From NCBI GenBank assembly GCA_018435055.1, contig JAHDOA010000018.1:62001-126000 (forward strand): a stretch of DNA of 64,000 nucleotides, given 5' to 3'. The DNA comes from Pelotomaculum sp. Its GTDB lineage: Bacteria > Bacillota > Desulfotomaculia > Desulfotomaculales > Pelotomaculaceae. The notes beneath the pieces are model-generated. The model saw nothing but the letters and a program-made list of their open reading frames with translations. It searched no databases and was not told the DNA's origin. A program made the position numbers and the translations under genes. This document shows positions 1 through 64,000 of this stretch, in pieces (the stretch's first letter is position 1; every line of letters starts with the position of its first letter).

Positions 1-2
1 AC

Positions 3-632
3 TCCGAGCTTACCACAAATGGGCGAACGGTGATTAAAAGGTCTGAAGTAGCCAACACGGACAACAGGATAGACCTTGACAAAGCAAACCGGATCGTATT
101 TATTACCAGAAGGGACGATATTATTCCAACTGTAGCAAAATTAAACCCGGAACAAGCAGCGGCATATTTCATGCTGGGCGAGTCAATTGAGACTTCCGCC
201 GGGGATCCGACACGCGCTGGAGAATCCAAGCGTGAGGTGGGGACAAATCCTTTCATGATTGGCAAGGAGTCAGATGAAGGGAACAGGCTATTGAGCATTC
301 TCAGAAAAAACCCTGATATTGAATGCTACCTGTTGAACACTGGAAGCATAGGCAAAGGCGGTAAAAAACCGAGTGAAAAGATCTCTATCAAAATTTCGAC
401 CACCTTGATGAAACACATCGCCAAAGGTGACATCAGGTGGGCTATTGATCCGGACTGGCACTATCAGGTACCTGTGGAGATGCCGGAAATTGACATAGCC
501 GGATACAACCCGATAAATTATTTTGATAAAATAGATTATCAGAACCGCGTTGCAAAATTACGCGCGGAGCGGCTCTGCTGGCTGAATAAATATAAAGGAC
601 TGAAAGAAGAGATAATCAATGCAATAAAATAA
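3..632 (+). CDS. ATP-type phosphoenolpyruvate carboxykinase, C-terminal part (cut by window edge)
   Basis: The frame is open to the left edge, so only about the last 210 residues are visible. They can be laid along the C-terminal half of ATP-dependent PEP carboxykinase, which interconverts oxaloacetate and PEP: a strand like IVFITRRDDIIPTVAKLNPEQ matches the family's '[22 protein letters not shown]' segment. A later 'CYLLNTGSIG' matches 'VWLVNTGW', followed by the family's closing K-rich helix region. The Walker-type kinase loop and metal ligands would lie upstream of the window, so catalytic competence cannot be judged. The usual TxxxGTEAG stretch reads ETSAGD here, which points to a divergent subfamily. 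The stop is 17 bp before the inverted repeat of an insertion sequence, so any genes originally downstream may have been separated from it. Confidence 0.7.
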   Translation, partial: SELTTNGRTVIKRSEVANTDNRIDLDKANRIVFITRRDDIIPTVAKLNPEQAAAYFMLGESIETSAGDPTRAGESKREVGTNPFMIGKESDEGNRLLSILRKNPDIECYLLNTGSIGKGGKKPSEKISIKISTTLMKHIAKGDIRWAIDPDWHYQVPVEMPEIDIAGYNPINYFDKIDYQNRVAKLRAERLCWLNKYKGLKEEIINAIK

Positions 633-648
633 CGCCTGTGCTTCCTTA

Positions 649-2486
649 AACTTGGATCCGGTAAGTAACTCCCGTTTTTTTATTCGAGGTGAAGTAACCA
701 CCCAATAAAAGGAATTAAGCTCACATTATACCTGGTAATTATTAAATCAAATAACATTGATTTTCCCTTAGCAAAGAGTTGAGCTTATAGTGCTGTTGAA
801 AAGGGTGCCTCAAACAAGCCGGGGCCATTCCGGGAGTAAAATATCACTATTATTTAACTTATGTGCTATCATCCAGATGGTGAGACAAGTAACCATGCTC
901 TTTGACATGTGAATTCCTTCAGCCTGTATTTAATGTTATCCACAACCTGCTGCAACCACTGATTGGCTGCCAGCCTTACATGACGATAGCGGCCATTGCC
1001 AACCACATTGCCTGGGACATTGAGAATCAACCTTCTTATGGTTGGGATTTCATAGCTGGATGCGCCAGCCGGTAACAGCGCTAGCCTGAACCAGTTCAAG
1101 AGATTGTAAGATAATATCTTAATCCACATAAAGGCTATGTTTCTTACCATTTCGTTCTGACTGGTTTGCTCGATACCTACGCCTGTTTTCAGCTCATCGA
1201 TTTTGTTTTCCACATTACAGCGCTTATTGTACCAGTGCCAGATCTCTTCAGGTGAGAGATCTTCCATATTTGTCACAATGGCTTCGTAATCATATAAATC
1301 AGTGAATGCAAAAGCGTCTTGGTTACCTTTGGTGGTTGTTTTTACTTTCTCTCTAATGAAAACAAACCTTCTGGCCCGTTCCCAGCTTTGAAGCGGTACG
1401 GTGATTTCATTCACCGCATACGTGTTGTCAAGTTCCTGCCAGGAATTCTGGCTGTTAAGGTATTTGATTACTTTCCAGACGCTTGAATTTAGCGGGGCTT
1501 TGCAGACATATTCGAGGCTGTTGTCCTCTAAGTAGGTGAAATTCTTTTGGTCAAAAAAGCCTTTATCCATTCTGACACCTTTGACTACAGTATTGTGTCC
1601 AACTAATGACAGGGTTTCCTGGAAAAACTCAAGGAAATCGCCGTTGCTGGAGGTTTTACCACCATACAAACCGGCGTTTAGCAGTTCACAACTGCCGGAA
1701 ACAAAGGCGACTTTTGCTTTGTATGAGCTGCGGCCATGATAGCGTGGGTTATAGCCAACTTCACAACCCTGCTGTGCTCCAAAAACAGTAATTACGGTGT
1801 CGTCAGTGTCAATCCAAATTTCCCTGGGGGCATCTATTTTGGCTTTCATTGATAACATGGCCTGGTTAACTTTTTTGAGCTTTTCAATATCCTCAATGTT
1901 GAGTTTAGAGAGCAAGTACCGTAATGTTCGCTCATCGGGAACCCGGTCTATCCCTTTGATCTTCTGGTAACCGGGGTCGAATTTAAGCTGATTCATATGG
2001 TCGAAACGTAGAAGTCCAAGAGCAGCACAGTCAACCATAGTGTCAATAATTTCTGCAGCACTGTAGGTACTGTTGTGATGCCGGTGAACCGTAAAGTGTT
2101 TGTTGACGATTCCCGTGAAGTCAACCGCTCGCTTTAATGATTCAAGTAACCCAAAGTTGCCGAAACCGGTAACCGTCGTATTGTCAAAGATAACGGGCAG
2201 ATTGGTTTTCCCGGTTGCACTCTGCAACAGTTTAATTGATTTTTCGTATTGACGTTGCAAGTCACGTTTTTGTTGGCGACTGAGTGATTCCAATTGATTA
2301 TTGGTAAGAAACCGTGATATCATAATTGTGAGGACACCTTCCTTCGGTATGGTATTGTTTGGTTGCTTTACCAATTCACCGATTAGGATTGGTGTTCCTC
2401 TTTTTTTGTCAAATTTTTTACAGAAAATATCCGACTTAAGCCGCATTTTGACTGGCTTTTTAAGCTTTACTTACCGGATCTAAGTT
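649..2486. mobile_element. IS1380-like insertion sequence with terminal inverted repeats
   Basis: A single DDE transposase gene lies between two inverted copies of a 20-bp sequence, 649-668 and the complement of 2467-2486, matching at 19 of 20 positions and sharing the core GATCCGGTAAGTAA. The resulting length of about 1.84 kb fits an IS with one transposase gene. No convincing target-site duplication is visible outside the repeats, so the exact ends are uncertain by a few bases and rearrangement after insertion is possible. The insertion lies between the PEP carboxykinase and dnaD-like genes and interrupts no recognisable ORF. Confidence 0.75.
869..2323 (-). CDS. IS1380-type DDE transposase
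   Basis: This gene catalyses movement of the surrounding insertion sequence by DDE chemistry. The central part has an IDTDDT strand (first Asp), a 'GVRMDKGFF' strand (second Asp) and, near the end, 'EIWHWYNKRCNVENKIDELK', which carries the Y-x-x-R-C-x-x-E-N-x-I-x-E-x-K pattern typical of IS4/IS1380 transposases and supplies the Glu. The frame is open from 2446, but the ATG at 2323 is preceded by AAGGAAGGTG at suitable spacing and gives 484 residues. The upstream 41 residues are lysine-rich and may not be translated. The frame is intact, so the element may be active. It is transcribed opposite to its neighbours. Confidence 0.85.
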   Translation of the reverse strand: MISRFLTNNQLESLSRQQKRDLQRQYEKSIKLLQSATGKTNLPVIFDNTTVTGFGNFGLLESLKRAVDFTGIVNKHFTVHRHHNSTYSAAEIIDTMVDCAALGLLRFDHMNQLKFDPGYQKIKGIDRVPDERTLRYLLSKLNIEDIEKLKKVNQAMLSMKAKIDAPREIWIDTDDTVITVFGAQQGCEVGYNPRYHGRSSYKAKVAFVSGSCELLNAGLYGGKTSSNGDFLEFFQETLSLVGHNTVVKGVRMDKGFFDQKNFTYLEDNSLEYVCKAPLNSSVWKVIKYLNSQNSWQELDNTYAVNEITVPLQSWERARRFVFIREKVKTTTKGNQDAFAFTDLYDYEAIVTNMEDLSPEEIWHWYNKRCNVENKIDELKTGVGIEQTSQNEMVRNIAFMWIKILSYNLLNWFRLALLPAGASSYEIPTIRRLILNVPGNVVGNGRYRHVRLAANQWLQQVVDNIKYRLKEFTCQRAWLLVSPSG

Positions 2487-2703
2487 AAAAATACACAAGA
2501 GAGAGACCTCATATAAGCTGCATTATTTGGCCATTAAGGCCTTTTTTGTTTTTCACGCGAGGGCAGGAAGAAGGAGGGATTAAGTTGAATTATTGTTTAT
2601 CATAGGCTTTGTCTTCTATCTTTTCCTGGACCGGTGGGATAATGGATAAAGTGATCACAACGCCTTCAAATATGAACATGACAAAAGGATAAGGTAGTGT
2701 CAA

Positions 2704-3546
2704 ATGACCAGAAATTTACACAATAATTTTATTAAATGTGACCATAAAGTTAACATAACCGCTACTTTCGGCGCAGATCTTGTACTGGAGGGATTTACCT
2801 CTATTCCCAGTATAATTATTAAGGTATACAGCCATATTGGTATTACTGATTTTCAAATGATGCTGCTAATTCATTTAATTAGATTTAAAATAGAAGAAAA
2901 AAATTACTACCCGGCGCCTGAAACTATCGCGGAGGTAATGGAATCAGATTCCGAAAGGATAAAAAAAGAACTGGCTGACTTGTTAAAAAAAGAAATCATT
3001 GCAGTCAGTGAATACTACGATAAAAAAAATAACGTGATATTTGAAGGATATGATTTTGAGCCGCTCTTTTTAAAGATTTCAGATGCATGGGCCAGTGCCA
3101 GGGCCAGGGAAATTGTAGAGTCTGAGGATCTAATAAAAGCGGCTGCTCTGGAAAATGAATTTCTGAATAACAAATTGCGCGACAAGCCCACTGGATTGAT
3201 TTCTATCTTTGAAAAGGAGTTTGGCAGGCTGCTGTCTCCCATCGAGGTGGATCAAATTCATATATGGGCTGGAGAAGTGGAGTCCTTCCTGGTTATTGAA
3301 GCATTAAAAAGGGCTGTGCTGAGAGGCAAACACAATTTTAAGTATATTAACAGCATTTTAATGGAATGGAAAAAGAATAACCTGCATACCCTCGAAGACA
3401 TAGCGGAATACGACCAGGATTTTCTGAAACGCCGCTCGGCCGGGGCTCCGCAAAAAACTCAGCAGGTTACGCCAAAGAATTCGCCAGCCGGTGGGAAAGA
3501 TTCAAAAGAAAAGGCCTTTATCAGATCGCTGTATAATAAAGCATAA
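2704..3546 (+). CDS. DnaD-family replication initiation protein
   Basis: The 280-residue product has the DnaD layout. An N-terminal winged-helix region (about residues 30-110) contains the pattern FQMMLLIHLIRF...YPAPETIAEVMESD. A C-terminal helical domain (about 165-235) reads FEKEFGRLLSPIEVDQI...ALKRAVLRGKHNFKYINSILMEW, close to the DnaB_2/DnaD signature 'YI..IL..W'. DnaD proteins act with DnaB and DnaI at low-GC Gram-positive replication initiation by remodelling DNA and aiding helicase loading. The gene lies 54 bp before a DnaC/DnaI-like ATPase, the usual pairing, so the two probably form an operon ending at the terminator at 4360. The basic, proline-rich tail after residue 240 is likely disordered. 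Confidence 0.85.
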   Translation: MTRNLHNNFIKCDHKVNITATFGADLVLEGFTSIPSIIIKVYSHIGITDFQMMLLIHLIRFKIEEKNYYPAPETIAEVMESDSERIKKELADLLKKEIIAVSEYYDKKNNVIFEGYDFEPLFLKISDAWASARAREIVESEDLIKAAALENEFLNNKLRDKPTGLISIFEKEFGRLLSPIEVDQIHIWAGEVESFLVIEALKRAVLRGKHNFKYINSILMEWKKNNLHTLEDIAEYDQDFLKRRSAGAPQKTQQVTPKNSPAGGKDSKEKAFIRSLYNKA

Positions 3547-3600
3547 TATTTGTTTTAACCTCACCGGCAACTATTATAGGGAAAGGCAGGTATTATTGGT

Positions 3601-4341
3601 GTGACCTGTGAATTTTGCGGAGACCGGGGCATTGTTATTCTTAATGGCGAGGTAGCTGCGCCTTGCAGTTGTGTAAAACAGTCATCTTTAAAAAACCTGT
3701 TCAGGCATGCCAACTTGCCGGAAAATTTTATTAATTGTTCGCTTGAAAAATTTAATTTTAAATATTACGCTAAAAATTTTACTGATCCCGAAACAGGGCT
3801 TTCTAGTTTAGAGCTGGCAAAGATTGCCCATAAAGCTGCGGGGGGCTTTATTAAAAGATTTTTAAAGGATCCAAAAACTGACGGATTGTTGTTTACTGGC
3901 AAGGTCGGCAGCGGAAAAACCTACCTGGCCTGCAGTATTGCGAACGCGTTGATAAAACATGGACGATTGGCGCTTTTTATAGAGGTGTCAGACCTGCTGG
4001 ACAGGATTCGCTCGACCTATGATCCGGGCCGCAGCCCGGATCAGCTCTCTGAGTTTCAACTGCTTGATACCGCCAGGCAGGCGCCCCTGCTGGTGCTTGA
4101 TGATCTGGGCGCGCATAATTACACAGAGTGGACCAAGAACAAAATATATTCCATTATTAATTATCGCTTGAACCAGCGACTGCCCGTTATAGTTACCACA
4201 AACATTAAACTCGACGAAATTACAGAATATCTGGGAGAGAGAACCACATCCAGACTACTGGAAATGTGCAGCCCCTACCGCTTAACAGTTGATATCGATA
4301 TACGCGCTGTGCGCCGAAAAGAAAAGGACTTAAAATACTAA
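3601..4341 (+). CDS. DnaC/DnaI-type helicase loader ATPase
   Basis: The AAA+ ATPase has Walker A GKVGSGKT at residues 100-107, Walker B 'LLVLDDLG', a sensor-1 segment 'VIVTTN' and a closing Arg-rich 'GERTTSRLLEMC' that resembles the arginine-finger/sensor-2 region of DnaC and DnaI. The N-terminus holds Cys3, Cys6, Cys22 and Cys24, a small zinc-binding module like the one in DnaI that contacts the replicative helicase. The start is GTG. The IstB transposition helpers are close relatives, but pairing with dnaD and the Cys module favour a chromosomal helicase loader. The predicted role is ATP-dependent loading of the DnaB-type helicase at origins or restarted forks. Confidence 0.85.
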   Translation: MTCEFCGDRGIVILNGEVAAPCSCVKQSSLKNLFRHANLPENFINCSLEKFNFKYYAKNFTDPETGLSSLELAKIAHKAAGGFIKRFLKDPKTDGLLFTGKVGSGKTYLACSIANALIKHGRLALFIEVSDLLDRIRSTYDPGRSPDQLSEFQLLDTARQAPLLVLDDLGAHNYTEWTKNKIYSIINYRLNQRLPVIVTTNIKLDEITEYLGERTTSRLLEMCSPYRLTVDIDIRAVRRKEKDLKY

Positions 4342-4359
4342 CATACCATTATTTTCTAG

Positions 4360-4391
4360 AATACCACCCCGTCGATGGGGTGGTATTTTAT
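4360..4391 (+). terminator. Rho-independent terminator after the dnaD-dnaC-like pair
   Basis: A perfect 10-bp stem, ATACCACCCC paired with GGGGTGGTAT around a GTCGAT loop, is extended by an A-T pair and followed by a T-rich tail. It lies 19 bp after the ATPase stop codon and separates it from sleB. Confidence 0.9.
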
Positions 4392-4491
4392 TCTATAATA
4401 TGCGGATGCTATATTGTGCGGATAAAAATGTATGTATATAAAAATTTTTTCCGAGCAAAAATATTCTCTGGAATCGGGAAAGGAGGAGGCA

Positions 4492-5181
4492 ATGAAAAAA
4501 CTGGTTCGAAAGAACGTTTTAAAACTGGCGCTGTTGACATTAACCATATTTGCTTTAGGTGTTTTTACGCCGTTTGGCGAGTGTTCACAGGATTCAGAAA
4601 GCATATATGTAAACCGCTCCGTTTCCACTGTGGAAAAACATACTGTCCGTAATGGCGATACTCTTTATGATATTGCGTCGGCATACCGGATAGCGCTGGA
4701 CGAACTAATGAAAGTTAACCAGCTGAAAAACAGTTTGATTTTACCTGGTGAAACCCTGTTGCTGCCGGCTAAGACTGCCGTAGGCGAAGGCGTTTCAGCG
4801 GGGGGAATGTCCAGGGAGGAAATAATGCTTTTAGCAAGACTGATCCACGCGGAAGCCCGTGGTGAAAGCTTTGAAGGGCAGGTGGCGGTAGGCGCTGTGA
4901 TTTTAAACAGGCTGGCCAGCCCACATTTCCCCAAAACCATACACGATGTGGTTTTTCAGAAGAATAAACGTGTTTACCAGTTTTCCCCCGTTGGTGACGG
5001 TTCCATCAACCTGGAACCCGATGAAAGGGCTGTGCGAGCGGCGCTGCAGGCCATGTCCGGGGAGGATCCCAGCAATGGAGCGCTCTTTTTTTACAATCCA
5101 GATATCAGCAGTGATAAATGGATCAGGACATTGCCGGTGATCACCAGGATTGGGAACCACGTTTTCGCAACAAGTTATTAA
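4492..5181 (+). CDS. sleB: SleB/CwlJ-type spore cortex-lytic hydrolase with LysM domain
   Basis: The exported cell-wall hydrolase would act on spore cortex peptidoglycan during germination. The ATG at 4492 follows AAAGGAGGAGGC and gives 229 residues; an upstream in-frame start lacks a ribosome site. Residues 1-31 form a signal peptide (KKLVRKN then a long hydrophobic stretch). Residues 49-92 are a LysM repeat (HTVRNGDTLYDIA...ILPGETLLLP). Residues 108-229 are the Hydrolase_2 domain with LARLIHAEARGE, whose Glu is the catalytic residue in SleB/CwlJ lytic transglycosylases. SleB proteins of Bacillus usually carry a different peptidoglycan-binding domain, so the LysM version is the clostridial type. 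No ypeB partner gene follows. Confidence 0.9.
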   Translation: MKKLVRKNVLKLALLTLTIFALGVFTPFGECSQDSESIYVNRSVSTVEKHTVRNGDTLYDIASAYRIALDELMKVNQLKNSLILPGETLLLPAKTAVGEGVSAGGMSREEIMLLARLIHAEARGESFEGQVAVGAVILNRLASPHFPKTIHDVVFQKNKRVYQFSPVGDGSINLEPDERAVRAALQAMSGEDPSNGALFFYNPDISSDKWIRTLPVITRIGNHVFATSY

Positions 5182-5186
5182 AAACT

Positions 5187-5211
5187 GAGGCGGCCTTAAA
5201 CGGTCGCCTTA
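5187..5211. terminator. Hairpin between convergent genes
   Basis: An 8-bp stem (AGGCGGCC with GGTCGCCT, one G-T wobble, TTAAAC loop) lies just after the sleB stop and overlaps the last codons of the convergent P-loop/Asp23 gene. On the plus strand a T-rich run starts about 9 bases later. It probably serves as a shared terminator, though the T-run is not directly attached. Confidence 0.5.
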
Positions 5212-6044
5212 GAAACATTTTTTTTCTCAAAACCCAGCCCTTTTACCTGCACATTAACCATTTGCACCTGCAATCCTGTCATTTCCTCTATGGCGGTTAT
5301 AATACGCTCCTGAACTTTCCCGGCTATTAAGTGAAGAGGATAGCCGTAGGTCAGCACCGGAGCAATATCAATTGTTACAATACCCTCTTGCTCGACGCGA
5401 ATATTGATTTTCCCGGCTTGACTTACCCCAGTCACTGATTTAGCGGCATGTCCGGCGATAGATTCAAGAGCGTGGTTTGAGATGGACAGCTTGCCGTGAA
5501 AAGTAAATGTAGGACGAATAATTGACTGTTCAAGCCAGTCCTTTTTACCGGAAACGCCTTTTTTCCTTAAAAACACTTGCAATGGATCTACAAGTGTGCC
5601 TGGGAAGCTTTTCTTTACCTCCAGGGTGGGGGCAGGTATAACATGTTTACTGAACTGTGACCGGATATACTTTGCCTTCCTTATTTCCTTTTCGCTGGCG
5701 ACATCTTCAATACTTAAATATTTAGATGGCGTCGGCAATCCGAGCCGCGACGCTATTTTCTCAGCCATTTCCTTAGATGTGCCCAATATCAGTATTTTAG
5801 CAGGAGCGAGATCAGAAATGGCTTTCTTAATCTCATTAGCCTTATCTTCCTCCAGGAAGAGAGCTGATTTAATCGCTCCAATTCTTGTCGGCTGCCGTTT
5901 GGCTGATGATCCCGCAAGGATGCGGTTTCCCTGGATCAAAAGACCGTCATCAATAATCGCCTGCGCCTCAAGCTGGTGGGCAATGCCTGTCGCCCTGTGG
6001 CTTTTACCAGTGCCGCTTGGTCCGACCAGAGCTATGATTTGCAA
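5196..6044 (-). CDS. P-loop NTPase fused to a C-terminal Asp23/Gls24 domain
   Basis: This 282-residue protein joins two domains. The N-terminal part is a P-loop NTPase with GPSGTGKS at residues 8-15 and a conserved 'IIDDGLLIQG' segment near residue 35, where a nucleotide kinase would bind substrate. The C-terminal part (about 185-275) matches the Asp23/Gls24 envelope-stress fold: ISNHALESIAGHAA at its start, 'VTIDIAPVLTYGYPL' and 'ITGLQV..VNVQVKGL'-type strands at its end. The start is TTG at 6044 with TAGGTG 7 bases upstream; an overlapping ATG is out of frame. Similar fusions are annotated in Clostridia without a known function. Asp23 domains usually sit at the membrane through partners such as AmaP, so an ATP-dependent envelope role is possible, but this is inference. 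Confidence 0.75.
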   Translation of the reverse strand: MQIIALVGPSGTGKSHRATGIAHQLEAQAIIDDGLLIQGNRILAGSSAKRQPTRIGAIKSALFLEEDKANEIKKAISDLAPAKILILGTSKEMAEKIASRLGLPTPSKYLSIEDVASEKEIRKAKYIRSQFSKHVIPAPTLEVKKSFPGTLVDPLQVFLRKKGVSGKKDWLEQSIIRPTFTFHGKLSISNHALESIAGHAAKSVTGVSQAGKINIRVEQEGIVTIDIAPVLTYGYPLHLIAGKVQERIITAIEEMTGLQVQMVNVQVKGLGFEKKNVSKATV

Positions 6045-6350
6045 TCATGACACCTACTTAATTTAGTATTATTTCCTTTTTTATCTTAGCATATTCAAAT
6101 CAGGCTTCATAGCTCCATAGATGACACGATTATGATAAAGTATACATGTTCATTAATATAACGGAGCAAATTAATACAATGTGTCAGAAAAATTTGACAG
6201 ACGCTAGAATTAATATATTCCGGCGGCCTGACATTATATACCACTTTAGATGTGGATTTGCAGGCTGCCGCTAAAAGAGCTGTCACGGGGGGATTGAACC
6301 CCAGGGCAGTATGCCCGGGGGTGGAAAATGATGGATTTTTTTCTTATTTC
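6045..6350. other. Intergenic stretch with several hairpins, no gene seen
   Basis: This 306-bp gap between two minus-strand genes holds no ORF with a ribosome site. It contains a 10-bp stem 6221-6230/6261-6270 enclosing a small CCAC/GTGG hairpin. Next come two overlapping G/C-rich hairpins: GGGG 6289-6292 with CCCC 6299-6302, and GGGC 6304-6307 with GCCC 6313-6316. A T-run lies at 6336-6342. The CCCC block could pair instead with GGGG at 6317-6320. The region could be a small RNA or decayed sequence. Confidence 0.4.
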
Positions 6351-6566
6351 TTAATCAAAAAAATTTTTTTTGCGGAAAAAAAGATAAGTCACAATAGCCA
6401 GCGGGAATAAGGGTGGCGTCATAAAGATAGCCCAACCTATGGTCTCGGATAGAGGGCGTCCTTTTTGGCGTGTGTCCTTATACACCCAGATTACCGCGCC
6501 AAGCGAGATAATCACATATACTACAAGAACCAGGTTTGAAAGAACACTTGATTGGGATTCAGGCAA
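6351..6566 (-). CDS. Small two-helix membrane protein (PLD nuclease N-terminal-like)
   Basis: The 71-residue protein starts at TTG behind AAAGGGGG. It has two hydrophobic helices, about residues 10-28 (NLVLVVYVIISLGAVIWVY) and 44-63 (WAIFMTPPLFPLAIVTYLFF), joined by a polar KDTRQKGRPLSE loop and ending in RKKNFFD. The pattern 'W..D...RG......W......P..G...Y' is found in the PLDc_N family of small membrane anchors, some of which accompany antiholin or phospholipase D proteins. No such partner is adjacent. Function unknown; family assignment is tentative. Confidence 0.55.
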   Translation of the reverse strand: MPESQSSVLSNLVLVVYVIISLGAVIWVYKDTRQKGRPLSETIGWAIFMTPPLFPLAIVTYLFFRKKNFFD

Positions 6567-6652
6567 ATTATTTCCCCCTTTAATGCGATAGTAACATTAT
6601 ACCTTCGACACATTTTAGTTTAAAACCTTTAAAATAACAACAACTGCTTACT

Positions 6653-6681
6653 TGACTTTTTCAGTGGACTATGACAAAATT
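6653..6681 (+). promoter_or_regulatory. Likely sigma-A promoter of tRNA-Pro
   Basis: TTGACT at 6653-6658 is followed after 17 bp by CAAAAT at 6676-6681, a fair match to -35 and -10 boxes. The tRNA begins 24 bp further on. It is proposed from position and spacing alone. Confidence 0.45.
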
Positions 6682-6704
6682 ATTTCTGCGTCATAAAGAT
6701 TTAA

Positions 6705-6781
6705 CGGGGCATAGCTCAGTTTGGTAGAGCGCACGGTTCGGGACCGTGAGGTCGCACGTTCAAGTCGTGTTGCCCCGACCA
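6705..6781 (+). tRNA. tRNA-Pro (anticodon CGG)
   Basis: The cloverleaf is complete. The acceptor stem CGGGGCA pairs fully with TGCCCCG, the D arm is GCTC/GAGC, the anticodon stem CACGG/CCGTG encloses TTCGGGA with anticodon CGG, and the T arm is GCACG TTCAAGT CGTGT. The discriminator A is followed by an encoded CCA. It reads the proline codon CCG. A terminator follows at once. Confidence 0.95.
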
Positions 6782-6790
6782 CTAATAATG

Positions 6791-6826
6791 CCTGCGGAGG
6801 AGATTTTTTATTCCGCGGGTTTTTTA
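6791..6826 (+). terminator. Terminator after tRNA-Pro
   Basis: CCTGCGG pairs with CCGCGGG (one T-G pair) around a 15-base loop and is followed by six T's, 9 bp past the tRNA 3' end. Confidence 0.75.
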
Positions 6827-6903
6827 GAATCATAATAAATGACATAAATGTGAGCTTTTTTCAAATAAAACTATGTCTTTTGCTATCAGGGAGAATGCTT
6901 ACA

Positions 6904-6912
6904 TGTTATAAT
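6904..6912 (+). promoter_or_regulatory. Extended -10 promoter before adk
   Basis: TGTTATAAT at 6904-6912 is a perfect TGnTATAAT extended -10 element, 53 bp before the adk start. No good -35 box sits 17 bp upstream, which is usual for extended -10 promoters. Confidence 0.5.
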
Positions 6913-6964
6913 AAGCTAGTTTGGTTTTCCATAAGCAATCAAAATATTTTGTGAGGGATGGTTT

Positions 6965-7609
6965 GTGAATCTTTTAATTATGGGACCCCCCGGAGCAGGA
7001 AAAGGGACTCAGGCCGAAGAGCTTGTAAAAAGACTTGGTATTACACATATCTCAACGGGTGACATGTTTAGATCAGCCATTAAAGAAGGCACTGAAATGG
7101 GGTTAAAAGCCAAGGAATATATGGATAAAGGCGAGCTTGTCCCCGATTATGTGGTTGTAGGCATGGTTAAGGAGAGGTTATTCCAGTCTGACAGTGTATG
7201 CGGTTTTTTGCTGGACGGTTTTCCGCGGAATGTCGTTCAAGCTGAAGAGCTTGATGAAACGCTGAAGTCGATTGGGCTTAGTCTTAATGGTGTTATTAAT
7301 ATTGTAGTACCGCGTGAAAAACTGGTAGAACGTGCTACCGGACGCCGTATTTGCCGTACCTGTGGGGCAAGCTACCATGTATCGTTTAAGAAACCCAGGG
7401 AGGAAGGGATCTGCGACAATTGTGGCGGTGAACTCTATCAGCGCAGCGATGACAACGAAACTGCGGTAAACAACCGTCTTTATATCTACGAAGCAAGCAC
7501 AAAGCCGCTCATCGATTATTATACAACAAGAGGACTCATCCGAAATATCGATGGAGATCAGGACATTGATAAGGTTATGGAAGATATTTTAAAAAATATA
7601 TGCAGTTAA
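6965..7609 (+). CDS. adk: Adenylate kinase
   Basis: The enzyme balances ATP + AMP with 2 ADP in the cytoplasm. Walker [10 protein letters not shown] spans residues 7-15 and the conserved DGFPR motif is at about 84-88. The LID domain carries a zinc site with Cys130, Cys133, Cys150 and Cys153, the Cys4 form usual in Gram-positive adenylate kinases. Length of 214 residues is typical. The start is GTG behind GAGGGATGG. In most Firmicutes adk lies between secY and map in the ribosomal protein cluster; here it stands alone between tRNA genes, so it is either relocated or a second copy. Confidence 0.95.
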
Positions 7610-7694
7610 ATATCTTTTCCTGGACAAACTGATGCCAGTTCAGTCCAATAGACAGTAAAAAAAGGTTCTAGCGCAGGATATAGAGCCTTCACAT

Positions 7695-7770
7695 TGGGGC
7701 GTGGCCAAGCGGTAAGGCGCCGGACTCTGACTCCGGTATTTCGTTGGTTCGAATCCAGCCGCCCCAGCCA
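7695..7770 (+). tRNA. tRNA-Gln (anticodon CTG)
   Basis: Acceptor TGGGGCG pairs with CGCCCCA, the anticodon stem CCGGA/TCCGG encloses CTCTGAC with anticodon CTG, and the T arm is TTGG-TTCGAAT-CCAG. CCA is encoded. It reads glutamine codon CAG. It starts 85 bp after adk and may be cotranscribed with it. Confidence 0.95.
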
Positions 7771-7788
7771 AAATTTTTAAAAAAATCG

Positions 7789-7855
7789 GGGCAATTAGCT
7801 CAATTGGCGACTCCTAATTGTCAGGATGTAGGTTCGTGTCCTTCATAACCCACCG
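7789..7855 (+). pseudogene. Decayed tRNA, probably former tRNA-Arg (CCT)
   Basis: Eighteen bases after tRNA-Gln there is a sequence with the order of a tRNA but a damaged fold. GGGCAAT and ATAACCC form an acceptor stem with two mismatches, GCTC begins a D arm whose 3' half is missing, a CTCCTAA loop with CCT anticodon sits on a stem with two G-T pairs, and the T-arm stem has one mismatch. It ends ACCG, not ACCA. Shortened D arm plus mismatches suggest a pseudogene, although low-level function cannot be excluded. Confidence 0.6.
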
Positions 7856-7860
7856 TTTTT

Positions 7861-7885
7861 AAAGTTCCATAAGGGAACTTTTTTC
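7861..7885 (+). terminator. Terminator after the tRNA-Gln/decayed tRNA unit
   Basis: AAAGTTCC pairs with GGAACTTT around ATAAG and runs into a T tract. It closes the adk-tRNA-Gln transcription unit. Confidence 0.8.
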
Positions 7886-8010
7886 TTATCAGATCACATG
7901 CCGCTGATGCAGCGCCAGAAAATTATCCAGGTTTGTTTGACGCAGCTAACAACTATAAGATAAGATTGTTAAAATAGCTGAAAGTATACATTTGTTGGAG
8001 GCTGAAAAAT

Positions 8011-8931
8011 ATGGATAAGAGAAATCTTGTAATCATCGGAGGTGGTCCCGCGGGACTCACTGCGGGGATATACGCGGCGAGGGCAACTATTGATACCGTT
8101 CTTTTGGAGCGTGGAGTCCCCGGCGGTCTTGTTATCAGCACTCACCTGATAGAAAATTACCCCGGTTTCAGCGTGGGCATAAGCGGCCCGGATTTGATGA
8201 TCCAGATGGAAAAACAGGCCAGGCGTTTTGGCTGTGAAATTTTATCGGTTAACGTAGAAAAAATTGAAAACAATGACAAAGAATTTTACTTGAAAACTGA
8301 CCGCGGCGATATCATAACCAGCGCGATCATACTGGCCTCAGGCGCACAGCCGCAGATGCTGGGTGTAAAGGGAGAAAAAGAATTAATCGGCCGCGGGGTT
8401 TCTTACTGCGCAACCTGTGACGGAGCTTTCTTCCGCAACAGGAGAGTTGCTGTTATCGGCGGCGGCGACGCTGCTGTAGAAGAGGCTATCTTTTTGACCA
8501 GGTTCGCAGAAAAAGTATTTGTAATCCACCGCAGGGGAGAACTGCGGGCGACAAAAATAGTACAGCAAAGAGCATTTCAAAATCAAAAAATCGAATTTAT
8601 CTGGCATGGGGTGGCAGATGAGATATTGGGGAAAAATCTAGTTGAGGCTATAAGTGTCAGAGATGTGCGGGACAACAGCAAGACATTATTAAAAGTCGAC
8701 GGGGTGTTTATATATGTAGGCAATACTCCCAATTCGTCTCTACTGAAAGATCTGGTGAAAACTGATGAAAAAGGTTATATAATAACGGATGAGAATATGC
8801 AGACCTCGCATAAAGGCATTTTCGCTGCCGGCGATGTCCGCCGGAAACTGCTCCGCCAGGTAGTAACCGCTGTTGCTGACGGCGCCACAGCCGCATTTGC
8901 TGCGGAAAAATACCTGGAAGAGATTAAATAG
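8011..8931 (+). CDS. trxB: Thioredoxin reductase
   Basis: The flavoprotein transfers electrons, normally from NADPH, through FAD and a cysteine pair to thioredoxin. Residues 10-15 (GGGPAG) bind FAD, residues 150-155 (GGGDAA) bind the pyridine nucleotide, and the redox pair is C133-A-T-C136. The C-terminal 'GIFAAGDVRRKLLRQVVTAVADGATAA' is the second FAD signature. Length of 306 residues is normal. The usual HRR basic patch for NADPH 2'-phosphate binding is present as VIHRRGELRA. In some anaerobes such enzymes use ferredoxin or F420 instead, but the intact HRR favours NADPH. The start follows TTGGAGG. It is a single gene with no thioredoxin nearby. Confidence 0.93.
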   Translation: MDKRNLVIIGGGPAGLTAGIYAARATIDTVLLERGVPGGLVISTHLIENYPGFSVGISGPDLMIQMEKQARRFGCEILSVNVEKIENNDKEFYLKTDRGDIITSAIILASGAQPQMLGVKGEKELIGRGVSYCATCDGAFFRNRRVAVIGGGDAAVEEAIFLTRFAEKVFVIHRRGELRATKIVQQRAFQNQKIEFIWHGVADEILGKNLVEAISVRDVRDNSKTLLKVDGVFIYVGNTPNSSLLKDLVKTDEKGYIITDENMQTSHKGIFAAGDVRRKLLRQVVTAVADGATAAFAAEKYLEEIK

Positions 8932-9106
8932 CAAATTTAATTTGGTTGGTTTATACAACTATAAATATTTTTATTTATGTCTTTTATTAGTAAAAGTCAA
9001 TTTACTTTAAAGGAAAAAAATATTTCACGAAGAAGATATATAAAAAAAGACTTATTTTTCTGACCTTTTAGGAGTGTTTTAATTATTTGTACTGGGGGGT
9101 GTATTT

Positions 9107-10066
9107 TTGGCAGAAATACCACAAGGATTTTGGGACGGGGAGCACCGGATGCTGGCCAGACTTATTTCTCTGGTAGAAGATAGTCTACCTGGCAAGGAGG
9201 AGGTTCTGCGCAAGTTGCATCCACATACCGGGCGCGCCTATATACTTGGCTTGACCGGTTCACCTGGAGCGGGAAAGAGTTCTCTTGTTGACAGCATTGT
9301 GCGTGAAATCAGGAAGCGCAATCAAACAGTGGGAGTCATAGCGGTTGATCCCTCAAGCCCTTTTTCGGGTGGCGCCTTTCTCGGGGATCGCATTCGCATG
9401 AATGAACATGCCATGGATAACGGGGTTTTTGTCCGCAGCATGGCTACCAGGGGCAGCCTCGGCGGTTTGGCTAAAACCACAAAAGAAGTGGTTAAGGTAA
9501 TGGACGCTTTTGGGCTGGACTGGATTATTATTGAAACAGTAGGTGTCGGCCAATCTGAGCTGGATATCATGTACATCGCTGATACTACAGTAGTAGTACT
9601 AACGCCGGGCGCGGGTGACAGCATCCAGTCCATGAAGGCCGGCATAATGGAGATAGCTGACATTTTTGCCATAAATAAATGTGACATGCCCGGCACTGAC
9701 ACACTTATTCTAGAGGTTAATCTAATGCTTGACATGCAGGACGACCATGTAAAATGGCGCCCTCCAGTGAAGCCAACCTCCAACTTGAACAGAGGCGAGG
9801 GCATAACCGAACTTCTGGAGGCAATAGAAACTCACCGCAACTATCTTAATGAAAAAGGTTTTTTTGCGGAAAGGCGCAGGGAAAGGACCAAGAATGAAAC
9901 GCTTGACATAGTAAATCACCGGTGGCAGCGGTTGGTATGGGAGGAAGTAAACCGGCCGGGCCGTGTCAGCGATCTGCTGGAAAAAGTGGCGGCCAGGGAA
10001 ATCGATCCTTATACCGCTTCAGACAATATTATCAATTGGATTATTGCGGATTTAAAAAAAGCATAG
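9107..10066 (+). CDS. meaB: MeaB-type G-protein chaperone of methylmalonyl-CoA mutase
   Basis: MeaB (ArgK) GTPases load and protect adenosylcobalamin in methylmalonyl-CoA mutase, a key enzyme of the propionate route. The P-loop GSPGAGKS is at residues 51-58, followed by 'GVIAVDPSSPFSGGAFLGDRIRM', 'ETVGVGQSE' (switch) and 'INKCD' (guanine specificity), all standard for the family. Length of 319 residues is normal. The start is TTG behind GGGGGGTG. No mutase gene lies beside it here, unlike many genomes where meaB follows mcmA. It ends at the strong terminator at 10092. The presence of the pathway fits propionate metabolism, as in Pelotomaculum. Confidence 0.92.
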   Translation: MAEIPQGFWDGEHRMLARLISLVEDSLPGKEEVLRKLHPHTGRAYILGLTGSPGAGKSSLVDSIVREIRKRNQTVGVIAVDPSSPFSGGAFLGDRIRMNEHAMDNGVFVRSMATRGSLGGLAKTTKEVVKVMDAFGLDWIIIETVGVGQSELDIMYIADTTVVVLTPGAGDSIQSMKAGIMEIADIFAINKCDMPGTDTLILEVNLMLDMQDDHVKWRPPVKPTSNLNRGEGITELLEAIETHRNYLNEKGFFAERRRERTKNETLDIVNHRWQRLVWEEVNRPGRVSDLLEKVAAREIDPYTASDNIINWIIADLKKA

Positions 10067-10091
10067 CCTTATTTAATTCTATTTTTTTATG

Positions 10092-10123
10092 AATTGCGTC
10101 TTAAATGACGCAATTTTATTTTA
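10092..10123 (+). terminator. Terminator after meaB
   Basis: A perfect 9-bp stem AATTGCGTC/GACGCAATT with loop TTAAAT is followed by a T-rich run. It falls inside the open frame upstream of the next gene, which argues that the next gene starts at the later GTG. Confidence 0.9.
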
Positions 10124-10196
10124 TTCCTGGAAAAGGAGTGAAATATTAATAAGTTTTGGGTATAATTTAAGAATAATACAGGAAGGAGATGAAATT

Positions 10197-10880
10197 GTGA
10201 AAATAACTTTCTTGGGACACGCCGGTTTTTTAATTGAAGGTAGTAAAAAGATAGTTATCGACCCTTTTTTGACTGGAAATCCAACGGCAAAAAACAAACC
10301 AGAAGACATAATAGCAGATTTAATTCTGGTCAGCCATGGTCACGGGGACCATTTCGGCGATACATTGTCAATCGCCAAACAGTCCAGGGGAACTGTGGTT
10401 TCTGTTCATGAACTGGCCGTCTTTTGCTCGAATAAAGGAGCAAATGCACATGGCATGCATATTGGCGGCAGCCATGTTTTTGACGGCGTAAAAATAAAAC
10501 TCACACCAGCCTGGCACGGTTCCGGCTACGGCGAGGAATGCCCGCTGGAGTACCTGGGGACACCGTGTGGTTTTCTCCTTAATCTGGACGGCAAAACCAT
10601 TTATCACAGCGGCGATACGGGTCTTTTCGGAGATATGGAACTAATCGGCAGGCTGAACAGTATTGACCTGGCCATGATCCCCATTGGAGACAACTATACG
10701 ATGGATCCGGGGGATGCCCTGGAAGCGGTAAAAATGCTCAAGCCGGGCCTGGTCATACCCATGCACTACAACACATTTCCGCTAATCGAACAGGATCCTT
10801 TAAAATTCAAATCAGAAGTAGAGTCAAATACCACAAGTAAAGTTGCAGTGATTGCCCCCGGCGATAGCCTGGAATTCTAA
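10197..10880 (+). CDS. UPF0173 metallo-beta-lactamase-fold hydrolase
   Basis: The 227-residue protein belongs to the UPF0173 group of the metallo-beta-lactamase superfamily (YtkL/UlaG-like). Metal ligands are visible as HGHGDHFGD (the HxHxDH motif), a downstream 'HSGDTGLFGDM' (Asp ligand) and 'IPMHYNTFP' (His ligand) near the C-terminus. GTG at 10197 sits behind AGGAAGGAG and gives the usual family length; an earlier in-frame start would run through the meaB terminator. The physiological substrate of this group is not established. It is followed after 16 bp by the cyclophilin gene, probably one operon. Confidence 0.88.
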   Translation: MKITFLGHAGFLIEGSKKIVIDPFLTGNPTAKNKPEDIIADLILVSHGHGDHFGDTLSIAKQSRGTVVSVHELAVFCSNKGANAHGMHIGGSHVFDGVKIKLTPAWHGSGYGEECPLEYLGTPCGFLLNLDGKTIYHSGDTGLFGDMELIGRLNSIDLAMIPIGDNYTMDPGDALEAVKMLKPGLVIPMHYNTFPLIEQDPLKFKSEVESNTTSKVAVIAPGDSLEF

Positions 10881-10896
10881 AAAATGAGGTGCTTTT

Positions 10897-11325
10897 TTGA
10901 AAAAGGCGGTTATAGAAACTGAAAAAGGAAATATCGAAATTGAACTTCTTGCCAAGGACGCGCCAAACACAGTGGCCAATTTCGTATCGTTAATTAACAA
11001 AGGGTTTTATGACGGCCTCATCTTTCACAGGGTGATACCGGGATTTGTAGCGCAGGGCGGGTGCCCGGAAGGCTGCGGCACAGGCGGGCCGGGTTATACA
11101 ATTAAATGCGAGATTAATCCAAACAAACACCTGCGCGGCTCGTTATCAATGGCGCACGCTGGCAGGGATACAGGAGGCAGCCAGTTTTTTATCTGCTATA
11201 ACGCTTTTCCGCACCTGGACGGTGTGCATACTGTTTTTGGCCGGGTTACCAAAGGGATGGATGTGGTGGACCAGATCAAACAGGGCGACAAAATGATCAA
11301 GGTCACTGTCACAAATGAAGAGTAA
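10897..11325 (+). CDS. Cyclophilin-type peptidyl-prolyl cis-trans isomerase
   Basis: The small cytoplasmic cyclophilin of 142 residues catalyses proline isomerisation during folding. The core motifs are present: [13 protein letters not shown] with the catalytic Arg, '[18 protein letters not shown]' and '[12 protein letters not shown]'. No signal peptide is present, so it is intracellular. The TTG start lies behind GAGGTG. The N-terminal strand [16 protein letters not shown] directly precedes the catalytic domain. Confidence 0.93.
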
Positions 11326-11409
11326 AACGTTGATATTCAAGGCCTCCCAAGAGATACCTGATACCATGAACCACCCCTGCATAAGCGGGTTTTAAAGAAA
11401 ACGCCGTAA

Positions 11410-11485
11410 AGCCCCTTGCTCTGGCTACGGGGATAAACTTCTAGAATATCAGCCTTGCGACAACAATTTTTTTACGGGGCTTAAA
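11410..11485 (+). promoter_or_regulatory. Leader with alternative pairings over the dinG ribosome site
   Basis: AAGCCCC at 11410-11416 can pair locally with GGGG at about 11430 or with GGGGCTT at 11476-11482, which contains the GGGG acting as ribosome site for the dinG ATG. The two pairings exclude each other. This could be a translational switch; it is proposed from base complementarity only. Confidence 0.3.
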
Positions 11486-14299
11486 ATGAAAAGAAATTAT
11501 GTTGTTTGCGACCTGGAAACAACAGGCCTTAACCCCATAACAGACAGGATCATCGAGATAGGTCTCGTCAGGGTTCAGCAGGGTGAAATCGCGGGGAAGT
11601 ACCATACCATGGTCAATCCCGGTATGACGCTGCCGTTAAAGATCAAAAGGCTTACCGGAATAGACGACGGCGACCTGGCCGGCGCCCCCCCGATTGGTGA
11701 GGTTATCGGCGATGTGGTTGATTATATAGGCAATGACGCTATAGTAGGACATAACATTCGTTTTGATCTTGATTTTCTGTCAGCCGCGCGCGGGCTTCCC
11801 TTTGCCAACCCCCATTATGACACGGTTGAACTGGCAAGGCTATTAGTACCCGATGCGGTTAGTTACCGCCTGTCATCGCTTTGTTCCAGGCTGGATATAG
11901 ATACCGGAGGCAATCACAGAGCCCTGCGGGATGCACTGGCAACAGCCGGTCTTATGGTTATGCTGCTGAAGCAATTACACAGCCTGGATCCCGGTATTCT
12001 GATCCATTTGCACAAACTGCTTTTTGATGCAAATTCAGCATGGAGTGTGCCGTTAAATGATTTTATAAAAGAGTGTTTAAAAAAATTTCCGGACAGTAAA
12101 ATAACCCGCATATCTTACCTGCGCCGCGTGGCGGAAAAAGATAATCAGTATCTCAGGCCTGCCAGGGGTCCATCTGCGGAAAAATTAATACTTGAACAAA
12201 ATGAAATGGTTTCACTGTTAAAAGAAGGCGGGCCGCTGGCGAATGCGCTTCCGGCATACGAGTACCGCCCCCAGCAGGAAGCAATGGTATGTGGGGTCAC
12301 CCGTGCCCTGAACGAGGGCAAATTTTTGCTGATGGAGGCTGGGACGGGTATCGGTAAGTCTATTGCTTATTTATTGCCGGCTATACTGTGGAGCGTTAAA
12401 AACAAAGAAAGAGTTTTGGTAGCCACGCACACGATCAACCTGCAGGAACAGTTATGGTTTAAAGATATCCCCATGCTCGCTAAAATGATCAAAGAGCCTT
12501 TCCATGCTGCGCTGGCCAAAGGACGGCAGAATTACATCTGCCTGCGCAGATGGTTCGGCGCATTAGACAGCGCGCACCAGCCTGACGAAGCAGCATTTTT
12601 TGCCAGGGTGCTGTTATGGCTTAATATTACCGAAACTGGTGACAGAGGCGAGTTAAACATCAATCCGGCGGAGAGTGATATCTGGCTAACCATCAGCGGG
12701 GAAACCGACGGTTGTTTAGGGCCGCGCTGCCAATACCAGAAAGATTGTTTTGTTAACAGGGCTAGAAAAAACGCTGAAAACGCCGACCTGATCATCACCA
12801 ATCATTCATTGCTTTTTTCTGATATTAAGGCCGACAACAGGGTGCTGCCTTCATTCGGACCATTGATTATCGATGAAGCGCATCACATTGAAGAATCGGC
12901 TACCACCCACCTGGGAATACAGTTCAATAAAAAAACGTTTAACAGGTGGCTGTGGTTAGCGGGCAGAGACCTGGCCAAGCTTGCGGAAAAGGTTCCGCCG
13001 GCTGATGGCGCGAGGTGGTTTGAACTGGTTAAAACCGCTCGAGAGACCAGGTTGGAACTGCTTGAAAGCGCGCGTCAATTTTTTGAACACCTCTATGATC
13101 TGATCTCTGGCAGCGCAACGGATAAAGGGTACAGTTACAGCACCAGATCCTTAAGATTGCCCCTGGCAGACGGCAGCTATGAAGTATTTCTGGAAAACGG
13201 CAGGAGATGCGTCCAGCAATTGCACAGATTCACTGGTGATATTAAAGCCTGCGCCGTTCTTATGGAAATTTGGTCAATCTCTGATGAAGCTTGGGCCGGT
13301 GAACTGCGGGATATTACCGGCCTGAGCCTGGCGGGCGAGGCCTGGGCGCAAGACCTGCATTTCATATTAGAAGGTATTGATACTGAGTTTGTTTACTGGG
13401 CAGATATAGAAGCCAGCACCCGCGCCACAAATAGGAATTGTTCCTTAAATGCCGCCCCCGTCGATGTGGGGACGCTTTTATTTAACCGTTTATTTAAAAA
13501 TAAAGAAACAGTTATTCTTACTTCTGCAACGCTTACGGTAAACGAAGATTTCGGCCATATGATTGAAAGGACCGGGCTTAAATATCTGAACGGGGAAAAG
13601 CTGTTAAAAGCCAGCTTTAACTCTCCTTTTTCTTATGAACACCAGGTAATGCTTTGTATAAATCGTGACCTCCCGGTACAGGGCGCAGTAGACGATAATG
13701 TTTACCTGAAAAATATTGAAAATGCCCTTTACAAATTGATTTTGGCCACCGGTGGCAGGGCGTTGGCACTGTTTACTTCACATAGAATTCTACGCGAGGC
13801 TTACAGACGGTTGAAACCACTTTTAGAGGCTCACGATATCTGCTTGCTGGGTCACGGCATCGACGGCAGCAGGTCGCGCCTGCTGGAGGAGTTTAAAGGA
13901 AAAGGCAGGTCTGCTTTATTCGGCTCATTAAGTTTTTGGGAGGGAATCGATGTGCCGGGTGACGCCCTGACCTGTGTCATTATTGTAAAATTGCCTTTTT
14001 CTTCGCCCTCCGTGCCGATTATTGAAGCTCGCCTGGAGGACCTGTCCAGGCGGGGTAAAGACGGTTTTAAGCTGTTAAGCGTACCACAGGCTATTATACG
14101 TTTCAAGCAGGGATTTGGCAGGCTGATCAGGAGCAGCAGCGACCGCGGCTGCGTGGTCGTCCTCGACGGGAGGATACTCAATAAAAGCTACGGCAGGCAT
14201 TTTCTGATTTCTCTCCCCGTCAAGCGGCACCTCAGGGGAGATGTGGATTTTATCGCTAAAAAAATTGCCGAATGGCTGGAAAACAACCGGGACCGCTGA
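11486..14299 (+). CDS. dinG: DinG-type helicase with N-terminal exonuclease domain
   Basis: The 937-residue protein has two parts. Residues 1-165 are a DEDDh exonuclease of the DnaQ/PolC epsilon type (VCDLETTG, 'VGHNIRFDLDF', 'HRALRDALAT'). The rest is an XPD/DinG superfamily 2 helicase with Walker A EAGTGIGKS near residue 285, a DEAH box near 460 and the C-terminal 'GRLIRSSSDRG' motif VI. Four cysteines around 410-430 (GCLGPRCQYQKDC and upstream) fit the Fe-S cluster site of DinG/XPD. This fusion is the Bacillus/clostridial DinG; in some species the helicase half is degenerate, but the motifs here look intact. The likely role is 5'-3' unwinding of damaged DNA or R-loops coupled to 3'-5' exonuclease activity. 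Confidence 0.92.
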   Translation: MKRNYVVCDLETTGLNPITDRIIEIGLVRVQQGEIAGKYHTMVNPGMTLPLKIKRLTGIDDGDLAGAPPIGEVIGDVVDYIGNDAIVGHNIRFDLDFLSAARGLPFANPHYDTVELARLLVPDAVSYRLSSLCSRLDIDTGGNHRALRDALATAGLMVMLLKQLHSLDPGILIHLHKLLFDANSAWSVPLNDFIKECLKKFPDSKITRISYLRRVAEKDNQYLRPARGPSAEKLILEQNEMVSLLKEGGPLANALPAYEYRPQQEAMVCGVTRALNEGKFLLMEAGTGIGKSIAYLLPAILWSVKNKERVLVATHTINLQEQLWFKDIPMLAKMIKEPFHAALAKGRQNYICLRRWFGALDSAHQPDEAAFFARVLLWLNITETGDRGELNINPAESDIWLTISGETDGCLGPRCQYQKDCFVNRARKNAENADLIITNHSLLFSDIKADNRVLPSFGPLIIDEAHHIEESATTHLGIQFNKKTFNRWLWLAGRDLAKLAEKVPPADGARWFELVKTARETRLELLESARQFFEHLYDLISGSATDKGYSYSTRSLRLPLADGSYEVFLENGRRCVQQLHRFTGDIKACAVLMEIWSISDEAWAGELRDITGLSLAGEAWAQDLHFILEGIDTEFVYWADIEASTRATNRNCSLNAAPVDVGTLLFNRLFKNKETVILTSATLTVNEDFGHMIERTGLKYLNGEKLLKASFNSPFSYEHQVMLCINRDLPVQGAVDDNVYLKNIENALYKLILATGGRALALFTSHRILREAYRRLKPLLEAHDICLLGHGIDGSRSRLLEEFKGKGRSALFGSLSFWEGIDVPGDALTCVIIVKLPFSSPSVPIIEARLEDLSRRGKDGFKLLSVPQAIIRFKQGFGRLIRSSSDRGCVVVLDGRILNKSYGRHFLISLPVKRHLRGDVDFIAKKIAEWLENNRDR

Positions 14300-14408
14300 G
14301 CTATGATGTTAATATATGGAACATGGTTGCAGCTAAAAAAATAGCACATTCAGGCAGGCTCTGAAATAATATATTAACAGCTAACCTAATGAAGGGATGT
14401 GATTATCC

Positions 14409-14474
14409 TTGCGTGTATATTTTGTGAAACTCCCGTCGTTTTTGAGGTCATGGCTGATGAGAATATGGAAGTAA
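14409..14474 (+). CDS. spoVM: SpoVM-like sporulation micropeptide
   Basis: A 21-codon frame starts at TTG with GAAGGGATG upstream and reads MRVYFVKLPSFLRSWLMRIWK. It aligns without gaps to Bacillus subtilis SpoVM (26 residues), sharing Met1, a basic residue 2, Tyr4, Lys7-Leu8-Pro9 and Phe11-Leu12. Pro9 is needed in B. subtilis for recognition of the curved forespore membrane. SpoVM inserts as an amphipathic helix on the forespore surface and anchors the coat ATPase SpoIVA. The C-terminal five residues of the B. subtilis peptide are missing. A terminator follows 8 bp later, so this is a monocistronic unit. Confidence rests on the N-terminal match, start context and terminator. Confidence 0.7.
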   Translation: MRVYFVKLPSFLRSWLMRIWK

Positions 14475-14482
14475 TACTTCGT

Positions 14483-14508
14483 GGCAGGCTACAATAGTCT
14501 GCCTTTTT
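14483..14508 (+). terminator. Terminator of the spoVM unit
   Basis: GGCAGGCTA pairs along its length with TAGTCTGCC (one G-T) around a CAA loop, followed by TTTTT. It lies 8 bp after the micropeptide stop codon, which supports that frame being a real gene. Confidence 0.85.
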
Positions 14509-14922
14509 AACATATAAGGTAATATTTGTCGTTTAAAATAATTTACATTTATTTTAATGAGCAGTATAATTGTAAGGATATATAGCAGTACTGCCGCGCT
14601 GCAATCCTCCAGGTTATATAATAAAACACGCATTTTCGTAGGAATAATACTACTCTGGACACATCGTCTCAAACATTTTATAATAGCAACAGGTCTTTAA
14701 TTAATCTGATTTATTAGTCAATTAAAAAAAAGGCTTTTGTGGCGCTCTTGTAGTTTCTTTTTAACCTGTGCAGTGTTGTGTTACTTGGTTTATTATTGTT
14801 TTTTTGGTGAATGGCAGGTGAGTGATATCACGTAACATAAAATAAATATTTTTATGCGGCCATAGTGATCAAGTGAGGATTTGCCCTTTTGGTTAAGATT
14901 TTTCTGCAAAGAGGGGTCTGTT
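14509..14922. promoter_or_regulatory. Long upstream region of the hdr operon with two inverted repeats
   Basis: About 410 bp between the spoVM terminator and hdrC carry no supported gene. Close to the operon lie the palindrome GTGATATCAC (14822-14831) and CATAAAA/TTTTATG arms around a 7-base spacer (14836-14856). Either could be a regulator site for the downstream redox operon; neither matches the consensus of Rex or another regulator that I can name with confidence. Confidence 0.35.
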
Positions 14923-15504
14923 ATGGAGACAATTAATGTAAGTGAATCAATTACAAAGAACGCGGATTTCATCACAGAAATAGGTATTGAGAGCGGACAA
15001 CCTGTGCAAAAATGCTACCAGTGCGGTAAATGCACCGCCGGCTGCCCGGTAGCCTTTGCCATGGATTATCCACCGCAACAGGTTATTCGCATGGTCCAGC
15101 TCGGCATGAAAGATGAACTGCTGAAGAGCAATACGATCTGGATCTGCGCTTCCTGCTCAACCTGTTCAACCCGCTGCCCGTGCAATGTGGAAATCGCCCA
15201 TGTGATGGAAAGCCTCCGGATCAAGGCTGGAAAGGCAGGCGCCGCCCCTGCGGGGAAAGCCAAATACGTTGAGGTTATGTACGACGCGCTGCTCGGCACA
15301 GTTGAAAAATATGGGCGGACCTATGAAGTCGGGTTGGTTATGCAAAACAATTTAAAAAGCGGAAAACTATTTAATGGCGCGGACATGGGTTTGCCCATGT
15401 TCCAAAGAGGCAAACTCCAATTGATGCCGCCTAAGGTACAGGGCGCGGCGGAAGTTGCCCGCATATTTGCCGAAGTGCGCAAAATGGAAGGTGGTGTGAA
15501 ATGA
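14923..15504 (+). CDS. hdrC: Heterodisulfide reductase subunit C
   Basis: HdrC carries two [4Fe-4S] clusters that pass electrons from HdrA to the disulfide-reducing HdrB. Both ligand sets are visible: CYQCGKCTAGCP near residue 28 and CASCSTCSTRCP near residue 68. The 193-residue form starts at ATG 14923 behind GAGGGG; the frame is open 14 codons further up without a ribosome site. The stop overlaps the hdrB start by 4 bp (ATGA), so translation is probably coupled. In organisms without coenzyme M the electron acceptor is not a CoM-CoB disulfide; DsrC trisulfide or another thiol partner has been proposed in bacteria. Confidence 0.92.
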   Translation: METINVSESITKNADFITEIGIESGQPVQKCYQCGKCTAGCPVAFAMDYPPQQVIRMVQLGMKDELLKSNTIWICASCSTCSTRCPCNVEIAHVMESLRIKAGKAGAAPAGKAKYVEVMYDALLGTVEKYGRTYEVGLVMQNNLKSGKLFNGADMGLPMFQRGKLQLMPPKVQGAAEVARIFAEVRKMEGGVK

Positions 15505-16364
15505 GATACGCTTACTTTCCGGGATGTAGTTACCACGGCACCGGCAAGGAATATGAGGCTTCGACCCATGCGGTAGCAAGAAAACTGGGCATGGAACTGG
15601 TTACGATACCGGACTGGAGCTGCTGCGGGGCCACGGCGTCGCACGGTAAAAGTCATCTGTTAAACATTGCCCTGCCGGCGCGCAGTCTGGCTATAGCCGA
15701 AGGCATGGGCATTGGAGAGGTAACTACGGGATGCGCGGCCTGTTATCAGCAGCTGGCGCATGCCAATAAAAGAATGACCGAAAATGAAGAAATAAGAAAT
15801 AAGGTAAACAAAATAACCGGCAAAGAATATAAAGGCACTCTTAAGGTGAAATCACTGGTAGAAGCAATCGGCATAGTGGATCCGGAGGATATTAAAGCCC
15901 AAATTGTCAAGCCGCTAACCGGCCTGAAAGTTGCCGCCTATTACGGTTGCCTGCTGGTCAGGCCGCCTGAAATCACTGGTTTTGACGATCCGGAAAACCC
16001 CATGTTCATGGATAACATGATGAAGCTGGCCGGCGCCGAAGCGCTGGATTGGGCCCATAAGACCGAGTGCTGCGGAGCGTCTCTGGGTGTGTCCAATCTA
16101 GATATAGCGGTAAGGTTAATTAACAAGATCCTGCAGGCTGCGATTGAAAAAGGCGCTGACTGTATGGTAGTAGCCTGTCCGTTCTGCCATCTAAATCTGG
16201 ACTATCACCAGAAGAGTGTCAATAAACAACTGGGAACCAACTACGATATACCGGTATTTTATTTTACCGAGCTTTTAGGTTTGGCAATGGGCATAAGCCC
16301 GGATGAGCTGGGGCTTAAAACACACTTTACCGAGACGCAGAAAATTATGAACCAGTTTGGTTAA
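15501..16364 (+). CDS. hdrB: Heterodisulfide reductase subunit B
   Basis: HdrB holds the disulfide-reducing site, two non-cubane [4Fe-4S] clusters bound by CCG domains. Both copies are present: CSYHGTG...WSCCGATASH...GCAACYQQ in the N-terminal half, and YYGCLLVRP...ECCGASLG...CPFCHLN in the C-terminal half. Length of 287 residues is normal. The protein has no membrane segment and is cytoplasmic. The gene overlaps hdrC by 4 bp and is followed by hdrA after 26 bp, a translationally linked hdrCBA order. All cluster ligands are ordinary cysteines; the selenocysteines lie in the next two genes. Confidence 0.93.
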   Translation: MRYAYFPGCSYHGTGKEYEASTHAVARKLGMELVTIPDWSCCGATASHGKSHLLNIALPARSLAIAEGMGIGEVTTGCAACYQQLAHANKRMTENEEIRNKVNKITGKEYKGTLKVKSLVEAIGIVDPEDIKAQIVKPLTGLKVAAYYGCLLVRPPEITGFDDPENPMFMDNMMKLAGAEALDWAHKTECCGASLGVSNLDIAVRLINKILQAAIEKGADCMVVACPFCHLNLDYHQKSVNKQLGTNYDIPVFYFTELLGLAMGISPDELGLKTHFTETQKIMNQFG

Positions 16365-16390
16365 TTATTTCCTTACGGGAGCGATGTAAT

Positions 16391-18376
16391 ATGGCAAAGA
16401 GGATTGGTCTTTTCGTTTGCTGGTGCGGCTCCAATATCGGGGGTGTAATTGACGTCCCGAAAGTCGTTGAAATTACAAAAAATTTCCCGGGAGTTGCTTA
16501 CGCCACCGATTATAAGTATATGTGTTCGGAGCCGGGCCAGGACACGATAATTAAAGCTATCAAAGAACACAATCTAGACAGGGTGGTCGTGGCCTCTTGT
16601 ACACCGAGACTGCATGAACCGACCTTCCGCAAAACAATCGCCAAGGCCGGATTGAATCCGTACATGTTTGAGATGGCCAATATCCGCGAACAGTGCACCT
16701 GGGTTCACTCTGATGACAAGGAAGGCGCCACCCAAAAAGCAATTGCCCTGATTAAAAGGGCGCTTGCAAAGGTCTCCAGAGTGGAGCCTCTGTTTGAATC
16801 ATATATCCCGGTCACTAAAAAGGCGCTCGTGATCGGCGGCGGCATCGCCGGTATGCAGGTGGCTATAGATATTGCCGACGCGGGACACCAGGTCATCCTG
16901 GTAGAAAGGGAGCCAACTATAGGCGGGAAAATGGCCATGCTGGACAAGACCTTTCCCACACTTGACTGCTCCGCCTGAATAAGCACGCCAAAGATGGTTG
17001 CTGCGGCGCAGCATCCTAATATTCAGCTAATGACCTACTCCGAGGTAACAGAGGTAAACGGTTATATCGGAAACTTCGAGGTCACCATCAGGCAAAAACC
17101 GCGCTATGTGGATCATAAATTATGTACCGGCTGCGGCACCTGCACGGAAAAATGTCCGACCAAGGTGCCGAGCGAATACGACCTCGGGATTGGCAACAGG
17201 AAATGCATTTACATTAACTTCCCACAGGCGGTACCCAACAAGCCGGTAATTGACGCGGAAAACTGCCGTTATTTTAAAACAGGGAAATGCGGTGTCTGTA
17301 AGAAAATTTGCCCCACCGGCGCGGTTGATTTCGAGCAAAAAGAAGAGTTCATCACGGAAAAAGTAGGCGCCATAGTGATGGCTACCGGCTTCGACCTCTT
17401 CAACTGGGAGGATGCATACGGCGAGTACGGTTATGGACGCTTTAAGAATGTTATAACCGGTCTGCACTTTGAGCGTATGTCAAACGCTTCCGGCCTGACA
17501 GGAGGTAAAATCATACGTCCCTCAGACGGCAAGGAACCTAAATCAGTTGTATTTATCAAGTGTGTCGGTTCAAGGGACGAGGCCAAAGGCAAGGAATACT
17601 GTTCACGCGCCTGCTGTATGTACACGGCCAAACACGCCCACCAGGTTATTGATAAAATCGAAGGCTCCAGCGCGTATGTCTTTTACATGGACGTGCGCAC
17701 ACCGGGCAAAGCCTATGATGAATTTTACCGGCGCACTGTCGAAGAGGGCGCCCAGTATATCAGGGGCAGGGTGTCCAAAATATACGAGTCAGGCGACAAG
17801 CTGATCGTTATGGGAACCGACACCCTGTTAGGAAGACCGGTTACGGTAGAGGCAGATCTGGTTGTGCTGGCCACGGCCATGGTGCCGAGCGAAGGTTCGG
17901 ACAAGATTGCCCAGCTGGTCAGTTGCCCAACTGATAAAGACGGTTTCTTTGCAGAAGCCCACCCGAAATTAAGGCCTGTTGAGACGATGACCGGCGGTTT
18001 GTTCCTGGCCGGCGCCTGCCAGGGCCCGAGAGACATACCTGATACGGTGTCCCAGGCAAGCGGCGCGGCAGTCAAGGTGGTTGCCCTGCTGAACAACGAC
18101 CAGCTGGCCACCGACCCGATGATCAGCCAGATAGATGAAAAAATGTGTTCCGGTTGTCTGGTCTGCAAAGGAGTATGTCCATACAAGGCAATTTCGGAAA
18201 AAACCATTACCGAAAGGATTGGCGGTAAGCCGGTAGAGCGGGTAGTTGCCAGTGTTAATACTGGCCTTTGTCAGGGTTGTGGCAACTGCACAGTAGCCTG
18301 CCGGGCCGGCGCCGCAAACCTGAAGGGATTCACTAACCAACAAGTGCTTGCGGAGGTGGACACCCTGTGTCGATAG
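16391..18376 (+). CDS. hdrA: Heterodisulfide reductase subunit A, selenocysteine-containing (UGA at codon 196)
   Basis: HdrA is the flavin-containing, electron-bifurcating subunit. The frame is read through an in-frame TGA at 16976-16978 and totals 661 residues, the normal length. Before the TGA are a CxC-type N-terminal region, the FAD fold [14 protein letters not shown] (about 143-156) and '[13 protein letters not shown]'. After it comes ISTPKM. Cysteine relatives read DCSAC-I-x-TPKM here, so the TGA falls exactly on a conserved cysteine and is read as Sec196. Downstream are [27 protein letters not shown], then [12 protein letters not shown] and [12 protein letters not shown] near the C-terminus, which bind [4Fe-4S] clusters. 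A hairpin follows the TGA (see SECIS entry). The end overlaps mvhD by 10 bp. Confidence 0.9.
16979..17017 (+). promoter_or_regulatory. Putative bacterial SECIS hairpin in hdrA
   Basis: Seventeen bases after the TGA, GGTTGCTGC (16996-17004) pairs with GCAGCATCC (17008-17016), with one T-T mismatch and a GGC loop. The apex lies about 27 bases downstream of the TGA, in the range expected for SelB-bound elements, and the GGTTGC start recalls the E. coli fdhF element. The consensus is loose, so this is inference from position and structure. Confidence 0.6.
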
Positions 18377-18801
18377 AAACAAAAGAATTTAACCCGATAA
18401 TAGTTGGTTTCAACTGTAACTGGTGCAGTTACGCAGGCGCTGACCTGGCCGGGGTCAGCCGGATGAAATATCCCGCCAATGTACGGGTCATCCGCGTCCC
18501 CTGTTCCGGTCGCGTTAATCCGTCGTTTGTCTTAAGAGCATTCCAGAAAGGCGCTGACGGCGTACTGGTTTCAGGGTGACACCCGGGTGACTGCCACTAT
18601 GCTAGTGGCAATTACTTCACTCGCAGGCGCTACCTGCTGTTAAAGCGCTTGCTGGAGTATGTCGGTTTTGAGCCCGGCCGCCTGACGGCGCGCTGGATAT
18701 CCGGTTCTGAAGGGGCAAAATTTACAACTACGATTAAGGATATAACAGAAAAAATCAAATCCCTGGGTCCTAATAAAAAGATGAGGGATGATATCGTATG
18801 A
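18367..18801 (+). CDS. mvhD: MvhD/FlxD-type [2Fe-2S] protein, selenocysteine-containing (UGA at codon 71)
   Basis: MvhD-like proteins carry a [2Fe-2S] cluster and deliver electrons to HdrA. The GTG start overlaps the hdrA end. The frame contains C17-N-W-C20, C46 in 'VPCSGRV', a TGA at 18577-18579 as codon 71 and C76. Around it the reading is VLVSG-U-HPGDCHY; cysteine relatives have GCHPGDCHY. In methanogen VhuD the same position is selenocysteine. Read through, the protein is 144 residues, matching the family, and ends with [22 protein letters not shown]. Its own stop is also TGA (18799-18801), overlapping the next ATG by 4 bp, so UGA is both Sec and stop in one gene. A perfect 8-bp hairpin follows the first TGA. 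Confidence 0.9.
18580..18612 (+). promoter_or_regulatory. Putative bacterial SECIS hairpin in mvhD
   Basis: TGCCACTA (18592-18599) pairs perfectly with TAGTGGCA (18603-18610) around a TGC loop, starting 12 bases after the TGA with its apex at 22 bases. A second short palindrome CACCCGGGTG lies directly after the TGA. A perfect stem inside a coding region at this distance is the expected arrangement for SelB recruitment. Confidence 0.7.
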
Positions 18802-19760
18802 TGGACGTTATGCAGCAGCTGAGGGAGCAGGCTAAAAAGCTCCTGGAAGAGAAAAAAGTTGATTTGGTTATCGGTTTTGGCCAGGGAACGGAGTTAGCCC
18901 GGACCACGCCTGTCTTTATCGACAGCCCCGAAGGCGTGTCCGCACTGACCTGGGGACCGTTCTGCGCCAACAACCTGGCTAAATATCTGGTTGACTACAA
19001 AAACGCGGAGGGAAATGTTGCTATTGTAGTTAAAGGTTGCGACTCCAGGTCTGTGATCAGGCTCCTGGACGACAACCAGATCAGCAGGGACAAGGTAGTG
19101 ATAATCGGCGTTCCCTGCGCTGGACAACTTGAATGGCAGAAGGTTGCGGCGGAAATTAAGCCGGACGCCGTCTTGAAAGAAACAGCTGATAACGGAGACA
19201 GTTTTTTGGTAAAAACCAGCGCCGGCGATTACACTTTTAACAAGAAGGACTACATGCTGCACCGGTGCCTGGTCTGTGAAAATCCAAACCCGGTAATATC
19301 AGACATCACCATCGGCAAAGAGCTGCCGGTCAAGAACTATGAGGAAAGGTTCGCTGAAGTACAGGAACTGGAGAAATTGGGAACCGATGATAAGAGCGCA
19401 TACTGGGACAAACAGTTCAGCCGCTGCCTGCGTTGTTACGCCTGCCGTAATGTATGCAGCGTCTGCACCTGCCAGATCTGTGTATTTGACCAGATGAAGC
19501 CGATGTGGGTCTCCAAGAGGACCAACCTCTCGGAGAACACGGTATTCCATATTACCAGGGCTTTCCACGTAGCCGGTCGCTGCGTGGACTGCGGTGAATG
19601 CGACCGCGTCTGCCCGATGGACATTCCGCTGCGCAAGCTGAACCAGAAGATCCACAAGGATCTTGGAGACCTGTTTGATTCTCCAACGCCAGGTTCAAAA
19701 CCGGGATTGCTTTCGGCGCTGGGCGAATTCTGTCCCGGCGATCCCGAGGAATTTATGTAA
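18798..19760 (+). CDS. FlxC-like 4Fe-4S dicluster protein with F420 hydrogenase beta-type N-terminus
   Basis: The 320-residue protein has an N-terminal part (about 20-185) like the beta subunits of F420-reducing hydrogenase and related proteins, with a conserved 'VVKGCDSRSVIRLL...GVPCAGQ' segment. The C-terminal half carries CLRCYACRNVCSVCTCQIC and CVDCGECDRVCPMDIPL, enough for two [4Fe-4S] clusters. It matches the electron-carrying subunits encoded with flavoprotein and Hdr genes in FlxABCD-HdrABC clusters of Desulfovibrio and other anaerobes. It likely wires the NAD(H) flavoprotein to MvhD and HdrA. The start overlaps the mvhD stop (ATGA). A second start 3 bp later is equally possible. Confidence 0.8.
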   Translation: MMDVMQQLREQAKKLLEEKKVDLVIGFGQGTELARTTPVFIDSPEGVSALTWGPFCANNLAKYLVDYKNAEGNVAIVVKGCDSRSVIRLLDDNQISRDKVVIIGVPCAGQLEWQKVAAEIKPDAVLKETADNGDSFLVKTSAGDYTFNKKDYMLHRCLVCENPNPVISDITIGKELPVKNYEERFAEVQELEKLGTDDKSAYWDKQFSRCLRCYACRNVCSVCTCQICVFDQMKPMWVSKRTNLSENTVFHITRAFHVAGRCVDCGECDRVCPMDIPLRKLNQKIHKDLGDLFDSPTPGSKPGLLSALGEFCPGDPEEFM

Positions 19761-19775
19761 AAGGAGGTGCTGAGA

Positions 19776-20819
19776 TTGGAAGCAAGAATTGTAAACAAAG
19801 GGCAACTGCCTGAATTGCTGGATAAACTGGCGAAGGACTGTGACCTGATTGCGCCGGTAAAAGAAGAAACAACAACGCTTTTTAGAAAGATATCCGGCGC
19901 CAAGGACGCGTTTCTGGAATATAACAATTCAGATATATCTCCCAAAGGGTGTTTTCTGCCCCAAAATGAAAAGACTTTTTCTTATACCTATACCGGGGAC
20001 TCACTGGAAATTGTCAAACCTGAAGGTGCGAAAAAGACTGTCCTTTTCGGGACGCGCCCCTGCGACATCAAGGCAATAACAACTCTGGACCCGGTTTTCG
20101 AAGGAGTAAAATTTGGTGACGAATATTACTCCAGTAAACGTGAAAACACAGTAATCATAGGTTTGAGCTGTTCAAAAGTGCTCAGCACCTGCTTCTGCTA
20201 TGCTTTTGGGGGCGGGCCGTGTGACGGGACTGGCTCAGATCTTTTGTTTACTGAAATCGGCGACAAATATTATGTAGAGATTAATACTGACAAAGGCAAA
20301 GCCCTGGTGGACACGTATAGCCAGATTTTCAGCAGCCAGGGCGCGGACCAGTTGGCCAAAGGCAAGGAAGAGCTGGCGCAAAAACTGTCCGGAGAATTTA
20401 TCAGGAAGGTTGACCTGACCGGTGTGAAGGAAGTGCTGGACGGTAATTTTGAACTGCCGTACTGGGACGGGGATAACTACAAAAAATGCATTGGCTGCGG
20501 AACATGCACATACGTATGCCCGACCTGCCACTGCTTTGACATCTTCGACTACACGACTGGTGACTTTACCGGTGACCGCATCCGCTGCTGGGATTCCTGC
20601 ATGTATCCGGAATACACGTTGATGGCCGGCGGGCATAACCCGCGCCCGACCAGAAAGGAACGGGTGCGTAACCGCTTCATGCACAAGCTGAAGTACCACC
20701 TGGACCGCTATGACATGGTCGGCTGCGTGGGCTGCGGTCGTTGTGTCAAGAAGTGTCCGGTCAATATCGACATCACTAAAATTATCAATGATCTGAAGGA
20801 GGTGGCGCAGAATGCCTAA
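19776..20819 (+). CDS. FlxB-like 4Fe-4S dicluster protein (AsrA/hydrogenase beta type)
   Basis: The family includes the A subunit of anaerobic sulfite reductase and beta subunits of sulfhydrogenases. Visible marks are 'LFGTRPCDIKAI', 'GLSCSKVLSTCFC', then CIGCGTCTYVCPTCHC and CVGCGRCVKKCPVNIDI, giving two [4Fe-4S] sites. TTG at 19776 lies behind AAAGGAGGTG and gives 347 residues; the GTG three codons up would overlap that ribosome site. It overlaps the flavoprotein gene by 8 bp. The two products probably form an NAD(P)H-oxidising module, as AsrA/AsrB and HydB/HydG pairs do. Its role here would be electron transfer between the flavoprotein and the Hdr core. Confidence 0.82.
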   Translation: MEARIVNKGQLPELLDKLAKDCDLIAPVKEETTTLFRKISGAKDAFLEYNNSDISPKGCFLPQNEKTFSYTYTGDSLEIVKPEGAKKTVLFGTRPCDIKAITTLDPVFEGVKFGDEYYSSKRENTVIIGLSCSKVLSTCFCYAFGGGPCDGTGSDLLFTEIGDKYYVEINTDKGKALVDTYSQIFSSQGADQLAKGKEELAQKLSGEFIRKVDLTGVKEVLDGNFELPYWDGDNYKKCIGCGTCTYVCPTCHCFDIFDYTTGDFTGDRIRCWDSCMYPEYTLMAGGHNPRPTRKERVRNRFMHKLKYHLDRYDMVGCVGCGRCVKKCPVNIDITKIINDLKEVAQNA

Positions 20820-21654
20820 TCCTACTGCTCTGACGCCATATCCCGTGACAATTACCAAAATCGTCGACGAGACCAGTGACGTTAAGACCTTTACGGTGGT
20901 GTTCGACGATCCGGAAATAATGGAGAACTTCGGAAACAAGCCCGGGCAGGTATGCATGCTCTCTGTGTTTGGCGAAGGTGAGTCCACCATCTCGATCACA
21001 TCATCACCGACCAGGGGAAAATTCCTTGAATTCACCGTAAAACGTGTCGGCCGGCTGACTGAAGTCCTGCACCAGATGGAAGTAGGCCAGAAATTCGGCG
21101 TGCGCGGTCCGTACGGGAACTGGTTCCCCTATGAAATCATGAAGGGCAAGGACCTGTTTTTTGTGGGTGGCGGCTTCGCCCTGGCGCCCATCCGCTCATT
21201 GATCGACTACGCTCTTTCCGACCAGTACCGCAAAGATTACGGCAGGGTAGAAATTCTTTACGGATCGCGTAGTTATGATGACCTCTGCTTCAAGAGCGAC
21301 TTGTTCGAGCGCTGGCCGAGCCTGTCCAATACGGCGATATATACTACTGTTGACCGTGGGGGCGATAACTGGAAAGGACGCGTAGGCCATGTTCCGGGCT
21401 ACGTGGAAGAGGTGGCCCCTTCCCCGGAAAACAAATTCGCCATTATCGCCGGGCCGCCGATCATGATCAAATTCGCCCTGCCGGTTATGGAAAAACTGGG
21501 CTTTAAGGACGAGCAGATCATTACCACCCTGGAAATGCGGATGAAATGCTGCCTTGGCAAGTGTGGCCGCTGCAACATCGGATCAAAGTTTGTCTGCGTA
21601 GACGGGCCGGTATTCAGCCGGGCTCAGCTGAAGGGAATGCCCCAGGAGTATTAA
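20812..21654 (+). CDS. FlxA-like FAD/NAD(P)H-binding oxidoreductase (AsrB type)
   Basis: The 280-residue protein has the ferredoxin-NADP reductase-like layout: an FAD-binding barrel with 'STISITSSP' (the RxYS-type flavin motif in AsrB form) and 'VRGPYGNWFP', then a nucleotide fold with 'FVGGGFALAPIRSLI' and 'AGPPIMIKF'. Near the end, C-C-L-G-K-C-G-R-C-N and a later cysteine bind a [2Fe-2S] cluster, as in dihydroorotate dehydrogenase electron-transfer subunits. It is expected to exchange electrons with NAD(H). It closes the seven-gene operon, followed by a strong terminator. Spacing and overlaps throughout indicate one transcript. Confidence 0.85.
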   Translation: MPNPTALTPYPVTITKIVDETSDVKTFTVVFDDPEIMENFGNKPGQVCMLSVFGEGESTISITSSPTRGKFLEFTVKRVGRLTEVLHQMEVGQKFGVRGPYGNWFPYEIMKGKDLFFVGGGFALAPIRSLIDYALSDQYRKDYGRVEILYGSRSYDDLCFKSDLFERWPSLSNTAIYTTVDRGGDNWKGRVGHVPGYVEEVAPSPENKFAIIAGPPIMIKFALPVMEKLGFKDEQIITTLEMRMKCCLGKCGRCNIGSKFVCVDGPVFSRAQLKGMPQEY

Positions 21655-21675
21655 GACAGTAAAATGCAAACTAAT

Positions 21676-21717
21676 AACAGTTGCCTCCGTGTTTAAAACG
21701 GAGGCAACTGTTTTTTG
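21676..21717 (+). terminator. Strong terminator of the hdr/flx operon
   Basis: A perfect 14-bp stem (AACAGTTGCCTCCG with CGGAGGCAACTGTT) is followed by TTTT, 21 bp after the last stop codon of the operon. Confidence 0.95.
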
Positions 21718-21870
21718 CCCAGCGGCCTTTGTGATGAGTGCGCTGATTGCCGATTCCCCGCATGTTCCTTCGGCAAATCCTGAGAAATGCGGTATTGAAT
21801 GAAAACATGGATTTTTTGACAGAGGATTAACAGGATTGTGAATAATTTATAAAAATTTCTTGAATTAATA

Positions 21871-21901
21871 GGCTATTGACAATACAATATTGTCAATAGC
21901 C
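21871..21901 (+). promoter_or_regulatory. Perfect 14-bp palindrome before fdhD (operator candidate)
   Basis: GGCTATTGACAATA, spacer CAA, then its exact inverted copy. The left arm contains TTGACA, a consensus -35 box, so a dimeric regulator bound here would block or direct transcription. No T-run follows, so it is not a terminator. It ends 36 bp before the fdhD ATG. Confidence 0.55.
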
Positions 21902-21937
21902 TTAATTCTGTTGAACGGAAAGGAGAAACGCGCCAAA

Positions 21938-22729
21938 ATGTCCCTGCCGCCAATATATCAAAAACAGGATATTGTTTTATATAAACAGGGTGTAATGCAG
22001 CCAGAATGTGCTATGGTTGTAAATGAAATACCATTGACGGTATTCTTAAACGACACAGAACTTGCTACCCTGATCTGCTCACCTGGCGCCTATAAAGAAT
22101 TGGCCGTGGGTTTTTTACTCAGCGAAGGACTTCTGCAGGACCTTTCAGATATAAAGGAAATCACCTACAATGAAAAAGACGGATTGCTGTGGGTGGAGAC
22201 TGCTATACCGGTGCCTCAAACAGAGAATTTTTTGCGGCGGCAGATTGCCAGTTGCTGCGGCAAAGGCAGGGCCGCGCTGTATTTTGTAAATGACGCCAGC
22301 CAACTGCAGCCTGTGCAATCGGCATGTCTTTTTTCTGCCGGTTTGATACCAAAGCTAATTAATTTGCTGGAAGAAAAGTCCGCCACCTTCCGTTTAACAG
22401 GAGGCGTGCATGGCGCGGCTCTGGCAAATAGTGAAAACATGTTTGTTATGTATGAGGATATCGGCCGGCACAATGCGGTTGACAGGGTTTTAGGCTATGC
22501 TTTTCTTAACCGGATCGATACTTCTGACAAAATCCTTTTGCTGAGTGGGCGGATATCTTCAGAAATCCTGATTAAAGCCGCCCGCAGGGGTGTGCCCCTG
22601 GTGGTTTCACGTTCAGCTCCTACGAAGCTGGCCCTGGAACTGGCTGACCAGTTTGGTGTGACTGTGGTTGGTTTTGCCCGCGGAGAACGATTCAGCATAT
22701 ACAGCCATAAGGAAAAGATTGTTTTATAA
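21938..22729 (+). CDS. fdhD: FdhD, formate dehydrogenase sulfurtransferase
   Basis: FdhD passes sulfur from a cysteine desulfurase to the molybdenum or tungsten bis-MGD cofactor of formate dehydrogenase. The protein shows the family's 'ELAVGFLLSEGLL', the cysteine loop SCCGKG (residues about 105-110), 'FRLTGGVHGAALA', 'EDIGRHNAVDRVLG' and 'LLLSGRISSEILIKAARRGVP..VSRSAPT'. ATG at 21938 is chosen because the earlier in-frame TTG lies inside the palindrome; AAAGGAG stands 13 bases away, which is long. It implies a formate dehydrogenase elsewhere in the genome, often also a selenoprotein, in line with the Sec reading upstream. Confidence 0.92.
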   Translation: MSLPPIYQKQDIVLYKQGVMQPECAMVVNEIPLTVFLNDTELATLICSPGAYKELAVGFLLSEGLLQDLSDIKEITYNEKDGLLWVETAIPVPQTENFLRRQIASCCGKGRAALYFVNDASQLQPVQSACLFSAGLIPKLINLLEEKSATFRLTGGVHGAALANSENMFVMYEDIGRHNAVDRVLGYAFLNRIDTSDKILLLSGRISSEILIKAARRGVPLVVSRSAPTKLALELADQFGVTVVGFARGERFSIYSHKEKIVL

Positions 22730-22808
22730 AAATTACGCACAAACTGTCTGGCATCGTTAAGATATTACTGTAAGAAACTCTTATACTGTTCCCCGGAAAT
22801 AGATAAAA

Positions 22809-22839
22809 AAGCTTTGCCCACAATGGACAAAGTTTTTTT
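22809..22839 (+). terminator. Terminator after fdhD
   Basis: CTTTG-C-CCA / TGG-A-CAAAG with a CAA loop and one C-A mismatch, followed by seven T's. It lies between fdhD and the convergent membrane-protein gene. Confidence 0.8.
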
Positions 22840-22873
22840 ATGTGACCGGTATGAATGTTATGAATCGATATTT

Positions 22874-23266
22874 TTATGAGATACCGACTCCTACCATACC
22901 GCCGAGCGATCCTGCAATAGTTGTGGTTATTAACTTATAAAAAACTCCCACGGCGGCCGAGCCTGTTAGAAAGAAACCTCCCACCAGGCAGACAACTAAA
23001 AAGAAAGCTATACCAACAGCAGCGCCATGATAAATACCCATACTGCCGGCATTCTTACCGGCGCTGACCGAACCCAGAAACGAACTGGCAGCAAGGACCC
23101 CCACGGCAAACCATGGAATAGCAAGGTCAGTGATAGAGGAAAAATGGTATATCAAGCCTGCAGCTGTACTGAGAATAAGTGACAGCGCCAGGGTCATTAT
23201 TGTGCCCCTGATAATAGCGTTCAGCTTAATATTAGGTATAAAATTGTCCTTATTTGCCAAAGACAT
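22874..23266 (-). CDS. TIGR04086-type membrane protein
   Basis: The 130-residue protein has four hydrophobic segments (about 20-40, 50-68, 78-99 and 105-128) with glycine-rich turns SVSAGKNAGSMGIYHGAAVG. This matches the small integral membrane family TIGR04086, found in low-GC Gram-positives near spore or secretion genes; no function is established. The start follows GGAGGTG. It is transcribed opposite to its neighbours and is likely monocistronic or paired with the small gene upstream. Confidence 0.75.
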   Translation of the reverse strand: MSLANKDNFIPNIKLNAIIRGTIMTLALSLILSTAAGLIYHFSSITDLAIPWFAVGVLAASSFLGSVSAGKNAGSMGIYHGAAVGIAFFLVVCLVGGFFLTGSAAVGVFYKLITTTIAGSLGGMVGVGIS

Positions 23267-23397
23267 TGCATCACCTCCAGAAACTATTTATAATTATCTT
23301 TATGTAACTGGTTGTTAAATATGACATTAAAACTTATAATAGGTCCGGATTTTTAAGGCCTGGCATTTATTGTTACATCAGTCTTTTAATTCTGAGG

Positions 23398-23556
23398 TTA
23401 GCCATGCGGCTTAGTTTGTTTTTTTAGCTTCATTTTTTTGTCGTCTTCTGTATTGACGTCAACAAAATCATGTTCCCATCTGCCGTCCAGGTTGATCATA
23501 GTCGCAGACCCGGTCTTTTCCCTAACGAAATTGCTGCCTTTTGCAAATTTACCCAA
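23398..23556 (-). CDS. 52-residue hypothetical protein
   Basis: A short frame starts at TTG behind CAGGAGGAATTATAA, a near-perfect ribosome site. The product begins MGKFAKGSNFVREK, contains a central 'INLDGRWEHDFVDVNTEDD' segment and ends in a lysine-rich tail KKMKLKKQTKPHG. It has no membrane segment and no cysteine. I do not recognise the family. The strong ribosome site and codon use support translation. It stands between divergent and convergent neighbours with no clear operon partner. Confidence 0.5.
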   Translation of the reverse strand: MGKFAKGSNFVREKTGSATMINLDGRWEHDFVDVNTEDDKKMKLKKQTKPHG

Positions 23557-23659
23557 TTATAATTCCTCCTGTAGAATTAAGTTTTCTTGTGCTTATTATC
23601 CGTAAGAATATCGGTTTTAATCAGGGGAAAAATTATAACAGCAGGGAAGGAGTGTATTT

Positions 23660-23869
23660 ATGGAAAAGATAATTTTACATGTTGATGGGATGAGCTGTGC
23701 ACACTGCAAGGCCGCTGTAGAACACGCGCTAAAAAAACTGGACGGGATCCTGGGCGCCGAAGTAGATATTGCGGCAAAGACCGTTACAGTGACGTATGAT
23801 GCTGTTAAGGCTTGCAGGGATGACATCACCGGGGCTATAACTGACGCCGGCTATGAAGTAAAGGATTGA
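23660..23869 (+). CDS. copZ: CopZ-like copper chaperone (HMA domain)
   Basis: The 69-residue protein is one heavy-metal-associated domain with the GMSCAHC metal site at residues 10-16 and a beta-alpha-beta-beta-alpha-beta length. Such proteins carry Cu(I) to CopA ATPases. No CopA or CsoR gene is adjacent; instead folE follows after 7 bp, so the pair is probably cotranscribed. The start lies behind AAGGAG. Specificity for copper over other soft metals is inferred from family membership. Confidence 0.88.
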
Positions 23870-23876
23870 GTCCTAT

Positions 23877-24437
23877 ATGTTTGATGAAAATAAAATCGAG
23901 CGCGCTGTAAGATTAATTCTGGAAGCAATTGGCGAGGATCCGGACCGGGAAGGCCTGAAAGAAACACCGGCCAGGGTGGCAAGGATGTATTCTGAGATAT
24001 TTCAAGGCCTGCATGAGAACCCCGAGGTCCATTTAGAAAAAATATTTTCCGAACAGCACAATGAAATGGTAATAGTAAAAGACATTCCATTATATTCAAT
24101 GTGTGAGCACCACCTGCTGCCGTTTTATGGCAAAGCGCACGTGGCGTATATACCCCGCAAAGGCAATGTTACCGGCCTGTCAAAGCTGGCCAGGGTGGTC
24201 GATGGTTACGCCAGGCGGCCGCAGCTGCAGGAGCGCCTCACCACACAAATCGCCGACAGTATCATGAACAGGTTAAAAGCGTACGGTGTCCTGGTTGTTA
24301 TTGAAGCGGAACATATGTGCATGACATTCCGGGGCGTAAAAAAGCCGGGATCAAAGACTATAACGTCAGCAGTAAGGGGCGGTTTTCAAAAAAGTGAGGC
24401 TACCAGGGCTGAGGCATTCTCTCTTATTAAAGGATAG
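23877..24437 (+). CDS. folE: GTP cyclohydrolase I
   Basis: FolE converts GTP to 7,8-dihydroneopterin triphosphate, the first step of folate synthesis. The 186-residue sequence is family-typical: '[15 protein letters not shown]', '[21 protein letters not shown]' with zinc-binding Cys and catalytic His, '[23 protein letters not shown]' and '[12 protein letters not shown]' with the second zinc Cys. The gene starts 7 bp after copZ with weak ribosome-site signals, suggesting coupling. No other folate genes are adjacent in the window. Confidence 0.95.
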
Positions 24438-24508
24438 CGGCGCCGCGACTGTGACACGACCGGGTATTTATCTATAACTATGCCTGCGTGGAGGTGGCCA
24501 TCTTAAAT

Positions 24509-24697
24509 ATGGCGGAAAAAGAGCATTTAGAAAAAGCAAAACTTGATCTTATCGCCACAAAAAGTTTCAAGTCATATGATGAAATGTACAAGGTGGTTGA
24601 CTTTTTAAATAAGACTTTGAAAGATAAAAAAGTAATTTTCGGGCTGACAAAAAACAAGTCAAATGACACTATGAGTATATCCATCTATGAAATCTAA
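24509..24697 (+). CDS. YpmA/DUF4264-family small protein
   Basis: The 62-residue protein contains YDEMYKVVDFLNKTLKDKKVIFGL, close to B. subtilis YpmA (DLYKIVDCLNRTLKRDNLMFGL), the DUF4264 family. ATG at 24509 is preferred because GGAGGTGG stands at the right distance; an in-frame GTG 21 bp upstream overlaps that site. Function unknown. It ends 13 bp before surE and probably shares its transcript. Confidence 0.75.
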   Translation: MAEKEHLEKAKLDLIATKSFKSYDEMYKVVDFLNKTLKDKKVIFGLTKNKSNDTMSISIYEI

Positions 24698-24710
24698 TTG
24701 GAGACCTATT

Positions 24711-25469
24711 ATGAAAATTTTAATCAGCAACGATGACGGCATCCGGGCAGCAGGCTTGAATGCATTAAGAGAATCATTGCAGGATCAGTACCAGCTCTAT
24801 GTGGTGGCGCCGGATCGCGAAAGAAGCGCCACCGGTCATAAGATCACCCTGGACAGACCCCTGCGGGTCAAGGAATGGACTTACCCCGGAACTGACACTA
24901 TTGGCTGGGAAGTTGACGGTACCCCTGCCGACTGCGTTAAACTGGGTTTGGAAGCCCTGCTGCCTGAACCGCCTGATCTTGTAATATCGGGAATTAATTT
25001 CGGGCCAAACCTGGGTACTGATGTGCTTTATTCCGGTACTGTCTCAGCGGCTGTTGAAGGGATGATCAACGACATACCGTCAATAGCGATATCTCTGGCC
25101 AGCTATGAATTTTGTGATTTTTCCTTTTCATCTGAAGTAATTAAAAAAATCGTTTCAATCATGGACGGCGGGCTTTCAGCACGCACCCTTTTAAATATAA
25201 ATACGCCTCCCTGCACACCGAGAGGTATAAAGGTTACCAGGTTAGGCGACAGGCGATACGTAAACATATTTGATAAAAGGATTGATCCAAGGGGCAGGGT
25301 TTACTTCTGGATGGCCGGTGAACCATTTGACCTGGACAAAGATGACCCGGAGACGGATGTATGGGCGATTCGCGGGGGATATATATCAATTACCCCGGTG
25401 CAATTTGACCTTACTGACTACGGATTCATGGAAAAGCTAAAAAATATCTGCAGTAAAATAGAGGTCTAA
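24711..25469 (+). CDS. surE: 5'/3'-nucleotidase SurE
   Basis: SurE is a metal-dependent phosphatase acting on nucleoside monophosphates and short polyphosphate. The metal site ISNDDGIRAAGL (the NDDG motif) begins at residue 6. 'VVAPDRERSATGHKITLDRPLR', 'DGTPADCVKLGL' and 'LVISGINFGPNLGTDVLYSGTVSAAVEG' are the other conserved blocks. ATG at 24711 gives 252 residues, matching the family; an earlier ATG would overlap the preceding gene. No pcm or rpoS-type partner is near. Confidence 0.94.
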   Translation: MKILISNDDGIRAAGLNALRESLQDQYQLYVVAPDRERSATGHKITLDRPLRVKEWTYPGTDTIGWEVDGTPADCVKLGLEALLPEPPDLVISGINFGPNLGTDVLYSGTVSAAVEGMINDIPSIAISLASYEFCDFSFSSEVIKKIVSIMDGGLSARTLLNINTPPCTPRGIKVTRLGDRRYVNIFDKRIDPRGRVYFWMAGEPFDLDKDDPETDVWAIRGGYISITPVQFDLTDYGFMEKLKNICSKIEV

Positions 25470-25543
25470 CCATACAGAAAACAATAAGATATTTAAAAAT
25501 CCTGTTAATCATTTTTTAATCGTGTTAATCCTGTCAATATGTT

Positions 25544-27088
25544 TTAAATATTTTTCAAACTCAGCAGGTCTTTTTTGTTGACGCCGCCGCTTATAATCAA
25601 TAACAGCATGTACCCCAGAAAGCCGGCGGCTATGGAGCTTATGACGGCAAGCCCCTCGGGCACGGCATGGATATATAAGGTGTTGTAGGAAAAAATAATG
25701 GTTGCGCTCATCGCTGCGGCGGCTGTCAGCGGCTTAAACACTGCCTGGCCCAGGTCAATTTTTAAACCAGTCCTGTTTCTAATATCGATCAGGTTTAAAA
25801 CTGCCATTACGGCGAAACTTACGGCTATGACGGCAGCGGCTCCATAAATGCCCAGGTGCGGCCGCCCGGTTAAATAAAAAATACCGCATAATTTAAAAGC
25901 TGAGGCTATAAGCAGGTTTTTAAAAGGGAGGTCAGCCCGGCCCATTCCGTGCAGGATGCCGGTGGTAGTTTGCTGCAGGTATAGGAAAGGTCCTCCCAAA
26001 GCCAGAATCCTCAGGCTGTCGCCGGCCTCCGGGTAACCAAAAATATAACCGCAAATTTTGTTCCCGAGAAGAATAAATATAATAGCAAAGGGTATACCAA
26101 CCAGTATGGTTATTCTAATTGCTGTCTCGCACCTGGCGCGGACCAGATAAAATTTGTTTGCAGAAATCGCGTCAGATATGGCGGGAACTAAAGCTGTGGC
26201 AAGCGATATAGTGATTATGCCCGGCATAAATAAGAGGCTCTGGGCTATGCCCACAAACTGCCCGTATAATGCAGTAGCGCCGGCTAAACTGACACCGCTG
26301 ACCTGCAGGCGCTGGGGTATCAGTATGGCGTCCAGCGTTAAAAAAAGCGTGGATATTAACCGTGTTAATGTGACCGGGACAGCCAGGTTGGATATTCTTG
26401 CCCCCAACCTGCCGGGGCGCTCAGCCGGGCAGACTGGCATACAGTCTAACAACCGGGGTCGGCATTTAAAATAGTAAATGGTAATTAAGATAAACCCGGA
26501 CAGTTCCCCGATTACAACCCCCAGTGAAGCCCCAATTGCTGCGTATTCTACTCCTCTGGGCAAGAGCAGGCGGGCAAAAAAAAGCCCTGATATGACTCTG
26601 ACCAGTTGCTCTAAAGACTGACTTGCGGCAATCGGCTTCATCTGCTGCAGCCCCTGAAAAAAACCCCTGATGGCCGAACATAGCGCCACAATTATTACGC
26701 CCGGTAATAGACTCAAGAAGATATAATAAACCTTGGGGTTGGGGAAAACATATGCAAGTAAAAACGGCGCATATAGTAAACAGAGGGCGCTTAGCAGGAT
26801 ACTGCTTAAAATTAAGAATACAAAACAGGTAAAAAATATCCTGTAAGCGCCGCGCGGATTATTTGCCGCCATTTCCTCCGCCACAAGCTTGGCCATGGCT
26901 ACAGGTATACCTGCTGTCGCCAGAACAATTATTAGAACGTATACAGGATAAACCATGGCAAAAAGACCTATACCCTCGGGGAGGATAAGCCTGATCATCA
27001 GTATCTGGTAGATAAAACCGAGGACCCGGTTAAAAGCAGCAGCCAGCAGCAGAAATAAAGCGCCATATATAAATGGTTGTTTAGCCAT
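25544..27088 (-). CDS. SpoVB/MurJ-type polysaccharide flippase
   Basis: The 514-residue membrane protein of the MOP/MATE-like exporter superfamily has about 14 hydrophobic helices. The N-terminal 'ALFLLLAAAFNRVLGFIYQILMIRLILPEGIGLFAMVYPVY' and 'GIPVAMAKLVAEE' are typical of stage V sporulation protein B. SpoVB is needed for spore cortex synthesis, probably flipping lipid II or a related precursor. Several paralogues occur in many clostridia, so the exact paralogue cannot be assigned. The start ATG follows AAGGAGT. It is transcribed alone, divergently from the EF-G-like gene. Confidence 0.82.
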   Translation of the reverse strand: MAKQPFIYGALFLLLAAAFNRVLGFIYQILMIRLILPEGIGLFAMVYPVYVLIIVLATAGIPVAMAKLVAEEMAANNPRGAYRIFFTCFVFLILSSILLSALCLLYAPFLLAYVFPNPKVYYIFLSLLPGVIIVALCSAIRGFFQGLQQMKPIAASQSLEQLVRVISGLFFARLLLPRGVEYAAIGASLGVVIGELSGFILITIYYFKCRPRLLDCMPVCPAERPGRLGARISNLAVPVTLTRLISTLFLTLDAILIPQRLQVSGVSLAGATALYGQFVGIAQSLLFMPGIITISLATALVPAISDAISANKFYLVRARCETAIRITILVGIPFAIIFILLGNKICGYIFGYPEAGDSLRILALGGPFLYLQQTTTGILHGMGRADLPFKNLLIASAFKLCGIFYLTGRPHLGIYGAAAVIAVSFAVMAVLNLIDIRNRTGLKIDLGQAVFKPLTAAAAMSATIIFSYNTLYIHAVPEGLAVISSIAAGFLGYMLLLIISGGVNKKDLLSLKNI

Positions 27089-27436
27089 AAAAAGACTCCT
27101 TCAAATATGAATTACCCTGACATTAAATAAACGGGCTGCCTGATAATATCTATTCATCCTTTTTTTACCTATGAGTAAATACTTAAACAATGTGTTTTTT
27201 TTATGAAAAATAGGCCTCTTATTTTTAAAAAAACAAGGATTTTACAGAATTACTGTAGAAATACCATTAATACTTTAGTTTAATTGGGTTAAGACTTGAG
27301 AAGTTATTTGAACAGTTTTCGAACTCTCGGGGGTTCTTATTTTTGTTTATTATCCAGTTTAGCCCAGTTTTGGTTTTAAATAAGTATATAAAATCTATTT
27401 AAGGGAACCATTATTTACAAAAGGAGGCACTTTATT
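27089..27436. other. Divergent intergenic region with one terminator-like hairpin
   Basis: The 348 bp between the spoVB-like gene and the EF-G-like gene contain no supported ORF. GAACTC (27321-27326) pairs with GGGTTC (27331-27336) around a TCGG loop and is followed by a T-rich run. It lies about 90 bp before the EF-G-like start, where it could act as an attenuator. No T-box or other leader consensus was recognised. Confidence 0.35.
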
Positions 27437-29452
27437 TTGAAGAACTATCAAACCGGGCAAATACGCAACCTTGGAGTGGTAGCGCACGGCGGTGCAGGCA
27501 AGACTTCCCTGGTGGAGGCAATGCTCTTTAATACCGGGATTCTATCCCGCCTGGGCAGGGTGGAGGACGGCACAACGACTTCTGACTACCACCCGGAGGA
27601 AATAGCTAAACAGGTTACCATCCATACCAGCCTGGTTCCATGTGAATGGAACGGTGTCAAGATCAACCTGCTGGACACACCCGGATTTTCGGATTTCATC
27701 GGTGAGGTAAAAGGCGCGCTCAGAGTGTCTGACTCGGCCATGTTTGTGGTATCGGCTGTCGACGGTGTTGAAGTCCAGCATGAGGTTATCTGGGATATGG
27801 CAGATGAATACAACCTGCCCAGGATTGTTTTTATAAATAAAATGGACCGCGAGAATGCGAATTTTGAAAGAGTTCTGGATGACCTTAAATCAAAATTCAA
27901 GGCTAATTTTGTACCAGTGCAGATCCCTATAGGTTCCTTCAACACTTTCACCGGCGTTGCGGATATAATTAACGGCACTGCTTATGAAGGAGCGGGCAAG
28001 GGAAATGAGACCTCCATACCCGCTGAACTTGCCGATGACATAGCCCTGTACCACGAGCAGTTGATTGAAGCCGCGGCTGAGGGTGACGACGATCTTACCA
28101 TAAAATACCTGGAGGGTGAAGAATTAACCCCTGAAGAAATAAAAGACGGCCTGAAGAAAAGTATCGCCCTGCGCAAAGTAGTACCTGTTTTAGCCGGGTC
28201 CGCAACCAGGAATATCGGCGCCGCCCAGTTGATGGACTTTGTGGCCGGTTTCCTGCCCGCCCCGGAAGCAAACGAAGGAAACATGTCCACACTGGTATTT
28301 AAAACTATTGCCGACCCTTACGTAGGAAAAATGAACTTCCTGCGCGTTTACAGCGGCAATTTCAAGAGTGATTCAACTGTTCTCAACAGCACGAAAGGAA
28401 AAACTGAGAGGATCGGCAATGTCCTCTTTGTCCGCGGCAAGAACACTATGGCCACGGACTCCGTTCCCACCGGGGATCTGGCTGTTGTGGTAAAACTACA
28501 GGATACAGGCACAGGCGACACACTATGTGACAAGGATAAACCGGTAACGCTTGAAGGCATTGAATTCCCTACGCCTACCTTAACTGTGGCCATCGCTCCC
28601 AAGAGTAAAAACGACGAAGACAAATTGGGAGACGCCCTTTACAAGCTTTTGGACGAAGACCCTTCTATGAAGGTAGAAAAAAATAGCGAAATTAAGCAGA
28701 CTCTGCTGACCGGTATGGGAGAACTGCATATCAACACCATGATCGAGAAACTCAAGCGCAAGTTTGGTGTCGACGTCGTAGTAGCTGATCCAAAGGTTCC
28801 TTACCGGGAAACTATCCGGGCCAAGGTAGAGGTAGAGGGAAAACACAAGAAACAATCCGGCGGCAGGGGACAGTACGGCCATGTCTGGATACGCTTTGAA
28901 CCGTGTCCCGAAGAAGATTTCGTATTTGAAGAAGATATATTCGGCGGCTCAGTCCCCAGGCAGTATTTCCCGGCTGTCGAAAAAGGACTGCGCGAGGCGC
29001 TACTGGAAGGTGTTCTCGCCGGCTATCCAACTACCGGGATCAAAGCCACATTGTATGATGGATCATACCATACTGTGGACTCCTCCGAACTGGCCTTTAA
29101 AATCGCTGCTTCGCAGGCCTTTAAAAAGGGAGCGCTGCAGGCCAAACCGATCATACTTGAACCGATTATGAGCGTGGAGGTCGTAGTACCGGAAAACTTT
29201 ATGGGAGATATTATCGGTGATTTTAATACTAAACGCGGCAGGGTACTCGGCACTGACCAGGTTGGCCATCTTACCAAAATTATAGCCAATGTTCCCCTCT
29301 CAGAAATGTACCGCTATGCCATAGACCTTAAGTCAATGACTCAGGGTCGCGGCTCGTTCACTATGGAATTTAGCAGTTATGAAGAAGTGCCCGCCCGCCA
29401 GGCTGAAGAGATTATTAAAAGAGCTAAGGCCGAGGCTGAGGCTGAAAAGTAA
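27437..29452 (+). CDS. EF-G-like translational GTPase (FusA2 type)
   Basis: The 671-residue protein has the full elongation factor G layout: GTPase domain, then domains II-V ending with 'PRQYFPAVEKGLREALLEGVLAGYP' and 'MSVEVVVPENFMGDIIGDFNTKRGRVLG'. The P-loop reads AHGGAGKT instead of AHIDAGKT and the switch I region is short, both features of the EF-G2/FusA2-like paralogues. INKMD is intact. Such paralogues vary in function; some do not translocate, others act in recycling. The canonical fusA is expected in the ribosomal operon outside the window. The TTG start lies behind AAAGGAGG. A strong terminator follows immediately. Confidence 0.88.
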   Translation: MKNYQTGQIRNLGVVAHGGAGKTSLVEAMLFNTGILSRLGRVEDGTTTSDYHPEEIAKQVTIHTSLVPCEWNGVKINLLDTPGFSDFIGEVKGALRVSDSAMFVVSAVDGVEVQHEVIWDMADEYNLPRIVFINKMDRENANFERVLDDLKSKFKANFVPVQIPIGSFNTFTGVADIINGTAYEGAGKGNETSIPAELADDIALYHEQLIEAAAEGDDDLTIKYLEGEELTPEEIKDGLKKSIALRKVVPVLAGSATRNIGAAQLMDFVAGFLPAPEANEGNMSTLVFKTIADPYVGKMNFLRVYSGNFKSDSTVLNSTKGKTERIGNVLFVRGKNTMATDSVPTGDLAVVVKLQDTGTGDTLCDKDKPVTLEGIEFPTPTLTVAIAPKSKNDEDKLGDALYKLLDEDPSMKVEKNSEIKQTLLTGMGELHINTMIEKLKRKFGVDVVVADPKVPYRETIRAKVEVEGKHKKQSGGRGQYGHVWIRFEPCPEEDFVFEEDIFGGSVPRQYFPAVEKGLREALLEGVLAGYPTTGIKATLYDGSYHTVDSSELAFKIAASQAFKKGALQAKPIILEPIMSVEVVVPENFMGDIIGDFNTKRGRVLGTDQVGHLTKIIANVPLSEMYRYAIDLKSMTQGRGSFTMEFSSYEEVPARQAEEIIKRAKAEAEAEK

Positions 29453-29485
29453 AAGAAGCGGGTTAAAAATCCCGCTTCTTTTATA
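29453..29485 (+). terminator. Terminator after the EF-G-like gene
   Basis: AAGAAGCGGG pairs perfectly with CCCGCTTCTT around TTAAAAAT and is followed by a T-rich tail directly after the stop codon. Confidence 0.93.
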
Positions 29486-29520
29486 GGTTTATTAAAACTA
29501 AAAGAAAAGGTTGTGTTGAC

Positions 29521-29736
29521 ATGGATATGGACCTGAGTTATTTTTTGCAGAATAAAAGCAAGGGGGCAAAATATATTGAAAGGGCAATGAAAGACCTTTC
29601 AATTAATTTTACTGAGGACACAACAGTACAGGAACTTTTTGGTATTTTTAATGGCATTCTGGCCAGGGCAATTGATATTATGCTTGAAGAAATTAACGAA
29701 GGCCTTGAAGAAATTAACGAAGGCGTTAATAAATGA
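29521..29736 (+). CDS. 71-residue hypothetical protein with a C-terminal tandem repeat
   Basis: A small acidic, helical protein beginning MDMDLSYFLQNKSKGAKYIERAMKDL. The last third contains the repeat E-E-I-N-E-G-L/V, which at DNA level is an imperfect tandem duplication of GAAGAAATTAACGAAGGC at 29691-29732. The start context is weak. I do not recognise the family, and no domain or membrane segment is visible. Position after a terminator and before tRNA-Trp suggests an independent unit. Confidence 0.5.
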   Translation: MDMDLSYFLQNKSKGAKYIERAMKDLSINFTEDTTVQELFGIFNGILARAIDIMLEEINEGLEEINEGVNK

Positions 29737-29802
29737 TCATTAATCAGCTAAATGTCTAGAATTTGCTTAAAAAAATAAAACCCCGCAGGGCCTTGATAAT
29801 AC

Positions 29803-29877
29803 TGGCAGGGGAGACAGGACTCGAACCTGCAGCACCTGGTTTTGGAGACCAGTGCTCTACCATTGAGCTACTCCCCT
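29803..29877 (-). tRNA. tRNA-Trp (anticodon CCA)
   Basis: Read on the minus strand, acceptor AGGGGAG pairs with CTCCCCT, the D arm is GCTC/GAGC, the anticodon stem CTGGT/ACCAG encloses CTCCAAA with anticodon CCA, and the T arm is GCAGG-TTCGAGT-CCTGT. The discriminator G and CCA are encoded. It stands alone between plus-strand genes. Confidence 0.95.
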
Positions 29878-30035
29878 GTATAAATTAATTACAGTTTTAC
29901 CTGATTACAAACTATATTATATTAATTCAGATGTTTTGAGTCAAGGGAAAACACTGTAACCGAAGGATTTTCTTGAGTGAAAACGAATATAATGAGATCA
30001 GCCAGGGTTAAATATATTCGTGGAGGTGGGTTACA

Positions 30036-30974
30036 ATGACGCTGAAAATTGGTGTTTTAATGGGTGGCCGCTCATCAGAAAGGGATGTCTCCCTCAGAAC
30101 TGGCGACGCTATTTATAACGCTCTGCAAGCCAACGGTTATTCAGCGGTAAAAATAGATGTCGGCTTTGATATTGTTGAGAAAATAAAAGCCGAAGGTATC
30201 GATCTGGCGTTTCTGGCGCTGCATGGCAGGTACGGAGAAGACGGTGCGGTCCAGGGAATGCTTGAAATGCTGGATATCCCCTATACTGGTTCGGGAATCC
30301 TTGCCAGCGCACTGGCCATGGATAAGATAGCCACCAAGAAAATGCTGCTTTTTGCAGGCCTGCCGACACCCCGTTTTTTAACAATTAGCAAATTGGCAGC
30401 CATGACGACAGGCCTGGAAAATATCAGCGTTCAGGCTCTGCAAAAGATGGGCCTGCCTCTGGTGATTAAAGCGCCGACCCAGGGGTCGACGATCGGCATA
30501 TCATTTGTCAAACAAAGGGATGAATTGGCAGAAGCTTTAACCCTTGCTTTTAAATATGACCCTGCTGCTATGGTGGAGCAATTCATTGAAGGTATTGAGA
30601 TTACGGCATCAGTGCTTGGCAACAACGATCCTGTCGCGCTGCCGTTAATAGAAATAGTATCAGCCACCGGTGTTTATGACTATGATGCCAAGTATACACC
30701 TGGAATGAGCGACCATATTATCCCACCCCGGATTTCCGCAGAACACCAGAATAAAATAAAAGACCTGGCTATCAGGGCCTATAAAACAATTGGTTGCCGG
30801 GGGCTGGCCAGAGTAGATTTCATTTTGGAACAAAACGGGGCGCCTTATATCCTGGAGATAAATACCATACCCGGCATGACCGCTACCAGTCTTTTTCCCG
30901 ACGCAGCCAGGGCTGCCGGGATTGAATTCCCGGATCTGATAGATCAACTGGTTAGGCTGGCGCTGGAAAAATAA
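30036..30974 (+). CDS. ddl: D-alanine--D-alanine ligase
   Basis: The ATP-grasp enzyme makes D-Ala-D-Ala for peptidoglycan precursors. Visible blocks are 'GVLMGGRSSERDVSLRTG' at the N-terminus with the conserved Glu, 'FLALHGRYGEDGAVQGMLEMLDIPYTGSGILASALAMDK', 'LVIKAPTQGSTIGI' (the lid loop with Ser), and 'RVDFIL...ILEINTIPGMTATSLFP' with Mg ligands. The family's SVG in the lid reads STIG here. Length of 312 residues is normal. The start lies behind GGAGGTG. It is followed by deoC after 22 bp. Confidence 0.93.
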   Translation: MTLKIGVLMGGRSSERDVSLRTGDAIYNALQANGYSAVKIDVGFDIVEKIKAEGIDLAFLALHGRYGEDGAVQGMLEMLDIPYTGSGILASALAMDKIATKKMLLFAGLPTPRFLTISKLAAMTTGLENISVQALQKMGLPLVIKAPTQGSTIGISFVKQRDELAEALTLAFKYDPAAMVEQFIEGIEITASVLGNNDPVALPLIEIVSATGVYDYDAKYTPGMSDHIIPPRISAEHQNKIKDLAIRAYKTIGCRGLARVDFILEQNGAPYILEINTIPGMTATSLFPDAARAAGIEFPDLIDQLVRLALEK

Positions 30975-30996
30975 CAACAGAATTGTGGAGAAAAAT

Positions 30997-31674
30997 ATGT
31001 TTATAACCAGATCGGAATTGGCAGCGCTGATAGATCATACCCTGTTAAGACCTGATGCTGTAACTGGTGATATCATCAGGTTATGTGCAGAGGCAAAACT
31101 ATATGGCTTTTCTTCAGTATGTGTGAATCCCTGCCACGTTTTTACAGCCAGTAAGGAACTGGCTGATTCGCCAGTCAAGGTCTGTTCTGTTGTTGGATTT
31201 CCCCTTGGGGCCAGTACTCCGGCAATTAAAGCGCTTGAAGCTGCTGAGGCTGTCCGGAACGGCGCTAACGAGCTTGATGTCGTGATCAACTTAGGTTTTC
31301 TAAAAAACGGGCAGTCGGGGCTGGTAAAATCAGATCTGGCAGGGGTTGTGACAAGCGCCAGACGTGAGAACCCGGACACAATAATAAAGGTGATACTGGA
31401 GACATGCTTGTTAACCGACAATGAAAAGATTATGGCCTGCCGGCTGGCCATTGAGGCAGGCGCAGACTTTGTTAAAACCTCAACCGGCTGGGGCAAGGGT
31501 GGCGCCACCATGCGCGACGTGGCCCTGCTAAAGCAGGCCGCCGGCAACAGTGCCGGTGTGAAGGCTTCAGGGGGTATTAGAGACCTGGCAACAGCCCTTA
31601 ACATGCTTGCGGCAGGGGCAGAAAGAATCGGCGCCAGCTCGGGTCCGGCCATTATAAATGAAATGAAAGAATAG
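30997..31674 (+). CDS. deoC: Deoxyribose-phosphate aldolase
   Basis: DeoC splits 2-deoxyribose 5-phosphate into glyceraldehyde 3-phosphate and acetaldehyde through a lysine Schiff base. The conserved 'IDHTLLRPDA', 'VCSVVGFPLGA', 'ANELDVVINLGFLKNG', 'KVILETCLLTD', and the Schiff-base 'FVKTSTGWGKGGAT' are all present, as is 'VKASGGIRD'. ATG at 30997 is chosen because GTGGAG stands at the right distance; a TTG start 12 bp upstream overlaps that site. It probably forms an operon with ddl, an unusual pairing with no obvious metabolic link. Confidence 0.93.
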   Translation: MFITRSELAALIDHTLLRPDAVTGDIIRLCAEAKLYGFSSVCVNPCHVFTASKELADSPVKVCSVVGFPLGASTPAIKALEAAEAVRNGANELDVVINLGFLKNGQSGLVKSDLAGVVTSARRENPDTIIKVILETCLLTDNEKIMACRLAIEAGADFVKTSTGWGKGGATMRDVALLKQAAGNSAGVKASGGIRDLATALNMLAAGAERIGASSGPAIINEMKE

Positions 31675-31864
31675 ATCATAAATCCGGCCGGAGGAGCCAG
31701 GTTTTACTTTAATATTTACTACTATTTTACAAGACGGGTTAAACTAAGGCTGTACAATTTTATCCAGTGCATACCCCGGTTATTTTTTATTTGAGCAGGA
31801 ATTGTCAGAAGTGACAGCGAAATATCCTTTTAACGCTCATAAAAAAACAACAGGGGTGATGGTT

Positions 31865-32053
31865 TTGAAAATGCGCTGCATGTTGTGTGGAATGCCGTTT
31901 GATGATGAAGTTCTGGCAAGCGCCGATCCTTTTGAAGATGAAGATGACGATGATGATATGCCCAAAAAGAAACCAATGTCGGTATGTCTGAGGTGTCAGG
32001 CAAAATTAAAACACGAAGCGGATAACCAACAAAAGATACCCAAGCCTATGTAA
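31865..32053 (+). CDS. YlaI/DUF2197-like small zinc-ribbon protein
   Basis: The 62-residue protein has MRCMLCG near the N-terminus and SVCLRCQ further on, a two-knuckle zinc ribbon spaced as in DUF2197 (B. subtilis YlaI). Between them lies an acidic run of about 12 Asp/Glu residues, and the end reads DNQQKIPKPM as in related clostridial proteins. TTG at 31865 follows AGGGGTGATGG; the frame is open further upstream without a better site. Function unknown. Confidence 0.65.
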   Translation: MKMRCMLCGMPFDDEVLASADPFEDEDDDDDMPKKKPMSVCLRCQAKLKHEADNQQKIPKPM

Positions 32054-32083
32054 CAAGACAATTATAATCAGGAGGTAGACTAT

Positions 32084-34834
32084 TTGCAGATTAATCTTAG
32101 CAGGATAATTAATTATGTTATACTTGCGGCAGTATTAATTTTAATTGTTCTTGGCCTGTATGGGGCCAGGCTTTATACTGACTGGCTCTGGTTCCAGTCC
32201 TTAAACTACCAGAGGGTTTTTACGACAATTATATTGTCAAAAGCTGGTCTAAGGTTTGCAGTCGGATTTATCCTGTTTTTATTCCTGTTTATAAACCTGT
32301 ATTTAACCCGCGGACCTTTACTTAAGGCAACACAGAAAACAAAGGTTATTAAAGAGGATGATCTGCTTACAATTCAAAACGTTTCACTGAACCAACTACT
32401 AACTCCACGGTTTTTGCTCCTACTGTTTGTTATTATAAGTTTAGCTATGGCAGTCCTTTTTAATTTTTCTGTAGCCAAGGACTGGATCGCTTTGCAACAA
32501 TTCTTACACCCAAGCAACTTTGGCGTCAATGACCCTGTCTTCCAAAAAGACGTTGGGTTCTATGTATTTCAGTTGCCTTTTTATATTTTCCTCTACAATG
32601 TGGCCAGCATGGCTGTCCTGGTGACTGCTTTCTGGGTTACGATCGTATATCTGGCGATCAATTTCCTGCAAGGGAACCCGGGCCGGTTGCTGCAAGATAT
32701 TTCGGCGCGCTATCATCTTTCCTTCCTGGCAGCGGTATTCTTTATCATCAAGGCTGTAGGATACCGTCTGGAACAATACATGCTTCTCTTTTCTCACCGT
32801 GGCGCTGTATGGGGGCCGGGTTACACAACAACCCACGCTACTCTCGTAGCCTACAAGGTGCTCGCTGTCATCGCCCTTGTATGCGCACTGGCAATCTTAA
32901 TCAACCTGTTTCTTCGCAAATTCAGGCTGGTTGTTTACAGCATTGGTGTGCTCCTGGTCGCTTCCATAGCCCTTGGCGGACTATACCCCGCTTTTATCCA
33001 AAAATTTGTTGTAACGCCGAATGAAGCGGCTATAGAAAGACCGTACCTGGAAAAAAATATTCAATTTGCCAGAATGGCGTACGACCTTGATAAAATTGAG
33101 AAAAAAGATTTCCCTGCCGGCAGGATTCTTAGGGCTGAAGATATCCAGGCCAATCAGGACACGGTCGGCAACATCCGCCTTTGGGATTGGGAGCAGCTCA
33201 AACAGACTTACGGCCAGCTGCAGGAGATCAGGTTGTATTACGAATTTCCTGATATTGATATTGACCGCTATACAATAAACGGTAGTTACCGCCAGGTTAT
33301 GCTCGCCCCCAGAGAGCTCAACCAGGAACATCTGACTGCCCAGGCCAAAACGTGGGTTAACCAGAGGTTATTCTTTACCCACGGTTACGGAATCGCTATG
33401 AGCCCGGTCAACGAGCTGACCACGGAAGGGCTTCCCACCTTTTTCCTGAAAGATATTCCACCCACAGGCAATACCGACTTAAAAGTGGAACGCCCGGAAA
33501 TTTATTTCGGGGAGAGGACAGATCAGGACGTTCTGGTTAATACAAAATCACAGGAGTTTAACTATCCTCAGGGTGATGTTAACGTTCTTTCCACATACGA
33601 AGGGGAAAGCGGCGTTAAAGTGAACAATTTCCTGCGCCGGGTTATGTTTGCCCTGGCCCTGGGAGATTATAAAATACTCCTTTCCAGTGAAATCGATAAT
33701 AACAGCAGGGTTTTATATTATCGCAATATCAAGCAGAGAGTTCCTAAAATTGCGCCATTCCTTCAGTATGACAATGACCCTTATATAGTTCTGAGCAACG
33801 GCAAGCTGTACTGGATGTGGGACGCTTACACAATAACAAATAAGTTTCCATATTCCGAGCCATTTGACAAGGTAAACAACTACATCCGGAATTCTGTTAA
33901 AATAGTTGTTGACGCTTATACCGGGCAAATCGATTTCTATATCAGTAATGAAAGTGACCCGCTGATCCAGACGTACAGCAAAATCTTTCCCGGTATGTTT
34001 AAATCTTTAGAAGAAATGCCCGAGGATCTTCACAAACATATTCGCTATCCGGTAGATCTCTTCCGGATACAGGCAGAAATGTATGGCGCCTATCATATGG
34101 AAGACCCCCTGGTATTTTATAACAGGGAGGACAAGTGGAATATAGCCAGTGAAACCATGGGCAGTGAGGAAAAGCAAATAGAACCGTACTACACAATCAT
34201 CAAAATGCCCGGAGAGGATAAGCCGGAATTTGTTTTAATCCTTCCCTTTACTCCGCAAAACAAAAAGAACATGATTGCCTGGATGGCCGCCAGGTCGGAC
34301 GGGGATAATTACGGTACGCTTTTATCATATAACTTCCCCAAGCAGGAGCTGGTTTACGGACCGACGCAGATAGAAGCCAGGCTCAACCAGGATACTCTTA
34401 TTTCACAGCAGTTGTCACTATGGAACCAGCACGGATCCAGCGTGATCAGGGGAAACCTGTTGGTTATACCTGTCAAGGACGCATTAGTTTATGTCGCGCC
34501 TATCTACCTGCAGGCTGAGCAGAGCAAAATGCCCGAATTGCGCAGGGTCATAGTGGCGCACGGGGAAAAAGTTGTCATGGAACCGACGCTGGAAATAGCT
34601 CTTGAAAAAATATTCGGAGAAGGTACGGGAATGAGAATAACAACGCAGGCGCAACAGCCTGAAACCGGCTCTCCCGCCGCCAGTATTTCCGACCTCGCCC
34701 AAAGCGCCAACCAGCTTTACGATGAAGCGCAGAATAAGCTCAGAAACGGCGACTGGGCAGGTTACGGTGAGTCATTGAATAAGTTGAAACAGACCCTGGC
34801 TGAACTTGTGGCCAGAGTTGAAGACCAACCCTAA
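32084..34834 (+). CDS. UPF0182 membrane protein
   Basis: This 916-residue protein belongs to the UPF0182 family. The N-terminal third has about seven membrane helices (for example 'VILAAVLILIVLGLYGARLYTDWLWF' and 'LRFAVGFILFLFLFINLYL'). The rest is a large extracytoplasmic domain with conserved 'NEAAIERPYLEKNIQFARMAYDLD', 'WDWEQL', 'DPYIVLSNGKLYWMWDAYT', 'YPVDLFRIQAEMYGAYHM' and 'PQNKKNMIAWMAARSD'. The last 60 residues form a helical tail, possibly a coiled coil (ANQLYDEAQNKL). Function unknown despite wide conservation. The TTG start lies behind CAGGAGGTAG. Confidence 0.9.
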   Translation: MQINLSRIINYVILAAVLILIVLGLYGARLYTDWLWFQSLNYQRVFTTIILSKAGLRFAVGFILFLFLFINLYLTRGPLLKATQKTKVIKEDDLLTIQNVSLNQLLTPRFLLLLFVIISLAMAVLFNFSVAKDWIALQQFLHPSNFGVNDPVFQKDVGFYVFQLPFYIFLYNVASMAVLVTAFWVTIVYLAINFLQGNPGRLLQDISARYHLSFLAAVFFIIKAVGYRLEQYMLLFSHRGAVWGPGYTTTHATLVAYKVLAVIALVCALAILINLFLRKFRLVVYSIGVLLVASIALGGLYPAFIQKFVVTPNEAAIERPYLEKNIQFARMAYDLDKIEKKDFPAGRILRAEDIQANQDTVGNIRLWDWEQLKQTYGQLQEIRLYYEFPDIDIDRYTINGSYRQVMLAPRELNQEHLTAQAKTWVNQRLFFTHGYGIAMSPVNELTTEGLPTFFLKDIPPTGNTDLKVERPEIYFGERTDQDVLVNTKSQEFNYPQGDVNVLSTYEGESGVKVNNFLRRVMFALALGDYKILLSSEIDNNSRVLYYRNIKQRVPKIAPFLQYDNDPYIVLSNGKLYWMWDAYTITNKFPYSEPFDKVNNYIRNSVKIVVDAYTGQIDFYISNESDPLIQTYSKIFPGMFKSLEEMPEDLHKHIRYPVDLFRIQAEMYGAYHMEDPLVFYNREDKWNIASETMGSEEKQIEPYYTIIKMPGEDKPEFVLILPFTPQNKKNMIAWMAARSDGDNYGTLLSYNFPKQELVYGPTQIEARLNQDTLISQQLSLWNQHGSSVIRGNLLVIPVKDALVYVAPIYLQAEQSKMPELRRVIVAHGEKVVMEPTLEIALEKIFGEGTGMRITTQAQQPETGSPAASISDLAQSANQLYDEAQNKLRNGDWAGYGESLNKLKQTLAELVARVEDQP

Positions 34835-34892
34835 ACGTAGAAATTGATATGATGCCGGCGTTTCAGTCATTGCAAACCTGTCAGATAACTGC

Positions 34893-34928
34893 AAAAAAGC
34901 TGCCGGCTCCGCGCCGGCTGCTTTTTTT
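34893..34928 (+). terminator. Terminator after the UPF0182 gene
   Basis: GCCGGC pairs with GCCGGC around TCCGC; beyond a T-T mismatch the stem continues AAAAAAGC/GCTTTTTT, so the hairpin can work in both directions. Confidence 0.9.
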
Positions 34929-34984
34929 ACAGCAACCAAACTTTAACTTTGTATGTAATTTTAATAAACGGGGAGGTTATTTCT

Positions 34985-36088
34985 ATGGAGCCAGGTGGTA
35001 AAATCAGGCGCATTGGCGTATTGACCGGCGGTGGGGACTGCCCGGGATTAAACGCGGTGATCCGCGCGGTAGTTAAAACTGCGATTGGCAGCTACAGGTT
35101 ATCAGTCGTAGGCTTTGAAAACGGCTTCGGCGGGTTGATCCAAAACCGGGCGCGTGATTTAACTATGAGCGACGTGGTTGGCATTTTGCCGCGTGGCGGG
35201 ACCATTCTGGGCACTACCAACAGGGATAACCCCTTTAAGTATCAGATGGTGATCAAGGGGGAAAAGGTATTTAGAGATGTTTCCGACCGTGTTATTGAAA
35301 ATATTAATATACATGGAATAGATGCCCTGATCGTCATCGGCGGAGACGGAAGCCTGAGCATCGCCCAGGAGCTATATGAAAAAAAAGGACTGCCGGTTGT
35401 TGGTGTGCCTAAAACTATTGACAACGACCTGTCAGCCACAGATCAGACTTTTGGCTTTGACACAGCCTTAAATACCGCCACCGAAGCTATAGACAAGCTG
35501 CACACGACTGCTGAGTCACATCACAGGGTAATGGTGCTTGAGGTTATGGGGCGTTATGCCGGTTGGATCGCGCTGCAGTCCGGTATCGCCGGCGGAGCTG
35601 ATGTTATTCTTATACCTGAGATTCCCTATTCAATTGACAAAGTATATGAAAAGATTTACAGAAGGCGGGATTTTGGGAAAATGTTCAGCATTGTAGTGGT
35701 AGCGGAAGGAGCAAAACCGGTAGGCGGGGAAATGGTTGTCCAGAGAATGGTGGAAGAAAGTTTTGACCCAATCCGTCTGGGCGGCATTGGCAATGTGGTG
35801 GCCAAACAGATTGAAGAGGAAACCGGAATGGAATCCAGGGCAATGGTATTAGGTCACCTGCAGAGGGGCGGGATGCCAACAGCTTTTGACCGGATCCTGG
35901 CCACACGTTACGGCGCCGGCGCAGTAAACCTTGTTATGGACGGCAAGTTTGGCGAAATGGTATGCCTGCGCACCCCCAATATCGAATCAGTAACGTTGAC
36001 GGAGGCTGTGGGAGAACTTCGCATGGTACCCATAAATGGTGATATGGTCCGCTCCGCCAGACAGATCGGCATATGCTTTGGAGATTAA
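34985..36088 (+). CDS. pfkA: 6-phosphofructokinase with mixed donor-specificity residues
   Basis: PFK phosphorylates fructose 6-phosphate. The 367-residue protein begins RIGVLTGGGDCPGLNAVIRAVV and carries 'IVIGGDGSLS', 'VPKTIDNDL', 'VMEVMGRYAGWIAL'-type and 'LGHLQRGGMPTAFDR' blocks. At the two positions that distinguish donors, it has Gly (GGDGS, as in ATP enzymes) and Lys (PKTIDND, as in PPi enzymes), the mixed type seen in actinobacterial and some clostridial PFKs. Whether ATP or PPi is the donor cannot be decided from sequence. ATG at 34985 lies behind GGGGAGG; an earlier start lacks a site. Confidence 0.92.
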   Translation: MEPGGKIRRIGVLTGGGDCPGLNAVIRAVVKTAIGSYRLSVVGFENGFGGLIQNRARDLTMSDVVGILPRGGTILGTTNRDNPFKYQMVIKGEKVFRDVSDRVIENINIHGIDALIVIGGDGSLSIAQELYEKKGLPVVGVPKTIDNDLSATDQTFGFDTALNTATEAIDKLHTTAESHHRVMVLEVMGRYAGWIALQSGIAGGADVILIPEIPYSIDKVYEKIYRRRDFGKMFSIVVVAEGAKPVGGEMVVQRMVEESFDPIRLGGIGNVVAKQIEEETGMESRAMVLGHLQRGGMPTAFDRILATRYGAGAVNLVMDGKFGEMVCLRTPNIESVTLTEAVGELRMVPINGDMVRSARQIGICFGD

Positions 36089-36128
36089 TAAGCATACCAC
36101 GGCACTATAATCTGTAAGATTTAAACAG

Positions 36129-36170
36129 GCGCCCCGTATTTAATAATTTAAAAAGGGGCGCTTAATTATT
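36129..36170 (+). terminator. Likely terminator after pfkA
   Basis: GCGCCCC (36129-36135) pairs with GGGGCGC (36155-36161) around a 19-base AT-rich loop, followed by a weak T-rich tail. It lies 40 bp after the pfkA stop. Confidence 0.55.
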
Positions 36171-36308
36171 AAAAATTACCCTTGCTGTGGTTATAATATA
36201 TAAAGGGCTAAAACAGTATAGCGGCAATGCGGTCTAGATGGCCAACTTGCTGTATGGCAGACGCCTGTGATAAAATAAACCCACAGAAATACCATGGAGG
36301 AATATTAA

Positions 36309-37478
36309 GTGAGGTTAGGTATTTTTACTGATAGTTATTTACCATATACAAGCGGCGTCGTTCGGTCTATTCAGACCTTTAACGAGGAACTAACTAAATT
36401 AGGTCACGATGTCTATATTTTTGCTCCAAACTATAAAAACTGCATCAGTGATAGCAAGGTATTTCGCTTTACTTCCATACCATCGCCTACCAACCGTGAC
36501 TTTACCGTGGCGCTGCCGTTCTCTTTAAAACTGAGGCCGACTATTAAACATCTCAATCTCGACTTAATCCATGTTCATTCACCATTTCTGCTGGGGCGGC
36601 TTGGCGCCAGGTACGCCAGGAAAATTAACGTGCCCCTTGTATTCACTTACCATACTCTTTTAGAGCATTATGTGCACTATATTCCATTTGCCAAGTCCGG
36701 CTCAAAAGATATTGCGCAAATTGCGCAGTCAGTCTCCAAAGATCTGGCGCAAAAAATCAGCCGGGATTTTTGTAACCTGTGTGACCTGGTGATAGTGCCA
36801 ACCGGCATTGTGGCGGACTATCTGCATGAAATCGGTGTAAAAACAGTTCTAAAAAAAGTGCCCACAGGTATTAAAACTGCTGAGTATAAAAAAGGGGAGA
36901 GGGAATGGCTGCAGAAAGAGTACAAAATCTCGCCCGATGATAAGGTTCTTGTTTTTGTCGGCAGATTGGGCCTGGAAAAAAATATTCCATTTATGTTTGA
37001 GAGCTTCAAGATAGTCAAAAGCAAGGTTGACAACGTTGTCCTTGTAATTGTAGGAGGCGGCCCGGCGGAGGAAGAACTCAAAAAAATTGCTATTGATCTA
37101 GATCTGAGTGACAGCATTATTTTTACAGGAACCCTGTCGCCGCAGGACGTAATCAACTGTTACGCGGGATCAAACGTGTTTGTATTCTCATCTGTATCCG
37201 AGACACAGGGTATAGTTATCACCGAGGCTAAAGCTGCCGGCCTGCCGGTGGTAGCCATACGCGCAAATGGAGCTGCAGAAATGGTTGAAGACGGTATCGA
37301 CGGTTATCTTACCAACCAGAGTACAGTAGAGTTTGCGGAAAGGATTATCGACCTGCTGAATGATGAGCAACTCAGATTGGAGATGGGCATAAATGCCATA
37401 AAAAACGCCGCAAAGCTTGATTCAGTAAACTGTACTGCTATGCTTTTGAATTGTTATCAAACCCTGAAAAAAGCTTGA
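36309..37478 (+). CDS. GT4-family glycosyltransferase (diacylglycerol glucosyltransferase-like)
   Basis: The 389-residue GT-B fold protein begins RLGIFTDSYLPYTSGVVRSIQTFNEEL, contains 'HVHSPFLLGRLGARYARK' and 'FTYHTLLEHYVHYIP', and in the C-terminal half 'VLVFVGRLGLEKN', 'LVIVGGGPAEEEL' and 'SSVSETQGIVITEAKAAGLPVVAIRANGAAEMV', with the E-x7-E motif of GT4. The N-terminal signature is closest to the 1,2-diacylglycerol 3-glucosyl/mannosyltransferases that make membrane glycolipids, but other acceptors are possible. It is a peripheral cytoplasmic enzyme. The start is GTG. It is a single gene. Confidence 0.85.
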   Translation: MRLGIFTDSYLPYTSGVVRSIQTFNEELTKLGHDVYIFAPNYKNCISDSKVFRFTSIPSPTNRDFTVALPFSLKLRPTIKHLNLDLIHVHSPFLLGRLGARYARKINVPLVFTYHTLLEHYVHYIPFAKSGSKDIAQIAQSVSKDLAQKISRDFCNLCDLVIVPTGIVADYLHEIGVKTVLKKVPTGIKTAEYKKGEREWLQKEYKISPDDKVLVFVGRLGLEKNIPFMFESFKIVKSKVDNVVLVIVGGGPAEEELKKIAIDLDLSDSIIFTGTLSPQDVINCYAGSNVFVFSSVSETQGIVITEAKAAGLPVVAIRANGAAEMVEDGIDGYLTNQSTVEFAERIIDLLNDEQLRLEMGINAIKNAAKLDSVNCTAMLLNCYQTLKKA

Positions 37479-37695
37479 CAAACCTGACGGTTTTAGCCCG
37501 TCATGAATGGGATCCACCCCCTAACACAAGTATTTCTTCATACTAGGGACTTCTTCCCGCATGGCATGGCGGATTAGCAAATAACATTATGCAATTTTAA
37601 AATTGGGATGTTTCGATTTAGAAATATTTCCACATGGGCAGCGGGACACCAGCAGAACCCCACCCAATCTACAATGAAGATTGTACCTAAAAATT

Positions 37696-37721
37696 ACCGG
37701 CTAAAATGCCGGTTTTTGTTT
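37696..37721 (+). terminator. Terminator upstream of the zinc operon
   Basis: ACCGGC pairs with GCCGGT around TAAAAT and is followed by TTTTGTTT. It insulates the zinc operon from upstream transcription. Confidence 0.75.
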
Positions 37722-37755
37722 GACATATATAAAGCCGGCCGTTAATATTAATATT

Positions 37756-37775
37756 AAATAAGAATATTCTTATTT
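37756..37775 (+). promoter_or_regulatory. Fur/Zur-family operator (perfect 20-bp palindrome)
   Basis: AAATAAGAAT is followed directly by its inverted copy ATTCTTATTT, touching the GGAGG ribosome site of the regulator gene. Fur-family boxes are AT-rich palindromes of this size. Its place before a Fur-family gene and a zinc transporter suggests autoregulation by zinc through Zur. Confidence 0.7.
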
Positions 37776-37784
37776 GGAGGTATA

Positions 37785-38228
37785 ATGACAGAAGCAAAAA
37801 TTATTCAGAAAATAAAGAAAAAGGGATACAAAATCACTTCACAGCGCCGGGCAATTATCGAGGCGTTGCTTGTGCCGGACAGACCGCCAACTGCAAAAGA
37901 TGTGCTTGAGATAGTAAGGGATAAGTATCCCGATGTCAGCCTTGACACAGTGTATCGAAACTTGAACCTGCTGGCCGAAATAGGATGTGTAATTAAAATC
38001 AACCTGAAAAATAGTGAGACGAGTCGTTTTGAGATCCTCAAGCGACATCACCACCACCACTTAATCTGCCTAGGCTGCGGTGAAGCAGTCTGCCTGGAAA
38101 AATGCCTGCTGGACATGCACGCGGATGTTTTAAATAATAAAGGATACAAAATTGTAGGGCATGCCTTTGAAATATACGGTTACTGCCCATCCTGCTATAA
38201 TGCGGCAGAAAAGAGCAAGGAGGTATAA
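37785..38228 (+). CDS. zur: Fur-family metalloregulator, probably Zur
   Basis: The 147-residue Fur-family repressor has an N-terminal winged helix ('GYKITSQRRAIIEALL', 'VSLDTVYRNLNLLAEIG'). The C-terminal dimer and metal region has a natural HHHHH run followed by LICLGCGE and, near the end, GYCPSC, the two Cys pairs of the structural zinc site. Position before znuACB and behind a Fur-type palindrome indicates zinc control. A PerR or Fur role cannot be excluded from sequence alone, but the operon makes Zur the best reading. znuA starts 3 bp after its stop. Confidence 0.85.
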   Translation: MTEAKIIQKIKKKGYKITSQRRAIIEALLVPDRPPTAKDVLEIVRDKYPDVSLDTVYRNLNLLAEIGCVIKINLKNSETSRFEILKRHHHHHLICLGCGEAVCLEKCLLDMHADVLNNKGYKIVGHAFEIYGYCPSCYNAAEKSKEV

Positions 38229-38231
38229 ATA

Positions 38232-39158
38232 ATGCGTAAGAAGGGAAGTGGTTTTATAATTAAATTTCTGGTTCTTATATTTATGCTCTCCTTTTTTTCC
38301 GCATGCGGCAGTCAAGCTGTAAATAACGAAAAAGGAAAAACTGCCGCCCCGGATGCTGTCACTTTGGCCACAACATTTTATCCCCTGTACATAGAAGCGG
38401 CAAATATTACAAAAGACATACCCGGCGTAAGACTGATCAATATAGCCCCTCCCACCACCGGTTGTCTCCATGATTACCAGTTGACCCCGGAGGATTTAAA
38501 AAAAATGAGCGAGGCAGATATCCTGGTCGTTAATGGGGCTGGGATGGAGACATTTACAGATAAAATAGTCAGTCAACTGCCTGAACTAAAAATTATTGAT
38601 GCCAGCAGGGATATACCCCTGATTAAAGGCGAAGGTGATGAATATAACCCCCATGTTTGGGTGAGCATCACCAATGCTATCAAACAGGTTAGGAATATCG
38701 GGGAACAACTTGCCATACTTGATCCGGACCGCGCTGTACAATACACCGCCAATACTGATGTTTATGCGGCAAAACTGGCTGACCTCCGCGCCAGGATGCG
38801 CCAGGTAATAGCCAATGCGGGCGGAAAAGATATTATCACCTTCCATGAGGCGTTTCCTTATTTTGCCCAGGAATTCAACCTGAATATAACCGCCGTCATA
38901 GAACGGGAGCCTGGCGCCGAACCAAGCGCGGCAGAGTTGTCTGAGACGATTAAAATTATTAAAGAGACAGGCACAAAAGTTATTTTTACTGAACCTCAGT
39001 ACCCGGCCAGATCCGCTGAAACCATTGCCCGGGAAACCGGCATAAAATTATATACGCTGGATCCGGCGGTCACTGGCGCCATGGAACCGGACGCATATTT
39101 AAAAATCATGGAGAAAAATATGGATATACTGAAAGAGGCTCTAAATCAAGATGAATGA
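38232..39158 (+). CDS. znuA: Zinc ABC transporter substrate-binding lipoprotein ZnuA
   Basis: The lipoprotein captures Zn(II) outside the membrane. Residues 1-25 are a lipoprotein signal ending in FFSACGS (lipobox). Metal-binding histidines appear in 'GCLHDYQLTPED', 'NPHVWVSI' and 'TFHEAFPYFA', with a fourth ligand region at 'FTEPQYPARSAETIA'. The His-rich loop seen in many ZnuA proteins is absent. Cluster A-1 proteins also carry manganese, but operon context with a Fur-family regulator favours zinc. The gene overlaps znuC by 8 bp. Confidence 0.9.
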   Translation: MRKKGSGFIIKFLVLIFMLSFFSACGSQAVNNEKGKTAAPDAVTLATTFYPLYIEAANITKDIPGVRLINIAPPTTGCLHDYQLTPEDLKKMSEADILVVNGAGMETFTDKIVSQLPELKIIDASRDIPLIKGEGDEYNPHVWVSITNAIKQVRNIGEQLAILDPDRAVQYTANTDVYAAKLADLRARMRQVIANAGGKDIITFHEAFPYFAQEFNLNITAVIEREPGAEPSAAELSETIKIIKETGTKVIFTEPQYPARSAETIARETGIKLYTLDPAVTGAMEPDAYLKIMEKNMDILKEALNQDE

Positions 39159-39966
39159 TAGAGCAATAACCAGGAAACAGTCACAAGCCTGCGGTCTTTG
39201 CTGCACGAAGCTTGAATCCTTTGGTGTAACTATCGGCAAAACTGAAATCTTGAGGGATATCAATCTCCATATTCATTGTGGTGAACTGACCGCGCTGGTC
39301 GGCCCCAACGGGGCAGGTAAAACAACTCTGCTTAAAGCTATAATCGGGGAGGTCCCTCACTCGGGCACTGTAAGGTTTCTAGATATCAAGAACTGCCACA
39401 CCAGAAAACCACTGGTCGGTTATGTGCCGCAAAAACTAGAGTTTGATCCCGGCGCTCCGATCAGCGTCTTAGACCTTTTTTCAGCAGGACTGTCGGCCAG
39501 GCCGATTTTTCTGGGGCATTCAAGCCGTCAGCGCGAGCACGCCTCCGCCATTCTTTCTGTTGTTCAGGCGGAACACCTTTTAGAAAGACGCCTGGGGGAT
39601 TTATCGGGCGGAGAATTGCAGAGGGTACTGCTGGCTCTGGCGCTGGAACCATGTCCAGATCTGCTGCTTATGGATGAGCCGGTATCAGGGGTTGATGCGC
39701 ATGGCCGGGAACTATTTTATAATATTGTTTCAGACTTGCGCCAGCGCTACGATCTTTCAATTATTCTGGTATCACACGACCTTGTTATGGTCGCGAGGCA
39801 CGCTGACAGGGTAGTTTTTATAGACCGCACACTGCAGTGTGTGGGCACGCCGCAGGAAGTTTTCAGCTGCGATAATATCAAGCGGGCTTATGGCTTTGTT
39901 TACCAGCAAAACATTGAAGGGAAAGATTCATCCTTTGAGTATAAGATTAAAGGGGTTGGCGCCTGA
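39151..39966 (+). CDS. znuC: Zinc ABC transporter ATP-binding protein ZnuC
   Basis: The 271-residue ABC ATPase energises metal uptake. Walker A GPNGAGKTT, Q-loop 'VGYVPQK', signature LSGGELQRV, Walker B LLLMDEP and switch His in 'VSHDL' are all intact. The first 20 residues (with C-G-L-C-C) are longer than usual. It sits between znuA and znuB with overlaps on both sides (8 bp and 1 bp), so translation is coupled. Confidence 0.92.
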   Translation: MNDRAITRKQSQACGLCCTKLESFGVTIGKTEILRDINLHIHCGELTALVGPNGAGKTTLLKAIIGEVPHSGTVRFLDIKNCHTRKPLVGYVPQKLEFDPGAPISVLDLFSAGLSARPIFLGHSSRQREHASAILSVVQAEHLLERRLGDLSGGELQRVLLALALEPCPDLLLMDEPVSGVDAHGRELFYNIVSDLRQRYDLSIILVSHDLVMVARHADRVVFIDRTLQCVGTPQEVFSCDNIKRAYGFVYQQNIEGKDSSFEYKIKGVGA

Positions 39967-40805
39967 TGGAGTCCTGGTATTTTATCATTGACAAGCTGCT
40001 GCCCTTTGCCTGGACTCATCATATTTTTATGAAAAATGCTTTGCTGGCTGTATTACTGGTCGGGCCGATGTTCGGCATCATGGGGACCATGGTTGTTAAT
40101 AACAAGATGGCTTTCTATTCGGATACCATCGGCCATTCTGCCCTGACCGGCATAGCTATAGGAATCCTCCTTGGTTTTCAGGATCCCTTGTGGATCATGG
40201 TGGTTTTTTCTATCCTTCTGGCAGTGGCTATATCATTATTAAAATATTATACAACGGCTTCAACAGATACTGTTATCGGCGCCGTGTCAGCTACAATGGT
40301 GGCGCTGGGCATCGTTATACTCTCGCGGGGCGGGGGGTTTGCCAAATTTTCACGTTTCCTCATCGGTGATATCTTAAGCATCACGCCCAGAGAAATTTAC
40401 TTGCTTATCATCGCCTTTGCGGCTATGGTGCTTCTCTGGACAGCCATGTTTAATAAATTCCTTCTTCTCAGTGTTAACCCCACACTGGCCCGCAGCAGGG
40501 GTATACGGGTCCGCCTGGTGGAAACACTGTTTTGTATCGTCATTGCGGTTATCGTAACAATATCAATACAGTGGGTGGGCATCTTAATTATAAATTCGTT
40601 TTTAATATTGCCCGCCGCAGCGGCCCGCAATATCAGCATCAATATTAGGAATTACCACGTAATTTCGGTATCGATAACCTTAATTTCCGGCATAACGGGT
40701 CTTTTGCTGTCGTACTACTGGTCGTCAGCCACCGGCGCAACAATTGCTTTAGTTGCTGCAGCATTATATTTGATTACCCTCCTGTTGAAACCCAGGTTTG
40801 CATAG
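39966..40805 (+). CDS. znuB: Zinc ABC transporter permease ZnuB
   Basis: The 279-residue integral membrane permease has about eight hydrophobic helices. Conserved family segments are 'MVVNNKMAFYSDTIGHSALTGIAIG', 'SRGIRVRLVETLFCIVIAVIVTISIQWVGILIINSFLILPAAAARN' and the closing 'YYWSSATGATIALVAAALYLITLL'. It forms the membrane channel with ZnuC. It is the last gene of the zinc operon. Confidence 0.92.
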   Translation: MESWYFIIDKLLPFAWTHHIFMKNALLAVLLVGPMFGIMGTMVVNNKMAFYSDTIGHSALTGIAIGILLGFQDPLWIMVVFSILLAVAISLLKYYTTASTDTVIGAVSATMVALGIVILSRGGGFAKFSRFLIGDILSITPREIYLLIIAFAAMVLLWTAMFNKFLLLSVNPTLARSRGIRVRLVETLFCIVIAVIVTISIQWVGILIINSFLILPAAAARNISINIRNYHVISVSITLISGITGLLLSYYWSSATGATIALVAAALYLITLLLKPRFA

Positions 40806-40888
40806 AAATAAGATAGTATGACGTGAATCATGACGTGAGAAGTGAGACCACGGCCCATAATACATATGATGTCCTGCGCAAAATTTTT

Positions 40889-40914
40889 ACTGCCTGCAAG
40901 GGGCAGCTTTTTTA
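40889..40914 (+). terminator. Terminator after the zinc operon
   Basis: CTGCC pairs with GGCAG around a short loop and is followed by CTTTTTTATTTT, 84 bp after the znuB stop. Confidence 0.7.
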
Positions 40915-40983
40915 TTTTCGGGCATAAAACCCGCCTAAAGCATAAACAATATTAGACAAAGAATTAAAGCAGGAGATGTTGTA

Positions 40984-41577
40984 ATGGTACAGTACGCTCA
41001 TACGGGCAAGGAATCAAGAGAACGCGAAATACCCGCGCCATTCGTATCTGAAGGAAAACCGGAACAAAAACCTGATAAAGAGCAGACATGGGAAAAAAAA
41101 TTTAATGAACTGGACCGGTATATCAGCTTATATGCAAAAGAGCCCGGGCAGCTGATTATAATTCTGCAAAAGGCACAGGATATCTTTGGCTACCTGCCGG
41201 AGGAGGCGCAGGCTTACATAGCCGAAAAAACCGGGACGCCAGTTAGCGAGGTTAACGGCGTTGTCACATTTTACTCGCTTTTTTCAACTGAACCACGGGG
41301 AAAATGCGCGCTGGATCTATGTATGGGAACAGCTTGCTATATTAAGGGCGCCCAGGAACTGATGGACACGCTGAAAGACCAGCTGCAGATAGACGCCGGC
41401 GAGACTACTGCCGATCACCTTTTTACTGTTAACACCACCCGCTGCATCGGCGCCTGCGGGCTGGCGCCGATTCTGGTTGTAAACGGAGAAGTGCATGGAA
41501 ACGCCAAATCCGGCGAGATCATAAAAATAATACAGAAATACCGGAAAGGTGAAGATAGTGAAAGTAAAAAACACTGA
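40984..41577 (+). CDS. hydC: NuoE-like subunit of trimeric [FeFe] hydrogenase
   Basis: The thioredoxin-fold [2Fe-2S] protein transfers electrons within NADH-linked hydrogenase. The cluster ligands are in 'DLCMGTACYIKGA' and 'NTTRCIGACGLAPI', the C-x4-C and C-x3-C pairs of NuoE. Upstream is 'ILQKAQDIFGYLPEEAQAYIAEKTGTPVSEVNGVVTFYSLFS', typical for the family. The N-terminal 45 residues are charged and unusual. It overlaps hydB by about 20 bp. The start follows AGGAGATG. Confidence 0.9.
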   Translation: MVQYAHTGKESREREIPAPFVSEGKPEQKPDKEQTWEKKFNELDRYISLYAKEPGQLIIILQKAQDIFGYLPEEAQAYIAEKTGTPVSEVNGVVTFYSLFSTEPRGKCALDLCMGTACYIKGAQELMDTLKDQLQIDAGETTADHLFTVNTTRCIGACGLAPILVVNGEVHGNAKSGEIIKIIQKYRKGEDSESKKH

Positions 41578-43504
41578 AGATCTCAGGGAAATAAAGGATA
41601 AATTCTTTCCTTTGATCAAACAAAGGCTGGGCCACCGCAACGGTTTGGGCATTACCCAGGTGTTGGTATGCTCCGGCACGGCCTGCTCCTCCGCGGAGAG
41701 CCAGGATTTTCGGCTGGAACTTGAGCGGGAACTGGAAAGGCGCAATTTGAGGGACAACGTGCGAATTTTTAAAACAGGCTGTTTTGGTTTCTGCCAGCAC
41801 GGACCCATTGCCATGGTCCATCCCGGTGAAGTATTTTACTGCCAGGTAAAACCGGATGACGTTAAGGAACTTGTGGAAACACATTTTCTCAGCGGCCGGG
41901 TCGTGGAAAGGCTACTCTATCAAAATAACGGCCAAAGAGCCAATAATATCGAGGATATTCACTTTTTTCAGGCCCAAAAACGGATAGTACTGCGTAACTG
42001 CGGCGTAATAAACCCGGAAGATATCAGCGAATATATCGCCAGAGATGGCTATTTCGCCCTGGCTGATATTATTCTAAATAAAAAACCGTCTGAAATAATT
42101 GACAAAATCAAAAAATCCGGTCTGAGGGGCAGGGGGGGCGCCGGATTCCCGACCGGCCGGAAATGGGAGATGACAGCTGCCCAGGATGTCAAACCCAAAT
42201 ATGTTTTGTGCAACGCGGATGAGGGAGATCCCGGCGCCTTTATGGACCGCAGCATCCTGGAAGGAGACCCGCACAGTATCCTGGAAGCGATGGCAGTGTC
42301 CGGCTATTGCATTGGCGCGGCGCAGGGCTACATCTATATACGGGCGGAATATCCCATCGCTGTGGAAAGACTGGAAATCGCTATTGATCAGGCCAGAGGG
42401 TACGGCCTGCTGGGCAAAAACCTTTTCGGTACCTCCTTTGATTTTGATATCGGACTGCGTTTTGGCGCCGGCGCCTTTGTGTGCGGCGAGGAAACCGCGC
42501 TGCTCCAATCCGTCATGGGCCAGCGCGGGGAACCGCGTCCCCGGCCGCCCTACCCGGCTCAAGAAGGTCTCTGGGGCAAACCTACATTAATCAGCAATGT
42601 GGAAACCTACGCCAACATCCCGGTCATTTTGCGAGAGGGCTGGGAGTGGTACAGCGGACATGGCACGGCGTCCAGCAAAGGCTCCAAAGTATTCTCCCTG
42701 GCCGGCAAAATCAATACCACCGGTCTTATTGAAGTACCCATGGGCACTACCTTGCGCACAATTGTATTTGACATAGGAGGCGGCATACCAGGCGGAAAAA
42801 AATTTAAAGCAGTCCAGACAGGCGGACCTTCAGGCGGCTGTATACCTGACAAATACCTGGATCTGCCCATAGATTACGAGTCATTGAAAGAAATCGGGTC
42901 GATGATGGGGTCCGGCGGTATGATCGTGATGGACGAAGAGAACTGCATGGTTGACATAGCCCGGTTTTACGTTGAATTCACTCAAGACGAGTCCTGTGGG
43001 CGCTGCACACCGTGCCGGGTGGGAACCAAAAGGCTTTTAGAAGTTTTAAAAAGAATTACCGAAGGCAAGGGAGAAATGGAGGACCTGGAGCTGCTGGAAG
43101 AACTGGCCTTTGACATTCGTGACGCGTCACTGTGCGGCCTGGGCCAGACCGCCCCCAACCCGGTGATTTCTACAATGCGTTATTTCAGAGAAGAGTATAT
43201 CGCCCACATCAGGGATAAAACCTGTCCGGCCGGGGTGTGCAAAGCGCTTCTTGATTATACGGTAGACGAGGCCAAGTGCGCCGCCTGCGGTCTTTGCGCC
43301 AAAGTCTGCGCCGCGGGCGCGATTACCGGCGCGCGGGGACAGCCGTACCGGATAGATCCTGAGAAATGCCTTAAATGTGCGGCATGTGTGGCTAAATGTC
43401 CGAAAAATGCTATTACCAAAGGCATCAGGAAGGAGGACGTTAATATTGCAGAGACCGGAATACACACCGGGACCGGTGGTCAGGAAGAAAGGGCAGCTTT
43501 ATGA
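41558..43504 (+). CDS. hydB: NuoF-like FMN/NADH subunit of trimeric [FeFe] hydrogenase
   Basis: HydB carries the FMN and NADH site of the electron-bifurcating hydrogenase. Domains in order: an N-terminal [2Fe-2S] thioredoxin-like part (CSGTACSSAE...CFGFCQHGP), the NADH/FMN part with 'GLRGRGGAGFPTGRKW' and 'NADEGDPGAFMDR', the [4Fe-4S] site 'ESCGRCTPCRVGT', and a C-terminal double ferredoxin (CAACGLCAKVC, CLKCAACVAKCP). GTG at 41558 follows AAAGGTGA and gives 648 residues. Extra N- and C-terminal cluster domains distinguish HydB from complex I NuoF. The 3' end overlaps hydA by about 59 bp. Confidence 0.93.
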   Translation: MKVKNTEDLREIKDKFFPLIKQRLGHRNGLGITQVLVCSGTACSSAESQDFRLELERELERRNLRDNVRIFKTGCFGFCQHGPIAMVHPGEVFYCQVKPDDVKELVETHFLSGRVVERLLYQNNGQRANNIEDIHFFQAQKRIVLRNCGVINPEDISEYIARDGYFALADIILNKKPSEIIDKIKKSGLRGRGGAGFPTGRKWEMTAAQDVKPKYVLCNADEGDPGAFMDRSILEGDPHSILEAMAVSGYCIGAAQGYIYIRAEYPIAVERLEIAIDQARGYGLLGKNLFGTSFDFDIGLRFGAGAFVCGEETALLQSVMGQRGEPRPRPPYPAQEGLWGKPTLISNVETYANIPVILREGWEWYSGHGTASSKGSKVFSLAGKINTTGLIEVPMGTTLRTIVFDIGGGIPGGKKFKAVQTGGPSGGCIPDKYLDLPIDYESLKEIGSMMGSGGMIVMDEENCMVDIARFYVEFTQDESCGRCTPCRVGTKRLLEVLKRITEGKGEMEDLELLEELAFDIRDASLCGLGQTAPNPVISTMRYFREEYIAHIRDKTCPAGVCKALLDYTVDEAKCAACGLCAKVCAAGAITGARGQPYRIDPEKCLKCAACVAKCPKNAITKGIRKEDVNIAETGIHTGTGGQEERAAL

Positions 43505-45380
43505 TAATCCGGAAAAAGATGTGGAAAAAATAAGGCTGACTATTGACGGCAGGGAAGTCGAAGCTGAAAAGGGGATGAATGTTTTAGAAGCCGCCCGCCT
43601 GGCCGGCATTGAGATCCCCAGTCTATGTTACCTGCGGCATATCAATGAAATAGGTTCCTGCCGGGTCTGCCTGGTTGAGGTGGAGATAAAGGGGACTAAA
43701 ACGCTCCAGGCCTCCTGTGTTTATCCTGCCACCGAGGGACTAGTTGTCCATACCTCATCACCACGGGTAAGACGCGTGCGCAAAACCATGGTGGAATTGC
43801 TTCTGTCTGATCACCATCGCGAATGCACCACCTGTATCCGCAACCTGAACTGTGAGCTGCAGAATGTCGCTGACAACCTGGGTATAAGAAACATCAAATA
43901 TACTGGAGAAATGAAGGCGTTGCAGGTCCAGAACGAAAATTCATTTATTATCCGCGATTACAACAAATGCATCAAATGCCGGCGCTGTGAAGCCATTTGC
44001 AGCAGGGTACAGGAAGTAAACGTCTATTCTGCCTTGAACCGTGGGTATGATACGGTTATCGCCCCCGCCTTCATGCAGGACCTGTCTAAAGTGGCCTGCA
44101 TTACCTGCGGACAGTGCGTGATCGCTTGTCCCACCGCTTCGCTGACCGAGAAGGAGTGCGTGGAATCCGTCTGGGAAGCGCTTGAGGACCCGGATAAATA
44201 TGTTGTGGTACAGACGGCGCCCTCCATTCAAGTTACCTTGGGCGAGGTGTTCGGCTTTGAGGTGGGCACGGTGGTAACCGGAAAACTGGTGAGCGCCCTG
44301 CGCCGGCTTGGCTTTGACAGGGTTTTTGCCACTGATTTCACAGCAGACTTAACTATTATGGAAGAGGCCCACGAGTTGCTGGAAAGACTGGACGGCCACG
44401 GCAAACTCCCGCTGCTTTCCTCATGCAGTCCAGGCTGGGTCAAGTTCGCGGAACATTTTTACCCTGAATTCCTGGAAAACCTGTCAACCTGCAAATCGCC
44501 GCATGAAATGTTCGGCGCACTGACAAAAACTTATTTCGCGAAGAAGGAGGGCCTGGATCCAAAGAAAATTGTGGTAGTAGCAATTATGCCCTGCACGGCG
44601 AAAAAGTTTGAGGCCAGCCGTCCGGAAATGGGCACGGGTGATTTTAAGGATGTGGATTGGGTCCTGACGACCAGGGAACTGGCCCGTATGATCAGGCAGG
44701 CGGGAATTAATTTTCACGACCTGCCGGATGAAGAATATGACACCCCAATGGGCATTGCCAGCGGGGCGGGCGCTATTTTCGGCTCAACCGGCGGGGTGAT
44801 CGAGGCAGCGGTAAGGACGGCATATTTTTTAACGTCGGGGCAGGAAATGGACCTCCTGGACTACGAGGAACTGCGCGGGTTCAGCGGGTTAAAGGAAGTC
44901 TGGATAGAACTGAAAGGGCGGAAAATTAAAGTAGCCATCGCTCACGGCACAGGCAACGCCAGGATAATGATGGAACGGCTCAAAGCGGGAGAGCAATTTG
45001 ACTACGTTGAGATAATGGCCTGCCCCGGCGGCTGTGTTGGCGGAGGCGGTCAACCCATATTCGGCGCCAGGGAGCATAAAGAGATATCTCTTGATTACAG
45101 GCATAACAGGGCAGATGCTTTAGATCGCATCGATTTTTCAAGAGAATTGAGGCGAGCCCATGAAAATCCGGCGGTGAAAAAAATCTATGAAGAGTTTTTG
45201 GGCCATCCCTTAAGCGACATGTCGAAAAATCTTCTGCACACCTATTACACACCGCGCGGCAAGGAACCGGGACTGAATTTGGGCGGAATGAAGGGAGGCC
45301 ACGCCGGCCATGTAAAAGAAAATATTCCGCCGCACGATACCCAGTACATACCGCGGGATGAATTGGAACCAAAAATATAG
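43446..45380 (+). CDS. hydA: [FeFe] hydrogenase catalytic subunit (bifurcating type)
   Basis: HydA makes or uses H2 at the H-cluster. Domains in order: [2Fe-2S] ferredoxin (SLCYLRHINEIGSCRVC), His-ligated [4Fe-4S] (HHRECTTCIRNLNC), two [4Fe-4S] sites (CIKCRRCEAIC, CITCGQCVIACP), then the H-domain with SSCSPGW (L1), MPCTAKK (L2) and MACPGGCVGGGG (L3), and a C-terminal small-subunit-like end. L1 usually begins TSC; here it is SSC. TTG at 43446 follows AAGGAGG and gives 644 residues. With HydB and HydC it should couple NADH and reduced ferredoxin oxidation to H2 production, or the reverse. Cytoplasmic, no export signal. Confidence 0.94.
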   Translation: MQRPEYTPGPVVRKKGQLYDNPEKDVEKIRLTIDGREVEAEKGMNVLEAARLAGIEIPSLCYLRHINEIGSCRVCLVEVEIKGTKTLQASCVYPATEGLVVHTSSPRVRRVRKTMVELLLSDHHRECTTCIRNLNCELQNVADNLGIRNIKYTGEMKALQVQNENSFIIRDYNKCIKCRRCEAICSRVQEVNVYSALNRGYDTVIAPAFMQDLSKVACITCGQCVIACPTASLTEKECVESVWEALEDPDKYVVVQTAPSIQVTLGEVFGFEVGTVVTGKLVSALRRLGFDRVFATDFTADLTIMEEAHELLERLDGHGKLPLLSSCSPGWVKFAEHFYPEFLENLSTCKSPHEMFGALTKTYFAKKEGLDPKKIVVVAIMPCTAKKFEASRPEMGTGDFKDVDWVLTTRELARMIRQAGINFHDLPDEEYDTPMGIASGAGAIFGSTGGVIEAAVRTAYFLTSGQEMDLLDYEELRGFSGLKEVWIELKGRKIKVAIAHGTGNARIMMERLKAGEQFDYVEIMACPGGCVGGGGQPIFGAREHKEISLDYRHNRADALDRIDFSRELRRAHENPAVKKIYEEFLGHPLSDMSKNLLHTYYTPRGKEPGLNLGGMKGGHAGHVKENIPPHDTQYIPRDELEPKI

Positions 45381-45468
45381 CTGCCTTTTGAAAACTACGT
45401 GGCTTAGGATATCTGGCAACACAGGCGCGATTTTTAAATATTAAAAAAACAACATACGGAGGTATATA

Positions 45469-45993
45469 ATGACGGAAAAGACAAGCTGGAGGGTCGGGGA
45501 ACTGGCCAAACAGACCGGTCTATCAGTGCGGACGCTGCACTACTATGATCAAATCGGGCTACTTGTGCCTTCAAGAAATAAGGGAAACGGGCACCGGCTC
45601 TATACTGGAACAGACATAGTAAGATTACAGCAAATAATAGCATTGAAACACCTTGGTTATTCACTGTATGATATCAAGGAGTTCTTGCAGGGTACAGATT
45701 ATTCACCGGGGCGTGTGATCAACCTGCATATCAATCAGCTGCGTGAGCATATAAAATTCCAGCAAAATCTCTGCCGGCGCCTGGAAATAATTTCAGAAAA
45801 CCTGCAGTCACAAAAAAAAGTAACCGCAGAGCAGTTTATTGAAATAATTGCAGCTGTGAAAAGCGCAGAAAAATATCCCCTGTCCCGGGAACAGGAGAAT
45901 AGCCGCAAACGCAGGGAAGAAATACTTAGATCAGGTGAAAAACCGGCAAGCTGGGCAGGAATGGCACAATCTGCTGATTACGCAATGAACTAA
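45469..45993 (+). CDS. MerR-family transcriptional regulator
   Basis: The 174-residue protein has a MerR winged helix-turn-helix at its N-terminus (WRVGELAKQTGLSVRTLHYYDQIGLLVPSRNKGNGHRLYT) and a following helical dimerisation region. The C-terminal part is rich in charged residues and lacks clustered cysteines, so a metal sensor is unlikely; it is closer to the TipA/BmrR-type group. Its target is not evident; it is followed convergently by the acyl-CoA ligase, 6 bp apart. The start follows ACGGAGGTATA. Confidence 0.85.
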   Translation: MTEKTSWRVGELAKQTGLSVRTLHYYDQIGLLVPSRNKGNGHRLYTGTDIVRLQQIIALKHLGYSLYDIKEFLQGTDYSPGRVINLHINQLREHIKFQQNLCRRLEIISENLQSQKKVTAEQFIEIIAAVKSAEKYPLSREQENSRKRREEILRSGEKPASWAGMAQSADYAMN

Positions 45994-45999
45994 TATTAG

Positions 46000-47457
46000 T
46001 TATTTGAGCATGCGCTTCAGCACTTTTCCGCTGGCGCCTTTGGGCAGTTCCTCTTTAACCTCTATTATTTCCGGAATCTTGTATATAGAAAGCCTTCCTT
46101 TCAGGAAGCGAAAAAGTTCATATTTGTCCGGCGTAAAACCTTCCGCTGGAATTATGAATGCCTTTATGACTTCACCTTTGACAGGATGGGGAACACCGAT
46201 CACAGCTGCCTCCGCTACTGATTGATGAGCCTTCAGCGCATCTTCTACCTCGCCGGGATACACATTGAAGCCGGCCGTAATAATCAGTTCTTTTTTTCGG
46301 CCCACGATAAAAATATAACCGTCATGATCAAGATAGGCCAGATCACCAGTGTAAAGCCAGCCGTTTTTAAGCGCCAACCTGGTTTCTTCTTCCCGGTTAT
46401 AATAACCTTTCATAACGTTGGCTCCTCTAACGATAAGCTCTCCTATCTCGCCGGAAGGAAGTTCCCTGTCTTCTTCATCCACTATTTTAATTTCCACACC
46501 GGTAAGGGGCAGACCGACCGACTTTATTTTGCGAATACCCTTCAGCGGGTTCAGGCTTACCACGGGGGAGGCTTCGGAAAGCCCGTATCCTTCGATTATA
46601 GGAAAACTAAAGGTTTTTTCGAAAGACAGCATATGCTCCTCAGAAATTGAATCCCCGCCGGATATGGCATACCTTAGGGTGGGGAAGGGCGCCTGTCGCC
46701 GCAGTTTCAGCAGTACAGCAAACATGCTCGGCACTCCGCAGAATACTGTTATTCCCTTCTGTGAAAGGGCATGCAACACTTCTTTGGGCCTGAAAGCATC
46801 CAGGATCGTAATGGAGCAGCCGACGTACAGCGGCAACAGGACGCTTGTCGCCCAGCCAAAACTGTGAAACATGGGCAGCACAGCCAGAAAATTGTCATCA
46901 GGGCCGAAGTCAGAGACGTCATCCATAGACTTAACATTGCCAATTAAGTTGTTTTGCGTCAGCATGACAGCTTTGGGCTGATCCATAGTGCCGGAGGTAT
47001 ACAGCAGCGAGCAAACTGATTCCGGATCCCTTTTCTGAAAATGTAACGGCGGGGCGGCGGATATCTCTTTACAGCATTGCTCATCAAGTATGACCACCTT
47101 TATGGACTGTCCCGGCAGCCTGGAAAAAGCCCTGCCGATAGTTTCGTTTGTTATTAGAAAGAGCGAGCCGGAGTCATTCAGCATAAAAGCCAATTCCGCG
47201 GGTGTCTGAAGCAGGTTTAAAGGCACTACAACCCCGCCGGCGCGGATTACTCCAAAATAAGAGTAGATGAACTCCGGGCAGTTGCTAAGCGCGACCGCCA
47301 CTCTGTCGCCTGTTTTAAGGCCCAGGCTCTGCAAATAACCAGCGTATTTTTCTATATTTTGTTCCATCTCTCTGTAGCTGACTGTTACGTTATTAAATAA
47401 TAATGCGGGACGATCAACGTCCTGGTTGTTATCCCTGTGTATGCTATGTATCTCCAA
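46000..47457 (-). CDS. AMP-forming acyl-CoA synthetase with altered P-loop
   Basis: The 485-residue protein of the ANL adenylate-forming superfamily would activate a carboxylic acid to its CoA ester through an acyl-AMP. The A3 core motif reads YTSGTMDQPKAVML, where the usual form is YTSGTTGxPKGVxL, so both conserved glycines are replaced (by Asp and Ala). The other cores are normal: 'GYGLSEASPV', 'LYTGDLAYLDHDGYIFIVGRKKELI', 'GFNVYPGEVEDAL' and the catalytic Lys in 'PKGASGKVLKRML'. Substrate unknown; long-chain or aromatic acids are both possible. TTG start behind GGGAGG. Confidence 0.85.
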   Translation of the reverse strand: MEIHSIHRDNNQDVDRPALLFNNVTVSYREMEQNIEKYAGYLQSLGLKTGDRVAVALSNCPEFIYSYFGVIRAGGVVVPLNLLQTPAELAFMLNDSGSLFLITNETIGRAFSRLPGQSIKVVILDEQCCKEISAAPPLHFQKRDPESVCSLLYTSGTMDQPKAVMLTQNNLIGNVKSMDDVSDFGPDDNFLAVLPMFHSFGWATSVLLPLYVGCSITILDAFRPKEVLHALSQKGITVFCGVPSMFAVLLKLRRQAPFPTLRYAISGGDSISEEHMLSFEKTFSFPIIEGYGLSEASPVVSLNPLKGIRKIKSVGLPLTGVEIKIVDEEDRELPSGEIGELIVRGANVMKGYYNREEETRLALKNGWLYTGDLAYLDHDGYIFIVGRKKELIITAGFNVYPGEVEDALKAHQSVAEAAVIGVPHPVKGEVIKAFIIPAEGFTPDKYELFRFLKGRLSIYKIPEIIEVKEELPKGASGKVLKRMLK

Positions 47458-47652
47458 ATGTTAAACCTCCCTAACATTTCTAAACAAGCATTATTTTCGA
47501 CGTACAGAGTCTGTAATCCTCTGTCGGCCTTTCCCTAAATCATAAAGATAAGCAGAACTATCAGGCAAGCCGGCCCATACTCGTATTTGACCCGCAAAGA
47601 CTCGAAAGTTATAATATTAACGATAATAAGGTAATATATGGGGGGTTCTATT

Positions 47653-48237
47653 ATGGACAGGATAAAATCTGCGTACGAAATGGCTCTGGAGCGTTTCCAG
47701 CAAAGAAGGGAAGTGCCACCGGAAGAGATTGAAAAAATGGGGTATATCCTGGAGGGGAAAGCGCTGGGAGCTAAATATTTAAATGAAATTAACTTTGACA
47801 TATTATTAGAGATCAAAAAATATCCGGATAAAATAAGGGGATACATGGCAGAAGGGGCTCTGGAAACCTTTTTGAGCAATATCCAGCTGCCCGTTGACAA
47901 TGCAACCCTTGAAACTACTAAAAAAGCCCTGGCAGGGATTGCATTGCTAACTGTCAACAAGAAAGCACTCAATGAAGTAACCGGCCAGCTTGAACACCTT
48001 TTATACTATTATGAGAGCGCTGTCAAACAGGCTTTTGAACAGTTTAAAGAAAGATTCTCCGCCAGGATGGCCGCTTCCATGAAATCACTGGAGGAAAAAG
48101 TCGGAGTTAAATTAAAAATAGATCCTGAAAAACAGCCTGGCTTCAGGGAAGAATGGACAAGGGCAATTAGTAGTATAAATACTCAGTACAACAAGATACT
48201 GGCGGAACAGAAGGAAAAAATAAGGAATATTAGATAA
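47653..48237 (+). CDS. Conserved hypothetical helical protein
   Basis: The 194-residue, mostly helical and charged protein starts at ATG 47653 behind GGGGGG. It begins DRIKSAYEMALERFQQRREVPPEEIEKMGYILEGKALGAKYL and ends in a basic 'AEQKEKIRNIR'. No membrane segment or catalytic motif is visible. I do not recognise a named family; similar proteins occur in Desulfotomaculum-type genomes as far as I recall. It lies between two minus-strand genes. Confidence 0.6.
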   Translation: MDRIKSAYEMALERFQQRREVPPEEIEKMGYILEGKALGAKYLNEINFDILLEIKKYPDKIRGYMAEGALETFLSNIQLPVDNATLETTKKALAGIALLTVNKKALNEVTGQLEHLLYYYESAVKQAFEQFKERFSARMAASMKSLEEKVGVKLKIDPEKQPGFREEWTRAISSINTQYNKILAEQKEKIRNIR

Positions 48238-48240
48238 TTT

Positions 48241-49521
48241 TCACCTGCCTGGCTTGCCTGCCGGGACCGGCTTGAAAGTAAATGATGCAGGGTTCTTTTC
48301 AGGTAAAGAGCCCTTTGACTTGCCAAATATGAAAAATAATACTCCTCCTGCCAGGGCCAGGCCGGCCGAACTCCAGAACATTAGTCCGGTCCCTTTCGCC
48401 ATCAGATAACCATAGAGTGGGGGACCGGCGGCCACGCCGAAAAATCTCACACTGCCGTACAGTGAAGTAATTAATCCACGTTCTTTGATCGTGGCGGCGC
48501 TTGTTATGAGCATGTTCAAACAGGGTAATACCAGGCCCGTGCCGGTCCCGATTACTGAAATGGCTGCAAAGTAAAAAATAACGCCTTTTGCCAACGGCAA
48601 AAAAATCAGTGACGCAGTGATAATACCAAGACCGGTTACCACCAGTGTTTTCATCAGTGATTCCTTTTTCTTAATGACAAATCCGGTGATAAAAGAAGTC
48701 ACGCTCATAAATAGTACCGGGATAGCCAGTACCAGCCCTTTGGGTATGCCGTCCAAACCAAACTGCCGCTCAAGGAATTCAGATAGATAAAATAATACGC
48801 CGAAAAGTATCAGCAACACTATAGCGCCCGCCAGGTAAGAGGAAAGCAGCAGCCCTTTTTGCTTTTTAAATACCTGCGTAAATGACCTTAAATACTGTTG
48901 CAGCTTTTGCTTGACACGTCCCTCAGGCTCTTTTACCAGGAGCCACATCCCCGCAACCACCGGTATTACTATTAGCGGGAAAAATATAAAAGCCGCATAC
49001 CAGGCCAGGAGGCCTATGGCCGCCCCGAGTACGGGGCTGATCACCTTGCCCAACCCGTTAGATGCCTCAATTGATCCCAGTGAACGGCTGCGTTCCTTGT
49101 CTTTAAAAAGGTCGCCGCAAAGGGCCATGGCAATCGGCGCGGTACCCGCGGCGCCGATTCCCTGTATAACCCTGCCGGCCAGGATTAACATATAAGCATT
49201 CTGTTTGAAAAATATTGCCGCGAGAGCGGCGATAAGACCGCCAGCACCGTAAACAATTAAAGCCGGAATGATGATCGCCTTTCTTCCGTAACGGTCTGAA
49301 AGAAAACCTGTTACTGGTATAATTAAGCCGGCCGGCAGGGAAAAAAGCGTAATTATTAAACTTACCTGAAGTGAAGATAGATTTAGCGCATTCCTAATAT
49401 CGGGCAGAACAGGGATCAGCATCGAATTACCCAAAACCATAATAAGCGGTACCCCAGACAATGCCGCCACTACCAGCCAGTAGTTTTTCTGTGGTTTACC
49501 GGCGCCTGCGCTTACAGTCAT
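48241..49521 (-). CDS. MFS transporter (drug/proton antiporter type)
   Basis: The 426-residue protein has twelve hydrophobic helices. The N-terminal half shows 'LIMVLGNSMLIPVLPDIRNALNLSS' and 'GFLSDRYGRKAIIIPAL', the MFS loop 2-3 motif. The second half repeats the pattern weakly. 'GAAGTAPIAMALCGDLF' matches motif C-like drug antiporters. Substrate unknown. The start follows GGAGGGATGATTA. It converges with the hypothetical helical gene upstream. Confidence 0.85.
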   Translation of the reverse strand: MTVSAGAGKPQKNYWLVVAALSGVPLIMVLGNSMLIPVLPDIRNALNLSSLQVSLIITLFSLPAGLIIPVTGFLSDRYGRKAIIIPALIVYGAGGLIAALAAIFFKQNAYMLILAGRVIQGIGAAGTAPIAMALCGDLFKDKERSRSLGSIEASNGLGKVISPVLGAAIGLLAWYAAFIFFPLIVIPVVAGMWLLVKEPEGRVKQKLQQYLRSFTQVFKKQKGLLLSSYLAGAIVLLILFGVLFYLSEFLERQFGLDGIPKGLVLAIPVLFMSVTSFITGFVIKKKESLMKTLVVTGLGIITASLIFLPLAKGVIFYFAAISVIGTGTGLVLPCLNMLITSAATIKERGLITSLYGSVRFFGVAAGPPLYGYLMAKGTGLMFWSSAGLALAGGVLFFIFGKSKGSLPEKNPASFTFKPVPAGKPGR

Positions 49522-49788
49522 TAATCATCCCTCCGTATCTTTAAACTTCCCACTGTTATAAAAAATAATCTTTTAATTATATTAAAAAATTATGGATAAT
49601 GATGATAGCTGCAGCAGTGGCCATCGGGCGCTTCATGCTGGTTTTATCATATTAGAAAAGGCTATTAACTGAAGAAAACACAAATTGCGCAGTATGGTAC
49701 AAACTATGAATAACAGCGGTTAAAAAACGGGTTGCTCAATAAACGGGTATATGATAATTTAATACTAAATCTGAAGTAGTAAAGGTCT
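49522..49788. other. Intergenic region, nothing recognised
   Basis: The 267 bp are AT-rich and contain no supported ORF, hairpin with T-run or repeat. Confidence 0.3.
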
Positions 49789-49809
49789 TTGACAGGAAGG
49801 AGTTTTTTG

Positions 49810-50586
49810 TTGGATTACGCATTAGTAAACAATCATATTGTATTTGACATCGATGAAATTGTGGAAATGATTGAAGAATACATTGAGGAATTTTTATTAC
49901 TGGAGCACTATTTTGAAGATCAGCTAATCGAGTCCAGTATTATATACCTGGAAGATATTGATGTTGAGTATGATCCCGGCGACACAGGCAAGTACTTTAA
50001 GCAGAAATACATCCAGAATGAAACAAATGATCAGGAGTTTTCCAGCTTTTTAAGAAACACCTTCGCCACCAGTCTATTTATTAACGACTCGATCGAAATA
50101 GAAATACAAAATGGCCGTATAGTCTGCCTGCTCGGAAACAGGGGAGAATTAATTCTCAGGACAGGACTGGACAGCTTTGTTTTCTCCCCCCTATTCAAAC
50201 TGTCAATAGAACCTGGTCAGGCGCAGGTACTGCTGAAAGCCGTTGTTTCAGCTTATATAAAGAATTACGAAAATGTGTCACCAGAAAGCATTGAGTCATA
50301 CTCCATGTTCTCGGGTGTTTGCCTGATGGCGCTGGCCAAAATAAATGAACTGCCCACCTGCGGCTATGAGCTTAACCTTTCACATGATGAAATGCTGCTT
50401 TTCGGCCTGGCCCTTAATTTGGCCGGCGACAACGCGGACAAGGAAACGCTGGCCGTAACGCGCTCGATTATAAAACAGATCAAAAGATATTTTCCGGAAA
50501 TTGAGCATATTTCGCCTGAAAGCTTTGAAACAACACCAAGAATGGGCAAGATCCTGGATTTCAAAAAACCTGACAACGAAAAATAA
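49810..50586 (+). CDS. Hypothetical protein
   Basis: The 258-residue protein starts at TTG (49810) behind AGGAAGGAG; earlier in-frame starts overlap that site. The N-terminal third is strongly acidic (DIDEIVEMIEEYIEEFLLLEHYFEDQ), the middle has 'FVFSPLFKLSIEPGQAQVLLKAVVSAYIK', and the C-terminal third is helical with 'IKQIKRYFPEIEHISPESF'. No signal peptide, membrane helix or catalytic motif is visible. I do not recognise it. It is followed after 29 bp by the ene-reductase, perhaps in one operon. Confidence 0.5.
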   Translation: MDYALVNNHIVFDIDEIVEMIEEYIEEFLLLEHYFEDQLIESSIIYLEDIDVEYDPGDTGKYFKQKYIQNETNDQEFSSFLRNTFATSLFINDSIEIEIQNGRIVCLLGNRGELILRTGLDSFVFSPLFKLSIEPGQAQVLLKAVVSAYIKNYENVSPESIESYSMFSGVCLMALAKINELPTCGYELNLSHDEMLLFGLALNLAGDNADKETLAVTRSIIKQIKRYFPEIEHISPESFETTPRMGKILDFKKPDNEK

Positions 50587-50615
50587 ATTAATCAGATACA
50601 GATATGGAGGGCAAA

Positions 50616-51722
50616 ATGCCTGTACTAAACACCCCCTTTATTATTAAAAAAATGGATATTAAAAACAGGTTTCTGCGTTCCGCGACTGTGGAAAGCAAGG
50701 CTGACATTGACGGTTTTGTTACTGATGACCTCCTCGAACTTTACTATCATTTAGCAGTAGGTGGGGCGGGTATGCTGGTTACCGGGGCCGCCGCTGTTGA
50801 ACCCGCGGGGAAAGGCTTTGCGCAGCAGATATGTGTGTTTGATGACAAGTTCTTACCGGGCTTAAACAGGTTGGCCCGCATAGTGCACAAATACGGCAAT
50901 GGCTGCAAGTGCGCGGCGCAGATTTTTCACCAGGGCATAGCCGGGTATGCCATTTCCTATGGCGCTCCCGGCAGGGGGTTCACCCTTAGAGATATCAGGC
51001 CGGATGACATTACCGCAACGGTAAAGGCTTTCGGCTTGGCCGCCCGCAGGATAAAAGACGCAGGCTTTGACGCTGTAGCCGTGCACGGAGCGCATGGCTA
51101 TCTTCTAAACCAGTTCCTTTGCCCGGCCACAAACAACCGCGTTGACAGGTGGGGCGGCAGCCTTGAAAACAGGATGCGTTTCACACTGGAGGTATACTCC
51201 GCCATACGCGATCAGGTCGGCGACGGCTTCCCGGTATTATGGAAAATGAACACTTCTGATTATATAGAAGGCGGAAATGAGATTGAACAATACGCCAGGG
51301 TGGCCGCAACGCTGGCGAAAATGGGTGTGGATCTAATTGAATTGACCGGCGGCGTGGAGAAACAGGCAAAATTGCGCGCCCGGCTCAGTAAAGAGGCGGG
51401 AGAGCATGAAGCATATTTCTACTGGGCTATCAATGCCATGAAGGAAGCTGTTGCAGGAACAAAAACCGCACTGGCAATGACCGGCGGCATCCGCTCACTA
51501 CCGGCGATGGAGGGGCTGCTGAAAAAGGGAGTCGACTTAATTGGTATCTGCCGCCCTTTAATCTGCGAGCCTGACCTGCCCAACCGTTTGCTAAACAGCC
51601 CCGACAAAAGGCAGTCCAAATGCACTTCATGCAATAAATGCCTTTTTCATATTGCCAGGCAGCCACTAAAATGCCTCGAGTTCGATCCTTTCCGCAGTGT
51701 GCTGGCCAGTGTTTCCAGGTAA
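50616..51722 (+). CDS. Old yellow enzyme-family NADH:flavin oxidoreductase, short form with Fe-S motif
   Basis: The FMN barrel enzyme reduces C=C bonds of enoates or similar compounds. Visible blocks are 'IKNRFLRSATVES', 'QIFHQGIAGY', 'AVHGAHGYLLNQFLCPATNNRVDRWGGSLENRMRF', 'IELTGG' and 'IGICRPLICEPDLPNRLL'. The end has C-T-S-C-N-K-C with a fourth Cys 11 residues later, the [4Fe-4S] site of 2-enoate reductases and dienoyl-CoA reductases, but the C-terminal FAD/NAD domain of those enzymes is missing. So it is a single-domain form that would need an electron-donor partner. ATG at 50616 behind GGAGGGC gives 368 residues. Confidence 0.85.
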   Translation: MPVLNTPFIIKKMDIKNRFLRSATVESKADIDGFVTDDLLELYYHLAVGGAGMLVTGAAAVEPAGKGFAQQICVFDDKFLPGLNRLARIVHKYGNGCKCAAQIFHQGIAGYAISYGAPGRGFTLRDIRPDDITATVKAFGLAARRIKDAGFDAVAVHGAHGYLLNQFLCPATNNRVDRWGGSLENRMRFTLEVYSAIRDQVGDGFPVLWKMNTSDYIEGGNEIEQYARVAATLAKMGVDLIELTGGVEKQAKLRARLSKEAGEHEAYFYWAINAMKEAVAGTKTALAMTGGIRSLPAMEGLLKKGVDLIGICRPLICEPDLPNRLLNSPDKRQSKCTSCNKCLFHIARQPLKCLEFDPFRSVLASVSR

Positions 51723-51819
51723 GATATATTCCACCGGCCTTAGTTGAGATAATCCAATATTTTAAAATACTGGAAGCAAAAAGTCGATTAAATTTTACCT
51801 GTTAGAATAGGAGGGTTAT

Positions 51820-53895
51820 ATGAAAGCGCTAGTGCTGGCGGAAAAGCCCAGTGTGGGCAGGGAAATAGCCAGGGTATTAAAATGCGGCATGAAAAATAAG
51901 GGTTATATAGAAGGGTCCCAGTTTATTGTGACATGGTCACTTGGTCACCTGGTCACACTGGCTGAACCCGATGATTACGATAAAAAATACAGGGAGTGGC
52001 GCCTGGAGGATTTACCCATGTTGCCGCCCAGGATGAAATTAAAGGTTATCAGACAGACTTCCCACCAATTCCAGGTCATTAAAAATTTAATGAAGCGGGA
52101 GGATATCAAAGAGCTGGTTATTGCCACGGACGCCGGACGGGAAGGAGAGCTGGTGGCTCGCTGGATCATGGTCCTGGCAAACTGGAAAAAACCGTTTAGA
52201 CGCCTCTGGATCTCCTCACAGACCGATGACGCCATTAGAGAAGGGTTTGCCAACCTGAAGGCAGGCGCCTCTTATAACAACCTTTATGACGCCGCCGTAT
52301 GCCGGGCGGAGGCAGACTGGCTGATCGGGCTCAATGTTACCAGGGCTTTAACTTGCAAGTTCAATGCCCAGTTAAACGCCGGACGGGTGCAGACACCCAC
52401 CCTGGCTATGATTGTAAACAGGGAAGAAGAAATAAAAAACTTTGTACCGGTGTATTATTGGACGATCCGGGCTGATTTTGGGGACTACTATGGCGACTGG
52501 CGGAACAAAGACGGCAGCGGCCGCATCTTTAATCACCTTCAAGCAGAAGAAATCGCCGCTAAAATCAAAGGGCGCCAGGGGCTTGTTATTGAAGTCCACA
52601 CTACAAGCAAGAGCGAGGGGGCGCCCCTGGCTTACGACCTGACTGAGCTGCAGAGGGACGCCAATAAACGTTACGGTTTTTCAGCCCAAAAAACCCTTTC
52701 TGTCTTACAGGACTTATATGAACGGCATAAGCTTGTCACCTACCCGCGGACCGACTCCCGTTATATCACCACGGATATTGTGCCTACTCTCACGGCCAGG
52801 TTGAAAAGCATCTCCGTGACGCCGTACGCGGCATTGGTAAAACCCCTTTTACAGAAACCTTTAAACCCAACGAAACGTTTCGTTGATAACAATAAAGTCA
52901 CTGATCACCATGCCATCATTCCTACCGAAGAGCCCCTTCTTTTATCATCATTGAAAGAAGATGAAAGAAAATTGTATGACTTGATTGTCAGGCGGTTTAT
53001 CGCTGTCCTATACCCGCATTATCGTTACGACCAGACAACTATAATTACTGCCGTTAACGGTGAACATTTTCACTCCCGGGGCAAGGTGGTAAGAGAAAAA
53101 GGATGGCGGGCTGTAACCTCCAAAACCGCAGAAAAGGAGGGAGCAGACGAGGAAACGCTGCCGGAGCAGACACTGACCCAGCAAAAAAAAGGTGATGTCA
53201 AACAGGTTAAAAACTGTAAAATCAACAAATCAAAAACCAGGCCGCCGTCACGTTACACGGAAGCCACCCTGCTGACAGCCATGGAAAGTCCGGGCAGGTT
53301 TATTGAAGACGAAGAACTGCGCGAGTCCATGAAGGGCAGCGGCCTTGGGACACCGGCCACCCGGGCCGAAATCATCGAAAAACTGCTCAATACCAGTTAT
53401 ATCGAGCGCCATGGTAAAGAACTGGTCCCCACATCAAAAGGGATCCAATTAATCGGTTTAGTTGCCCCGGCCCTGAAAACCCCGGAATTAACAGCGCAGT
53501 GGGAGCAGAAGCTGTCCGACATCGCCAGGGGAAAGGGTAATAAAAAAGAATTTATGTCTGATATTCGCAATAACGCCGTGGAACTGGTAAAATGTGTTTC
53601 CTCCGGCACAGCTGTTTATAGAGCAGATAATCTAACCAAAACAAAATGCCCGCTCTGTGGTAAATACATGTTGCTGGTGAACGGGAAAAGAGGAAAAATG
53701 CTTTCTTGCCAGGACAGGGCCTGCGGGTACAGGCAACCGGAGAAACAGGATGATTTCGCTTACCGGAGTACCAAGGGGAGCAGCAGGGTGAATCAACAGC
53801 TGATTGCCCGTTACAGCCAGCAAGAATCTATCGGCAGTAACGTAGGGGAAATTCTTAAAGCCGCGATGGCCAAGGAAAATAAAAAAAATGAATAG
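51820..53895 (+). CDS. topB: DNA topoisomerase III
   Basis: The type IA topoisomerase decatenates DNA. The Toprim domain begins MKALVLAEKPSVGREIARVL and includes 'VIATDAGREGELVARWIM'. The active-site region contains 'LVTYPRTDSRYITTD' with the catalytic tyrosine. 'RPPSRYTEATLLTAMESPGRF' and 'GLGTPATRAEIIEKLL' are also conserved. Near the C-terminus CPLCGKYM...CQDRACGY is a zinc-ribbon remnant. Length of 691 residues is normal. TopB proteins in mobile elements also exist, but no conjugation genes are near, so a chromosomal role is likely. Confidence 0.93.
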   Translation: MKALVLAEKPSVGREIARVLKCGMKNKGYIEGSQFIVTWSLGHLVTLAEPDDYDKKYREWRLEDLPMLPPRMKLKVIRQTSHQFQVIKNLMKREDIKELVIATDAGREGELVARWIMVLANWKKPFRRLWISSQTDDAIREGFANLKAGASYNNLYDAAVCRAEADWLIGLNVTRALTCKFNAQLNAGRVQTPTLAMIVNREEEIKNFVPVYYWTIRADFGDYYGDWRNKDGSGRIFNHLQAEEIAAKIKGRQGLVIEVHTTSKSEGAPLAYDLTELQRDANKRYGFSAQKTLSVLQDLYERHKLVTYPRTDSRYITTDIVPTLTARLKSISVTPYAALVKPLLQKPLNPTKRFVDNNKVTDHHAIIPTEEPLLLSSLKEDERKLYDLIVRRFIAVLYPHYRYDQTTIITAVNGEHFHSRGKVVREKGWRAVTSKTAEKEGADEETLPEQTLTQQKKGDVKQVKNCKINKSKTRPPSRYTEATLLTAMESPGRFIEDEELRESMKGSGLGTPATRAEIIEKLLNTSYIERHGKELVPTSKGIQLIGLVAPALKTPELTAQWEQKLSDIARGKGNKKEFMSDIRNNAVELVKCVSSGTAVYRADNLTKTKCPLCGKYMLLVNGKRGKMLSCQDRACGYRQPEKQDDFAYRSTKGSSRVNQQLIARYSQQESIGSNVGEILKAAMAKENKKNE

Positions 53896-53934
53896 CTAAA
53901 AGAGATCAGTACCGGTTACATCAGTGTCTCAATG

Positions 53935-53970
53935 AAAGCCCCTATGAGATAAAAGATAGGGGCTTTTTTT
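53935..53970 (+). terminator. Terminator after topB
   Basis: AAAGCCCCTAT pairs perfectly with ATAGGGGCTTT around a ten-base loop, followed by a T-run. It lies 40 bp after the topB stop. Confidence 0.92.
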
Positions 53971-54084
53971 TCGAAGAAAATTTTGAGAAAGCAGGTAATC
54001 CAAGGACTTTTGTCGAAAATATAAATATAGTAGTTTTTTCTGCAATATTTTGGTAAAATTAGAACGAGATAAAGGAGGTATGTA

Positions 54085-55017
54085 TTGAGATATAAATATA
54101 TCATAGCTGGAGCGCTTATTTTTGTTTTTTTGCTCGTTTTCCAGGTGTACGACGTTAGCGCTGAAGGGCGTGTACTGAAGTTGGGAATGTCAGGGGAGGA
54201 CGTTTCGGCGCTGCAAACGGGACTCTATACGCTTGGTTATCTCGCATCAGGCAACCCTGATGGTATTTACGGTCCCTTAACGATGTCAGCGGTGAATGAT
54301 TTGCAGAGGAAACACGGCCTTGCTTGTGACGGCATAGCAGGCCCGGCGACATTAGCCGCAATGAATGCCGAGTTGGCTGCATTGAAGGCTGAACTGCAAA
54401 CAAACAACCCGGCGCCCAATGTTTTAAAAAGAGGCATGAAAGGCGATAATGTACTAGATCTGCAGAAAAAGCTTAAATCGCTTGGTTATTATCAGGATAG
54501 CCTGGACGGAATTTTTGGTTCGGGCACACTACTGGCTGTAATTGACTTTCAGGCCACAAACGGACTTACAGCCGATGGCGTTGCCGGTCCCCAGACACTA
54601 CAAACGCTGCAAAATTCTCCGGTCACTGCTAACCGCGGCACATCTGTAGACCGCAAATCGCAAATGATCGCGTCATTCGCCAGGCAGTTTCTTGGTACCC
54701 CATACGTATGGGGTGGCAGCTCACCTGCAGGTTTTGACTGTTCGGGATTTGTCTGCTATGTTTACAACCATTTCGGCATCCAGCTTCCGCATGCGGCTGA
54801 TGAACAATTTAATTGCGGCGCCGGGGTAAGCCAGCTGATACCAGGCGATATGGTGTTCTTCACTACCTATCTGGCAGGACCTTCCCATGTCGGTATATAC
54901 ATAGGGGATAACTGTTTTATCCACAGCAGTTCATCTGCGGGAGAGGTTGTAATAACATCGCTATCTCAGGATTATTATAGTGAAAGATACCTGGGCGCCC
55001 GCCGTTTGACAAATTAA
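54085..55017 (+). CDS. NlpC/P60 endopeptidase with two peptidoglycan-binding domains
   Basis: The exported cell-wall hydrolase would cut peptide stems of peptidoglycan. Residues 1-27 form a signal peptide. Two PG_binding_1 domains follow (about 28-95 and 111-178), with the typical 'G.DV..LQ..L..LGY....DGIYGP.T..AV..FQ...GL..DGI.GP.T' pattern. The C-terminal NlpC/P60 domain has the catalytic Cys in DCSGFVCYVYN, His in 'SHVGIYIG' and a final His in 'NCFIHSSSS'. The TTG start is behind AAAGGAGGTATG. It may act in growth, sporulation or germination. Confidence 0.92.
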   Translation: MRYKYIIAGALIFVFLLVFQVYDVSAEGRVLKLGMSGEDVSALQTGLYTLGYLASGNPDGIYGPLTMSAVNDLQRKHGLACDGIAGPATLAAMNAELAALKAELQTNNPAPNVLKRGMKGDNVLDLQKKLKSLGYYQDSLDGIFGSGTLLAVIDFQATNGLTADGVAGPQTLQTLQNSPVTANRGTSVDRKSQMIASFARQFLGTPYVWGGSSPAGFDCSGFVCYVYNHFGIQLPHAADEQFNCGAGVSQLIPGDMVFFTTYLAGPSHVGIYIGDNCFIHSSSSAGEVVITSLSQDYYSERYLGARRLTN

Positions 55018-55038
55018 TAGTCAAATATTTAAACGACT

Positions 55039-55073
55039 AAAAGCCCCGTGATTAACAAACCGGGGCTTTTATA
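55039..55073 (+). terminator. Terminator after the NlpC/P60 gene
   Basis: AAAAGCCCCG pairs perfectly with CGGGGCTTTT around a 12-base loop and ends in a T-rich tail. Confidence 0.9.
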
Positions 55074-55220
55074 TTATATTTAATATTTTTATAGGCCTGG
55101 CCGGCGCTTGTGCTGACGATAAAAAATCATTATTATATATCTAGCGAGGTTCCAGGAGTGTTTCAAAACACCCCCCTGAAAATTCTAAAACCAGAACCGT
55201 TGTAATAGGAGCTGGGTATC

Positions 55221-55973
55221 TTGGTTAAAAATTATCGCAAATGGTTTTTGGCAAGGGTCAAACGGGCCATCTACGATTTTGACATGCTGCAGGACGGTGA
55301 CCGGGTGACCGTAGCGTTCTCGGGAGGCAAAGACAGCGTAGCCGTACTGTACTCGCTGGATTTGCTAAGACGGATACTGCCGGTCAAATTCGAGCTGGTT
55401 GCAGCTGTATTTATTAAAACCGGATGGCCGGTGGACCTGCAGGTACTTGAAGATTTCTGCCATTCCATAAAGACGCCTTTTTATGTGGTGGAAACTGAAA
55501 TCGCCAGAATTGTTTTTGAGGAAAGAGGGAGGGACAACCCTTGTGCTATCTGTTCACACCTGCGCCGGGGCGCCCTGCACAGCAAGGTCCTGGAACTGGG
55601 CTGCAATAAGGTCGCTCTGGGACACCACCTTGACGATGTCATAGAAACATTTTTTATGAGCCTGATTTACACCGGGCAACTGCGCGTATTTTCACCGGCA
55701 ACTTTTCTTGACCGTACGGGCCTGACAATGATCCGGCCGCTGGTTTACCACCCCTCAGAGGAAATTATCACTTTTGTTGAGAAGGAAGGTTTGCCTGTCG
55801 TACCAAATCCCTGTCCGGTTAACGGCTTGACCCACAGGGAAGTGGCTAGAAAACTTATTGCCAGCCTGGCCAAACAATTTCCCAACTTTAAGGCACGCTT
55901 TCTTACTTCACTTCAAACATTCGACCGGCGAAACCTATGGCCTGAAATACTCCACAAAGGACAGCGGAAGTAA
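55221..55973 (+). CDS. TtcA-like tRNA 2-thiocytidine synthetase
   Basis: The PP-loop ATPase adenylates a nucleobase carbonyl for thiolation. It has FSGGKDSVAVL at the N-terminus and the CAIC pair at about residue 111 and 'PNPCPVNG' with the third cysteine, the three Cys that bind a [4Fe-4S] cluster in TtcA/TtuA enzymes. 'KVALGHHLDDVIETFFMSL' is also conserved. The 250-residue length is shorter than Proteobacterial TtcA (about 310). Target position (C32 or another base) is not decidable. TTG start behind TAGGAG. Confidence 0.82.
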   Translation: MVKNYRKWFLARVKRAIYDFDMLQDGDRVTVAFSGGKDSVAVLYSLDLLRRILPVKFELVAAVFIKTGWPVDLQVLEDFCHSIKTPFYVVETEIARIVFEERGRDNPCAICSHLRRGALHSKVLELGCNKVALGHHLDDVIETFFMSLIYTGQLRVFSPATFLDRTGLTMIRPLVYHPSEEIITFVEKEGLPVVPNPCPVNGLTHREVARKLIASLAKQFPNFKARFLTSLQTFDRRNLWPEILHKGQRK

Positions 55974-56015
55974 TTAGATACCTATTGCTTATTATAAGAA
56001 AAGGGAGGTAGTCAC

Positions 56016-56957
56016 ATGCCTGATCCAGCTGCATTTCAGCTGCCGCAGGAATTTTTACTGGTAGGCGCAGCAGTGGAAATCGGACTTTTTGATGAGATTA
56101 AAAAAGGCTCATCTACTTTGCAGGAGTTATCAGTGAGACTTGATGTTGATTACAGAGCCTTATGGACGGTAACAGAAGCGCTGGTAGAACTGGGTTATGT
56201 AGTATACAGCGATAATGAACAGATAGAATTAACTAAAGAAGCCGAAAACATATTTTACAATCTGGCGCACAGCGATTATACAGGTTTCTCTTTCATGCAC
56301 GGATATAATCTAATCGCATCCTGGATTCAACTGCCCGAAGTTATTAAAACCGGCAAGCCTGCTTCCAGAAAAGACAAGGGCAGGCATTCAAAAGATTTCA
56401 TCAGAGCTATGAGCTATCATGCTCAAAGATCAGCCGCTCTTATTGCGGACTATTGTATGCGCGGCTTGCCGGCCGGTCGAAAAATACTCGATGTGGGCGG
56501 CGGTCCGCTAACATATGCCAAGGCTTTCGCAGAAAGAGGAGCCGCTGTTACAGTCCTTGATCTACCTGAGGTTATTGACATGATGAGTCCTGAGCTTGAT
56601 CAGGCCCTGCCTGTTAAAATGGTCAAGGGGGACTTCACCGTGGGATTACCCGCAGGTCCTTATGATTTGGTCTATCTTGGCAATGTATGCCATATTTACG
56701 GAGAAAAAGAAAACAGAAGGCTTTTTATCGATGCCGCTAAAGAAACCGTAAAAGGCGGGCACATTATAATCAGTGATATGATCCGGGGGACCGGCGCCAG
56801 AGCGGCGGTATTTGCGGTAAACATGCTGATCAATACTGTTTCCGGTGGCACATGGACGTATGAACAATACAAAGTATGGCTGGAGGATGCCGGATTTAGG
56901 GTATGCCCATGGGAGGAAGTAGGGGGGGCCCAATTAATCAGGGGTATTAAAGAATAA
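56016..56957 (+). CDS. SAM-dependent O-methyltransferase family protein
   Basis: The 313-residue protein has an N-terminal helical dimerisation/winged-helix part (AAVEIGLFDEIKKGSSTLQELSVRLDVDYRALWTVTEALVELGYV) and a Rossmann methyltransferase domain with KILDVGGGPLTYAKAFAERGAAVTVLDLPEVI, the SAM motif. This is the plant-type or acetylserotonin O-methyltransferase architecture found in many secondary-metabolite and corrinoid-related enzymes. Substrate unknown. The start follows GGGAGGTAG. Confidence 0.8.
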   Translation: MPDPAAFQLPQEFLLVGAAVEIGLFDEIKKGSSTLQELSVRLDVDYRALWTVTEALVELGYVVYSDNEQIELTKEAENIFYNLAHSDYTGFSFMHGYNLIASWIQLPEVIKTGKPASRKDKGRHSKDFIRAMSYHAQRSAALIADYCMRGLPAGRKILDVGGGPLTYAKAFAERGAAVTVLDLPEVIDMMSPELDQALPVKMVKGDFTVGLPAGPYDLVYLGNVCHIYGEKENRRLFIDAAKETVKGGHIIISDMIRGTGARAAVFAVNMLINTVSGGTWTYEQYKVWLEDAGFRVCPWEEVGGAQLIRGIKE

Positions 56958-56988
56958 AAAGAATAAGTGGATAAAGGTGTGCCGTTTT

Positions 56989-57798
56989 TTACAAAATATG
57001 CCGCAGCAGGATCTTTTGTTTAGCCTCAATATAGGGCATCTGAAAATATTTTTTGCGCCGTTCCGAGCCAAGATAAGCTCTTGGGTTTTCCAAATCTTGC
57101 GCGGCCAGGTACAGCCAGTAGATAAGCGGGTATACACTTCCTCTGTAGCTGGCCCCATTATAATTGACAGTTAGAATGTCCTTTATGAAACTGTCCCAAA
57201 TATCTATTGTGCTTGGCCCACAATCCATAATCCTGTTATTGGTTCCTATGCGTGAACATATATACATGTCTTCAAAGCTAGTATAATAGGTTGTGCCGAA
57301 GATCCTGCAAATTAAAGGCCTTACATTATAGATCGAACAAGTGCTTTGCCTGGCTGAAAATCCGGTTAAAAAGGGGCATTCAATTTTAACGCTCTTTGAT
57401 AATTCATAGATCCGCAGCGACATATTATTGAAATTCTGTCCAGAGTGGTCGAATTTAAAATAATCCAGCAAAGCGGGCTGCTCTTTTTCTAAATAGTTAA
57501 TCGCTTGCAAAACCCTGTGCTTAACCTGCGCTGTCCTCTTGGGATCAAATTTTATCATTTCGCGGCAAATTAAAAAGAATTCTACTATTGAGACGCAAAA
57601 AAGTGTACTGCAACATTCACTGCATCCCTTTTTGCACACCGGTTTAACCTTATGTTTAGAGTAATAACTAATAATCAGGGTGTCCACCCTTGAATACAAA
57701 GTAAGCATTTTTGCAGCAAGGCTTTCTCTAGAAATATCCGGATGGCATTTTTTTTGCCTTCTCATACTGCCGCAAAAACAAACGGCGTCGCTAGACAC
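56989..57798 (-). CDS. YkgJ-family cysteine cluster protein with SEC-C-like N-terminus
   Basis: The 269-residue protein begins with CFCGSMRRQKKCH, a SEC-C-type zinc-binding motif (usual CxCGSGxKxKxCC). The core has CKKGCSECCSTLFCVS, CPFL and 'STCSIYNVRPLICRIFGTTYY', the YkgJ/Fe-S-or-zinc cysteine cluster pattern. The combination suggests metal binding but no assigned reaction. The start is GTG. It is transcribed opposite to the methyltransferase with 31 bp between the stops. Confidence 0.7.
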   Translation of the reverse strand: MSSDAVCFCGSMRRQKKCHPDISRESLAAKMLTLYSRVDTLIISYYSKHKVKPVCKKGCSECCSTLFCVSIVEFFLICREMIKFDPKRTAQVKHRVLQAINYLEKEQPALLDYFKFDHSGQNFNNMSLRIYELSKSVKIECPFLTGFSARQSTCSIYNVRPLICRIFGTTYYTSFEDMYICSRIGTNNRIMDCGPSTIDIWDSFIKDILTVNYNGASYRGSVYPLIYWLYLAAQDLENPRAYLGSERRKKYFQMPYIEAKQKILLRHIL

Positions 57799-57999
57799 GG
57801 TTACCGAACCCCCACAAGGTAGTAATTATTGGCGCCAATTTTCTTTGTAATCAGTAATAGAACATCCTATAAAGAGAAAATTTAAAGAGAGAATTCTGCA
57901 TTTTTGCGTTGGATTAATCATTCAACAAAGAGGCAATCACACCTTTAGGATATTTTGTCGAAATATGACATCTATAATCGAAAAGGTATACCCAAAATA

Positions 58000-58034
58000 A
58001 AAACGCGCTAGAAATAATAATTCTAACGCGTTTT
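58000..58034 (-). terminator. Terminator-like palindrome, copy 1 of a repeated element
   Basis: AAAACGCGCTAGAA pairs with TTCTAACGCGTTTT around a seven-base loop, one C-A mismatch. On the minus strand it is followed by T-rich sequence and lies 47 bp past the amidohydrolase stop. Its arms recur at 60932. Confidence 0.75.
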
Positions 58035-58080
58035 GTGTTGATATAGTTTTAAACTAATGCTGGAATAAAAAGATGCCGTA

Positions 58081-58914
58081 TTAACCCAAGCCCAAAAGCT
58101 GCCTGGCGTTCTCCCCCAGTATTTTCGAGATTGCCTCTTTAGAAATATTCAAATTCCTAATTGATTCAATGTTCTTTTTCACATCTACACTGGGCCAATC
58201 AGTACCAAACATAAACTTATGGGCAAACCGTCCCATATCAGGAAAATATTCTAAAAGTCTTTTCGGGGGTAGCCCTGAAACATCGATATAAATATTTTTA
58301 TGCAGGCGAACCATGCTAACCGCCTCATTATACCACGGGCCCCGTCCGCCGTGCGCCATAATGATTTTCATATTCGGAAAATCCACAGCCACGTCATCAA
58401 AAAAGATTGGATTCGCATATTTTAACCTGGTACCATAATAAATTGAGGTTCCCGTATGGAAAAGTACAGGTATGCCCAGTCTTTCGGCAACAGCATATAA
58501 CGGGTACATGAAATTGTCATTGGGATAATAATAATTATATGATGGGACTAGCTTGAGTCCCTTAAAGCCACGGTTCAATACTAAATCCTCCAACATTTCA
58601 CCCATTTTAGGGTGCAAATAAGGATTTATCGTGCAAAACGGTATTAGTCTCGGGCTTACCCGGCAAAAATCTTCTACTGCTTCATTAGTACAAATACCTG
58701 TTGACAAAGGCGAAATTTCTGCTAATATAACAGAATAATCTACGCCGTTGTAATCCATCAACTGCAAAAATGCATGTGGGTCGCTATGTTTTTTGCAAAA
58801 AGCCACATATTCTTCCTTGGAAGGAAAGGCGCTGGAAAAAAAATCAAAGGCATCTTTACCAAATGTTTCGTATTCCGATAGATGAACGTGAACATCTATT
58901 ACTGTTTTTTTCAA
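58081..58914 (-). CDS. Amidohydrolase 2-family metal-dependent hydrolase
   Basis: The TIM-barrel protein of the amidohydrolase 2 family has IDVHVHL (metal site), 'FKGLKLVPSYN', 'PVLFHTGTS', 'IIMAHGGRGP' and 'FMFGTDWPSVD', the standard ligand blocks. Relatives are decarboxylases or hydrolases of aromatic acids and lactones. TTG at 58914 is preferred for spacing to AGGAG; a GTG four codons up overlaps that site. About 277 residues. Substrate unknown. It stands alone in an AT-rich region. Confidence 0.78.
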   Translation of the reverse strand: MKKTVIDVHVHLSEYETFGKDAFDFFSSAFPSKEEYVAFCKKHSDPHAFLQLMDYNGVDYSVILAEISPLSTGICTNEAVEDFCRVSPRLIPFCTINPYLHPKMGEMLEDLVLNRGFKGLKLVPSYNYYYPNDNFMYPLYAVAERLGIPVLFHTGTSIYYGTRLKYANPIFFDDVAVDFPNMKIIMAHGGRGPWYNEAVSMVRLHKNIYIDVSGLPPKRLLEYFPDMGRFAHKFMFGTDWPSVDVKKNIESIRNLNISKEAISKILGENARQLLGLG

Positions 58915-59077
58915 TTTGCAAACCACTCCTATCTTTATATACCGTAATTCCTTTATCTTCTTTATATTACCATTCCCGGCAAGGATAATATAATATGCGT
59001 AACCGATTGCATTAATATTTATTAACTATAAATAAACTTCGTTATTATTTTGCCAAGTTATTTATTGGCATATATGC

Positions 59078-59188
59078 TACCGGCTCTTAATATACTTAAT
59101 ATATGGTTCAACATCCCTTGGGAAACCGGTAGTTATATAAACATGTAAACAACAGCTGGCAGCAAAACGCCAGTTGTTGTTTGTTTTT
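59078..59188 (+). promoter_or_regulatory. Structured leader with terminator before the phosphatase gene
   Basis: CTACCGG near 59080 pairs with CCGGTAG near 59126 across a 40-base loop containing TCCC/GGGA. This is followed by a strong terminator hairpin, 59148-59188 (AACAACAGCTGGC with GCCAGTTGTTGTT, one G-T) and T-run, which ends 38 bp before the gene. No gene lies upstream on this strand, so the terminator probably ends a leader, as in a riboswitch or other attenuator. I match it to no known class. Confidence 0.45.
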
Positions 59189-59226
59189 AGAAAATATATA
59201 ATAGATCTGATGGAGGTGTTTTTAAC

Positions 59227-59973
59227 ATGATCGATATCCACAGCCATATCCTGCCTGGTTTAGACGACGGGGCGGCCACTATAGAAGAAGCTATTGCCAT
59301 GGCCAGCTGTGCTATCGCGGATGGAATCAAGCAAATGGTGGTAACACCACACGTGAAATCAAGGACGTATCCCAGCAAAAAAGCGATCCTGGACAAAATG
59401 GTAAACCTGCAGGATGTGCTGCAGAAAAATGGAATCAACCTTCTTCTCGTACCTGGCGCTGAATATAGAATTGATCCGGAACTGCCCCGGCAACTTGCCA
59501 GGGGGGAACTTCTTACCATAAACGATAAAGGGCGATACCTGCTGGTGGAATTTTCCGATGTGTCAGTTCCCGATTATTCGGCTGACGTTTTCTCTGAATT
59601 GCTGAAGCAGGGCGTAACACCAATTATAGCCCACCCGGAACGAAACTCAGTCTTTATCGAGGACCATAACCGTTTGTACGAACTGCTGTCGAATGGCGCT
59701 TTAGCGCAGTTAACATCCGGCAGTTTAACCGGCTATTTTTCTCCTTATATTACAACCGCCGCCAGATCTTTTTTGGAAAGAGGTTATATTCATTTTATTG
59801 CTTCCGACGCACATAGCCGTAGCGGCCAGCTCTTACAGTTCAAGCCGGCGGTATGGGAGGCGAAGCGCCTGCTCAGCGAAGAGGAAGCGCGCCGCCTGTT
59901 GATCAGCAATCCTCAACGGGCTCTCCGGGGCGAGCTTATCGAAGCTTGCGAATTGATGAAAAAAGTAATTTGA
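59227..59973 (+). CDS. CpsB/YwqE-type PHP-domain tyrosine-protein phosphatase
   Basis: The 248-residue PHP-domain phosphatase dephosphorylates bacterial tyrosine kinases that control polysaccharide synthesis. Metal-binding blocks are MIDIHSHILPGLDDGA, 'VTPHV', 'IIAHPERN' and 'FIASDAHS'. No kinase (CpsD/YwqD) or chain-length protein gene is adjacent, which is unusual. The start follows GGAGGTG. The preceding leader with terminator suggests regulated transcription. Confidence 0.87.
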   Translation: MIDIHSHILPGLDDGAATIEEAIAMASCAIADGIKQMVVTPHVKSRTYPSKKAILDKMVNLQDVLQKNGINLLLVPGAEYRIDPELPRQLARGELLTINDKGRYLLVEFSDVSVPDYSADVFSELLKQGVTPIIAHPERNSVFIEDHNRLYELLSNGALAQLTSGSLTGYFSPYITTAARSFLERGYIHFIASDAHSRSGQLLQFKPAVWEAKRLLSEEEARRLLISNPQRALRGELIEACELMKKVI

Positions 59974-60088
59974 TTGTGGCCACAAAAGAAATATTTATCA
60001 TATTAATACAAACCCCAATGCTGATACTATTCTAAAATAGTGTATAACAGAAGGGGGTTTTATTTTATTCATCGAAAAGTTTATCACT

Positions 60089-60733
60089 ATGAAGGATTTG
60101 CCATATATGAATACTTTAAATGAGTTTCAATTGGGGCAAGAAGCTATTAACTATATTAAGTTTGTTCTAAACGGCGGCAAAACATTATCTTACTGTATTT
60201 TAAAGAATTGCAATTTAGATTATGGTAAAGTAAAAACCTGCTTGCCACCCAACTTTAAAGATGATGTTAATATATTTGACTACAATAAAAATATTTTATC
60301 AGATTCATTTATTAATAACATACCAAATAACATACCAACTAAAACAGATAGCCTTCTAGCCCAGATAATTGAATCATACCTGGGAATTGGGGGTGGCAAT
60401 GTCTGTATTTTAGAAGATGCTGCAGCAAATGCTGATGCCCCTTGTATGATGCATGTTATTGAGGATTCAGACACCTTAGTATTTGGCCAGGAAGTATACT
60501 ATATTCTATGCAATAAAGGTGTTATGGATAATAAGAAGATTGAGAAGAGAATTCACTATGCAAAATCATTATGGCATTTCGTTTGTATTTTTACATCCTT
60601 AAGAGAAGGTGAAATTATGTCACTCAAAAAAGATATTACTGAGCATGAACTGAACTTGTTGGCGAAAAATACTGTAAAAATTGCTATTGGGGCATATGCC
60701 GGCAATGGGTATTTAATCTGGCAAAAGGATTAA
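60089..60733 (+). CDS. Hypothetical protein
   Basis: A 214-residue protein with no motif that I recognise. It has N-terminal 'GQEAINYIKFVLNGGKTLSYCILKNCNLDYGKVKTCLPPNF', a glycine-rich 'GIGGGNVCILEDAAANADAPCMM' and C-terminal 'IAIGAYAGNGYLIWQKD'. Six or more cysteines are dispersed, not clustered as metal sites. A start at ATG 60107 behind GAAGGA is also possible. Codon use is AT-rich compared with most of the window, and the gene sits in the accessory stretch, which hints at transfer. Confidence 0.5.
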   Translation: MKDLPYMNTLNEFQLGQEAINYIKFVLNGGKTLSYCILKNCNLDYGKVKTCLPPNFKDDVNIFDYNKNILSDSFINNIPNNIPTKTDSLLAQIIESYLGIGGGNVCILEDAAANADAPCMMHVIEDSDTLVFGQEVYYILCNKGVMDNKKIEKRIHYAKSLWHFVCIFTSLREGEIMSLKKDITEHELNLLAKNTVKIAIGAYAGNGYLIWQKD

Positions 60734-61037
60734 TTTTTTATCGGCTAGTTTACATAATATCTATTAGCGGAACTAAAATAGCGGGTTGTTTTAACGAAAA
60801 AACGTGTCTTTTTTAAGGGGGCTATCTTCTGTTCATAAGGTCTCCTCTTCTAATCAAAACAGATAATCAAACAGAGCCTGTTCTTACTGTGTTCCTTTTC
60901 CACCAGGTCCAATCACCCCGGAGCGTAAATTAAAACGCGTTAGAAACGATTCTAGCGCGTCATATTCTCAGTTAAATTGTTATTATAGGTTAACCAGTTA
61001 TTATGAACTACACAAAGAAGATCAATTGTAATTCTGT
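60734..61037. other. Intergenic region between convergent genes, with repeat copy 2
   Basis: No supported gene in these 304 bp. The palindrome at 60932-60960 is the only strong signal. Confidence 0.4.
60932..60960 (-). repeat. Palindrome, copy 2 of a repeated element
   Basis: AAAACGCGTTAGAA and TTCTAGCGCGT around an ACGA loop. Its two arms equal those of the reverse complement of copy 1 at 58000-58034 (14 and 11 bases), though the loops differ. On the minus strand it lies past the phospholipase stop and leads into TTTTAATTTA, so it probably also works as a terminator. Confidence 0.6.
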
Positions 61038-61718
61038 CTATGGTGTGACGCTATCCAAAAAGAATGATAAAAATCCGGCGGTAGTTCTCTGGGCCAGCGG
61101 CAGCAAAATTTTTGTCGCCATATCATACGAACGTCTTGACCTTATTAAAGAGACATACGGGAAATAGGCCCTGGAAATATTTGCGTTATGTTCAACCCAG
61201 CTACCGGAATTTGCATTACAATTATAAACTCCGTCTGACGAGACCTCATAGCAGGAAAAGTGCTCCTGCACCCACTTTTCATATTCAGTGTGGCCGCAGA
61301 AAGCAGCGTTTGCAGAATGATGGGGCACGCACAGGTCCTGAACTAGATGGACTGCAGCGCCGAGAAAAAACATGGATTTCGACCTTTTATTCTTTGACCA
61401 GTAATACCTGGCTTTATCAAAAAAATACTCGCATTCAAATTTTGCGTTTGGATATGGGCCGTATCCATTTTTATCTTCAGGGTTTAGATAATGAAAAAAA
61501 TATTTCCACCCTTTATCGGCCCAAACCACACCCCTATTTAAATTGTCTATATGGCTGTTAAGAAAAAGCGCGTGTTTTTTCATCCCATCGTTTTTTAAAA
61601 TTATAATACCCTGTTTAATGCAAAAAAGATGAGTAACTCCTCTTCCCGAAAATAAATTTTGTATAGGCGTGCCTGACATCAAAAAATTCTTTATAACATC
61701 CCAGGATGTCGCTGACAA
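61038..61718 (-). CDS. Zinc-dependent phospholipase C-like protein
   Basis: The 226-residue protein resembles the Zn-dependent PLC (S1/P1-fold) family. Visible blocks are 'GVTHLFCIKQGIIILKNDGM', 'GWKYFFHYLNP', 'NAKFECEYFFDKARYYWSKN' and 'SMFFLGAAVHLVQDLCVPHHS', followed by a His in 'GHTEYEKW', which together carry the His/Asp/Glu zinc ligands. Unlike secreted clostridial PLCs it has no signal peptide, and the N-terminal Trp that binds zinc after export is not at the start. It may be intracellular or a non-classical form. TTG start behind GGGGAAGGG. Confidence 0.72.
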   Translation of the reverse strand: MSATSWDVIKNFLMSGTPIQNLFSGRGVTHLFCIKQGIIILKNDGMKKHALFLNSHIDNLNRGVVWADKGWKYFFHYLNPEDKNGYGPYPNAKFECEYFFDKARYYWSKNKRSKSMFFLGAAVHLVQDLCVPHHSANAAFCGHTEYEKWVQEHFSCYEVSSDGVYNCNANSGSWVEHNANISRAYFPYVSLIRSRRSYDMATKILLPLAQRTTAGFLSFFLDSVTP

Positions 61719-61801
61719 AGTATTCCCTTCCCCGTTTTTTATATTGCATTATAATAATCTTTGAGGGAAGCATTAAAGTTATTCAACATTGCTTAAATAT
61801 T

Positions 61802-62428
61802 TTAATATTTCAGTTCATGGCTGCTTAATTCCTGTGCCGCGTTATATCCCATATTAAATGCTTTCATATTTAATTCAAGTACTCTTTCTGGAACTACCTG
61901 GCCAATAATGCGAACAAATGTTTCCTTGGGTATATAGAGATAATTAAATCCGGCCAGAGCCCCAACCATGACAATATTTTGCATAACCGGATTTCCTGCC
62001 CGGGACGCTATATTAGTGCTTTCAATATAATAAACATGGTCTGACATATCCTTCAGTTGGTTCAGTAAAACATCAATTGCCGGATATTTATCCTTGCCCA
62101 TGAGGACGCCTACCGGATAAACCGGGCGGGGGTTGACAATAATATTTACATCATTGCTGCCGAATTCCAGTGTCGCTCGCGCTGCTTCCACTGGTTCAAA
62201 GCCGATAATCACATGGGCACAGCCCGAAGGGATTATTGGCCCATAAAGCAATTTGCGTGACAGCCTGATGTGGGAAGACACAGATCCACCGCGTTGGGAC
62301 ATACCGTATGACTCGCCTACAGTAACCTTATAACCAACAGCAACGGCAGCTTTTGCCAGGATCTCTGAAACAAGTATATTCCCCTGTCCGCCTACACCCG
62401 AAATTATCAGGTTCATCGGATCTTTCAT
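61802..62428 (-). CDS. iorB: Indolepyruvate:ferredoxin oxidoreductase, beta subunit
   Basis: The beta (gamma-type) subunit of indolepyruvate oxidoreductase pairs with IorA to oxidise aryl pyruvates to acyl-CoA with ferredoxin reduction. The 208-residue sequence begins MNLIISGVGGQGNILVSEILAKAA and has 'YGMSQRGGSVSSHIR', both characteristic. The start is one base after the iorA stop, so they are cotranscribed and coupled. It could serve tryptophan, phenylalanine or tyrosine degradation. Confidence 0.92.
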   Translation of the reverse strand: MKDPMNLIISGVGGQGNILVSEILAKAAVAVGYKVTVGESYGMSQRGGSVSSHIRLSRKLLYGPIIPSGCAHVIIGFEPVEAARATLEFGSNDVNIIVNPRPVYPVGVLMGKDKYPAIDVLLNQLKDMSDHVYYIESTNIASRAGNPVMQNIVMVGALAGFNYLYIPKETFVRIIGQVVPERVLELNMKAFNMGYNAAQELSSHELKY

Positions 62429-62429
62429 T

Positions 62430-64000
62430 TTAGCCTTCTCCCCCCTCTACTACAATTGCTCCAGCCGGGCAAAGGCTGGCGCAAACTCCGCATCCGGCGC
62501 AAACAGCTTCGTCTATTGCCGCTTTCCCTGCATCCGGATCCCATATATTGCCAGGACACCCCCACACTGAGGTGCAGAAGCGGCCGCAACCGCACGTGTC
62601 ACCCCGGCAGAGTGACGGATCCACATACACCCTTCTTTTCTGCCTTGTTTTACGCCCTGCTACAAGGGCACATTCCTGACGCAGGATCAGTACTTTTACC
62701 CCTGACTCGCGCAACATTTCACATATTTTTTCCGCAACCGCGTTATTATCGAAAGGATCAGCTACTTCACATGTTACGCCGAGACCCCTTACAATATCTT
62801 CAACCATCACTTTATTTAAATCTACACCATTTACTGTTTTACCTGTGCCGGGGTGCGGCTGGTGACCGGTCATCGCTGTGACGCCGTTGTCAAGAACAAT
62901 GCACAAAAAATCCGATCCGGTGTAGTGGCCGTTGATAAGGCCCGGTATTACGGCATGGTAAAAAGTCGAATCGCCAACAAATGTCAGCGCTGGCCTTTTC
63001 AAGCCAAACCTGCCAAGTTTGCTTAAACTGCCGGCAATAGCCGGTCCGGCTCCCATGCAGTGCAGTGTGTCGAATATGTTAAAGCCGGTATCCCAGGCGC
63101 CGAGACAGTAACAGCCGATATCACCGGCAACTATGCAGTCTCTACCGTCTACCGCGATAGCCGTCTTAACCGCCCAGAATGAAGCCCTGTGCGGGCAACC
63201 GGGGCACATGGCGTATTCCCGCGGCGGTATCAATTCTTTTAGTTCTTCGCGCCTTTCAGGCGGATATCCGGGCATATCATAATGAATGCCTTTTACTCTG
63301 GCTAAGGTTTGCAGGATGATATCGACGTTCATTTCGCCACAGGAAGGCCCGCGCATTCCAGCTATATCTCCTGTGGTTTTACCGAAAAACTTGACTTTAT
63401 GGTCACAATTCCTGGCATAAAGAAGCATAACCCCTTCTTCCAGAAAAGGGCGGACCTCCTCTGCAAAAATTACAACGCTGACTCCCCGCAGATGAGATAT
63501 TATAAAATTCTCCGGCAGGGGGAAAGTTGTTCCTACCCTTACCAACTTTATGTCATCTTTAAGACCGAGTAGAATAATTGCCTCTCTGGCATACAGCAGG
63601 CTTGTGCCGCTGCAAAATATAGCTGTGTCAGCGCCTTCAGGACCCTCGGCGAAGTTCAGGCCGCATTCCTCAAGGACAACAGCCGCCTTCCCGATCCTGT
63701 CTCTGGCTTTCATATGGAATACTGTTTTGGTTAAAAAACATTCGCCGGACGGGAAGAAAGCATCCTTTTTTTTCTCCAGCGGTTCTCCCAGCACAACCAA
63801 TCCCCGCGAGTGGGATACCCTGGTAACCGAGCGAAGAATTACCGGTCCCTTAATCCTTTCCGAAAGGGAAAAAGCCTTTATAGCCATCTCCTTTGCCTCT
63901 TCCACGGTCGATGGTTCGAGGACCGGTATCATGGCCGCTTTAGCCAGGTAACGTGAATCGTACTCTTTTACACTTGAATGCCCTTGCGGGTCATCTGCCA
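62430..64000 (-). CDS. iorA: Indolepyruvate:ferredoxin oxidoreductase, alpha subunit (5' end outside window)
   Basis: The alpha subunit binds thiamine diphosphate and [4Fe-4S] clusters. The frame is open to the right edge, so the N-terminal PP-like domain, about 150-200 residues, is missing from the window. Visible are 'YLAKAAMIPVLEPSTVEEAKEM' at the edge, 'HSRGLVV', the TPP-binding part 'MCPGCPHRASFWAVK', 'GDIGCYCLGAW', 'MGAGPAIAGSL' and 'VGDSTFYHAVIPGLING', and a C-terminal ferredoxin with 'CRGDTCGCGRFCTSVWGCP' and CAGCGVCASLCPAGAI. It is upstream of iorB in the same operon. Confidence 0.93.
   Translation of the reverse strand, partial: ADDPQGHSSVKEYDSRYLAKAAMIPVLEPSTVEEAKEMAIKAFSLSERIKGPVILRSVTRVSHSRGLVVLGEPLEKKKDAFFPSGECFLTKTVFHMKARDRIGKAAVVLEECGLNFAEGPEGADTAIFCSGTSLLYAREAIILLGLKDDIKLVRVGTTFPLPENFIISHLRGVSVVIFAEEVRPFLEEGVMLLYARNCDHKVKFFGKTTGDIAGMRGPSCGEMNVDIILQTLARVKGIHYDMPGYPPERREELKELIPPREYAMCPGCPHRASFWAVKTAIAVDGRDCIVAGDIGCYCLGAWDTGFNIFDTLHCMGAGPAIAGSLSKLGRFGLKRPALTFVGDSTFYHAVIPGLINGHYTGSDFLCIVLDNGVTAMTGHQPHPGTGKTVNGVDLNKVMVEDIVRGLGVTCEVADPFDNNAVAEKICEMLRESGVKVLILRQECALVAGRKTRQKRRVYVDPSLCRGDTCGCGRFCTSVWGCPGNIWDPDAGKAAIDEAVCAGCGVCASLCPAGAIVVEGGEG

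Follow-up and report, generated by a model that had tools for sequence, protein, structure and literature searches.

SpoVM is a tiny membrane peptide that serves as anchor of the spore coat. In the Bacillus subtilis peptide (26 aa, PDB 2mvh) the kink at Pro9 is used for curvature sensing and I6 for SpoIVA binding (PMC5607322), and the gene is a sigma-E gene (PMC7985256). Clostridioides difficile, a clostridial-type sporulator, has a SpoVM that also binds SpoIVA; its gene is controlled by sigma-E and is largely dispensable (PMC5607322). According to Galperin et al. (2012), the bacilli all have spoVM but only part of the clostridia do; the authors raised the question of distant versions elsewhere (PMC3533761). 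The short SpoVM lineage that we describe here bears on that question. A literature search found no description of a 21-residue SpoVM; some short forms may have been recognised earlier.

The starting point was a frame of 21 codons plus stop at 14409-14474, forward strand, of the window, the 64,000-nucleotide stretch of a Pelotomaculum sp. contig that was analysed. An earlier note had taken it for a spoVM gene with a TTG start, a ribosome site and an immediately following terminator, similar to SpoVM over 12 N-terminal residues and five residues shorter than the Bacillus peptide, and all these features were recovered. Translation from the TTG gives LRVYFVKLPSFLRSWLMRIWK. Upstream, at 14391-14402 on the same strand, lies the Shine-Dalgarno-like GAAGGGATGTGA, which relatives keep as AAGGRnTGTGA / AAAGGGGTGA. 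The intrinsic terminator GGCAGGCTACAATAGTCTGCC-TTTTT, a 9-bp hairpin with a T tail (14483-14508, forward strand), begins after a gap of 8 nt behind the stop codon. It was the sole terminator-like site of the scan, where shuffled sequences lead one to expect 0.4, and similar hairpins occupy the equivalent position in relatives. When the 1424 start-to-stop peptides of 17-40 aa within the window were ranked by a canonical SpoVM profile, the product came first with 13.0 bits, the runner-up scoring 3.8. The only NCBIfam model that matches it is SpoVM_broad, at residues 1-12 with 14 bits; because its cut-off is 31 bits, a detection threshold of the model and not a biological property, SpoVM_broad would leave the peptide unnamed. 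From these and the following comparisons we conclude that the frame is a real gene of the SpoVM family in a short and relocated form, and we give a probability of about 0.9 to its being a true spoVM that belongs to a lineage of short, 21-residue SpoVM peptides.

With B. subtilis SpoVM the peptide shares the start M-K/R-x-Y-x-V/I-K/R-L-P-x-F-L, including the invariant Pro9 and a hydrophobic residue 6, as well as a hydrophobic register in the helix half (positions 11, 12, 15, 16, 19 and 20). Unlike it, the window peptide has 21 residues, lacking the C-terminal GSFRKD-like tail (the last five residues), and carries Arg13 and aromatic helix residues, the helix half being marked by Arg/Trp where Bacillus has Gly/Val/Arg. 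The genes differ too: the window gene starts with TTG, follows dinG instead of adjoining rpmB, and has a -35 box of the sigma-K rather than the sigma-E type.

Being merely 21 codons long, and short frames being common, the frame could be a chance one. Its conservation was followed at the syntenic place, which was located in 60 genomes via dinG without the peptide as a guide. The dinG-like exonuclease/helicase gene (11486-14299, forward strand) is a conserved upstream neighbour. dinG could be mapped in 53 genomes, counting the own one. The check suggested by the earlier note, a search for the frame after dinG in related genomes, found it 3' of dinG and in the same orientation in 52 of these, at less than 400 nt in 41 and at 0.7-1.4 kb in 11. 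In the one exception, G003, the promoter, ribosome site and frame are gone and the terminator hairpin is kept together with the sequence beyond it. A search with the short-form profile A1, built from 22 sequences, matched 99 of the 113 genomes of the order, at a single place in nearly all; in the own genome it gave one place that was significant and no second significant copy. The match in G080 was partial and by chance and was dropped, while a wider profile added G040, G050 and G087, so that about 101 of the 113 genomes carry the peptide. The earlier note had named absence from close relatives as refuting its reading; the frame is conserved there. The first match in G060 was likewise partial and by chance, and the G060 copy is likely at another site. 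Linkage of the short spoVM to dinG is order-wide.

Among the 95 frames extracted, 84 have exactly 21 codons, and the start codons are TTG (52), ATG (32) and GTG (11). The length of 21 aa is constant across a wide lineage of SpoVM and does not reflect a local truncation. Three frames of family f14 (L010, L194, L208) have an extended C-terminus and reach 28-39 aa against the 21-aa norm. Synonymous and nonsynonymous diversity are 0.72 and 0.14 (pS and pN) within the family and 0.43 and 0.05 within the genus, and in the family the first, second and third codon positions have diversities of 0.19, 0.09 and 0.48, a pattern which indicates that the short peptide is under purifying selection. A chance reading frame is ruled out by conservation throughout the order and beyond, by the contrast between pS and pN and by the conserved ribosome site, promoter and terminator; its probability is negligible.

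A real peptide need not be SpoVM. It could be an unrelated amphipathic membrane peptide, for instance one like a type I toxin, that resembles SpoVM by convergence: the look is common to many cationic amphipathic peptides, and the single window peptide matches the SpoVM model weakly. The frame was picked for its resemblance to SpoVM, and a SpoVM-like motif at the expected site after dinG helped to recognise its relatives, a selection bias to which the NCBIfam models, shared profile places, PDB search, profile-profile comparison and hydrophobic register are less prone. When 72 diverse short peptides were compared with 18,950 NCBIfam models, SpoVM_broad (NF033436) gave 52 matches (best E-value 4.5e-6) and NF011327 gave 21; no model besides these two SpoVM ones matched. 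Met1 and Pro9 are invariant among the 72 peptides and Y4, L8 and F11 nearly so, while position 2 is R/K and position 6 V/I/L/F in the short family.

Across the phylum 399 genomes were sampled, of which A1 matched 98 and NF033436 73 (21 above cut-off). The two profiles share a start in eight genomes; in none of the 399 were there two full-length matches at separate places, and where the profiles disagree one match is partial. Profile-profile comparison of the short family with SpoVM (hhalign) gave probabilities of 95.3% and 96.2%, and in a search of the PDB with the short-family profile SpoVM (2mvh) came second among 177,635 sequences (E=0.5). At sequence level, the short family and canonical SpoVM agree in the hydrophobicity of columns 10-21, with a correlation r of 0.73 on one scale (permutation p=0.006) and of 0.56 on a second (p=0.03); the hydrophobic moment of the window helix, taken alone, is unexceptional among shuffles (12.5%). 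The B. subtilis peptide as query found nothing in the own genome and a six-frame search with the NCBIfam model missed the frame, probably through reading TTG as Leu; we judge both to be failures of sensitivity. No NCBIfam SpoVM match above cut-off was found in the 60 genomes (own and relatives). Weak NF033436 matches at other loci, e.g. L001-L003, L005, L007 and L009, proved on inspection to be chance. Convergence is further opposed by the single-copy, syntenic nature of the peptide, by its absence from spoIVA-less genomes of at least 80% completeness, and by the layout, in which neither an antisense RNA nor a toxin-antitoxin arrangement was seen. With SpoVM models alone matching among 18,950 and the two profiles bridged in eight genomes, we consider convergence improbable, and the short SpoVM lineage is, by these profile matches, widespread in Bacillota.

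A SpoVM is expected to occur together with SpoIVA, and lack of spoIVA in the genome was the other finding that the earlier note would have held against its reading; the own genome has spoIVA (E=1.8e-252). Co-distribution was examined in genomes at least 80% complete, all drafts in which absence is no proof. Nine of these have no detectable peptide (G003, G012, G048, G066, G079, G080, G085, G086 and G105), and spoIVA is missing from four of them (G003, G079, G080, G085) as against none of the 54 peptide-bearing genomes tested (Fisher p=2e-4, a count that ignores phylogeny, the four spoIVA-less genomes coming from four genera). Loss of spoIVA is over-represented among genomes that lack the short peptide. 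In G086 spoIVA is in two pieces, and it is present without the peptide being found in G012, G048, G066 and G105. Overall, seven spoIVA-bearing genomes have no detectable peptide, G012, G048 and G105 among them being at least 92% complete. G003 belongs to the same genus as the window; at its locus after dinG (L064) spoVM is gone and spoIVA went undetected, making it a candidate for recent loss of sporulation.

The gene has moved relative to canonical spoVM, which adjoins rpmB in most of the loci L124-L153 from Bacilli and other lineages, an adjacency typical of SpoVM and not defining for it. No spoVM copy lies near rpmB, the Bacillus location, in the own genome, and a check of 1.5 kb around rpmB found none in 21 genomes that have the short form or surround those that do. 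The first gene 3' of the frame is hdrC-like (14923-15504, forward strand), separated from it by the terminator and about 415 nt. An intrinsic terminator directly behind a short frame and upstream of a metabolic operon is also what a leader peptide with attenuator would look like, translation of the frame then regulating the downstream hdrCB genes. Here, however, the amino acids are kept even though synonymous change has come close to saturation, the downstream genes vary by lineage (hdrCB or a gene on the opposite strand), folding shows no conspicuous alternative structure (z -1.1), and neither an Rfam match nor a run of regulatory codons was found, so that attenuation is very improbable. In other orders the short spoVM stands at other places: several copies precede hdrCB-like genes (L102, L106, L107, L119), and others lie beside an opposite-strand membrane-protein gene. 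At eight loci of these orders (L097, L098, L104, L110, L111, L114-L116) a conserved gene for a small membrane protein, possibly similar to the TIGR04086 type, lies downstream on the opposite strand.

Upstream of the short spoVM the family alignment contains a conserved block, a putative mother-cell promoter of the form KCACM-N15-N(A/C)ATANNNTA at 14344-14373, forward strand. In the window its -35 is GCACA (14344-14348) and its -10 AAATAATATA (14364-14373); upstream regions of the family have in common GCACATT, then a spacer of variable sequence, then AAATAATATATTA. The B. subtilis consensus is KCACM / GCATANNNTA for sigma-K and TYATATTT / KCATANANTN for sigma-E (PMC3416734). Of 95 upstream regions, 47 contain the sigma-K-like pattern KCACM-N12..16-N(A/C)ATANNNTA, which was relaxed at one base after the data were seen; the mean after dinucleotide shuffling is 0.1. 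The literal sigma-K -10 GCATANNNTA with KCACM was found in none of the 95, the relaxed (A/C)ATANNNTA form alone being conserved; nor did any of them show the sigma-E consensus, which is that of B. subtilis and may not be that of this lineage. A mother-cell promoter upstream of the short spoVM is likely on this pattern, and a shift of the gene to sigma-K control is possible. Upstream of spoIVA, the sigma-K-like pattern occurred once among 20 relatives. At the spoIVA loci L236-L255 two upstream elements are conserved: GCATACAAT, which matches the sigma-E -10 perfectly and runs opposite to spoIVA, and, shortly 5' of the spoIVA start, GGGGAGGGATGCA, possibly a further short frame or an RNA element.

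We propose that during sporulation a mother-cell sigma factor would transcribe a single-gene spoVM unit from the promoter at about 14344-14373. Residues 1-9 of the peptide would form an N-terminal loop with its kink at Pro9, and the roughly 12 residues after it an amphipathic helix with its hydrophobic face set by the shared register. By analogy with B. subtilis, the helix would embed in the convex outer forespore membrane and residues around position 6 would capture SpoIVA, which would then polymerise into the coat base; membrane targeting, SpoIVA recruitment and sporulation timing of the short form are inferred from that system. More tentatively, and on balance doubtfully, the short SpoVM may be under sigma-K rather than sigma-E, in which case the anchor would be made or reinforced late in a large part of Bacillota, the 21-residue peptide would be a complete functional unit, and the order of coat base assembly would be unlike that of B. 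subtilis. SpoVM is almost unnecessary to C. difficile (PMC5607322), so that presence of the short form is no proof of importance. If the short forms are functional, the membrane anchor of SpoIVA would occur far beyond the genomes in which it is annotated at present, 21 residues would be enough for anchoring, and loss of the peptide could be used as a marker of sporulation loss.

Elsewhere in the window, an HdrA-like gene at 16391-18376 contains one in-frame TGA, at residue 196 (LDCSA-U-ISTPKMV), and gives 661 aa when read through; it is probably a selenocysteine HdrA. The MvhD-like frame at 18367-18798 has an in-frame TGA at residue 71 (GVLVSG-U-HPGDCHY) and is probably a second selenoprotein adjoining the HdrA-like one.
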